Translations under genes and position numbers: made by a program | The notes under the pieces: generated by a model | Seen by the model: only the letters and a program-made list of their open reading frames with translations | Database searches by the model: none | Told to the model about the DNA's origin: nothing | Part shown: one piece after another, positions 1 to 37,279 of the stretch | Layout of the letters: each line of letters starts with the position of its first letter | Numbering within the stretch: position 1 is the first letter of the stretch | Assembly (NCBI GenBank): GCA_025449935.1 | Contig: JANWIJ010000077.1 | Span: 1-37,279 of the forward strand | Direction of reading: 5' to 3' | DNA from: Chitinophagaceae bacterium | GTDB lineage: Bacteria > Bacteroidota > Bacteroidia > Chitinophagales > Chitinophagaceae | DNA: 37,279 nt

Positions 1-405
1 GTAAGGGAAGCGGCTACCATTGCAAACGCCCATGAGTTTATCATGCAGACAGAGGATGGGTACCAGACTTCTGTCGGCGACAGGGGCATCCGGCTGTCGG
101 GGGGGCAACGGCAACGGCTTTGTATTGCAAGGGCTGTTTTCAAAAATCCATCTATCCTTATCCTTGACGAAGCTACTTCCGCCCTGGATACAGAATCTGA
201 AAAAATGGTGCAGGATGCACTTTCGCAGTTAATGAAAGGCAGAACCACCCTCGTTATAGCGCATCGCCTCAGCACCATAAAGGAAGCGGATGAAATCCTT
301 GTTCTCCATGAAGGGGAAATCATTGAAAGAGGGCACCATAATGAACTGGTGGAAATTGAAGAGGGCGTTTATAGAAAGCTGACCCGCATGCAGCAGATCG
401 CCTGA
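1..405 (+). CDS. ABC exporter ATP-binding domain, C-terminal fragment (MsbA-like)
   Basis: The reading frame is open from base 1, so the 5' part (membrane domain, Walker A) lies outside the window; 134 residues and the stop are present. The visible part holds the ABC signature LSGGQRQR, Walker [13 protein letters not shown] and the switch histidine in IAHRLST, in the usual order. This is the C-terminal half of the nucleotide-binding domain that dimerises and hydrolyses ATP. The D-loop wording (SALDTESE) and the C-terminal region [13 protein letters not shown] are typical of half-size exporters of the MsbA/lipid-exporter type, where the NBD follows a six-helix membrane domain on the same chain. 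The substrate cannot be told from this fragment. An internal ATG at 43 is not the true start, because conserved NBD sequence precedes it. Confidence 0.93.
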
Positions 406-438
406 TCCGGTCCTTTCAGGCTTTCATAATCTGTTTAT

Positions 439-446
439 TACTTTTG
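439..446 (+). promoter_or_regulatory. Bacteroidota -7 box (TACTTTTG) of the GNAT-like gene
   Basis: A perfect TAnnTTTG box lies only 4 nt before the ATG at 451. A weak -33-like TTTC is 21 nt upstream. With the TSS expected about 4 nt after the box, the mRNA would be leaderless or nearly so. Confidence 0.6.
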
Positions 447-450
447 CCGG

Positions 451-1650
451 ATGCAATTGGCAGAAGTAACGACTCCCCGGCTGTCAAAGGACTTTATCCG
501 GGTAAATGTTGAGATCAATAAAGATGATCCGAATTATATCCGCCCGTTGGATAAGGATATACAGGAGGTTTTTGACCCGAAGAAAAATAAAACCTTCCGC
601 CACGGCGAAGCAAACCGTTGGATTTTAAAAAATAACGATGGGAAATTAATCGGCCGTATTGCTGCTTTTGTCAATAAAAAATACAAGAATAAGAATGATG
701 ACGTCCCTGTCGGCGGGATCGGTTTTTTTGATTGCATCAATGACCAGCTGGCGGCGGATATGCTGCTTGATGTTGCCAAACACTGGCTGATCCAGCGGGG
801 GATGCAAGCCATGGATGGCCCGATAAATTTTGGGGAGCGTGACCGGTGGTGGGGGCTGGTGGTAAAGGGACACCAGATACCACCCATGTATTGTATGAAT
901 TTTAACCAGCCTTACTACCAGCAGTTACTGGAAAATTATGGGTTCAGGAAATTCTATAACCAGATTTGTTTTGCGATGCAGGCTAACCACCTGATTCAGC
1001 AAAAGTTTTATGACCGCCATGCTGAATGCGCCAAAGATCCCAACTTCAGTTCCGCCCATATTAAAAAAGACCAGCTGGATAAATTTGCCGCAGATTTTAC
1101 CATTGTATATAATAAAGCGTGGGCGGGCCACGGTGGTCTTAAACAGCTTGACGAAAAAGTGGTCCGGAAAATGTTTCACTCGATGAAGCCTGTAATGGAC
1201 GAACGGATCAACTGGTTCATTTATTATAAAGGACAACCGGTTGGCGTGTGGATTAATCTGCCTGACCTGAACCAATGGTTTAAACACCTGGATGGAAAAT
1301 TCAGTCTCTGGCACAAGCTTAAATTTCTATGGGTAAAATCGACCGTAAAAAATAAAAAATTCACCGGGCTGGTGTTTGGCATTGTCCCGGAACTGCAGGG
1401 CAAGGGTGCAGATAGTTACCTGATTGTGGAAGGATGCAGGGTCATACAGCAGTTAAGGATTGATAATGGCCACTATCAACTCGGAAAACCCATTTACGAA
1501 GATTATGAAATGCAGTGGATAGGTGAATTCAATCCAAAAATGGTCAATGTGGCCGAAGCCATCGCCGGTAACCGGAGTCGCATCCTTACCACCTACCGTT
1601 ACCTGTTTGACCGGACAAAGGAATTTAAACCTCACCCGATTCTCCACTAA
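451..1650 (+). CDS. GNAT-superfamily-like conserved protein (YghO-like)
   Basis: A 399-residue soluble protein with no signal peptide or membrane segment. An N-terminal part with GRIAAFVNKKY and VGGIGFFDCIND resembles the first beta strands of a GNAT acyltransferase, and the C-terminal half has FGIVPELQGKGADSYLI, which resembles the acetyl-CoA-binding (R/Q)xxGx(G/A) loop of GNAT motif A. The length suggests two GNAT-like halves, as in YghO-like proteins. I recognise it as a widespread Bacteroidota hypothetical family but cannot assign a substrate. The start codon lies 4 nt after a perfect -7 box. The gene stands alone between the ABC exporter and dnaX, with 63 bp before dnaX. The GNAT assignment rests on short motifs and is moderately sure; the specific function is unknown. 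Confidence 0.6.
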   Translation: MQLAEVTTPRLSKDFIRVNVEINKDDPNYIRPLDKDIQEVFDPKKNKTFRHGEANRWILKNNDGKLIGRIAAFVNKKYKNKNDDVPVGGIGFFDCINDQLAADMLLDVAKHWLIQRGMQAMDGPINFGERDRWWGLVVKGHQIPPMYCMNFNQPYYQQLLENYGFRKFYNQICFAMQANHLIQQKFYDRHAECAKDPNFSSAHIKKDQLDKFAADFTIVYNKAWAGHGGLKQLDEKVVRKMFHSMKPVMDERINWFIYYKGQPVGVWINLPDLNQWFKHLDGKFSLWHKLKFLWVKSTVKNKKFTGLVFGIVPELQGKGADSYLIVEGCRVIQQLRIDNGHYQLGKPIYEDYEMQWIGEFNPKMVNVAEAIAGNRSRILTTYRYLFDRTKEFKPHPILH

Positions 1651-1713
1651 ACTTATTAACAAGCACGATCCTTTTTCGGGAAGCACTTCGGGGTTTCTTA
1701 AATTGCAGGCGGT

Positions 1714-3522
1714 ATGGAAAAATTCATAGTTTCAGCGAGGAAATACAGGCCACAGACTTTTGACACCGTAGTGGGACAGGCGCATATAACCACTACCCTT
1801 AAAAATGCTATCAGGCACCAGCAGCTGGCTCATGCATTCCTGTTTTGCGGACCGCGGGGAGTGGGTAAAACAACCTGTGCCCGGATTTTAGCCAAGACCA
1901 TCAACTGCGAAAATCAAACAAAAGAAGGAGAAGCCTGTAATACCTGTCAATCCTGTATCTCATTCAACGACGGAGCTTCCATGAATTATTTTGAGCTGGA
2001 TGGGGCCTCCAATAATTCGGTAGATGATATCAGGGAACTGGTTACACAGGTCCGCTTTGTACCACAAACCGGCAGTTATAAGGTATACGTGATTGATGAG
2101 GTGCATATGCTGAGCTCATCTGCCTTCAATGCTTTTTTGAAAACACTCGAAGAACCCCCACCCTATGCAATTTTCATTTTAGCCACCACCGAAAAACATA
2201 AAATACTTCCCACCATTCTCAGCCGCTGCCAGATTTTTGATTTTAAACGCATCACCATCACAGACACGGTCCGTCACCTGGAAGAAATATGTAAAAAGGA
2301 AGATATAAAAACTGATAAAGCCTCTCTCCAGGTCATTGCACAAAAAAGCGAGGGTTGCATGCGGGATGCATTAAGCATACTTGACAAAATCGTCAGCTTC
2401 ACCAACGGCGAACTGAATTACACCAATACGCTGGAACACCTGAATATTCTTGATGCTGATTGTTATTTCAGGTTTTTGGAATGTATGCAGCAACAGGACC
2501 TCTCCGGTGCCATGCTGTTGTATGATGATATAAACCGGAAAGGTTTCGAAGGGGACCTGGTCATAAACGGGTTTGCGGAGTTTATCCGCAACCTGCTTGT
2601 TTGTAAAGATGAAAAAGCAGCCCGGTTACTGGAAGTTGTGGAAAGTTTCCGGGAAAAATATACTGAAACCGCAAAAAAAGTTTCGCCACTGCTTCTTATC
2701 AGTGCATTAAATATTCTCAATGAATCAGAGATCAATTATAAAGCCGCACGGAATAAAAGACTGCATGTTGAACTGGCCCTCATAAAACTTTGTTACCTCC
2801 AGCAAGCTATTCAGCTAACAGCCGAAAGTGGTGAATTAAGTAAAAAAAAACTAGTTGAGTCCGCCAAACCAGTTGCCTTTCGCCAGATTACACCAATGGA
2901 AATAAGAAAAGCCCCGTCGGACCGGCAACCGGGTGCCCGGCTGATCATTGAAACGACGCCTGGAAAAAATCAGCCGGAAAAACTGGAAGTGAAAGAAGCG
3001 ATTTCGTCTTATCCTGCACCTGAACCCGTTAACCATGAATTGCTGAAAGCCCAGCAGCCCGGTACCGGCAACAAGCTCTCCGCTCTTGACAAAATCCGCA
3101 AACAGTATAAAAGCAATGGTAATAACGGTAGTGAACCTGTTACCCATCCCCTGGATGCAGCGGAATTAAAAAATGCCTGGAACGACTATGTTCAAAAATT
3201 AAAAAAAGCCAAAAAACCGGCAGCCCAAAGCTTCGAACTTGCCGTACTTCGGATTAAAGATGAACATTCTTTTGAGGCAGTAACTTCCAATAACATTGAA
3301 AAACAATTTATCGAACAGGACAGGAATGCATTATTCAGTTTCCTGCTGGAAAGATTGAACAATCGCCTTTTACAGATCAATGTGGTGGTAGAAGACAAAC
3401 CTGCAGACCGGCCGGCACCCGAAATATCCCTGACCGCCAAAGAACAATTTCAAAAAATGGCTATGCAATACCCGCTGGTGAAGGAATTAAAGGACCGGCT
3501 TCGCCTGGAGCTGGACTATTAG
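1714..3522 (+). CDS. dnaX: DNA polymerase III subunit tau (and probably gamma), clamp-loader ATPase
   Basis: This is the clamp-loader ATPase of the replisome. Walker A GPRGVGKT is at residues 46-53, zinc-binding cysteines at 65, 75, 78 and 81, Walker B DEVHM at 128-132 and the SRC sensor/arginine finger at 170-172. Domain III ends near residue 370; the remaining 230 residues are a linker rich in Pro, Lys and Glu plus a C-terminal tau-type domain. The total of 602 residues compares with 643 for E. coli tau. At bases 2842-2850 (codons 377-379) there is a run of nine A directly after domain III. Both alternative frames stop within three codons (AAC TAG, or ACT AGT TGA), so slippage would yield a gamma-like protein of 379-381 residues. 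The start at 1714 matches the conserved N-terminus (ARKYRPQTFDTVVGQ). Confidence 0.97.
   Translation: MEKFIVSARKYRPQTFDTVVGQAHITTTLKNAIRHQQLAHAFLFCGPRGVGKTTCARILAKTINCENQTKEGEACNTCQSCISFNDGASMNYFELDGASNNSVDDIRELVTQVRFVPQTGSYKVYVIDEVHMLSSSAFNAFLKTLEEPPPYAIFILATTEKHKILPTILSRCQIFDFKRITITDTVRHLEEICKKEDIKTDKASLQVIAQKSEGCMRDALSILDKIVSFTNGELNYTNTLEHLNILDADCYFRFLECMQQQDLSGAMLLYDDINRKGFEGDLVINGFAEFIRNLLVCKDEKAARLLEVVESFREKYTETAKKVSPLLLISALNILNESEINYKAARNKRLHVELALIKLCYLQQAIQLTAESGELSKKKLVESAKPVAFRQITPMEIRKAPSDRQPGARLIIETTPGKNQPEKLEVKEAISSYPAPEPVNHELLKAQQPGTGNKLSALDKIRKQYKSNGNNGSEPVTHPLDAAELKNAWNDYVQKLKKAKKPAAQSFELAVLRIKDEHSFEAVTSNNIEKQFIEQDRNALFSFLLERLNNRLLQINVVVEDKPADRPAPEISLTAKEQFQKMAMQYPLVKELKDRLRLELDY
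2842..2850 (+). other. A9 slippage site inside dnaX
   Basis: Nine consecutive A encode KKK at codons 377-379, between serine AGT and leucine CTA. Adding one A gives K K K T S stop (TGA at 2856-2858 of the unedited sequence); removing one gives K K N stop (TAG at 2852-2854). This is the arrangement expected for transcriptional or ribosomal slippage making a short gamma subunit. Function is inferred from position and frame layout. Confidence 0.6.
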
Positions 3523-3577
3523 CAACCCCTTTCCTATTCATCATTTTACCTTAATTTCGGCCAAAATTAACAGGCAA

Positions 3578-5272
3578 ATGGCCGAAGTAATATTAATGCC
3601 CCGTCTCAGCGATACCATGACAGAAGGTGTCATTGCCGCCTGGCATAAGAAAGTTGGGGATCCCGTTAAGAAAGGTGACCTGCTGGCCGAAATAGAAACG
3701 GACAAAGCTACCATGGAACTGGAGAGTTACAAAGATGGCACCCTGTTGCATCTTGGTGGGGATAAAGGAACAAAAATACAGGTGGATCAATTACTGGCTA
3801 TCGTTGGCAAAGAAGGGGAAGATATTACTTCGTTGCTGAAAGGCGGTAACGGGGATCAAAAAAAAGACGAAAAGAAAAAGGAGATGCCCGAAGAAAAGAA
3901 ATCTGCTGAAAAAACTCCTGCCCGGCCGGTGGAAACTGCTGAAAAAAAATCTCCAGGCATTGATATTTCAAAAATGGAAGAAGTGGTTTTGATGCCGCGG
4001 CTGAGTGATACGATGGAAGAAGGAGTCATTGCTGCGTGGCATAAAAATATTGGCGATACCGTGAAGAAAGGTGATGTTCTCGCTGAAATAGAAACGGATA
4101 AAGCCACGATGGAACTGGAAAGTTATAAGAACGGAACATTATTATATATCGGGGCTCAGCAAGGTGACAAAATCCCGGTAAACGCACTGTTGTGCATTAT
4201 CGGGGAAAAAGAAAAGATAGATATCGATGCTATTGTTTCGGCTGCAAAAAGTGGCGTAACAACAGAACAGTCCCCTGCTGATAAAAAAGAACAGGCTGCA
4301 CCGCCTGCCGCCAATCCAGAGCAGAAACAAATCAGCAGCCAGCAACCCATAACCGCTACGGTTGAGAAACAATCTTCCGTGGAAAACGGGAGGATAAAAG
4401 CTTCACCGCTTGCTAAAAAACTCGCAGCCGAAAAAGGAATTGATATCAAGACCATAAATGGCACGGGTGATGGAGGAAGAATAATTAAGTCTGATATCGA
4501 CAATTATAAACCCGGCAGCACTTCAAAAGCGGCTGAAGCTGGTGGTGGTCTGCCGCGGGGTGTATTGGCGCCTGCCGTTGTTACGGGGGAAGAAGGATAT
4601 ACTGATATCCCTAATTCGCAGATACGTACAATCATTGCCAAACGCCTGGGTGAAAGTAAATTCTCTGCACCCCATTTTTATCTTACTATGGAGATCAGCA
4701 TGGATAATGCTGTTTCAGCCCGCACCCAGCTGAATGAAGTAAGCCCTGTGAAGATCAGTTTCAATGACCTGGTGGTGAAAGCGGCGGCACTTGCTTTGCG
4801 ACAGCACCCGGCGGTAAACGCGTCCTGGATGGGTGATAAGATCCGCCGGAATCATCATATTCATATCGGGATTGCCGTGGCTATCGAAGATGGGCTGATC
4901 GTCCCCGTTATTCGTTTTGCTGACCAGAAACCATTGCCGCAAATCGCTGCAGAAAGTAAAGAGCTTGCCGGGAAAGCTAAAAATAAAAAGCTGCAGCCCA
5001 ATGAATTTACGGGCAATACTTTCACGATTTCAAATCTTGGCATGATGGATATTGACGAATTCACAGCCATCATCAACCCGCCCGACAGCTGCATCATGGC
5101 AGTGGGCCGGATAAAAGAGACCGTTATCAGGCGAAATGGATCATTTGAAGTGAGCAACGTGATGAAAGTGACATTAAGCTGTGACCACAGAAGTGTGGAT
5201 GGTGCTACGGGAGCTGCATTCCTCCAAACATTCAAGAAATACCTGGAGAACCCCGTCTCCATGTTATTATAG
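3578..5272 (+). CDS. pdhC: Pyruvate dehydrogenase complex E2, dihydrolipoamide acetyltransferase
   Basis: This 564-residue subunit forms the core of the pyruvate dehydrogenase complex and moves the acetyl group from lipoamide to CoA. It has two lipoyl domains, with lipoylated lysines K43 and K175 in identical ETDKATME contexts, then a peripheral-subunit-binding domain (about 273-308, ASPLAKKLAAEKGID...GTGDGGRI). The C-terminal acyltransferase domain (about 345-564) ends in the active-site motif DHRSVDG, with H537 and D541. Charged and Pro/Ala/Gln-rich linkers join the domains. The two lipoyl domains are nearly identical in protein but differ at many synonymous positions, so the duplication is not recent. 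No E1 or E3 gene adjoins it. It could in principle serve another 2-oxo acid complex, but the domain layout fits PDH best. Confidence 0.92.
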   Translation: MAEVILMPRLSDTMTEGVIAAWHKKVGDPVKKGDLLAEIETDKATMELESYKDGTLLHLGGDKGTKIQVDQLLAIVGKEGEDITSLLKGGNGDQKKDEKKKEMPEEKKSAEKTPARPVETAEKKSPGIDISKMEEVVLMPRLSDTMEEGVIAAWHKNIGDTVKKGDVLAEIETDKATMELESYKNGTLLYIGAQQGDKIPVNALLCIIGEKEKIDIDAIVSAAKSGVTTEQSPADKKEQAAPPAANPEQKQISSQQPITATVEKQSSVENGRIKASPLAKKLAAEKGIDIKTINGTGDGGRIIKSDIDNYKPGSTSKAAEAGGGLPRGVLAPAVVTGEEGYTDIPNSQIRTIIAKRLGESKFSAPHFYLTMEISMDNAVSARTQLNEVSPVKISFNDLVVKAAALALRQHPAVNASWMGDKIRRNHHIHIGIAVAIEDGLIVPVIRFADQKPLPQIAAESKELAGKAKNKKLQPNEFTGNTFTISNLGMMDIDEFTAIINPPDSCIMAVGRIKETVIRRNGSFEVSNVMKVTLSCDHRSVDGATGAAFLQTFKKYLENPVSMLL

Positions 5273-5349
5273 AATTTCTTCAGTTTATTTTTCCTGCCCC
5301 GGGTGACAGCAAAACAATACGCACTCCCGGGATTGCTTCCCGCGTACTG

Positions 5350-7203
5350 TTATTTATCGCTTACTTCCAGTAAGGCCAGTTTTCCATCCATTGTAGTGAC
5401 TACTAACCTGTTTTTACCCAGCACCCTGACGGTATTGATCATGGAGTTATCAATTTTATGCGCCCACACTATTTTTCTTTGTTCCGGGTCTATACAATAA
5501 ACAACGCCATTTTTTGTTCCAAAAAAGACAAGCCCTTCTTTTTCTATCAACATGGAAGGAACGTGTTCATACCCAAAACCACAATGCATTTTCCAGGCGG
5601 CGGATTGCGGTTGCCGGCTGGCAGCATAGGCAACAATCGTATCCTGCATACTTTTACCATAGATCCATTTACCGTCAGCCGAAATACCAATCGATTCGCG
5701 GACCCCACCATCCTTACTTCGCCACAAGGTAGTTCCGGTTACCGCATCAATTGCCGTGATAAAGCGGTCCGGGGCTATTACATACACCACCCCATCACTT
5801 GCAACCGGAATGCAGGACGCCGGGGAATAATTGCGGATAGAAGATCCGTTGTTCCATTTCCAGGACAATTCACCGGTTGTACTGCTGACAGCATACAGGT
5901 TCCTGTCCCATGCGCCAAAGATGAGCTTCCCCTGGTAATGGAGCGGCGTACTGACAACCGGTCCGTCCAGTCCCTGGAATGTCCATATAATGTTTCCGTT
6001 ATTAATATTCAATGCCCGGTAACTATGGTCGCTGCCCCCGATAAAAACGGTATCGCCCCGGATCAGCGGGCAACCCAATACCGCGGCATTGGTTTCCTTT
6101 TTCCATTTAAGCTTTCCTTTTTTTACATCCAGGCAATAGATATTTCCATCCGCAGACCCCACAACAACTGTTTCCCTGGTCATGGCCGGTGAAGAAAACA
6201 CTGCGCCATTAGTCTGGAATGTCCAGTTTGGTTTTCCATCCTTTAAGGAAAAACAGGAAAGAAGCCCATTTTGGTTCCCGACAATCACATTGTCCCCTTC
6301 CACGGCGGGTGTAGAAATAATATTTGCATCAGAAGCGAACCCCCATGTTTTTCTTACCTGGCTGTACTTATCATTAATACTGAAGTCGGGTCTTGAAAAT
6401 TTTTTCCCTTTATCAAATCGCCTGGTCTCGATTTTTAGTCCTGTCCACGTCCTGAGCGATTCCGCACCGGGTCTTCGTTCGGAGAATAAAATAGAATCCA
6501 TTCTTACATCCACCAGGTTATACCCGCCCGTTACTGCTTTGGCCCTGAGGTTGGAACGCCCCATCACGCCGGGAATATCCTCAAAGTTCATGGCTTTATT
6601 GGCATGCCCATGACCACACAATATGGCCATTGTATTATGCTGACGAAGGCGGTCTGTTATTTCATACCAGTTATCGAGCCCGTTATCGATCGGGTAATGA
6701 TTTAAGAATATCACAGGCTGATCCGGTTTAATTTTTTTCAGCTCTGCGTCAAGCCAGTTTACGGCATCACGGGGCACGTGACCATCACTCATCCTGACAT
6801 AGGGTCCCGAGGGGCAGCCCAGGAAACGGATACCCTTGTGTTCAAAACTGAATTTATCATAGCCGAAAACCGTGGCAAACATCGCACCCCCGCTTTCGCT
6901 CCAGCCCGTATCATGATTGCCCGGAATAATATACCAGGAAATATTTAAGCTATCCAGGATCTGTTTAGCCAGTTTTAGTTCATCATTTGTTCCAAGCTCG
7001 GTAATATCACCCGTAAGGACCACGAAAGCAAGATCCTTCATGCTATTAATATCTCTTACGGTCCGGCGCAGGTCTTCTTCGGCTGAACCATTCGGGGACC
7101 CGATATGCGTGTCTGAAATAAAAGCAAACCGGAAAGGCTCATGCTGTGCCGCGAGCGTGAATGAAATAACTCCCAGGCAAAGGACAAACAGTATTTTTTT
7201 CAT
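5350..7203 (-). CDS. Exported metallophosphoesterase fused to a PQQ-type beta-propeller
   Basis: A 617-residue protein with an N-terminal signal peptide (about 1-19, cut near LAAQ). Residues 25-260 are a calcineurin-like phosphoesterase with the metal-ligand motifs DTH (31-33), GDITE (65-69), GNHD (95-98), FLNHYP and a late GHGHA. From about residue 290 to the end are repeated PQQ/WD-like propeller blades with motifs such as VVGSADGNIYCLDVKKGKLKW and GGSDHSYRALN. The catalytic set looks complete, so it should be an active di-metal phosphohydrolase outside the cytoplasm. The substrate is unknown; the propeller may bind a partner or a polymer. It is divergent from the GbsR-like gene, and a TTTG-N18-TAATTTG element lies before its ATG. 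It is convergent with the E2 gene, with 77 bp between them and no clear terminator. Confidence 0.88.
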   Translation of the reverse strand: MKKILFVLCLGVISFTLAAQHEPFRFAFISDTHIGSPNGSAEEDLRRTVRDINSMKDLAFVVLTGDITELGTNDELKLAKQILDSLNISWYIIPGNHDTGWSESGGAMFATVFGYDKFSFEHKGIRFLGCPSGPYVRMSDGHVPRDAVNWLDAELKKIKPDQPVIFLNHYPIDNGLDNWYEITDRLRQHNTMAILCGHGHANKAMNFEDIPGVMGRSNLRAKAVTGGYNLVDVRMDSILFSERRPGAESLRTWTGLKIETRRFDKGKKFSRPDFSINDKYSQVRKTWGFASDANIISTPAVEGDNVIVGNQNGLLSCFSLKDGKPNWTFQTNGAVFSSPAMTRETVVVGSADGNIYCLDVKKGKLKWKKETNAAVLGCPLIRGDTVFIGGSDHSYRALNINNGNIIWTFQGLDGPVVSTPLHYQGKLIFGAWDRNLYAVSSTTGELSWKWNNGSSIRNYSPASCIPVASDGVVYVIAPDRFITAIDAVTGTTLWRSKDGGVRESIGISADGKWIYGKSMQDTIVAYAASRQPQSAAWKMHCGFGYEHVPSMLIEKEGLVFFGTKNGVVYCIDPEQRKIVWAHKIDNSMINTVRVLGKNRLVVTTMDGKLALLEVSDK

Positions 7204-7215
7204 GGCGGTAAGTTA

Positions 7216-7244
7216 CAAATTAATGGCGCTCGCTTCCTGTCAAA
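7216..7244 (-). promoter_or_regulatory. Probable promoter of the phosphoesterase gene
   Basis: On the minus strand, TTTG (7241-7244) is followed after 18 nt by TAATTTG (7216-7222), one base short of the TAnnTTTG consensus, 12 nt before the ATG at 7203. Confidence 0.4.
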
Positions 7245-7260
7245 AGTGTTTTCAATATTT

Positions 7261-7291
7261 TTTGAAAATTCGGAATTGGGCTGTAATTTTG
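7261..7291 (+). promoter_or_regulatory. Promoter of the GbsR-like regulator gene
   Basis: TTTG at 7261-7264, a 19-nt spacer and TAATTTTG at 7284-7291 match the Bacteroidota promoter consensus exactly. The ATG at 7296 begins 4 nt after the box, which implies a leaderless mRNA. The divergent phosphoesterase promoter lies in the same 92-bp gap. Confidence 0.7.
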
Positions 7292-7295
7292 TTTT

Positions 7296-7802
7296 ATGAA
7301 ACTCCTGGAAGCCAAACAACAGTTTATCAGCAGCTGGGGGGCATTTGGCACCCATTGGGGTATTAACAGGACTATGGCGCAGATACATGCCCTTTTGCTG
7401 GTGAACGCGGATCCGCTAACCCAGGATGATATCATGGAAGAGCTTCATATCAGCCGCGGTAATACCAACATGAATATCCGGGAACTGATCAAGTGGGGAC
7501 TTGTGGACAGAGTCATCCTCCCGGGGGAACGAAAAGAATATTTTTCGGCGGAAAAAGACATTTGGAAAGTCGTCAGGCAGATTGTCAAAGAAAGAAAGAA
7601 ACGGGAACTGGAACCCATGCTGCAGCTACTTGACAAACTGGAAGCTGTAGAAGGCGATAAAAGAGACAAAAATGTAAAAACTTTTGTCGACACAGTCAGC
7701 AGTATAAAAAAGCTGGGCAAACAGGCCGATAAAACCCTGGATGCTATGATAAGGGCCGAAGAAAGCTGGTTTATCAGTAACCTGGTCAAGCTTTTTAAAT
7801 AG
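7296..7802 (+). CDS. GbsR/MarR-like winged-helix transcriptional regulator
   Basis: A 168-residue cytoplasmic protein. Residues 8-85 form a MarR-type winged helix: LTQDDIMEELHISRGNTNMNIRELIKWGLV is a clear helix-turn-helix, followed by a wing (RVILPGERKEYFSAEKDIW). The N-terminal WGxxWGINRT-like phrase (FGTHWGINRTMAQIHALL) is typical of the GbsR subfamily, which in Bacillus controls osmoprotectant genes. The C-terminal 80 residues are helical and charged, suitable for dimerisation. No glycine-betaine genes are near, so the inducer is unknown. The regulator may act on the divergent phosphoesterase gene or on itself; that is inference from the shared intergenic region only. Confidence 0.85.
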   Translation: MKLLEAKQQFISSWGAFGTHWGINRTMAQIHALLLVNADPLTQDDIMEELHISRGNTNMNIRELIKWGLVDRVILPGERKEYFSAEKDIWKVVRQIVKERKKRELEPMLQLLDKLEAVEGDKRDKNVKTFVDTVSSIKKLGKQADKTLDAMIRAEESWFISNLVKLFK

Positions 7803-7839
7803 TCCTGACCACCAATTAATTTTAAAGCGGATTACATCC

Positions 7840-7847
7840 TAGCTTTG
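7840..7847 (+). promoter_or_regulatory. -7 box (TAGCTTTG) of the CoA-binding protein gene
   Basis: Perfect TAnnTTTG, again exactly 4 nt before the ATG (7852). No good -33 TTTG is visible at 17-23 nt upstream. Confidence 0.5.
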
Positions 7848-7851
7848 AAGT

Positions 7852-8217
7852 ATGAATGGAAAGAAAACACTTGTTCTCGGCGCCTCCGATAATCCTTCCC
7901 GCTACAGTTACCTGGCTCTTCAGCGGTTAAAAAAACATGGCCACCCGGTGGTAGCTATCGGCCGGAAGCACACGATGGTTGGCGATGTGACCATCGAAAC
8001 TGAAAAAATTCCCTATGACGATATTGATACTGTAACGCTCTACCTGAACCCAAAGCACCAGCAACAATATTATGATTACATTTTATCGTTGCATCCCAAA
8101 CGCATCATTTTCAATCCGGGTGCCGAGAATGAAGAGCTGGCTGGTAAAGCCAGCGCCAACGGGATAAAACCACTGGAAGCCTGTACCCTGGTTATGCTAA
8201 GTACAAACCAATACTGA
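7852..8217 (+). CDS. CoA-binding (YccU-like) Rossmann-fold protein
   Basis: A 121-residue protein that is a single CoA-binding domain of the type found in succinyl-CoA ligase alpha subunits and in stand-alone YccU-like proteins. The N-terminal TLVLGASDNPSRYSYLALQRL is the nucleotide-binding strand-loop-helix, followed by GHPVVAIGRKH, then DTVTLYLNPKHQQQYY and IIFNPGAENEEL, which match the later strands. Such proteins bind CoA or a nucleotide, but no reaction is known for most of them. The gene is single, with its own -7 box directly before the start codon. The domain call is firm and the cellular role unknown. Confidence 0.87.
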   Translation: MNGKKTLVLGASDNPSRYSYLALQRLKKHGHPVVAIGRKHTMVGDVTIETEKIPYDDIDTVTLYLNPKHQQQYYDYILSLHPKRIIFNPGAENEELAGKASANGIKPLEACTLVMLSTNQY

Positions 8218-8412
8218 TAGTAGATCACCAATCAGTTTTTTCGAACTTCTACGATTACCGGCTGGTACTACTCCTCTATTTCTGTAATTCCCTTACTCCT
8301 CATTTGGATATTTTCGAAACATTCGCAAATCTTGTAGCACCGTCCCCCCTGAAAACGGCAGTTGATCATCCTGACTGCTGAACAATATCCTGTTGACCTT
8401 AAAAAAGTTCAA

Positions 8413-8886
8413 ATGAAAAACCTTCGTACCGCAATTTTCTGCGTAAGTCTTACGCTATCCGGCCTATGTGCTTCCGCACAAACTGAAAAAATTCCTATTA
8501 ACGAACCGGATTACAAAAAGCCCCGTTTATTTGACGGACTGCCTGCCCGCATCCCGGTAACCACCAGTGATCTGAATGCCCTCGTGGATGCTCCTGTCGG
8601 CCGCATGGCAGCCATTACCCTCTGTACTGAATCTGCTACCCTGTTTAATGGAGAAATTGTATCCATAGCCACGCAGGATGACAATAAATTACAAAGTGTA
8701 GTTATCCGTTCCACCAATTTTAACGGAGCCAGGTTTACGCTTACCCGAATTACACGGGCTGATGGAAGTTATTCTTTTGCAGGCAGGATCATCAGTTTTC
8801 AGCACGGTGATGTTTATGAATTAAAAAATGAGTCCGGGAACATGGTGCTGGTAAAAAGAAATTACCATGACCTGGTCAATGAATGA
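8413..8886 (+). CDS. Small exported protein of unknown function
   Basis: I start this at the ATG at 8413, which gives a good signal peptide (KNLRTAIFCVSLTLSGLCASAQ, cleaved near residue 22). A longer reading from 8362 would put a hydrophilic stretch before it. The 157-residue product has a mature part of about 135 residues, without cysteines suggestive of a lipoprotein, and alternating strands (AAITLCTESATLFNGEIVS, KLQSVVIRS, YELKNESGNMVLVKRN), so probably a small beta-rich periplasmic or secreted domain. I do not recognise the family. It precedes the secreted protease by 74 bp on the same strand, and both are exported. The 195 bp before it hold no clear promoter or hairpin. Confidence 0.7.
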   Translation: MKNLRTAIFCVSLTLSGLCASAQTEKIPINEPDYKKPRLFDGLPARIPVTTSDLNALVDAPVGRMAAITLCTESATLFNGEIVSIATQDDNKLQSVVIRSTNFNGARFTLTRITRADGSYSFAGRIISFQHGDVYELKNESGNMVLVKRNYHDLVNE

Positions 8887-8960
8887 TTGAGTTTTAATGC
8901 CCGTTTTTACATCCGTATCCGATTTGTACCTTTTGAAACCTTATCTAAATCCGCCTTGTT

Positions 8961-10559
8961 ATGAAAAACTTTTTACAATCCGTACTGATGGTGCTGACAC
9001 TGGTCAGCACCATCACGGTCACCTCCCAGGTGCCTGTACTTAACAGCAATTCTTCTGCACAAGCAGTCGTCTTCCTGGATTTTGACGGGCATACCGTGAA
9101 CGGGACCAGCTGGAACATCAGCGGTCCCATATTCTGCGGTGCTTCGGGACTGGATAATTCCCAGATTACAACTGTGTTTAACCGCGTTGCTGAAGATTAC
9201 CGTCCATTTAATGTCAACATCACTACCGATTCAACGAAGTACCTGGCTGCTCCTGTCAATAAACGCATGCGGGTTATCATGACCATTACTTACCAGTGGT
9301 ATGGATCTGCAGGTGGTGTGGCTTTTGTAGGGTCTTTTATTTGGGGCGACAATACACCCTGCTTCATTTTTACATCCTTATTGAATTACAATGTGAAAAA
9401 TATTTCGGAAGCTGCTTCTCATGAAGCCGGTCACACGCTGGGTTTATACCACCAGTCCACTTATGATGCTAACTGTGTGAAAGTATCGGATTATAACTAT
9501 GGCCAGGGATCGGGAGAGATTGGCTGGGCGCCTATTATGGGTGTGGGCTATTACCAAAACATGACTTTATGGAATAACGGACCCAACTCTTTTGGCTGCA
9601 CCAATTACCAAAGCGACCTGAGTGTACTCACTACTTTAAATGGATTTTCTTACCGAACGGATGACCATGCGGCTACGTTTGCCAATGCCACCGCTGTATC
9701 CTTTTCGGGAAACCAGTTTACCGTTAACGGTATCGTAGAGCAAAATACTGACCAGGACATGATCCGGATTACCCAGCCTTCTTCCGGGCGTTTTCAATTA
9801 GATGCGGTTCCTTATAATGTTGGTACAGGAAATGCCGGTTCAAATCTTGATTTGCAGGTAACATTATTCAACAGTTCACAAACCCAGTTAAACAGCTATA
9901 ATCCCGGTACATTACTGAGTTCTGTGATCGACACGCTGTTAGATCCGGGAACCTATTATTTGCGTATTGAAGGAAAAGGTAATGTGTATGCTCCAAATTA
10001 CGCCAGTCTGGGGTCTTATGCACTCACCGGAACTTTTACCGCCAATAACCCCCTGCCCCTGCGCAGGCTGGAACTTTCCGGTGAACTGAATGGTGACCGC
10101 CATAACCTCAGCTGGATCATTGACGCAGACGAACAGGTAACTCAGCAAATCCTGGAAATTTCTACCGACGGCAGGAACTTCAGCCCGGTTGTAACGCTCT
10201 CCACCATTGAACGATCCTATAATTACAGGCCTGCTATAACCGCTACCGCACAATACAGGCTAAACGTTACGTTTGACAATGGAAAGCAGTATTACTCCAA
10301 TATCGTAACGCTGCGCAATACCGCTAATTCACTGCGGCCTTATGTAATAAGCAACCTTATCAACAGCAGCACGATTGCAATTACCAGTCCGGGAATCTAC
10401 AGCTACAGCATTTATGATCTGAATGGCAAAACAATTGCGGGGGGTCAATTGTCAAATGGCCTCAATACCATTACAGCAAATGGTATAACCGGGGGCATCT
10501 ATTTAATAAAATTTGCCAGTGGTAACGGGCAGTGGACAGATAAAGTTATACGTCAATAA
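8961..10559 (+). CDS. Secreted metzincin-like zinc metalloprotease with T9SS sorting domain
   Basis: A 532-residue protein with an N-terminal signal peptide (about 1-22). The zinc motif HEAGHTLGLYH is complete: H154, E155, H158 and H164, in the metzincin pattern HExxHxxGxxH, with a plausible Met-turn in APIMGVGY about 30 residues later. The catalytic region spans about 30-230. A pre-peptidase-type beta domain follows (about 240-355, DQDMIRITQPSSGRFQLD...YYLRIEG). The last 75 residues (IYDLNGKTIAGGQL...GGIYLIKF...KVIRQ) look like a type A T9SS C-terminal sorting domain. The protein should therefore leave the cell through the type IX system; porT lies 2.4 kb downstream. Two hairpins follow the stop. 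The peptide substrate is unknown. Confidence 0.9.
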   Translation: MKNFLQSVLMVLTLVSTITVTSQVPVLNSNSSAQAVVFLDFDGHTVNGTSWNISGPIFCGASGLDNSQITTVFNRVAEDYRPFNVNITTDSTKYLAAPVNKRMRVIMTITYQWYGSAGGVAFVGSFIWGDNTPCFIFTSLLNYNVKNISEAASHEAGHTLGLYHQSTYDANCVKVSDYNYGQGSGEIGWAPIMGVGYYQNMTLWNNGPNSFGCTNYQSDLSVLTTLNGFSYRTDDHAATFANATAVSFSGNQFTVNGIVEQNTDQDMIRITQPSSGRFQLDAVPYNVGTGNAGSNLDLQVTLFNSSQTQLNSYNPGTLLSSVIDTLLDPGTYYLRIEGKGNVYAPNYASLGSYALTGTFTANNPLPLRRLELSGELNGDRHNLSWIIDADEQVTQQILEISTDGRNFSPVVTLSTIERSYNYRPAITATAQYRLNVTFDNGKQYYSNIVTLRNTANSLRPYVISNLINSSTIAITSPGIYSYSIYDLNGKTIAGGQLSNGLNTITANGITGGIYLIKFASGNGQWTDKVIRQ

Positions 10560-10566
10560 GAGTTTA

Positions 10567-10588
10567 AGCGTTCTGGCATCAGAACGTT
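10567..10588 (+). terminator. Hairpin just after the protease stop codon
   Basis: CGTTCTG (10569-10575) and CAGAACG (10580-10586) pair perfectly around a GCAT tetraloop, with two more weak pairs outside. No T-run follows, so it may stabilise the mRNA 3' end rather than terminate by itself. Confidence 0.4.
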
Positions 10589-10602
10589 AATCCGTGCCCC
10601 AT

Positions 10603-10633
10603 TTTGATAATCAGAGGTTTTCCTGTATCTTAG
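10603..10633 (+). promoter_or_regulatory. Possible promoter of the YkuK-like gene
   Basis: TTTG (10603-10606), a 19-nt spacer and TATCTTAG (10626-10633, one mismatch to TAnnTTTG). The -7 box sits in the loop of the terminator hairpin described in the next entry. Confidence 0.4.
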
Positions 10634-10646
10634 GAAAACCTTTTTT
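10615..10646 (+). terminator. Rho-independent terminator
   Basis: A perfect 9-bp stem, AGGTTTTCC (10615-10623) with GGAAAACCT (10633-10641), 9-nt loop, followed by an uninterrupted T-run (10641-10646). It ends 2 nt before the ATG of the YkuK-like gene, so it should stop transcripts coming from the protease gene. Confidence 0.8.
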
Positions 10647-10648
10647 AT

Positions 10649-11122
10649 ATGCGATGGAGAAAATTTAATGGCGATCCGATTGAATTACCCATTTTGGAAG
10701 CTGTTGAAAACGCGATTAAACGGGAAACCCAGAAAGGTTACCGTTTGAAAGTTTGTATCGGCACCGATTCCCAGGTAAAAGGACAGGAAACAGAGTTTGC
10801 TACGGTTATTGTATTCCTCCGGGAAGGACACGGCGGTTTTATGTTCATCCACAATGAAAAGACCCGCCAGCAATTCACCATCAAAGAACGCATGCTGATG
10901 GAAGTAGCAAAAAGCATTGAGATTGCTTACGAACTCTGCAATCTTTTTACCGTGTATGATGTCGATATGGAAGTACATGCGGACATTAACACCAATCCCC
11001 ATTTCAAGAGCAATGATGCACTCAAGGAAGCGATGGGGTACATCCTCGGTATGGGCTTTGCTTTCAAAGCCAAACCGGAAGCTTTTGCAAGTAGCAGCTG
11101 TGCAAACAAAGTGGTAAACTGA
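10649..11122 (+). CDS. YkuK-like RNase H-fold protein (DUF458)
   Basis: A 157-residue cytoplasmic protein. The core KVCIGTDSQVKG with a following strand (ATVIVFLREG) is the first beta hairpin of an RNase H-like fold. The residues D-S-Q, the Glu-rich helix (MEVAKSIEIAYEL) and the DVDMEVHADIN strand carry acidic positions suited to metal binding. The C-terminal GMGFAFKAKPEAFASSSCANKV is the conserved ending of YkuK proteins. B. subtilis YkuK is the named relative; its biochemical function is not established to my knowledge. A terminator hairpin ends right before the start codon, so the gene needs its own promoter. The family call is fairly sure; nuclease activity is inference. Confidence 0.83.
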   Translation: MRWRKFNGDPIELPILEAVENAIKRETQKGYRLKVCIGTDSQVKGQETEFATVIVFLREGHGGFMFIHNEKTRQQFTIKERMLMEVAKSIEIAYELCNLFTVYDVDMEVHADINTNPHFKSNDALKEAMGYILGMGFAFKAKPEAFASSSCANKVVN

Positions 11123-11218
11123 CGGGTTATAATTGCTTGTGTTACGGGGACCATCCCTGTACCTGAAGTCTTTCCGGTTGTTCACAACTTTCCGGGTCCT
11201 GCAATAACTGCCACCTAA

Positions 11219-11242
11219 TAAAAAGCAGGAAAAACGTTTCCT
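11219..11242 (-). terminator. Possible terminator of the small minus-strand gene
   Basis: On the minus strand, AGGAAA-CGTT-TTTCCT (11242-11227) forms a short stem followed by GC and five T. It lies 28 bp past the stop of the 70-residue gene. The stem is short, so this is tentative. Confidence 0.4.
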
Positions 11243-11269
11243 CCCCGGTCAATCAACAAATTTAAAAAA

Positions 11270-11482
11270 TTATTTTACCCCTGAATTTACTAGTGGGGCT
11301 TTATGTGGCAGGTCTGCTTTGAGTACTGCTTGTTCCGGAAGCAGTCGTGAAATGGCCGTAGTACTGGCCCCGGTAAATGCCTTTTCCATTTTCCGGCAAT
11401 CTTCCTGGGCAAGTGAAAAAGTGACAAGCACCATCACGAATAAAACAATAACCAGGGTTTTTTCAGATAAGATTGATTTCAT
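11270..11482 (-). CDS. Very small exported protein, unknown
   Basis: A 70-residue reading frame starting with a good signal peptide (about 1-25: positively charged start, hydrophobic TLVIVLFVMVLVTFSLA, then QED). The mature part is only about 45 residues, with a single cysteine and no recognisable family. Support for a real gene comes from a perfect -7 box (TATTTTTG, 11502-11509, minus) 19 nt upstream of the ATG and a possible terminator downstream. Codon use is unremarkable. It may be a secreted peptide or a remnant of a longer gene. It lies between two convergent or divergent genes with no overlapping coding sequence, which also favours it being real. Confidence 0.5.
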   Translation of the reverse strand: MKSILSEKTLVIVLFVMVLVTFSLAQEDCRKMEKAFTGASTTAISRLLPEQAVLKADLPHKAPLVNSGVK

Positions 11483-11501
11483 ACTAAATCCTAATAAGCC
11501 G

Positions 11502-11509
11502 CAAAAATA
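11502..11509 (-). promoter_or_regulatory. -7 box (TATTTTTG) of the small exported protein gene
   Basis: Perfect TAnnTTTG on the minus strand, with a TTG 17 nt further upstream and 19 nt between the box and the ATG at 11482. Confidence 0.5.
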
Positions 11510-11556
11510 TGTTATAAATGTGAAACCAACTAAAAGACAGTCAGGGGTGCTGTTTT

Positions 11557-12174
11557 TTAAAGCTTGGTAAAGCTTTTGTTTAACCCACCTATATAGGCAA
11601 GTATTTCTTTTCTACCCGTTTTTTTAGTCGCTGAAGTAACGAAATAGGGAGGATGTTCCTCCCAGTTATCTGCCAGGTGCTCCAAAAATTTTAGTACGTT
11701 TCTTTGCGACACCCCCGGCTTGTTTTTATCTGCCTTTGTAAAAACCAGTACAAAAGGTATTTGCCACTCCCCCAACTGGTTAATAAAATCAAGATCAATC
11801 TGCTGTGGTTCATGCCGGCTGTCAACCAAAACAAACAGGCATACCAGGTTTTCCCGCTTCCGGATATATGACTCAATCATATTCCCCCAATTATTTCTTG
11901 CTTTTTGGGAAACTGTTGCATACCCATAGCCCGGGAGATCGACCAGGTACCATTTCTTTTTATTGTCAGAAATAACCTCAAAGTGATTGATTAGTTGAGT
12001 TTTCCCGGGTGTGCCTGAAGTTTTTGCCAATGATTTTTTCCCGGCCACCATATTGATCAGCGAAGATTTTCCCACATTACTGCGGCCAATAAACGCATAT
12101 TCGGGTTTATCTGCTACCGGGCATTGTTTGTACGTAGCGCTGCTGATCACATATTGAGCTGAAATGATGTCCAT
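11557..12174 (-). CDS. engB: Ribosome biogenesis GTPase EngB (YihA/YsxC)
   Basis: A 205-residue GTPase required for assembly of the large ribosomal subunit. All G motifs are present: P-loop GRSNVGKSS (30-38), the switch I GTPGKTQ, G3 DLPGYG (79-84), G4 TKAD (146-149) and G5 TSATKKTG near the C-terminus. Length and the short N-terminal extension are usual for the family. The gene is divergent from ubiE with an 87-bp gap; the ubiE -7 box lies at the far side of that gap. A weak -7-like TAAACTTG precedes the engB start. It is an essential single-copy gene in most bacteria. Confidence 0.95.
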   Translation of the reverse strand: MDIISAQYVISSATYKQCPVADKPEYAFIGRSNVGKSSLINMVAGKKSLAKTSGTPGKTQLINHFEVISDNKKKWYLVDLPGYGYATVSQKARNNWGNMIESYIRKRENLVCLFVLVDSRHEPQQIDLDFINQLGEWQIPFVLVFTKADKNKPGVSQRNVLKFLEHLADNWEEHPPYFVTSATKKTGRKEILAYIGGLNKSFTKL

Positions 12175-12246
12175 GCTGGCAGAAACAAGTTTATTGATTC
12201 AGCGAAGTAAACTCTTAAAGGGTAAACCTCAAACCCAAAACCCGGT

Positions 12247-12254
12247 TATCTTTG
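12247..12254 (+). promoter_or_regulatory. -7 box (TATCTTTG) of ubiE-porT
   Basis: Perfect TAnnTTTG, 7 nt before the ATG at 12262. No convincing -33 TTTG at the right distance. The 5' leader would be only a few bases. Confidence 0.5.
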
Positions 12255-12261
12255 CATTCCC

Positions 12262-13014
12262 ATGTCTCAAACATTACCGCACGATCATATCACTCCCTTT
12301 AAAAGCACCGGCAAAACCAAGAAAGAACAGGTGGTTGAAATGTTTGATAAAATTGCTGGCAAATATGACAGGATGAACCGCTTTCTTTCAGCCCGCACGG
12401 ATATTGGGTGGCGAAAAAGAGCGATCCTGGAATTAAAAAAGGACAATCCCCGGCACATACTGGATGTGGCCACGGGGACTGGGGATATGGCGATTATGGC
12501 CTGTAAACTGTTGAAAACTGAAAAAATAACCGGGATTGACATATCACCGGGCATGCTGGAACTGGGGAGAAAAAAGATTGAAAAAGAACAACTTGGGGAT
12601 AAAATTCACCTTTACACCGGCGATTCAGAAGCAATAAATTATCCTCAAAATACGTTTGATGCGGTGATGGTGGCATTTGGAGTCCGGAACTTTGAAAACC
12701 TGGAAAACGGGCTTGCTGAAATTTTCAGGGTCTTAAAGCCTGGCGGTCGTTTGATTGTACTTGAGTTTTCTAAGCCGCGACACAGAGCGGTAAAAAGTCT
12801 ATACAAACTGTATATGAGCATTGTGACCCCGCAGGTTGCCCGGTGGTTCAGGCAAAATAAAGAAGCCTATCAATATTTGAATGCGTCTGCAAGTGCTTTT
12901 CCGGACCGATATTTATTTACTGACATTTTAAAAAAAGTGGGGTACTCTGAAACAGGGTTTCAACCGCTAAGTTTAGGAATATGTTGTATTTACTCCGGAA
13001 GAAAGCCTATCTGA
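12262..13014 (+). CDS. ubiE: Demethylmenaquinone C-methyltransferase (UbiE/MenG)
   Basis: A 250-residue class I SAM-dependent methyltransferase that carries out the last step of menaquinone synthesis, methylating demethylmenaquinone. Family marks are the N-terminal MFDKIAGKYDRMNRFLS (27-43), SAM-binding motif ILDVATGTGD (66-75), GIDISPGML (91-99), the AFGVRNFENL box and the LKPGGRLIVLEFSKP segment. In Bacteroidota menaquinone is the usual quinone, so the MenG activity is the likely one. The 3' end overlaps porT by 34 bp in another frame, so the two are probably cotranscribed and translationally coupled. Confidence 0.95.
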   Translation: MSQTLPHDHITPFKSTGKTKKEQVVEMFDKIAGKYDRMNRFLSARTDIGWRKRAILELKKDNPRHILDVATGTGDMAIMACKLLKTEKITGIDISPGMLELGRKKIEKEQLGDKIHLYTGDSEAINYPQNTFDAVMVAFGVRNFENLENGLAEIFRVLKPGGRLIVLEFSKPRHRAVKSLYKLYMSIVTPQVARWFRQNKEAYQYLNASASAFPDRYLFTDILKKVGYSETGFQPLSLGICCIYSGRKPI

Positions 13015-13733
13015 AAATCATAGGAGTCTCCTGTATGTTCGCCGGGTGTATGCTGTTGGATCAAACAGCGGCAGCCCAATTTTCCCGGGTAGAAATGAAC
13101 CAGACGGATCATGATGACAAGCCCTATTACTTTGGAATCACCATTGGAATTAACCTGGCCCGTTTTCAAACCGAACTACATCCACGTTTTTTACAATATG
13201 ACAGTGTGTTTGTTGCGGAACCAACCAATTCAGGTGGTCTAACCCTCGGGCTTCACGCAACAGCCCGTTTGTCCAACCGTTTCCAGTTACGATTCAACCC
13301 GCAACTGATGTTTATTGAACGAAATATTTTCTATAAACTCAAGTACCCTGACCCTATCGAAGGGACGACCGAGATAACCAAAAAAGTGGAATCGGTGATC
13401 GTCACTTTTCCTTTCCAGCTAAAGTTTCAGAGTGACCGGATCGGCAACTTCAGGGTTTACACCCTGGCAGGTTTCAAAGCCGATATCGATATGGCGAGTA
13501 ATGCCCGGGCAAAAAGAGCTGAAGACCTGGTTAAAATTCAGAAATATGATTTTGGACCTGAATTTGGAATCGGGTTTAACTTCTTTTTCCCCAGTTTTAT
13601 ATTTTCCCCCGAAATCAAGATCAGCAATGGCCTCCGTAATATTCACGGCCGGGATGAGAACCTCAAATTCTCAAATGTGTTTGACAAGATACAATCAAGG
13701 ATGATTGTCTTTACCATTCACCTGGAGGGATAA
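12981..13733 (+). CDS. porT: PorT family outer-membrane-type protein of the type IX secretion system
   Basis: A 250-residue protein with a signal peptide ending near AAAQ (about residue 33) and a beta-strand-rich mature part consistent with an eight-stranded barrel: YYFGITIGINLARFQ, GGLTLGLHATARLS, FQLRFNPQLMFIERN, IVTFPFQLKFQS, FRVYTLAGFKADI. PorT is needed for T9SS-dependent secretion. The phrase YYFGITIGIN near the start of the mature part and the placement after ubiE are both usual for PorT in Bacteroidota. The start at 12981 lies inside ubiE and gives a complete signal peptide. A later ATG would shorten it. The protease at 8961 is a likely client of the same secretion system. Confidence 0.85.
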   Translation: MLYLLRKKAYLKIIGVSCMFAGCMLLDQTAAAQFSRVEMNQTDHDDKPYYFGITIGINLARFQTELHPRFLQYDSVFVAEPTNSGGLTLGLHATARLSNRFQLRFNPQLMFIERNIFYKLKYPDPIEGTTEITKKVESVIVTFPFQLKFQSDRIGNFRVYTLAGFKADIDMASNARAKRAEDLVKIQKYDFGPEFGIGFNFFFPSFIFSPEIKISNGLRNIHGRDENLKFSNVFDKIQSRMIVFTIHLEG

Positions 13734-13768
13734 TTTAGGGATCCCCGGCAGGGTTTCTCCATTAACTC

Positions 13769-16219
13769 CTACTTTTTCTTGCGCAGCTGGTTATAATCCA
13801 GGAAGTAAATAAGGCGGATGGTAAATTCGTTGCCATGGTGCAGGTCAAAAACTTCGCCGAGGTTTTTCAGGTAGGTATTCTTTCCCGAAATATCTGCCGT
13901 TTCATCATCACCCAGCCAGTTCTTATAACCCACTACGAGGCGGCTGCCCAACCGAAAGTCCCAGGTCATAAAAGCATCGAGGTTAAACACATTGAAGTTG
14001 TCATCCTGCCCGGGAATAAAGGACCTGTCCAGTAAATGCCCGCTGGCATCAACATTATGAAAACTAATGTAATTAATCTTATTCCAGTAGTGTCTTGCCC
14101 GCAGGGTTAAATTAATCCGGGAATTAAAATTATAAATACCTGCAAGGATGGATTCAAAATAGCGGTTATCCCGGAAGCCTGCAATCGGGTCACCGTTTAT
14201 TTCCCGTTGAAAGGCATATCCCAGCTGGTTTGTTTCTAACCCCGAATTTGTGCGAAGGTCAAGGCTGAATTTATTGCTGAACCTGTAGCGCATGCCCAGG
14301 GTTAAACTGGTGTAGGTATTATTATAATCAGGCGCTACGGCATATATACCTCCAAAACTCACAAATAGTTTCTTACGGCTGTCCGTGCTTCCTTCCAGTT
14401 CGAAAATGTAATTGGATGGATAGCTCAGATATTTACCATCTGTCCTTAACTCAAAATAATTTTTTTCCCGCCCGGGGGTAATATTCGTACTTAGTGTGAC
14501 ATCCCAAAAATTCCTGAATATCCAAAAAGCTGAGGCTGTCACATCAAACCTGCTGTACGAATAAGGCTGGTACAGGTATAATAAGCGGGGGCTGATGGAA
14601 TAGCTGTAGGTAATAAAGGTTTTTGTCGGGGTAAATTTCCGGTAGCTCAAACTTGTTCTATAGGTGACTTCATTCGCTGCCGGCAATATTCCCATGTCAT
14701 TCGGGTCATATCTTTTTGATTCCACATTGCCCAATAAATAATACTGCCAGTTGCCGCTCACTTTTCCCCAGCGCAGTGTGGTGTTATACCCATCATAAGA
14801 ATCCATTCCCCATATCTTACTGTAACGGACCGTTCCATTCAGCGCATAGGTATTGGTGGAGTTATACAACGCTACATCAAGGGCGGTGACATTCGCATCC
14901 CTGGCCACACTGTTCCGGAGTACATTGGTGTTGGTGAGTGTTACATATGACCTACCCTTAAAGGCCTGGTCCACGACAATAATATTATAATTGGCGAGTG
15001 GTTCCGTTTCTATCCGCTTCTCTTCCCGGGTTGTTTTATCCCGGATGATGGCATGCATCGGTGAGGTAACCGCGTTGAATATTCCAATACCCAGTTTTTT
15101 CCGGGTCCGGCCGGAAAATTTTATCGCATTATACAATTGGGTGCTGGCCGGGTTTTTTATTATTTCAAGATTGGGATCGCTGTCTGCCATCCCTCTTACG
15201 CCATAATACCCTTCAGGTATATCACCTACCCTCCGGGAATAAAATAACCCGGACTTATTAAATAGCTCGGTTCCTTCAGTAAAAAAAGGCCTGTTTTCCT
15301 GGAATTTTACCTCGTAAGGAGTAAGATTGTTGATGACGTTATCAGACACCACCTGCCCAAAATCCGGGATCAGGGTAGCGTCCAGTGTAAAGCTTTCATT
15401 AATTCCGTATTTAACATCCATGCCGCCATTTCGCAGCCACTCATTGAGATGACTGTTACCAACTGGCGAACTCCGGAAGCCGGTAGTAATATAGGGTGAA
15501 AAACTTAGTCGCAGCGGAGGTTGAATATCCTGCAAACCTTTCAGGTTCCCAAACTGGTTTACGAACCCGTTTACTTTTGGATCAACCGGATTCCAGAAAT
15601 TATTTTCGTTGGTACGGCGTATAAAACGCAACAGCTGAAGACCCCAATCCTGTACATCCTTTTTGGCAAACCGGAGCGAGATATAAGGTATCCGGATCTC
15701 TGCTATCCATCCGTTGGATTGCATACTTACCCTGCTTTCCCAAACTGCGTCCCAGGTCTTATCACCATAACTGCCAAAGTCTCCTGTAAAATTTGCGGAG
15801 AGCCGGGCATCGGTCTGTACGTTAGCCGTTGTTACCAGGAACTGGAAGCCGTTTTGATTATCGTTATAGGTATCAAAGAAAACAGAAAAATAATCTACGT
15901 CTGTTTGCTGTTCTCCATCCCTGGGGGTGATCTGTTTCCGGATCAACCCCGGGTCATCGTACATAAATGCTCCGATATAAATCGCTGAGTTATCATACAT
16001 GATCCTCACTTCGGTTTTTTGCGATCCGGGCATTCCATACGAAGGATAATTCTGAATGAACCCGGTTAATACGGGCACATTTGCCCAGGCAGCATCATTC
16101 AGGCTGCCATCGATTTTAGGAGCCTGTACAATCTTGACGGCCTGTTGTGATTTTTCCTGGGAAAAAAGTGGAAGGCTAACCAAAAACAGGGGTAAGCAGA
16201 TATAGTTTTTTAACCGCAT
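13769..16219 (-). CDS. DUF5916 outer-membrane-type protein with N-terminal CBM9-like domain
   Basis: An 816-residue protein with a signal peptide (about 1-20, LPLFSQ). Residues 28-215 are a carbohydrate-binding family 9-like sandwich (IVQAPKIDGSLNDAAW, ...AIYIGAFMYDD, DYFSVFFDTYNDNQNGFQF). The rest matches DUF5916: PPLRLSFSPYITTGF, DVKYGINESFTLDATLIPDFGQV, FQENRPFFTEGTELF, then many amphipathic strands ending in FTIRLIYFLDYNQ. That C-terminal part probably forms an outer-membrane barrel. DUF5916 proteins are common in Bacteroidota; their substrate is unknown. The gene has its own promoter, whose -7 box is framed by a perfect dyad. It is convergent with porT, with 35 bp between them. Confidence 0.9.
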   Translation of the reverse strand: MRLKNYICLPLFLVSLPLFSQEKSQQAVKIVQAPKIDGSLNDAAWANVPVLTGFIQNYPSYGMPGSQKTEVRIMYDNSAIYIGAFMYDDPGLIRKQITPRDGEQQTDVDYFSVFFDTYNDNQNGFQFLVTTANVQTDARLSANFTGDFGSYGDKTWDAVWESRVSMQSNGWIAEIRIPYISLRFAKKDVQDWGLQLLRFIRRTNENNFWNPVDPKVNGFVNQFGNLKGLQDIQPPLRLSFSPYITTGFRSSPVGNSHLNEWLRNGGMDVKYGINESFTLDATLIPDFGQVVSDNVINNLTPYEVKFQENRPFFTEGTELFNKSGLFYSRRVGDIPEGYYGVRGMADSDPNLEIIKNPASTQLYNAIKFSGRTRKKLGIGIFNAVTSPMHAIIRDKTTREEKRIETEPLANYNIIVVDQAFKGRSYVTLTNTNVLRNSVARDANVTALDVALYNSTNTYALNGTVRYSKIWGMDSYDGYNTTLRWGKVSGNWQYYLLGNVESKRYDPNDMGILPAANEVTYRTSLSYRKFTPTKTFITYSYSISPRLLYLYQPYSYSRFDVTASAFWIFRNFWDVTLSTNITPGREKNYFELRTDGKYLSYPSNYIFELEGSTDSRKKLFVSFGGIYAVAPDYNNTYTSLTLGMRYRFSNKFSLDLRTNSGLETNQLGYAFQREINGDPIAGFRDNRYFESILAGIYNFNSRINLTLRARHYWNKINYISFHNVDASGHLLDRSFIPGQDDNFNVFNLDAFMTWDFRLGSRLVVGYKNWLGDDETADISGKNTYLKNLGEVFDLHHGNEFTIRLIYFLDYNQLRKKK

Positions 16220-16230
16220 TGCTGGGTATT

Positions 16231-16255
16231 GCAGTCTGCAAATATAATAGACTGC
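16231..16255 (-). promoter_or_regulatory. Dyad-framed promoter (putative operator) of the DUF5916 gene
   Basis: A perfect -7 box TATATTTG (16239-16246, minus) sits between inverted arms GCAGTCT (16231-16237) and AGACTGC (16249-16255), 11 nt apart. The arms lie either side of the expected polymerase contact, as an operator would. The regulator is unknown; a LexA/CI-like repressor gene ends 62 bp further upstream. Confidence 0.5.
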
Positions 16256-16316
16256 GCCCTAGACTAAAAGGCTGCTCCAGTAAATATTTAATCTGCTGAT
16301 ATTCAGTAAGATACAA

Positions 16317-17066
16317 TTAATTCATTCTTTTCTTCAGCGAAGTAACTTGTTCCTGCAGATCGCTCACAATATTGGTAAGCTGGCCCATGTCCCAGCGTTG
16401 CAGATGATTCGTTCTCGCAATGACCACCTGGGCCTGCCACATTTCCAAAATTTCATCTGCATTAACGGTATAAGGATGAAAAGAAGGGTTATCACTGATC
16501 AAGGTAACCTTATTCTTTTGCCGGCCATTCTTCTGTACCCTTTTATATACAATCCCTTCATTCCTGGATATGACAATACAGGCTACGTTATTCTTAATAT
16601 CCTCCATGCTCTCCACCTTCTCCCCTACAATAACAGAACCACTTGGCGTGGGCAACATAGAATCACCAATAATTTCAAACGCCCTGTAATTTCCGCCGGC
16701 CAGCATGGGCAATGTGAAGGTATTCAACTCATCAATAAATTCGGGGTCAGCATACCCGGCGAGGTATCCGGCAGCCGCCTTCACCGGTACAAACGGGATA
16801 TCAGGTCTTCCCCCTGCTAACTTCATCGCCCTGCGTTTCGCGAGGTAATTGCTTTTATTATCACTTAAATCTTTACGGAGTATTTCATCGAGGGTGAGTT
16901 TAAAAATATCACAAACCACTTCGAGTACATCAATTCTTGGTTCTGCCCTCTCTTCTTCATAGGCACCCAAAAGCGAACGCTTGATCCTTAATTTCTGGGC
17001 AAATTCCTCCTGGGTCCAGCCCCGCAGTTTACGGAGATATTTCAGATTTTGATTGGATATAGCCAT
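16317..17066 (-). CDS. LexA/CI-like repressor: XRE-type helix-turn-helix plus S24 peptidase domain
   Basis: A 249-residue protein from the ATG at 17066; a TTG at 17090 would add eight residues that look like leader sequence. Residues 5-62 are an XRE-type HTH (LRKLRGWTQEEFAQKLRIKRSLLGAYEE). Residues 88-220 are an S24 domain with catalytic Ser136 in IGDSMLPT and Lys175 in GIVYKRVQ. The segment PVKAAAG (94-100) sits 36 residues before the serine and resembles the Ala-Gly self-cleavage site of LexA. Such proteins repress their targets until RecA or another signal prompts autocleavage. The C-terminal 30 residues (LQEQVTSLKKRMN) form a coiled coil. The gene lies upstream of, and in the same direction as, the DUF5916 gene. 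Targets are unknown. Confidence 0.88.
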   Translation of the reverse strand: MAISNQNLKYLRKLRGWTQEEFAQKLRIKRSLLGAYEEERAEPRIDVLEVVCDIFKLTLDEILRKDLSDNKSNYLAKRRAMKLAGGRPDIPFVPVKAAAGYLAGYADPEFIDELNTFTLPMLAGGNYRAFEIIGDSMLPTPSGSVIVGEKVESMEDIKNNVACIVISRNEGIVYKRVQKNGRQKNKVTLISDNPSFHPYTVNADEILEMWQAQVVIARTNHLQRWDMGQLTNIVSDLQEQVTSLKKRMN

Positions 17067-17112
17067 ACAACCTAATTTATTTAGCTGCAAAATACTAATT
17101 AATTTAGATTTT

Positions 17113-17120
17113 CAAAAATA
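17113..17120 (-). promoter_or_regulatory. -7 box (TATTTTTG) for the LexA-like repressor gene
   Basis: Perfect TAnnTTTG on the minus strand, 46 nt before the chosen ATG. The gap to surE is AT-rich, so chance matches are possible. Confidence 0.4.
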
Positions 17121-17179
17121 CTTTATTTTGACCCCTCCCGTTTGGTTGTAAGATAAAAAACAGGGATTTTTGCTGCAGT

Positions 17180-18016
17180 ATGACAAAGAAAGCCAGCCCA
17201 ACTCCTAAGAAAAATTCTCCCGCTCTCAAAAAATCAGGCACCCGTTCAAGAAAAGAAAAACCTGTTATCCTGATTACCAACGATGATGGTGTTACTGCCC
17301 CCGGCATCCAGAACCTGGTTGAAGCGGTAAGAGATCTCGGTAAAATCGTTGTGGTAGCCCCGGACAAACCGCAATCAGGTATGGGACATGCAATTACTAT
17401 TGGCCAGCCCTTAAGATTGCACAAGATCCATTCCATAGATAATGTGGAAACCTGGTCCTGCACGGGAACCCCGGTGGACTGTGTAAAGCTCGCCGTAGAT
17501 AAGGTGTTGCACCGTAAACCCGATATATGCCTGAGTGGCATTAACCATGGTGCAAATCACAGTATCAATGTAATTTATTCGGGTACGATGTCAGCTGCTG
17601 TGGAAGCTGCGATCGAGAGCATTCCTTCCGTTGGTTTTTCCCTGCTGGATTACAGTATAGACGCGGATTTTACCGGGGCCCGCAAATATGTACGCATTAT
17701 TGTTGAAAAAATGCTGGCGAGTACATTAAGCAAACACACCGTCCTGAATGTAAATATTCCCTCGGTGCCGGTGGAATTACTGAAAGGTTTTAAGATCTGC
17801 CGCCAGGCTTACGCCAAATATGTAGAAGATTTCATTGAACGTGATGACCCGCATGGACGCCATTACTACTGGCTCACCGGTGAATTCGTCAATTTTGATA
17901 AGGGCAAGGATACGGATGTATGGGCCCTGGCTAACAATTATGTCAGCATTGTGCCGGTTCAATTTGACCTCACGAATTATGCCTTGAAAACCCAACTGGA
18001 AAAAACCTGGAAATGA
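17180..18016 (+). CDS. surE: 5'/3'-nucleotidase SurE
   Basis: A 278-residue metal-dependent nucleoside monophosphatase linked to stationary-phase survival. The active-site motif ITNDDGVTAPG is at 32-42, with D35 and D36 as metal ligands; a serine-rich loop (SGMGHAITI), GTPVDC and GINHGANHSINVIYSGTMSAAVEA complete the SurE pattern. The first 27 residues (MTKKASPTPKKNSPALKKSG...) are an unusual Lys/Pro/Ser-rich tail before the conserved strand; no better downstream start is visible, so the tail is probably real. The stop overlaps the start of the small membrane protein by 4 bp, followed by lpxB 26 bp later, as a three-gene unit. Confidence 0.95.
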   Translation: MTKKASPTPKKNSPALKKSGTRSRKEKPVILITNDDGVTAPGIQNLVEAVRDLGKIVVVAPDKPQSGMGHAITIGQPLRLHKIHSIDNVETWSCTGTPVDCVKLAVDKVLHRKPDICLSGINHGANHSINVIYSGTMSAAVEAAIESIPSVGFSLLDYSIDADFTGARKYVRIIVEKMLASTLSKHTVLNVNIPSVPVELLKGFKICRQAYAKYVEDFIERDDPHGRHYYWLTGEFVNFDKGKDTDVWALANNYVSIVPVQFDLTNYALKTQLEKTWK

Positions 18017-18318
18017 TATTTAAAAAAGATAATCTCCGGCTGGGATTGATATTAGGCCTGATCGGACCCCTTCTCGGTCTTGTCATAGTCTATTACATTA
18101 AATTCCCTTCCTATAAATTCAAAGATTTCCTGGATTATTTCATGCATGACAACCGGATGATCACCTCTATTGGCTCGCTAAGTCTTTTGGCCAATGTTAT
18201 TCTGTTTACCGTCTATGTGAATACACAGAGAGACAATACTGCAAAAGGCATTTTTGTAATAACCCTCTTTTACGGAATTGGTATCCTGCTATTAAAACTT
18301 TTTAATCCGGCTCATTAA
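18013..18318 (+). CDS. Small membrane protein between surE and lpxB, unknown function
   Basis: A 101-residue protein with three probable membrane helices: about 10-29 (LGLILGLIGPLLGLVIVYY), 51-69 (SIGSLSLLANVILFTVYV) and 78-96 (GIFVITLFYGIGILLLKLF). Short charged loops separate them. Its ATG overlaps the surE stop (ATGA), which indicates translational coupling, and lpxB begins 26 bp later. I recognise it as a conserved Bacteroidota hypothetical that often stays between surE and lpxB, but no activity is known. Partner choice suggests a role near the inner membrane, perhaps in lipid A synthesis; that is inference from position only. Confidence 0.8.
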   Translation: MIFKKDNLRLGLILGLIGPLLGLVIVYYIKFPSYKFKDFLDYFMHDNRMITSIGSLSLLANVILFTVYVNTQRDNTAKGIFVITLFYGIGILLLKLFNPAH

Positions 18319-18344
18319 TTATTAACCCGGCAACACCGAAGGGA

Positions 18345-19460
18345 ATGAAATATTATATTATAGCCGGAGAAGCTTCGGGCGACCTGCACGGAAGCAACCT
18401 GATCAGGGAACTGCAAAAATTTGATACAGCTGCAACGATCCGTTGCTGGGGCGGCGACAAAATGGAGGCTGCGGGAGCCGTACTGGTAAAACATTACCGG
18501 GAGCTTGCTTTCATGGGTTTTGCCGAAGTATTGATGAACCTCCGCACCATTTTCAGGAACCTGAGGTTTTGTAAAGAAGATGTTCTCCGGCACCAACCCG
18601 ATGCCCTGGTACTCATTGACTATCCCGGTTTTAATCTGCGTATTGCCAAATGGGCCAGGCAGCAAAACATCAAAGTCATTTATTATATCTCGCCCCAGGT
18701 ATGGGCATGGAAAGAAAGCCGGGTAAAAATGATGAAAGAATGCATTGACAAAATGCTTGTCATTCTGCCTTTTGAGAAAGACTATTACCGGAAGAACTGG
18801 AATTGGGAAGTCGAATATGTGGGACATCCGCTGGTGGAGGAAATAGAACGATTCAAAGCCCAGGGATCAAAAATACAGTTCCCGGGCAGGGACATTATTG
18901 CCCTTCTGCCCGGAAGCCGTAAGCAGGAAATTTTAAAAAAACTCCCGGTAATGCTTGCAGTAACCCAATCATTCCCGGAACAACAGTTTATTGTTGCCAA
19001 AGCCCCCGGAATAGATGATAGTTTTTATGATGGTCTTTTGAAAGTATACGCTAATGTTTCCTATGTCGCCAATAAAACTTACTCCCTGTTGTTACAGGCC
19101 CGTGCCGCATTGGTCACATCGGGAACGGCTACCCTCGAAACAGCCTTATTTGGCGTACCGCAGGTAGTTTGTTATAAAGCTTCCTCCATTTCCTACGAAA
19201 TCGGCAAAAGGCTGATAAAAGTTAAATTCATATCCCTGGTCAACCTGATAATGAATAAGGCAGTGGTAACAGAACTGATACAGCATGAGATGACGGCGGA
19301 AAACCTTCGCCGCGAATTACAGGATTTACTTTCCAATGAAAATCAACGGGAGCAGGTAATAAACGATTATGGTATCCTGAAAAGAATCTTACACGAAGAA
19401 GAAAACGCGTCAGTAAAAGCAGCGAAATCGATTACAGCTTTCCTCAGGCCAGGAGTTTGA
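18345..19460 (+). CDS. lpxB: Lipid-A-disaccharide synthase
   Basis: A 371-residue GT19 glycosyltransferase that joins UDP-diacylglucosamine and lipid X into the lipid A disaccharide at the inner membrane. Conserved marks are the N-terminal YIIAGEASGDLHGSNLI, the PDALVLIDYPGFNLRIA segment, YYISPQVWAWKESRV, the nucleotide-binding LLPGSRKQEI and the C-terminal TSGTATLETALFGVPQVVCY. Length is usual. It confirms a Gram-negative envelope, which matters for reading the Dlt-like genes further on. Its last 17 bp overlap the 3' end of the minus-strand DUF6728-like gene. Confidence 0.96.
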   Translation: MKYYIIAGEASGDLHGSNLIRELQKFDTAATIRCWGGDKMEAAGAVLVKHYRELAFMGFAEVLMNLRTIFRNLRFCKEDVLRHQPDALVLIDYPGFNLRIAKWARQQNIKVIYYISPQVWAWKESRVKMMKECIDKMLVILPFEKDYYRKNWNWEVEYVGHPLVEEIERFKAQGSKIQFPGRDIIALLPGSRKQEILKKLPVMLAVTQSFPEQQFIVAKAPGIDDSFYDGLLKVYANVSYVANKTYSLLLQARAALVTSGTATLETALFGVPQVVCYKASSISYEIGKRLIKVKFISLVNLIMNKAVVTELIQHEMTAENLRRELQDLLSNENQREQVINDYGILKRILHEEENASVKAAKSITAFLRPGV

Positions 19461-19605
19461 TGGCGAGGATCACCAGGCAAAGGATAAAAATGAAAAGGCT
19501 GATGCGGTTAATCCCATGCATATAGCCGATCCACTTGTCCTTCGGTCTCCCCGGATCTTTTTTCCTGAGGTAAAGGTATTCCGCTATTTGCTTCAGCACA
19601 CCCAT
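19444..19605 (-). CDS. DUF6728-like small membrane protein (53 residues)
   Basis: A 53-residue frame starts at the ATG at 19605 and ends at TGA 19446-19444. The N-terminal half is hydrophilic (MGVLKQIAEYLYLRKKDPG, then RPKDKWIGYMHGINRIS), and the C-terminal half is one membrane helix (about 36-52, LFIFILCLVILAIKLL). I recognise the pattern EYLYLRKKDP...YMHGINRIS from the DUF6728 mini-proteins of Bacteroidota; this is from memory and not searched. The last 17 bp overlap lpxB in antisense. The function is unknown. No strong promoter box is seen before it. Confidence 0.75.
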   Translation of the reverse strand: MGVLKQIAEYLYLRKKDPGRPKDKWIGYMHGINRISLFIFILCLVILAIKLLA

Positions 19606-19697
19606 GTTCGGTAATTTGAATATAAAGTTATAAAGAATTGGCGGAGGAGTTAAAGTTTATAGACTTTTCATGATTACAGCACCCTGTTGTATTAAAC

Positions 19698-19724
19698 AAA
19701 AAAAGCAACCATTAGAGGTTGCTT
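19698..19724 (-). terminator. Rho-independent terminator of the glycan locus
   Basis: On the minus strand, AAGCAACC - 6-nt loop - GGTTGCTT is a perfect 8-bp stem running straight into a T-run. It lies about 67 bp after the VanZ-like stop and so closes the minus-strand series. The rest of the 19461-19790 gap holds only the DUF6728-like gene. Confidence 0.85.
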
Positions 19725-19790
19725 GGGAAACACAGGATTAATATGATCAGGCGTTATTAGCGGTTAAAAAACAATAAACAGCATTTCGGT

Positions 19791-20231
19791 TTATTTTATC
19801 CGTTCCCTGGATTGCTCCTTCCAGGATTCCAGTGCATATTTGGCCAGGAAGCCGAGCGCGATACCCAGAAAATTGCTGGCAATATCGAGCGGAGTAAAAC
19901 TCCTCCCGGGTATAAACAACTGGGCAAGTTCAAAAAGCAGGGTGATGGAGAAAAGCGAAAAGAAAAAAGATAAGGTAGGCTTTTCGGAAGGCAGTAACCA
20001 GAAGAGGATTAATGTTACTACGAAATAAAAGCCCAAATGGAGCAACTGGTCAAGCCACCAGGTATAGTCCATTCCCATGTATGTTTCGAGGTGCGGGTCA
20101 GGCAGGGTCCTGAGTATACCTGTAACCAGCAATGCAATTACCAGCCGCCATCTTGCACGGGCCTTTAATTTAGCCTCATCCACCACTAACCCGGTCTTCT
20201 TATCTATTAATATTTTCCTCACTACATGCAT
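19791..20231 (-). CDS. VanZ-like membrane protein
   Basis: A 146-residue protein with four probable membrane helices (about 31-45, 64-81, 87-106 and 112-136), after a short hydrophilic N-terminus. The order and the residues around the helices (GMDYTWWLDQLLHLGFYFVVTLILFW, LFELAQLFIPGRSFTPLDIASNFLGIALG) match the VanZ-like family: an H/E-containing helix, the phrase F-E-L-A-Q and the D-x-x-x-N motif. VanZ gives low-level teicoplanin resistance in enterococci, but most homologues have no known function. It ends the glycan locus and is followed by a strong terminator. A role with the surface polysaccharide is only suggested by position. Confidence 0.85.
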   Translation of the reverse strand: MHVVRKILIDKKTGLVVDEAKLKARARWRLVIALLVTGILRTLPDPHLETYMGMDYTWWLDQLLHLGFYFVVTLILFWLLPSEKPTLSFFFSLFSITLLFELAQLFIPGRSFTPLDIASNFLGIALGFLAKYALESWKEQSRERIK

Positions 20232-20263
20232 ATAGCAATCAACTGGTACGGATAATCTATTTT

Positions 20264-21280
20264 TTAGAACGCAGGGATGAAATTACCAAATTCTTCCACG
20301 ACAAGAGATAGTGATACAAAATATTGCTTGATGGCCTGGATAAAAGTGCCTGAAATGGTACGATCCTCGCCTGACATCGTTTTAAATTTTTTGGCCAGCT
20401 GTGCTTCATTTTTCATCGTTGAAACAGCTCTTGATTTTTTGTCACAAAGAATCTTAAATCCATGATCATGCAGATATTTGATGTGCGTTGAATAGGGCTC
20501 CCGGTTTATGAGGTAGTTTTTCCGGCCCTTTACCAGGCGCCACTCCATATCCGAATAGGACCAATGACCATCCCAGCTATCTGAGGAACCCATGGATTTC
20601 AAATCAATACTATGAGAGATAAGGCCTTCTTTTTTCAGCCACTCATTCATCGCCTGATACGTGACTTCGAGATCATCTATATGCTGGAGCACTGCCTGTG
20701 AAATGATCATATCAACGGATTCACGCTCAATCACCCTGACATCATTCCAGGGAACCCGGTAATATAGCATCCTTTCCTTGCCGGAATCGTCCGGCACATC
20801 CATGGCCTTTATTGAGTTCCTTATTTTTTGCAGGCGATTCTCATCAAGTATTATTTTTAAATATTCTTCCGTAAAAATTTGTTTCGGGAAGTCATAGTTT
20901 GTCAGCGCCGGCCGGATATTGGGAAATTCAGCCTCGAGGGGGATAGGTGTCCTGTTCTTAAAGAGCGTAACCAGCTCATCAAATATTTTTAGATTACAGG
21001 CCACGTTTGAGTACCTGACGATATCCAGGGCATAGTATTTTTCAGCCCCGGAGATCAGGGCCGCGAGCCCGATACCGAGCGAATCGCCGGGGCCCAGTTC
21101 CGCAATTTTAACAGGTAAAGAATTGATTCCATTTTCATGCGCCATCATTAAATGGCGTAGCCAGACAGAATAACAATACCTGGCATTGTTTGTCCCGCCG
21201 GTTTTCCGGTGAAAATTGTAGATGTACTCGATGCCGGGGATACTCTTTACGATCCCCTTAAGTAAATACTTGAACTTCAT
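20264..21280 (-). CDS. SAM-dependent methyltransferase, glycan-locus type
   Basis: A 338-residue protein. The SAM-binding motif IAELGPGDSLGIGLAAL is at about 62-78, followed by YYALDIVRYS (the acidic residue for the ribose of SAM) and, further on, a post-motif region VDMIISQAVLQHIDDL, typical of class I methyltransferases that act on small molecules or sugars. The N-terminal 55 residues and the C-terminal 100 are extra and may bind the acceptor. It is the last gene of the Dlt-like cassette (77 bp after the SGNH gene), so O- or N-methylation of the glycan or its substituent is plausible. The acceptor cannot be told from sequence. Confidence 0.82.
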   Translation of the reverse strand: MKFKYLLKGIVKSIPGIEYIYNFHRKTGGTNNARYCYSVWLRHLMMAHENGINSLPVKIAELGPGDSLGIGLAALISGAEKYYALDIVRYSNVACNLKIFDELVTLFKNRTPIPLEAEFPNIRPALTNYDFPKQIFTEEYLKIILDENRLQKIRNSIKAMDVPDDSGKERMLYYRVPWNDVRVIERESVDMIISQAVLQHIDDLEVTYQAMNEWLKKEGLISHSIDLKSMGSSDSWDGHWSYSDMEWRLVKGRKNYLINREPYSTHIKYLHDHGFKILCDKKSRAVSTMKNEAQLAKKFKTMSGEDRTISGTFIQAIKQYFVSLSLVVEEFGNFIPAF

Positions 21281-21356
21281 GATAGGTGGTTTAATGCTGA
21301 TCTGTTTTGGTTCCTAAAAAACCGTTTAACATCTTTACCTGTCTTAAAGCAGGCTG

Positions 21357-22280
21357 TTAATCCGGGCTATTATTCAAACCGGCTTTTATTTTGCCGGCTA
21401 TAATATTTGAAAACAGGATAGCCCCTTTATGATTCAGGTGTACACCATCATAAAACAGGTTTCCTCTTTGCAGGAAGAATGTATCACGGGAGAAATCAAA
21501 AAAGGGAATCTTCTCCCTGGCACAAATCTCGCTGCAAATTTCGTTTTCCTGGTAACGGGCCAGTTTTTGATAGAGCGGGGAATAAACAACATAGACTTTA
21601 GCACCGGATGCTTTGGCACTGGTAACAAAATCCTTAAATGCATTCACCTTATTTGAATCTACCTCATACGAGGCTGTCGATGTATAGACCTTCAATTCGG
21701 GGGCATGTGTTGCTTCTAAAGGAACATACCCCTTGTTATCAGCATTCCTTGTTTTATTAATATCAAGATTACCCATAGCAATTGTCAGAATCTGTGAATT
21801 GAAAGGGTAGGTTTCTGAACCTAATTTAAGCTTTTCATACGGACTTCTTAACTCAATTATGGGTCTTATTTCCTTATGTGTTCTGTAATAAGGCATTAGG
21901 GAGGACATTTGGTCGTATTCCAGGGGTCCTTTCCAGAATTCCCCCTTATAATCCAGGATGATTATTTTAGGGGTATACCGTTTCAGCACTGATTTCAGCA
22001 GGGCCGCCTGGTAAAAGATCCCGTTCCCATCCCTGCCGGTATTGTAAAAGGTCATTTTTAATGAATCCCCAAAAATCTCCGGGACATAATGGTGATTCGC
22101 TCTTGATGCCCCAAAAATGAGTACATCCTCCATGGTTTTCTCCATAGAATAAGTAGTCCGGTAATGAAAACCCGCTATTTCCCTGAAATAAAAATGGCGC
22201 AAGGTTCGGCCGATCGCAAAATCCAGGATAAACAACACCCCGGCAACCAACAAAATATTATAGATCAATTTCTTAATCAT
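21357..22280 (-). CDS. Membrane-anchored SGNH-type protein, DltD-like
   Basis: From the ATG at 22280, 4 nt after the MBOAT stop, the product is 307 residues; a GTG at 22325 would add 15 residues inside the MBOAT gene. An N-terminal membrane helix (about 5-24) anchors it, and the rest faces the periplasm. The SGNH marks are the serine block IFGASRANHH (Ser59) and the late DGVHLNHKG (Asp278, His281). MBOAT-SGNH pairs act together in acylating polymers: DltB-DltD for D-alanine, AlgI with AlgJ/AlgX for alginate. Here the partner gene is immediately upstream. It is the most likely final transferase or hydrolase for the activated substituent. The exact acceptor is unknown. Confidence 0.83.
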   Translation of the reverse strand: MIKKLIYNILLVAGVLFILDFAIGRTLRHFYFREIAGFHYRTTYSMEKTMEDVLIFGASRANHHYVPEIFGDSLKMTFYNTGRDGNGIFYQAALLKSVLKRYTPKIIILDYKGEFWKGPLEYDQMSSLMPYYRTHKEIRPIIELRSPYEKLKLGSETYPFNSQILTIAMGNLDINKTRNADNKGYVPLEATHAPELKVYTSTASYEVDSNKVNAFKDFVTSAKASGAKVYVVYSPLYQKLARYQENEICSEICAREKIPFFDFSRDTFFLQRGNLFYDGVHLNHKGAILFSNIIAGKIKAGLNNSPD

Positions 22281-22284
22281 GCCA

Positions 22285-23721
22285 TCAGAATTGAAAATAA
22301 ATAAACTCACCTCCATCAAAAACACCGATGAGAAAAATGAGCAGGATCACGGCACTATACGATAATATGCGAACTGGTTTATGCTTATTCTCGAATAACA
22401 GGAACCGCGAAGGCATAAACTCATCGGTAAAATCTTTCAGCATCATCATGCCAATGCCAAACAAACCAAAAAGAAGTATAGACGGAACCCCGATAAATAA
22501 AGGCCCGGATGTGGAAAGGATCCTTGCGTATACTAAAAAGGCATCCTGAAGATTGTCAGCGCGGGCAAAAACCTGGGATGCGGCGAACAGCGTAAAAGTT
22601 ACCAGGCATCCGACGGCAATATACCAGCCTCTTTTCTTCAGGTTAAACCGTTGTGCAAAATTATTTCTTGGTTTAACAGTCAGGGCTTCGATACTCACGA
22701 AAATACCCTGCATAAGACCCCAGATCACAAATGTTAATGACGCTCCATGCCATACCCCGCTAATCAGGAAGGTAATCAGCAAAGCTGTCACAATACCCCG
22801 AACCCTGTACTTCCTGAAAGCAAATGATAAAGGAGTATAGACGTAATCCGTGAGCCACGAGATCAGCGAAATATGCCAGCGACGCCAGAATTCTGCCATG
22901 GAGGTCGCAAAAAAAGGTCTCCTGAAATTATCCATAACATTCATCCCGAGAATTTTGGCCGTTCCGATAGCGATCAGTGAATAACCGCCCAGGTCTGCAT
23001 AAACCTGGAAAGGATATAATGCAGCCGCAAATAATAATGAAGTGCCGTTGTGCTCACCGATATTATGATATACAGCATCCACGTATATACCCACCCGGTC
23101 TGCCACCACCAGCTTCATGAAATATCCCCATAACATTAATTTCATTCCCCCGACAATCATATCGTAATCCGGTCCCTTGCGGGCCCTGAACTGCGGCAAC
23201 ATATTACCCGCCCGCTCGATGGGACCTGATAATATCAGCGGGAAGAAAGAAACAAATAAAGCCACAATGCCTAGGTTCTTTTCTGCAGCTACCTCTTCGT
23301 TATAGACATCAATAGTATACCCGATCGCCATGAAGGTGTAAAACGAAATACCGACCGGGAGCAGGAGTTCTATAGAAGGGAGTGGCCACCTGACATTTAA
23401 GCTTTCGAGCAAACCAAAGATCCCTTCATTAACAACACCAAAATATTTAAAGAAAAAAAGTGGTAGTAAGATCAGGACAATATTTAATACCAGGTACGTT
23501 TTCTTCCTTGATTCATTGGGCGTATTGTCAATCAACCGGGTGAACAGGTAGGTTGATAAGGTCACCCCGGCCAGCAATAAAGCATAAACCGGTTTGATAT
23601 TTATATAAAAAAAATAACTCCCGGCCAGCAGGATAAGCCACCTGTGCTTGGTTGGAAAGAGAAAATACAGGGTAGCCAGCAGGGGGAAAAAAATCAGGAA
23701 ATTGAAAGACGTAAAAACCAT
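22285..23721 (-). CDS. MBOAT family membrane-bound O-acyltransferase (DltB/AlgI-like)
   Basis: A 478-residue multi-spanning protein with about 11 membrane helices. The MBOAT marks are the FWRRWHISLISWLTDYVY motif (His283) and the invariant active-site His325 in SGVWHGASLTF; the N-terminal FNFLIFFPLLATLYFLFP and PIERAGNMLPQF are typical of the AlgI/DltB group. These proteins pass an acyl group from a cytoplasmic donor across the membrane to an extracellular polymer. With the adjacent ACP as donor and the SGNH partner 4 nt downstream, a DltB-like job is likely. It starts 6 bp after the ACP stop. Acetylation, as in alginate, is the alternative. Confidence 0.92.
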   Translation of the reverse strand: MVFTSFNFLIFFPLLATLYFLFPTKHRWLILLAGSYFFYINIKPVYALLLAGVTLSTYLFTRLIDNTPNESRKKTYLVLNIVLILLPLFFFKYFGVVNEGIFGLLESLNVRWPLPSIELLLPVGISFYTFMAIGYTIDVYNEEVAAEKNLGIVALFVSFFPLILSGPIERAGNMLPQFRARKGPDYDMIVGGMKLMLWGYFMKLVVADRVGIYVDAVYHNIGEHNGTSLLFAAALYPFQVYADLGGYSLIAIGTAKILGMNVMDNFRRPFFATSMAEFWRRWHISLISWLTDYVYTPLSFAFRKYRVRGIVTALLITFLISGVWHGASLTFVIWGLMQGIFVSIEALTVKPRNNFAQRFNLKKRGWYIAVGCLVTFTLFAASQVFARADNLQDAFLVYARILSTSGPLFIGVPSILLFGLFGIGMMMLKDFTDEFMPSRFLLFENKHKPVRILSYSAVILLIFLIGVFDGGEFIYFQF

Positions 23722-23727
23722 GTTATC

Positions 23728-23967
23728 CTATAGTTTTGAACTGATAATATCTATCATATCCCCTACATTACGCATCTTGTTAAGGTCTTTTAATTTGAAC
23801 TTAATAGCAAAACCGGTTTCGACCTCTGCAATCAGGAGCATATGCGATAAAGAATCCCAGTTTGCCACATCATTGGCCGTTAAACCGTCAGTGATAATTA
23901 TGGAATCATCATTAAATACTTTTTTAAAAATGGGCGTCAGTTTGGTTACAATGTCTGTTCTTTCCAT
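23728..23967 (-). CDS. Acyl/peptidyl carrier protein (DltC-like)
   Basis: A 79-residue single-domain carrier protein. The phosphopantetheine attachment serine is Ser39 in the motif NWDSLSHML (DSL core), which sits at the start of the second helix. Helix pattern and length are those of small ACPs and of DltC. Its place between the GNAT and MBOAT genes (6 bp each side) suggests it carries the aminoacyl thioester made by the adenylating enzyme and passes it to the MBOAT protein. A phosphopantetheinyl transferase is needed and is not in this window. Confidence 0.9.
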   Translation of the reverse strand: MERTDIVTKLTPIFKKVFNDDSIIITDGLTANDVANWDSLSHMLLIAEVETGFAIKFKLKDLNKMRNVGDMIDIISSKL

Positions 23968-23973
23968 GCTATT

Positions 23974-24639
23974 TTATTTAATCAGTAGTTCTTTTTTCAT
24001 TAATATCTTCCTGCCGGAAGGTAAATAGTCCGTAATGTTTTTGCTGGCGGATTTTTTGCTTAATATGGTTTTAAACCCGGCTTTTTCATACGCCCGGACG
24101 GCCGGGATATTATCCCCAAACACCTGCACATACATCTCCGCAATTTCCGGCTGCAATTCCCGGGACCGGCGAACTTTTTCATTGATCAATAAGCTGACAA
24201 GATTCTGTCCCCGGAAGCGGGCGTCTACATAAACAAGTCCGAGTTGCAATGTATCAGATTTATATTCAATATGCAAGTCCTGCAGGATAGGATTTACCTG
24301 CAGGGCCCGCTGAATATTTTCCTTCGGAAGCGTATAACTCAGCAGGTTTCCTTTTAGAACGGTGGAAGGAACTCCTTCCTGGCCTTCTATCCAGGCAGCA
24401 ATGGCCGCCGCAACCTGGCCGTTTTTTTCGGCAATCAAAAAACTGGAAATGGACAATTCACAGCCATCAATCTCTTCCAGCAGCATATCGGCAATATACT
24501 TCCTGGATTCTTCTTCCGTCAGCCCAAAAACGGTTGAATACGATAATATATCCGTTCCGCTTTTTTCGGCTTCAATGATCGTATCGACCAAAAAAGGAAC
24601 ATCATCTGTAGTAGCATGTCTGAAAGTAAACCCTTCCAT
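23974..24639 (-). CDS. GNAT family N-acetyltransferase in the Dlt-like cassette
   Basis: A 221-residue soluble protein. The acetyl-CoA site is at about 132-155: LGLVYVDARFRGQNLVSLLIN, with the R-F-R-G-Q-N-L loop of GNAT motif A. The motif B part follows, with VQVFGDNIPAVRAYEKAGFK, the usual ending of GNAT domains. N-terminal residues ATTDDVPFLVDTI are also standard. It lies 3 bp after the adenylating enzyme and 6 bp before the ACP. GNAT enzymes usually acylate amino groups, so an attractive reading is that this one N-acetylates the activated amino acid or an amino sugar of the glycan. Classical dlt operons do not have it. The substrate is inference. Confidence 0.87.
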   Translation of the reverse strand: MEGFTFRHATTDDVPFLVDTIIEAEKSGTDILSYSTVFGLTEEESRKYIADMLLEEIDGCELSISSFLIAEKNGQVAAAIAAWIEGQEGVPSTVLKGNLLSYTLPKENIQRALQVNPILQDLHIEYKSDTLQLGLVYVDARFRGQNLVSLLINEKVRRSRELQPEIAEMYVQVFGDNIPAVRAYEKAGFKTILSKKSASKNITDYLPSGRKILMKKELLIK

Positions 24640-24642
24640 GGA

Positions 24643-26142
24643 TCAGGCAATTAAGGCTTTTAGTTTATTCCGGTCCACTTTCCCATTTGTGTTCAGCGGG
24701 AAATTATCCTGCCGGATAATCTTTGTGGGGACCATGTAGTAAGGCATCTTCGATTTCAGGTAATCCGTCAACAGGACCGGGTTTTCCAGGTCGCCTTCGA
24801 CAAATAAGGCAATTTCCGTATTGCCGGTGCTGTTTTGAAAAGCAACAGCAATCGCATTACGCCCATTCACACATATCCTGGCATGATGCTCAATTTCACC
24901 CAATTCAATCCGGTAACCCTGTATTTTTACCTGGAAGTCAAGCCGGCCCGAATACATGATGTCACCCGCTTCATCCATATAGCACAGGTCCCCGGTTTTA
25001 TAAAACCGCTCCGTCACACCATCTAATTCCAGTTCGAAAAATGATTCTTTATTTTTTTCAGGGTTATTCCAGTACCCGGCGGTCAATTGGTCTCCCGAGA
25101 TACAAAGCTCCCCCTTACTGCCTGCGGCCAGTATATTCCTTGCTTCATCTGTGATAATAGCATGCACCCCATTCATCGGTTTCCCGATAGACAGCATGCC
25201 GTTCAGATCCTTGTTTATACCGGTGCGGCTATATTTATAATACGTGCAGTAAATCGTTGCTTCTGTTGGGCCATAAAAATCATATATCTCCGCCTGCGGA
25301 ATACAGGCAGACCATTCCCTTATTAATTCAACCGGGGAAGCTTCTGCTGTCAATATGCAATACCGCATGCTTTGGGAGTTGATTTCATCAAAATAGGGCC
25401 GCAAGTAACGGATCATTGACGGTGCCATCACCCCGAATGTGAGCCGGTGATCGTCCATCAACCCATAGACATAACTGTATTTGATCTGGTCGTGGGGAAT
25501 CGTATATACACAGGCTCCCCGGGTAAGCGGCGTTAAAAAAGATTGTACCGATACATCAAATGTGAGGTCAAAACATTGCAGGCAGCGGTCCGCCGCAGTA
25601 ACGTCAAACCCCACTTCAAAAAAAGATTTCATAAACGCCCCTACATTGCTTCGCATTAACGGAACACCTTTGGGCTTACCCGTACTTCCCGATGTAAAAA
25701 GAATATATGCCAGTGCTTCTTCCGGTGCTTCTTCCGGTGATTGATTTTTAAAATCCTTTTCACCGGTTTGTAACCCGGCGCTTTCAATAATTTTTACACC
25801 AGTGAAGGGGTTATTGATTCCCGAGCTGATCACCAGGTCGATATCAGCCTGTGCAATGATCTCCATACTCCTTTCGGCTGGCTGCTGCGGATGAAGGGGA
25901 ACATAGGCCAGTCCTTCGGACCAGATAGCAAAAATAGCTGCATAAGTTTCTATATCATCATTGGCCACCAACCCCACATTCCTGCTCTTATAACCCGTTA
26001 AACGGATCTTCTCCCGGATGGCGGAGACACAGCTTCCCAATTCATTATAGGTATAGAATCTTTCATTAATGCAAAATGCATTATTCGTCCCGGACTCCCG
26101 GACCATCCTGAAAAATGGGGTCAATACGTATTCATAAAACAT
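24643..26142 (-). CDS. Amino-acid adenylating enzyme, DltA-like
   Basis: A 499-residue stand-alone adenylation enzyme, the size of DltA. Core motifs: A3 LFTSGSTGKPKGVPL (about 149-162), A4 FDLTFDVSVQSF (191-202), A5 YDFYGPTEATIY (287-298), A7/A8 YKTGDLCYMDE and GRLDFQVKIQGYRIELGEIE, A10 NTNGKVDR with Lys488. Asp196 in FDVS matches the aspartate (Asp235 of PheA) that binds the alpha-amino group, so an amino acid rather than a fatty or aryl acid is the expected substrate. D-alanine is possible but the pocket is not worked out here. It leads a six-gene cassette with GNAT, ACP, MBOAT, SGNH and methyltransferase, in the same direction and tightly packed. It would load the ACP. Confidence 0.9.
   Translation of the reverse strand: MFYEYVLTPFFRMVRESGTNNAFCINERFYTYNELGSCVSAIREKIRLTGYKSRNVGLVANDDIETYAAIFAIWSEGLAYVPLHPQQPAERSMEIIAQADIDLVISSGINNPFTGVKIIESAGLQTGEKDFKNQSPEEAPEEALAYILFTSGSTGKPKGVPLMRSNVGAFMKSFFEVGFDVTAADRCLQCFDLTFDVSVQSFLTPLTRGACVYTIPHDQIKYSYVYGLMDDHRLTFGVMAPSMIRYLRPYFDEINSQSMRYCILTAEASPVELIREWSACIPQAEIYDFYGPTEATIYCTYYKYSRTGINKDLNGMLSIGKPMNGVHAIITDEARNILAAGSKGELCISGDQLTAGYWNNPEKNKESFFELELDGVTERFYKTGDLCYMDEAGDIMYSGRLDFQVKIQGYRIELGEIEHHARICVNGRNAIAVAFQNSTGNTEIALFVEGDLENPVLLTDYLKSKMPYYMVPTKIIRQDNFPLNTNGKVDRNKLKALIA
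25713..25736. repeat. Two tandem copies of a 12-bp unit inside the adenylating enzyme gene
   Basis: Two exact copies of GTGCTTCTTCCG in a row (25713-25724, 25725-25736), coding for a doubled acidic EEAP-type linker just before core motif A3. A small in-frame duplication, probably neutral. Confidence 0.7.
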
Positions 26143-26236
26143 ACGGCTATAATTGTTTGCTTTTGGTTATTTTATTTTCTCAGCCAGCCTGAATATACAT
26201 ACCATCAGCGCTATTTACAACATCAGCACCCGGAAT

Positions 26237-27619
26237 TCAATATGCGTTTTTATCTCCTTTGATGGTAACGTATACAGTTAAAAAAACAATACGCAGGTCC
26301 AGCCATAAGCGCCAGTTTTCCAGGTACCAGATATCATGCTCTATCCGTTTACGCAACTGTTCCTTGATTTTTATTTCCCCCCTGAACCCGTTTACCTGTG
26401 CCCAGCCCGTTACACCTGGTTTAACGAAATGGCGGATCATATATTCATTCAATACCCGGGAATAATCTTCCGTATGTCTCAACATATGCGGCCGGGGACC
26501 CACCACGGACATATTCCCTATCAAAACATTAAAAAACTGGGGCAACTCATCCAGGTTGGTCTTTCGCAAAAAACGACCTAACCGGGTTATCCGGACATCA
26601 TTCATGGTCACCTGCTTGGAATCCGCTTCTTTATTGACCCGCAGGGTCCTGAACTTAAAACAACGGAACGGCTTGTTGCTCCTGCCTGACCGCATCTGGA
26701 CGAAAAATACAGGACCCCGGGAGTTTAATTTGATCAGGATAGCAATCAACGGCATGAGCCATGACAATAACAAAGTAACCACCAGGAAACTGAATATAAT
26801 ATCAAAAAGACGTTTTTTGATTCGGGCAGCGATATCATCCAATGGTTCCGAACGTAAAGATAAAATGGGAATATCCTCCACGAAATCAATGTGAATTGTC
26901 CGGTTGACAAACAAATGAAAATCCGGAACAAACTTGAAACGGATCATATTTGTTTCAGCCGCCTGGGCCAGGTCGTATACATAGGTATTTGATTCCGGGG
27001 AAATGGTTGAATAAATCTCATCAATTTTGTTATCGATCGCATAAGAGATACAATCCCTCCTGTTACCAAGGATGGGAAAGATAGAAAGCTCGTTTACTTC
27101 GTTCGTGTCTTCGAAATATCCCTCCACGGACATATTCTGGTTGTTCAGCAAAAAATGACTGACCAGTTTTTTGGAAAGTGTATTATAGCCAAGCACAATC
27201 ACCTTCTTATTAAACTTATTACCCTTCCGGAGGTAAAATGCAAATAAAAGAAACAGCAGCCGCGTGACAAAAATGGTGATCCCGAAACCAATAAAATTCA
27301 TTACGACAAATAACCGGGAGTAATTATAATTGTATAAAAAAATGAATAATAAGATAAAGATGGTAAATGTGACCAGCGCCTTTAGTGATCTTTTGGCAAA
27401 ATGCTCAAAATTCAAAAAATTGCTTTTGATATATACCACATTCACATAGGCTGCTACCAGCCAGGCCAGGTTTGAAACCAGGAAAAAAAGTATATACTCA
27501 TACTCTCCCTTATCCACCCGGTCCATCAGCAATAACAATATCAGGTGCACTACATTAAGTGCAAACAGGTCCATGCCGGCGAAAAAGAAACGGAATAAAT
27601 TAGTGTTGCGGGTAGCCAT
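26237..27619 (-). CDS. Polyprenyl-phosphate sugar-1-phosphate transferase (glycan-initiating, WcaJ/WbaP-like)
   Basis: A 460-residue membrane protein. The N-terminal part has about four membrane helices (first 130 residues), then a CoA-binding-like Rossmann domain (KKVIVLGYNTLSKKLVSHFLL, about 140-240). The C-terminal bacterial sugar transferase domain begins with KRLFDIIFSFLVVTLLL. It includes FRCFKFRTLRV, GRFLRKTNLDELPQFFNVL, GNMSVVGPRPH and the ending VKPGVTGWAQVNGFRGE, all hallmarks of the initiating enzyme that moves a sugar-1-phosphate to undecaprenyl phosphate. It therefore marks the surrounding genes as a glycan assembly locus. 94 bp separate it from the downstream adenylating gene, and 167 bp lie upstream of it. 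Confidence 0.95.
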   Translation of the reverse strand: MATRNTNLFRFFFAGMDLFALNVVHLILLLLMDRVDKGEYEYILFFLVSNLAWLVAAYVNVVYIKSNFLNFEHFAKRSLKALVTFTIFILLFIFLYNYNYSRLFVVMNFIGFGITIFVTRLLFLLFAFYLRKGNKFNKKVIVLGYNTLSKKLVSHFLLNNQNMSVEGYFEDTNEVNELSIFPILGNRRDCISYAIDNKIDEIYSTISPESNTYVYDLAQAAETNMIRFKFVPDFHLFVNRTIHIDFVEDIPILSLRSEPLDDIAARIKKRLFDIIFSFLVVTLLLSWLMPLIAILIKLNSRGPVFFVQMRSGRSNKPFRCFKFRTLRVNKEADSKQVTMNDVRITRLGRFLRKTNLDELPQFFNVLIGNMSVVGPRPHMLRHTEDYSRVLNEYMIRHFVKPGVTGWAQVNGFRGEIKIKEQLRKRIEHDIWYLENWRLWLDLRIVFLTVYVTIKGDKNAY

Positions 27620-27786
27620 GAAGATTAATTTAAGTGTTGCTTAAAGCAAGGACAGTTAAATTTTACCGGTTTTGTATCAGCGATTTGAATTTCAGCAATA
27701 AGTGAAACAGTGCTGCCATCTGGTTGCCAAGGACGAGCTGTAGTTGCCCGGTTATTGCCGGGTCTTAAAGAATTATCCCAGGAGCC

Positions 27787-28668
27787 TTAACCTGCCTTGC
27801 GGGATGTGATTCCCTGGTCATACTGGTGAATCAGTGAAACGGTTTCCTGGATATTTCCCTGCGAAGAAGCACCAAATAAAATAGATTCAATGTTAGGCAA
27901 GGAGCAAACATACTCAAGCGCTTCTTTTGCGGAAATCGCACCCCCTGCAAGTACCTGCATTGCCACCACCCTGACTTTTTTAGTATGCAGCAATTCCTCG
28001 TAGGTCTTTTTACCCCCCGACATCCGGAATCCCGCTTTATTGATCGACGCGCAGATGATCGGGTTCTGGATCCCTGCTTCGTTCAATACGGTTAATAAGC
28101 GGGGCAGGTTCATGGTAATAAAACCGGGTTCAGCGTTGTATTTTTTAATCACATAGTTATGAAAAGCTTTGAGCACATCCGTCATTCCCAGGCCCAGCAG
28201 GAGGTCGGTGATCACATTTTGCAGGAATATAACCGGGGTTTTTATTCCTTTAAACATTTTCATTTCCGCATCAATGAGCAGTTCCATGATGGACAAGTAG
28301 TCTTTGGAGAGATAGGCCATGCCTCCTTTGAACAAGGAACCAAAAAAATTCCCGGGAACATATTCTTTTAAAGTTCCCACTACGCCCAATTCAGTGACCG
28401 CGTTGGCGTATTTGTGTGCATAGGGCATGCAGGGATAAATACTGAAATTACTATACTGCTGCGGGTGCTCGCGGATAAAATCACAGATATTGGAAATACG
28501 GTCGTGGGTGGTACACATGAAAGTATTGATACCCGCATCCATGGCATAATCCAGTGTTTTTAGGATGGCAGAATCATTTTTAAATTTAATAGCCTGTGCT
28601 CTCGACTTTTCATCAGAGATATGATTCACCGCAAAGAACTGGTTGTCTCCAAAAAGAATTCTTTCCAT
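27787..28668 (-). CDS. Aldo/keto-reductase-like TIM-barrel protein, function unknown
   Basis: A 293-residue soluble protein. Repeated strand-helix units and the C-terminal SILFGASSQGNIQETVSLI, which looks like the cofactor-binding end of aldo/keto reductases (IPGASS... pattern), point to a TIM barrel of that superfamily. The segment DAGINTFMCTTHDR lies where AKRs have GINxFDTAxxYG, but the catalytic Asp and Tyr are replaced (M-C, H-D), so classical AKR chemistry is doubtful. The gene is 2 bp after the Gfo/Idh/MocA gene, so they probably work in one sugar pathway. I do not recognise a named family member. Confidence 0.65.
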   Translation of the reverse strand: MERILFGDNQFFAVNHISDEKSRAQAIKFKNDSAILKTLDYAMDAGINTFMCTTHDRISNICDFIREHPQQYSNFSIYPCMPYAHKYANAVTELGVVGTLKEYVPGNFFGSLFKGGMAYLSKDYLSIMELLIDAEMKMFKGIKTPVIFLQNVITDLLLGLGMTDVLKAFHNYVIKKYNAEPGFITMNLPRLLTVLNEAGIQNPIICASINKAGFRMSGGKKTYEELLHTKKVRVVAMQVLAGGAISAKEALEYVCSLPNIESILFGASSQGNIQETVSLIHQYDQGITSRKAG

Positions 28669-28670
28669 TT

Positions 28671-29684
28671 TTAAAGGGTCGTATTATTTTTTATTAATGA
28701 GATTACTTTATCTGTTTGCCAGGCACTCTGGAAATTATTGATCGTGTTGGGCACCTTTTTCTGGATAGCTTTGATAAAATAATCAATCTGTGCTGAATAT
28801 TCTTCTCCCCGCAGGTAGAAGTCAACCTGCTCTGTCAGGTCGGTTACATACTTGACATTCCAGCCACGGGTATATCCCGCCGGGGTTTCTTCCGTATTGA
28901 AATATACTTTCAACTCATTCGCATCACAAATGATCTTTCCTTTGCTGCCCTGGATAGTGACCGATGTTGACATTTTCCGGTAGGTTATATCACTCCAGTT
29001 AACGAGCAAAATACCTGTTACTTTCGACGATAATTCAAGCAATGCCGAGACAGAGTCCTCAACATTTTTTGAATAAAGTGGTTTTAAAACCGCTCCTTTT
29101 ACGGCCGTAATGGGACCCAGTGTATAATTTATAAGATCGATGACATGTGATGCATAGTCCATCAGGCATCCCCCTCCTTCCGAAGGATCTGCCCGCCAGT
29201 TGCCTTGTTTGGGTCTTGTTACTACCGGGCCGTATGCTTCCCCGGCAAAGTGAAATATTTCTCCGAGGTCGCCGCTGTCCACAATCCGTTTCAGCTCCCG
29301 GAATGTACCGACAAACTTATTGTGGTACCCGACCTGGTTAACCAATTTCTTGCTGGCAGCCAGTTCCACAAGCTCCTGTCCTTCGCCTACGGTGAGGCAT
29401 AATGGTTTTTCTGCAAATACGTGCTTCCCCTTTTCCAGCACTTTTTTAACCATTACCGCATGATATTTTGTTGGAACAGCCACGAACACCGCATCAGCCG
29501 GCGCTTCGTCCAGCATTTTTTCGTAATCAGTATAACAGGGGAACTTTGAAAATTTTCGAAAAGCATCCACGACCATTTTAGAAGTATCGCTGACCCCGGT
29601 TACCTGCACATCGGGATGTGCTCCCAGGATAGCCAGGTGCGAAATGCCCATCTTTCCAGCGCCTATCAATGCAACATTTACCAT
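28671..29684 (-). CDS. Gfo/Idh/MocA family NAD(P)-dependent sugar oxidoreductase
   Basis: A 337-residue enzyme. The N-terminal Rossmann motif is VALIGAGKMGISHLAI, with the family EKP motif in HVFAEKPLCLTV (about residue 96) and the late GGGCLMDYASHVIDLINY, whose aspartate and histidine are the usual catalytic pair. Enzymes of this family oxidise or reduce sugars or their nucleotide derivatives with NAD(P). Length is usual. It is packed 2 bp from the AKR-like gene and 2 bp from the next glycosyltransferase gene. The sugar is unknown; a UDP-sugar 3-dehydrogenase is one possibility in such loci. Confidence 0.9.
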   Translation of the reverse strand: MVNVALIGAGKMGISHLAILGAHPDVQVTGVSDTSKMVVDAFRKFSKFPCYTDYEKMLDEAPADAVFVAVPTKYHAVMVKKVLEKGKHVFAEKPLCLTVGEGQELVELAASKKLVNQVGYHNKFVGTFRELKRIVDSGDLGEIFHFAGEAYGPVVTRPKQGNWRADPSEGGGCLMDYASHVIDLINYTLGPITAVKGAVLKPLYSKNVEDSVSALLELSSKVTGILLVNWSDITYRKMSTSVTIQGSKGKIICDANELKVYFNTEETPAGYTRGWNVKYVTDLTEQVDFYLRGEEYSAQIDYFIKAIQKKVPNTINNFQSAWQTDKVISLIKNNTTL

Positions 29685-29686
29685 AA

Positions 29687-30817
29687 TTATTTATCTTTTT
29701 TTCTTCTCCTGAATAAATTTATATACTGATCCGCCACAGACTCCCAGTTAAACCGCAGTTGTATATCTGCTTTTCCCGCCGCGGCCATTTGCTCGTGCGC
29801 CTCATGACTGGCCAGGGATTTTTCCATGGCCGCTCTCAGGGACGAAGCATCACCCGATTTAAAATGGACAGCATTATTCCCCGTGATAAAGGTATTTTCG
29901 GGAATATCTGAACATATCAGGGGCGTAGCCAGTCCCATGACGGTCAGAATAACAGGGGACAACCCTTCAATCAGGGACGGCTGCACATAAGCAAACGCGT
30001 TTTTCATTAATATATTGGTCTCATCGCCATACAGGTACCCGGGAAAAATGATCCGCCCGTCATTTACATTCCTGATCCTGGATTCATATTCGCCGGGGTT
30101 GGGTGAACCGCCGATCATGACCAGTTTCTTGTCTGTTTTCAGCTCCCGGAAAGCTTCCACCAGCAGGTGAAGACCTTTATCAGGAATAAATCTTCCGACA
30201 AATAAAAAATATTCCCCCTCCCGGATATTGAACCTGTTTAATACGTCTTTGGATGCCGGCAGCGTTGGTACTTCCGAACCGTAGGGTATAAAATCATACT
30301 TCCTGTTGAATTTTTTTTCAAAATACTCCCGGGTGAAAATATTATCAAACGCTACTTTATTTGGCAGGTAAGCCGTGATATAATTTGACAACCTGTAAAA
30401 TAACTTGCCATACCAGGGCCATTTATCCCTTTTCCAATCCATCGCAAACTGGCTGACGACTACTCTTTTGCCGGCTAAACGTAAGAAAACAGCCCAGATA
30501 CTGTTGGCGCCGCTGTGAAGGTGTATAATATCGGCGCGGTTACGGAATATCACATCGAATGTTGCTTTAAATGAATGAACAAGGGTGTCAAACCCGGCTT
30601 TCTTCACGGTCTTAAAATACCTGAGTTCCACTCCTTCATACTCTTTATTTGTTACGGAATCATCTTCTGAATAGAGCCGGCAGTAAGCCAGTACCCGGTG
30701 GCCCCGTTTTACAATCCGGGGATACAATTCGAGTGCAAATTTATCGGAGCCTGCCCCGCCTGCCTTTGGAGGAATAGACCTGAATCCACCAAATGCGGCT
30801 ATTCTTAATTTTTCCAT
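29687..30817 (-). CDS. Glycosyltransferase family 4 (GT-B)
   Basis: A 376-residue protein from the ATG at 30817 (5 bp after the RmlD-like stop); a TTG at 30880 would add 21 residues inside the neighbour. Rossmann-like N-terminal half with FRSIPPKAGGAGSDKFALEL and IIHLHSGANSIW; the C-terminal half holds YFLFVGRFIPDKGLHLLVEAF, IIFPGYLYGDE and PSLIEGLSPVILTVMGLATPLI. The nucleotide-sugar motif EX7E is altered: the first Glu is kept, but the second is Thr (EGLSPVILTVMG). Either it is a variant site or activity differs. Soluble, probably associated with the inner membrane, adding one sugar of the repeat unit. Donor and acceptor are unknown. Confidence 0.88.
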   Translation of the reverse strand: MEKLRIAAFGGFRSIPPKAGGAGSDKFALELYPRIVKRGHRVLAYCRLYSEDDSVTNKEYEGVELRYFKTVKKAGFDTLVHSFKATFDVIFRNRADIIHLHSGANSIWAVFLRLAGKRVVVSQFAMDWKRDKWPWYGKLFYRLSNYITAYLPNKVAFDNIFTREYFEKKFNRKYDFIPYGSEVPTLPASKDVLNRFNIREGEYFLFVGRFIPDKGLHLLVEAFRELKTDKKLVMIGGSPNPGEYESRIRNVNDGRIIFPGYLYGDETNILMKNAFAYVQPSLIEGLSPVILTVMGLATPLICSDIPENTFITGNNAVHFKSGDASSLRAAMEKSLASHEAHEQMAAAGKADIQLRFNWESVADQYINLFRRRKKDK

Positions 30818-30822
30818 TTCTA

Positions 30823-31731
30823 TTATCCTAAATATCCCTGGTAATATTTCCCGATGTATTGTTTGAGTGCCACCCGCCAATCCTGCATCAGGTTCAGCTT
30901 CCTTAATTCCAGTTTCCGGTTTACCAGTCTTTCACAGGGGGGACGCTGGGCAAAATATATTTCCTTGAAATAGTCAGATTTTACACTGGTGATTTTTACC
31001 CGGTCCTGCAGGTTGAGTAATTTCAATAATTCACCGGCAACTTCCAGCCGGCTGGTTTGCCCGCCACATACCATATTATACAGTCCCCAGTATTCCTGCT
31101 CAATCAGTGCTTTTACGTTCTTTGCAAAATCATGCGTATAGGTAGGTGTGCCATCCTTATCATCCACAATAAATAATTCCTGTTTCCCGTCCTTCAGTTG
31201 CTGCATTAATTTTTGAACAAACTTTTTATCCTTTTTTGGGCCCGCTCCCATCATCCAGCCGGCCCGGCAAACCAGGTACCGTTTTGCGTTTTCCATTACA
31301 TAGCGTTCCCCCATGTACTTGGATCTTGCATACACGCCGAGAGGATTGGGCATATCCCAATCATCATATAATTCCTTTTCCCCGTCAAAAATGCCGGCAG
31401 TACTTATATATAATAAAGGAATATCCAGCTCATTGGCAATATAAACGGCATTTTCTGCCGCCAGGGTATTGGTAGCATAAGTGTCTTCCGCGTTTTCTTC
31501 ACAAAACTCAAGATTGGTATAAGCCCCCAGGTGAAAAAGATAATCCGGCTTAAAATCAGCTACATCTTTTTTATAGGCTTTGAAATCCCGGAAATCCAGG
31601 AAAGTTATCCAGGATTCGTTGACATCCTTATCGGTACACTTAATTTCAAATTCATCCCTGAACTGGTGGTAAAATGCTTCCCCCAGCATTCCGCCTGCTC
31701 CGGCCATATAAACTTTCTTCTTTTGAGACAT
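30823..31731 (-). CDS. RmlD-like NAD(P)-dependent sugar reductase (extended SDR)
   Basis: A 302-residue extended short-chain dehydrogenase. The nucleotide motif is GAGGMLGE (TGxxGxxG class), the catalytic pair is in YARSKYMGE (Tyr-x3-Lys), and the text HLGAYTNLEFCEENAEDTYATNTLAAEN is characteristic of dTDP-4-dehydrorhamnose reductases. The rest of the dTDP-rhamnose set (RmlABC) is not in this window, so the sugar could be rhamnose-like or another nucleotide-linked deoxy sugar. It is packed with the GT4 gene downstream, 28 bp after the acyltransferase gene. Confidence 0.87.
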   Translation of the reverse strand: MSQKKKVYMAGAGGMLGEAFYHQFRDEFEIKCTDKDVNESWITFLDFRDFKAYKKDVADFKPDYLFHLGAYTNLEFCEENAEDTYATNTLAAENAVYIANELDIPLLYISTAGIFDGEKELYDDWDMPNPLGVYARSKYMGERYVMENAKRYLVCRAGWMMGAGPKKDKKFVQKLMQQLKDGKQELFIVDDKDGTPTYTHDFAKNVKALIEQEYWGLYNMVCGGQTSRLEVAGELLKLLNLQDRVKITSVKSDYFKEIYFAQRPPCERLVNRKLELRKLNLMQDWRVALKQYIGKYYQGYLG

Positions 31732-31759
31732 ATATTATTCTGTTATTATTAATTCTTAA

Positions 31760-32458
31760 TTAAGGCTGTTTCCGGGATCTTATTACTTTACCGGGAACCC
31801 CTGCAACAATTGAATACGGGGGAACCGAAGATTTGACAATGCTCCCTGCCGCGATAATACTACCGTCTCCAACCGTTACGCCATCCAGTATCGTTGCCCT
31901 CGTACCGATCCACACATTATTGCCGATGGTTACACCTTTCCTGGATTCTGGCTGGTCGAGCATCAGTATATCCGGGTCAGCAAACCCGTGATCCTCCGAA
32001 AAAATTGAAACACCGGGGCCAAACATAACGTCATTACCTATCGTCACCGTACCTCTAACCTGTATAAAACAATTTTGAGCAATACCCACATTGTCGCCGA
32101 TGACCAACCCTTCTCCGAGTTGGCGGATAACACCCGTACATTCGATAATCGTATTGCGGTGAATAGATACGTTATTGCCAAGCCGGATACCCGATAAACT
32201 CAGCGCATTTATCTCCACGTTATCGCCGATTGTAACGGTTTTCCCGACCGATATCCGGTGACAATGTTTCAGCTTGCAGCGCCTGCCGACAAACAGGTAG
32301 CCTTTGCATGCTTTTAAAAATATCCGGTAATAAAATCCCCGCAGGTAGCAAACAGCTTTTTCGGACAAGATAATAAAAAGCTCTTTTTTAGAAAGGTTTT
32401 TATCAACACTGTAATTCTTTTTTCCCATTTTACGGATTACCGCATCAATTTTTTTCAC
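31760..32458 (-). CDS. Hexapeptide-repeat acyltransferase (left-handed beta-helix)
   Basis: A 232-residue protein. From about residue 70 the chain is a left-handed beta-helix: repeated hexapeptides such as VTIGDN, VEINAL, VTIGNDVMFGPGVSI and GVTIGNNVWIGTRATILDGVTVGDGSIIAAGSIV. The active-site histidine of the family fits in SEDHGFADP. This is the O- or N-acetyltransferase type used to decorate sugars (WcaF/VatD-like). I start it at the GTG at 32458, which overlaps the upstream GT gene by 14 bp and gives the usual N-terminus. An ATG at 32428 would be the alternative. Confidence 0.88.
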   Translation of the reverse strand: MKKIDAVIRKMGKKNYSVDKNLSKKELFIILSEKAVCYLRGFYYRIFLKACKGYLFVGRRCKLKHCHRISVGKTVTIGDNVEINALSLSGIRLGNNVSIHRNTIIECTGVIRQLGEGLVIGDNVGIAQNCFIQVRGTVTIGNDVMFGPGVSIFSEDHGFADPDILMLDQPESRKGVTIGNNVWIGTRATILDGVTVGDGSIIAAGSIVKSSVPPYSIVAGVPGKVIRSRKQP

Positions 32459-33704
32459 GGCGTAAAGAATTAAATAGGTGAATTAGCTTTTCGTAATGCA
32501 GGTTCTCCGAGAATTCAGTTAATAATTTTTCATTCCCATTCTTACCAAACTTAACCGCCTCGGCCCGGTTATCAAAAACATATTTGATTTTTGATCGCAG
32601 GTCTGCGGGATCCCCCGGAATAAAACCAAGCCCGGTATAATTGTCTGCCACCAGGTCAATTAATGCCCCCAGCCTGGATGCAATTACGCCTTTCTGGTAG
32701 GCATAACTTTCCAAAACAGCATTCGGCATATTATCATAACATTCTGATGGGCAAAGGGTGCATAAACAGGTTTCCAGGTAAGTCCTGATCTGGCTGAACT
32801 CAAGCTGACCGAGGAAAGTTATATGATGATTTTTATCCTTTAAATATTCTTTTATGACCTCGTCGTAACCATTGATGGATGACCCGATGATCACGAGTTT
32901 GTAGGCTGTGTTTTCAAAGGCCTTGACCAGCGTCAGGATACCCTTGTCATGGTCAACACGGCCCACGTATAAAAAGAAATCCTGGTAACTGACTTCGTTA
33001 ACCCCGTTTCCCGCGTGATTATAAAAAGTGGGAATACAATTAATTTTTTTGGCCGGTATGCCAAACTCCCTGAATTTCTGGCTGGTAAATTCAGCCGGAA
33101 TAATAAAGGCGGAGATTTTTTTAGTGGTTCTCCGGAAATCCTGGATTTTTAATGCCATCACTTTCAGCAAGGAATTAAAAAAGGAGTTGTTGACACATTT
33201 ATATTTCAACGCGTTCACCCGGCTGCCATGCAGGCAGCGTTCGCAAATTTGATTTTTCTGGTAGATATAAAATAAGTTGTTGACACAAATATGCCCAAAA
33301 TCTGAAATGCGCTGCACGACCGGCACTTTCATTTCGTAAGCGGCATCAATAACACTCGCTGACATTTTATTCTGGTAATACAACACGTACACAATGTCCG
33401 GGTTAAAATCCCGCAGCAGCTTTTTGAATTTTCTTTTGGCTTCAAAAGAGTAAAGCATTCTTCCCAAGACGGTAAATACCGTTCTGAAGCTCGTTTTCTT
33501 GTATTCATTCGCATACACGGCATCCCCTTTTCCAAGGGCTGACATGAAATAATCTTCGTACTCAGATGGCCTGTTCTTGTTATGCTTTATGCTGAATGGT
33601 ATGACAGAATGCCCGTTTTTTTCCAGGATCTCCTTAATATTAAACAAATACCTTTCGGGCCCTCCCGAGATAAAATAGCGGTAATTGACAAGAGCGATCT
33701 TCAT
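32445..33704 (-). CDS. Glycosyltransferase family 4 (GT-B)
   Basis: A 419-residue protein from the ATG at 33704. The N-terminal KIALVNYRYFISGGPERYLFNIKEIL is the usual start of GT4 enzymes (glycine-rich acceptor loop). The C-terminal half has FFLYVGRVDHDKGILTLVKAF, FLGQLEFSQIRTYLETCLCTLCPSECYDNMPNAVLESYAYQKGVIAS, with E and LESYA as the nucleotide-binding acidic residues. A cysteine cluster (CVNNLFYIYQKNQICERCLHG) in the middle is found in several GT4 enzymes of this kind. It probably adds a sugar to the lipid-linked repeat. The acyltransferase gene begins inside its 3' end. Confidence 0.9.
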   Translation of the reverse strand: MKIALVNYRYFISGGPERYLFNIKEILEKNGHSVIPFSIKHNKNRPSEYEDYFMSALGKGDAVYANEYKKTSFRTVFTVLGRMLYSFEAKRKFKKLLRDFNPDIVYVLYYQNKMSASVIDAAYEMKVPVVQRISDFGHICVNNLFYIYQKNQICERCLHGSRVNALKYKCVNNSFFNSLLKVMALKIQDFRRTTKKISAFIIPAEFTSQKFREFGIPAKKINCIPTFYNHAGNGVNEVSYQDFFLYVGRVDHDKGILTLVKAFENTAYKLVIIGSSINGYDEVIKEYLKDKNHHITFLGQLEFSQIRTYLETCLCTLCPSECYDNMPNAVLESYAYQKGVIASRLGALIDLVADNYTGLGFIPGDPADLRSKIKYVFDNRAEAVKFGKNGNEKLLTEFSENLHYEKLIHLFNSLRREKN

Positions 33705-33758
33705 ATTTCTTTGCAACTTGCTTTGGCCTGGTGACGCTTGCTGAATAAACCCGGGATG

Positions 33759-35648
33759 TTACATCCACCTGTTCCACCACATTTGAAACATCAGTATTAA
33801 CCACATCTGGGTTTCCCTTTTTTCTGCCCCCGCAAGAAATTCATCCCGGATAGAAATAGCCATTTTAGCATTTATATAATTATGCTTGGCCAGTTGCTCT
33901 TCGTTGATGTATTCGAAAAGATATTTCTTTAAATCAGTTGTCAGCCATTCTTTCATGGGGAAGGTGAATCCAGCCTTGGGCCTGTCCATTAATTCTTTGG
34001 GAACGTATTTATGGGTTATTTTCTTAAGCAGGTACTTTTTCTGCCCTTTATTATATTTAAGTTCAGAGGGAAGCTGGGCTGCCAATTCTATAATGCGGTG
34101 ATCCAGCAGTGGTTCACGGCCTTCCAGCCCCACACTCATCGTTGCCCTGTCCACCTTGGTCAATATATCATCAACCATGTAGGTCCGGTAATCAAATAAC
34201 AGCTCCTTATTGATAAAATCATTTTCATCATTAACGGGTCCTATATCATCGAGCAGGCCAATGGTTGAATCGAACCCGGGAAGTAATTCGGTAATCTCCT
34301 TGTAATTAAAGAGCCGGCTGTAAATATCGGTGATGCCATGTGTCTTGTAGGTATTTAGAATCTCCGCTATTCTCCTGGCTTTGTGTACCTTCTTCAACCG
34401 GGGGAAAACAGCGAGGGAGGTGTTGGCGACAAACTTACCGGAATTAAGCACAAAATTGGGCACCTTGTTAAACAGGTTCGTGATCTTATAGATATAGTCA
34501 TACCGGGGATACCCGGCAAAGATCTCATCCCCTCCATCTGCTGATAAGCTTACCGTAACATGTTTCCGGGCGAACCGGCTGACCAGGGTAGTTGGAATGC
34601 CCGAACTGTCGCCAAACGGCTCATCATAAATATCAGCCAGTTCAGGAAAGATTTCCTGTGCCTCTTTGGTAGAGCAGTAGTATTCGTGATGATCCGTTCC
34701 CAGGTAGGCTGCAATTTTTTTCGCATCCTTTGCCTCGTTCCATTTCTCTTCGTGGAAGCCGATGGTAAATGTTTTTATTTTTTGCGTACTGTTTTTCTGA
34801 AGGATGGCCGTTACCAGGGAGCTATCATATCCCCCGCTCAGGAAAACGCCAACGGGTACATCACTGACCATCCGGTACTGGAAAGCAGAGGTAAACAGGC
34901 TTTCCATCTCGTTCAGTGCATCTTCCTCGGATATTTTTAATTTGGGCTTATTATAATAATCCAGGACATCCCAGTATTTAAGGTCCTCGACTTTTTTCCG
35001 GGCCAGGTCGATCTTAATATAATGACCGGGCTGCACCTTATAGGTATCCTTGAAAATGGTATGAGGCGCCCTGATGTAGCCGTAATTAAAAAAGAGTGTG
35101 ACGGCTTTGTCATTGATAATTTTATCAAAGCCCGGGTAGGCATAAATAGATTTCAGTTCTGAAGCAAATAACAGGCAATCATTCTTGTAATAATAATACA
35201 GGGGTTTCACACCCGGGCGGTCCCGTAAAATATAAATAACCTGTTCCTTCTTATCATAAAGGGCATAGGCAAACATGCCGATGAACTTGTTCACTGAGTT
35301 AATTCCAAACTGCTGGTAGGCTTTAATAATAACTTCCGTATCTGAATCCGAATGAAAAGAGTACCCCAGGGTAATCAATTCCTGCCTTATTTCTTTGAAA
35401 TTGTACACTTCCCCGTTCAGGATTACCACCACATTTTCATCGTCGCTGTACATGGGCTGGTTCCCGGCCGAAGAAACGTCTAGGATGGACAGCCGCCGGT
35501 GGCCTAAACCAATATTAGCTTTATCGGTTTCAAAAAAAGCAACATTCCCGCTGTCAGGGCCGCGGTGGTGCAACACTTCATTTGCTTTATGAAGATGTTC
35601 CCTGTTCAGTTTTTTATTAAAATCACAAAATCCCGTAATTCCGCACAT
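33759..35648 (-). CDS. asnB: Asparagine synthase-like glutamine amidotransferase (AsnB type)
   Basis: A 629-residue protein. The N-terminal Ntn-type glutaminase begins at the catalytic Cys2 (MCGITGFCDF), followed by the glutamine-binding RHRRLSILD-like region (GLGHRRLSILD) and LNGEVYNF. The synthetase domain has the pyrophosphate loop FLSGGYDSSLV and SLSADGGDEIFAGYPRY. The length and both domains are complete. In glycan loci such enzymes usually amidate a uronic acid or other carboxyl group rather than make asparagine, as in WbpS-type enzymes. Here it sits between two GT4 genes, which supports a glycan role. It could still be a free asparagine synthetase. Confidence 0.92.
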   Translation of the reverse strand: MCGITGFCDFNKKLNREHLHKANEVLHHRGPDSGNVAFFETDKANIGLGHRRLSILDVSSAGNQPMYSDDENVVVILNGEVYNFKEIRQELITLGYSFHSDSDTEVIIKAYQQFGINSVNKFIGMFAYALYDKKEQVIYILRDRPGVKPLYYYYKNDCLLFASELKSIYAYPGFDKIINDKAVTLFFNYGYIRAPHTIFKDTYKVQPGHYIKIDLARKKVEDLKYWDVLDYYNKPKLKISEEDALNEMESLFTSAFQYRMVSDVPVGVFLSGGYDSSLVTAILQKNSTQKIKTFTIGFHEEKWNEAKDAKKIAAYLGTDHHEYYCSTKEAQEIFPELADIYDEPFGDSSGIPTTLVSRFARKHVTVSLSADGGDEIFAGYPRYDYIYKITNLFNKVPNFVLNSGKFVANTSLAVFPRLKKVHKARRIAEILNTYKTHGITDIYSRLFNYKEITELLPGFDSTIGLLDDIGPVNDENDFINKELLFDYRTYMVDDILTKVDRATMSVGLEGREPLLDHRIIELAAQLPSELKYNKGQKKYLLKKITHKYVPKELMDRPKAGFTFPMKEWLTTDLKKYLFEYINEEQLAKHNYINAKMAISIRDEFLAGAEKRETQMWLILMFQMWWNRWM

Positions 35649-35684
35649 AATTTTCCTTTTTCTGATTTAATTATAAGGTGAATT

Positions 35685-36782
35685 TCAATCAGGCACTTTG
35701 GCCAATCTCCTGTACTCCGAAATAAACGATGCCATCATCCGGTCGATCGAAAATATGTTTTTTACCCGCTCCTTCCCCGCCGATCCCATGCGTTTGCACA
35801 GTTCCGGATCGTTTATCAGCTGCGACATTTTCGCTGCCAGTTCACCGGGGTTGGACGGGCTAACCAAAAAACCCGTTTTCTTATCTTCCACTATCTCGCT
35901 GGTACCACCTCCTGCTGTAGCAATGACCGGCTTTCCCATGGCCATGTATTCTAAAATGGAATTTGAAATACCCTCTGTGAAGGTGGATAATATACAAATA
36001 TCCATAATATTGATAAAAGATTCAATATCGGAACTTCTGCCCAGAAACCGGAAATTATTACGGACTTTATCACTTACTAGCGCTTTTGATTCCGGTGAAT
36101 CCGTATCATCGCCAATCGCGAGGAATGTCACATCCTTATCCGCCGCCAGCACTTTTTCTGCCGCCCGGAAATAAGTGGGATAATCTTTGAATATGGAAAA
36201 ACTCGCAACCATCCCCACCACATGCCGTGTTTGAATATTCAATTTTTTCTTCAGGTCATTACCATCCCCTACATGCCCGGTGCGGTTAAAATTAAACCCG
36301 TTATAAATGCAAAGGCTTCTCTTCGCCGGCGCACCGTAGGCTTTTAAGCCTGCTTTTGAATTACCGATAACCATGCTGCTGAACGGGAAAGTAAGCTTAG
36401 CCCTTAACCAGGTTTTATTCCTGAAATTTTGCCGGGCGGGCGCATCTACAATCATTCCATTTACCAGCTTTATGTTTAACAGCCTGGCGACCGGTACCAG
36501 GTATACAGCGGTCATGCTGTCCCAGCAATGAATAATATCGGGTTTGAATTCTTTGCAAAGCTTCAAAAATTTCGAAAAAACGGATAGATCTTTTTTTGTT
36601 TTCCGGATAACGTGGTGCACCCCGATACCCAGGTCAAAGATTTCTTTATAATGGATATCATGACTCATTATCACCAGTCCGAATTCTATGCCGGGGGTTG
36701 CTTTAAGCCCCTTCATCAATTCAAGCAGCCTGCGTTCTTTTCCACCTGCCGGAAATGAATCAATAAAAAAAAGAATCTTCAC
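35685..36782 (-). CDS. Glycosyltransferase family 4 (GT-B)
   Basis: A 365-residue protein with a GTG start at 36782. MKILFFIDSFPAGGKERRLLELM is the glycine-rich N-terminal loop; HCWDSMTAVYLVP follows. The C-terminal half has VVGMVASFSIFKDYPTYFRAAE, FRFLGRSSDIESFINIMDICILSTFTEGISNSILEYMAMGKPVIAT, with the EX7E motif intact (EGISNSILE). Its role is a sugar transfer in repeat-unit assembly. It lies 65 bp after the methyltransferase and 36 bp before asnB. Confidence 0.92.
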   Translation of the reverse strand: MKILFFIDSFPAGGKERRLLELMKGLKATPGIEFGLVIMSHDIHYKEIFDLGIGVHHVIRKTKKDLSVFSKFLKLCKEFKPDIIHCWDSMTAVYLVPVARLLNIKLVNGMIVDAPARQNFRNKTWLRAKLTFPFSSMVIGNSKAGLKAYGAPAKRSLCIYNGFNFNRTGHVGDGNDLKKKLNIQTRHVVGMVASFSIFKDYPTYFRAAEKVLAADKDVTFLAIGDDTDSPESKALVSDKVRNNFRFLGRSSDIESFINIMDICILSTFTEGISNSILEYMAMGKPVIATAGGGTSEIVEDKKTGFLVSPSNPGELAAKMSQLINDPELCKRMGSAGKERVKNIFSIDRMMASFISEYRRLAKVPD

Positions 36783-36847
36783 AAATTATAACATTAATAA
36801 AAGTGCTGAATAAACCGGGGCAAGACTGTTTCTTGCATACAGGGGCC

Positions 36848-37279
36848 CTATGCCTGGCGCCAGACCTTGCAGATATGATGGACATGCAGGCTGTCTTTTG
36901 CTTTGCTTAACTCCCATTTCAACGGAACGGGTGATGCTGCAAGAACCGTTTCTACCTGGCTCCTGGTTAAAAAAAGGTCTTTCCAGTCGGCAATCACCAG
37001 GGCACGGGCATCAAACCGTGATCTTATTTTCTCCGGGAACATTTTTAATACATAGCGGAGGATCCTTTTCCGGCGCCCAACGTATTCATCATTGGCAAAT
37101 GATTCAGCGTCCACGATCGTAAAGAAAAGAAACCCGCCTGGTTTTAAATAATACAGGATCTTCGCCAGCACGTCCCCGTTAAAGACACAATATTCTCCCA
37201 GTGTGCCGATCGAATAAATGAAATCATACTTTTCATTCGTTTGAAAGGCCTCGATGCTGGAATTAACAAAATTGGTAAC
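36848..37279 (-). CDS. Class I SAM-dependent methyltransferase, C-terminal part
   Basis: The reading frame stays open from the stop near 36848 to the window end at 37279, so this is the C-terminal 143 residues of a longer protein. The visible part has the post-SAM-motif strands KYDFIYSIGTLGEYC and ILYYLKPGGFLFFTIVD, typical of a small-molecule or sugar methyltransferase. The SAM-binding motif I is beyond the edge. It opens the glycan locus in this window and probably modifies a sugar. Confidence 0.85.
   Translation of the reverse strand, partial: VTNFVNSSIEAFQTNEKYDFIYSIGTLGEYCVFNGDVLAKILYYLKPGGFLFFTIVDAESFANDEYVGRRKRILRYVLKMFPEKIRSRFDARALVIADWKDLFLTRSQVETVLAASPVPLKWELSKAKDSLHVHHICKVWRQA

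Follow-up and report, generated by a model that had tools for sequence, protein, structure and literature searches.

In Escherichia coli, a single dnaX gene provides both the tau and the gamma subunit of DNA polymerase III by −1 frameshifting on the heptamer A_AAA_AAG, which is accompanied by a Shine-Dalgarno (SD) motif and a hairpin and followed by a stop right after the shift. The C-terminal tail of E. coli tau binds polymerase and helicase. In Caulobacter, proteolysis of tau yields the same gamma/tau pair (section 21 of PMC5009743). The protease there is ClpXP, and the gene has no slippage site. Transcriptional slippage has been reported for Thermus thermophilus, where a run of nine A (A9) on the sense strand of a one-ORF tau gene, near stops in both shifted frames, and two tRNA-Lys species go together with a gamma product (PMC1088944, PMC5009743). 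Slippage of the Thermus type is marked by a dnaX mRNA population of mixed run length and by gamma and tau at about 1:1.

Split dnaX genes, in which a poly-A run leaves tau out of frame, were described with GeneTack by Antonov et al. in 2013 (PMC3711429). The set comprised 17 fs-genes from 12 genera, nine of them with A10, and the split genes of Chloroherpeton and two Chlorobium species have 9, 8, and 7 A. Transcriptional realignment was proposed there for the split dnaX genes (A7-A10). The kind of site considered here is, thus, already known, both from Thermus slippage and from the split genes of 2013. Truncating cases like dnaX are hard to spot by comparison, since no new coding sequence follows the shift (PMC1088944).

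A run of nine A behind domain III

We analyzed a stretch of 37,279 nucleotides from a Chitinophagaceae bacterium (the window; GC 0.44). Its dnaX gene has the following features.

1714-3522, + strand: dnaX, DNA polymerase III gamma/tau (ORF; NCBIfam PRK14971; Pfam AAA+, lid, and domain III)
2452-2808, + strand: domain III (PF12169, from Pfam), residues 247-365, common to gamma and tau
2842-2850, + strand: proposed A9 slippage run, AAAAAAAAA, codons 377-379, Lys-Lys-Lys (from the sequence)
2852-2854, + strand: TAG stop of the −1A (= +1 ribosomal) frame, 379-aa product (from the sequence, product computed)
2856-2858, + strand: TGA stop of the +1A (= −1 ribosomal) frame, 381-aa product (from the sequence, product computed)
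3076-3519, + strand: tau-only C-terminal region, residues 455-602, which would need A9+3n

The downstream neighbor of dnaX (3578-5272) looks, from its translation read by eye, like a dihydrolipoamide acyltransferase whose N-terminal part has two similar lipoyl-like segments.

The identity of the gene comes from NCBIfam PRK14971 (691.8 bits, 1e-207, cut-off 685), and its zero frame, with A9, encodes a tau of 602 aa (602 codons, start at 1714). The run stands between AGT and CTA GTT GAG. An earlier note on this DNA had placed nine A at codons 377-379, a stop three codons on after one extra A, and a TAG after one A fewer; all of these can be read directly from the DNA, at exactly those positions. 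The note had also put the site just after domain III, and this holds: PF12169, the last Pfam domain on the 5′ side of the run, ends at residue 365, and the run begins at the 12th codon after it. A further model, NCBIfam PRK14955 (397 positions, gamma/tau), aligns with residues 5-379 only, below its cut-off (360.8 bits versus 560), and its alignment stops at the last lysine of the run. The window gene shares with that of Thermus the sense-strand A9, the one-ORF tau, the near stops in both frames, the two tRNA-Lys species, and gamma as a product, here a predicted one. In Thermus, which belongs to a different phylum, the run lies seven-eighths through the gene (PMC1088944); in the window, it lies at 63%, and slippage would be deduced rather than reported.

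Under the mechanism that we propose, RNA polymerase would add or drop A at the run, and the resulting dnaX mRNAs would differ in run length. The 602-aa tau would come from mRNAs with 9 or 9+3n A (602 and 603 aa computed for A9 and A12), whereas translation of mRNAs with 8, 10, or 11 A would meet TAG or TGA no more than three codons on and yield a gamma of 379-381 aa (computed as 381, 379, 380, and 380 aa for A10, A8, A11, and A7). This gamma would end just past domain III and, thus, be a clamp-loader ATPase that lacks the C-terminal tail. Judging from the sequence, a functional frameshift of either kind at the dnaX run is very probable, and the A9 is most likely a programmed transcriptional slippage site making gamma and tau mRNAs in the manner of Thermus.

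A lone A9 is unremarkable by chance, and the significance of this one rests on conservation. The window contains one A9 against 4.66 expected from dinucleotide shuffles of the window, and with 123 positions on both strands, A9 is not rare in the host genome. Positions with A7, A8, and A9 number 4555, 1040, and 123 in the genome, the fall from A8 to A9 being steeper than that from A7 to A8. Nine is an avoided run length in many genomes, and replication slippage could give the same avoidance (PMC1088944). As a point against slippage, 16 of 30 sampled genomic A9 matches (two of them forming one A10) lie on the sense strand of an ORF of at least 120 aa, so slippage there must be tolerated or weak.

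Conservation of the run and of the shifted stops

The comparison covered 295 distinct dnaX loci. The genus contributed 40 (the window’s own included), the family 88, named relatives 26, the order 2, the remainder of the class 91, and the remainder of the phylum 48. For the genus, 42 genomes were searched, two of which had no full-length dnaX copy; the family was sampled in 89 of the 138 other genomes that matched, the class in 87 of 103 outside the family, plus 6, and the phylum in 48 of 66 outside the class. Near relatives are overrepresented, because the loci taken directly were the best-scoring ones. Most of the named relatives are MAGs of Chitinophagaceae and other Bacteroidetes, in keeping with a host from that family, and they may overlap genomes also sampled unnamed. 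We left out L097, L111, L173, and L250 (contig end too near), L102 and L105 (domain III match not usable), L166-L168 and further repeat loci from genomes that were already represented, and four named loci with identical windows.

A run of at least nine A stands just after domain III in 250/295 loci, from genus to phylum: 39/40 in the genus (own included), 82/88 in the family, 25/26 among named relatives, 1/2 in the order, 77/91 in the rest of the class, and 26/48 in the rest of the phylum. Run lengths in relatives are 9 to 12 A. The other 45 loci, 6 of the 88 family loci among them, have no A≥9; L023, from the genus, reads AAA AAG AAA at the site. Among the first 239 loci, 183/201 one-ORF genes have at least nine A in the site window, compared with 0/929 N-terminal and 3/409 C-terminal control windows of 210 nt from the same ORFs (3/1338 in total).

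One could suppose a plain lysine-rich linker, in which the protein needs three lysines and AAA is merely the common codon; a linker tolerates lysine, and AAA makes up 75% of the lysine codons elsewhere in 69 aligned genes. We find this hardly credible. Codons 377-379 align with AAA AAA AAA in 67/69 genus and family loci, whereas lysine codon use elsewhere in the same 69 genes leads to an expectation of 28.9. This aligned count is preferable to the raw AAA:AAG ratio (609:30 inside the run versus 7203:2704 elsewhere), which is biased because the run was picked as the longest A-run. Elsewhere in those ORFs, Lys-Lys-Lys is encoded by AAA throughout in 0/9 instances, a small number of cases. Moreover, the run survives in phases where it encodes other residues (e.g., EKKK, EKKN, VKKK): it starts at codon position 1, 2, or 3 in 102, 70, and 78 of the 250 runs, and the base after it in relatives is C, T, or G. 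With all phases represented and the next base varied, neither a need for lysine nor a fixed heptamer accounts for the run, and what is kept is the run length at the DNA level, not a set of codons.

The stops in the shifted frames are conserved as well, which also speaks against a plain linker. Relative to synonymous shuffling of the codons after the run, both shifted frames stop within six codons in 36/39 genus genes (9.0 expected), 51/78 family genes (14.4), 7/23 named genes (3.1), and 36/43 class genes (13.9). Within 10 codons, both stop in 184/205 run-bearing one-ORF genes, compared with 3/38 in an inner control of one-ORF genes having neither the run nor an in-frame A_AAA_AAG. Each of the 250 run-bearing loci has exactly one open frame, defined as at least 100 codons or, in three loci (L096, L112, and L191) where it runs past the sampled stretch, as reaching its end; in 227 of the loci, the other two frames both end within 10 codons. 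L112, which has masked N, counts toward the 250, the 227, and the 82/88 and is outside the tree and the frame counts below.

Between the two shifted stops, that of the +1A frame is the better kept. It falls within six codons in 38/39 genus genes (14.1 expected), and within three codons, the family has it in 73/78 (25.7 expected), whereas the −1A frame stops that early in 36/78 (31.8 expected). Taken alone, the −1A stop is weakly enriched near the run in the family (within eight codons, 67 versus 45.6 expected), and named loci exhibited no enrichment of it within six (7/23 versus 9.0 expected). In the 36 one-ORF genes with CG right behind the run, the +1A stop comes within six codons in 36/36 and the −1A stop within six in 5 and within 10 in 28.

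Chance lysine codons as a sufficient cause are refuted by the 67/69 aligned sites together with these conserved shifted stops. The earlier note had suggested checking relatives for AAG codons or missing shifted stops; the genus retains the run in 39/40 loci and the double stops in 36/39, and the triple AAA holds at 67/69 aligned sites. Its reading of the site as likely gamma-producing slippage is, thus, supported by the conserved run and stops, and the mechanism would in all likelihood be transcriptional.

Genes with tau in another frame

In 44 loci, the DNA itself puts the long (tau) frame out of frame, 39 times in the −1 (+1A) and 5 times in the +1 (−1A) direction (L099, L107, L218, L219, and L264). 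In these genes, the zero frame ends 1-10 codons past the run, and the long frame is a different one. We located the tau frame in relatives with a C-terminal HMM made from residues 455-602 of the window tau; it matches the long frame at more than 10 bits in 34/44 loci, including all five +1 cases. The other 10 have no HMM match, their open frame being 149-237 codons long, and eight of them come from the rest of the phylum. A further −1 case, L106 (A8, single-contig genome), lies below the length cut.

The 44 relatives (34 of them HMM matched) share with the GeneTack split genes a poly-A run and an out-of-frame tau (PMC3711429). The window gene is unlike these in having tau, not gamma, in the zero frame, and in contrast to the split genes, the 0, −1, and +1 arrangements interchange here within one phylum.

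On a FastTree phylogeny of the N-terminal part of dnaX (294 rows, 249 loci frame labeled), the out-of-frame genes are scattered, and the tau frame changes at least 28 times, compared with a mean of 41.5 (range 37-44) for shuffled labels. With branches under 90 or 95 support collapsed, at least 24 or at least 18 changes are left. Such scatter would also result from phase variation by replication slippage, or from sequencing errors. The run length would then vary in the DNA, and tau would be switched between on and off within the population, or in assemblies only. Homopolymers of 9-12 are indel prone, many of the loci are MAGs, and some individual out-of-frame cases may be assembly errors. As the general explanation, however, this is very unlikely. 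All five sampled species of genus g158 (L234, L235, L268, L270, and L276) have A10 with the −1 arrangement, and out-of-frame dnaX genes also occur in single-contig genomes (L268, L331, L336, L345, and L347), so they are not merely assembly slips. Furthermore, an off switch for tau needs no stops in both shifted frames.

Returning to programmed slippage, we lean slightly toward a broader reading, in which dnaX would be frame agnostic across much of the Bacteroidota. Slippage would be efficient, the tau frame would drift near-neutrally among 0, −1, and +1, and selection would maintain A≥9 and two closed frames; gamma would be required in most of the phylum, with some lineages relying on A_AAA_AAG ribosomal shifting instead.

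Slippage in transcription or at the ribosome

The main rival of transcriptional slippage is −1 programmed ribosomal frameshifting like that of E. coli, in which a tandem tRNA-Lys slip on A_AAA_AAA would bring the ribosome to the −1 TGA and end gamma there. The outcome would be the same, gamma and tau from one gene with a stop right after the shift, and A_AAA_AAA does lie in frame inside the run (AAA AAA AAA CTA). It is the only such heptamer at the run, where there is no in-frame A_AAA_AAG, and in E. coli, A_AAA_AAA is reported to be far less shift prone than A_AAA_AAG (PMC5009743). Ribosomal −1 shifting would also suit the better conserved −1 stop (38/39 in the genus) and the direction needed by 39/44 out-of-frame genes. 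However, the stop bias toward +1A and the 39:5 bias fit a mainly −1 shift and a mainly A-inserting slippage alike, and five genes require the opposite shift. Shifts in opposite directions are a mark of transcriptional realignment (section 10 of PMC3711429). For split dnaX genes, section 21 of PMC5009743 holds ribosomal frameshifting to be probable and describes E. coli-like stimulators in a Chlorobium.

Stimulatory signals such as those of E. coli were not seen around the window run, which is followed by C. A downstream hairpin stimulator was rejected on folding against shuffles and gene windows: no stable hairpin was found 3′ of the run (the downstream 50 nt have an MFE of −2.1 kcal/mol, with z +1.89; 198/200 and 200/200 shuffles equal or surpass the folding of the downstream 50 and 70 nt), in a test that is weak because the E. 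coli control (MFE −19.1, hairpin at the expected place, z about −2 against windows of its own gene) fails to stand out from shuffles (z 0.11). Relatives showed no excess of downstream folding over other windows of the gene (mean z −0.31, n = 183). By eye, the 18 nt on the 5′ side of the window run have no SD-like motif. An apparent SD excess in relatives (36/183 versus 13.2 expected from the rest of the ORF) disappeared once the local amino acid sequence was kept constant (30.8 expected).

The genome has tRNA-Lys genes with both anticodons, TTT (L354) and CTT (L352), among 30/32 tRNA matches scanned, and two tRNA-Lys species also argue against a slip on the ribosome. A heptamer has no need of 9-12 A in any codon phase. 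We, therefore, consider ribosomal −1 shifting unlikely at the run and infer slippage at transcription: the run exceeds a heptamer, is independent of phase, and serves shifts both ways, there is neither a hairpin nor an SD excess, and the two tRNA-Lys species and the steeper genomic fall from A8 to A9 point the same way.

Ribosomal shifting finds further support in loci without the run. An in-frame A_AAA_AAG followed after 3-4 codons by a −1 stop occurs in 5/22 run-less loci from genus to class (L069, L127, L131, L207, and L242, all without A9) and in 0/23 further run-less loci. In those five, it is possible that transcriptional slippage has been replaced by ribosomal shifting of the E. coli type.

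Thirteen phylum loci (L267, L269, L272, L273, L275, L277, L278, L279, and L310-L314) stand together on the tree and have a single long ORF with a longest site A-run of at most six; lacking the run, they would need another route to gamma, if they make it. In L239, from a 0.5-Mb reduced genome (G212), the dnaX ORF has 359 aa and ends at domain III, and no match to the tau C-terminal HMM was found in the stretch examined.

This analysis adds two things: the extent of the run, found in nearly all sampled family members, most of the class, and 26 of the 48 loci elsewhere in the phylum, and the repeated movement of the tau frame. GTDB places Chlorobium and Chloroherpeton in Bacteroidota. The earlier note’s remark that it knew of no Bacteroidota case, therefore, needs qualifying, since both genera are named among the split dnaX genes (PMC3711429). 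Besides that paper, the matches listed in the literature searched, which leaves most subscription papers outside and in one case covers 10 of 107 matching papers, included no report of dnaX slippage in Bacteroidetes or Bacteroidota; PMC3971599 scores dnaX as present or absent in symbionts. Neither the breadth of the run nor the drifting tau frame was found in the parts of the literature covered. The double-stop and frame-drift tests get around the difficulty of recognizing truncating slippage by comparison.

The importance of gamma in E. coli is controversial (section 21 of PMC5009743). If our reading is true, a slippage site selected over most of the phylum would mean that gamma is made and needed there, presumably in the clamp loader, and the many natural frame switches make this need testable. 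dnaX would also be a replication gene whose reading frame is not fixed in the DNA, and where dnaX is split, its tau half may escape gene callers.
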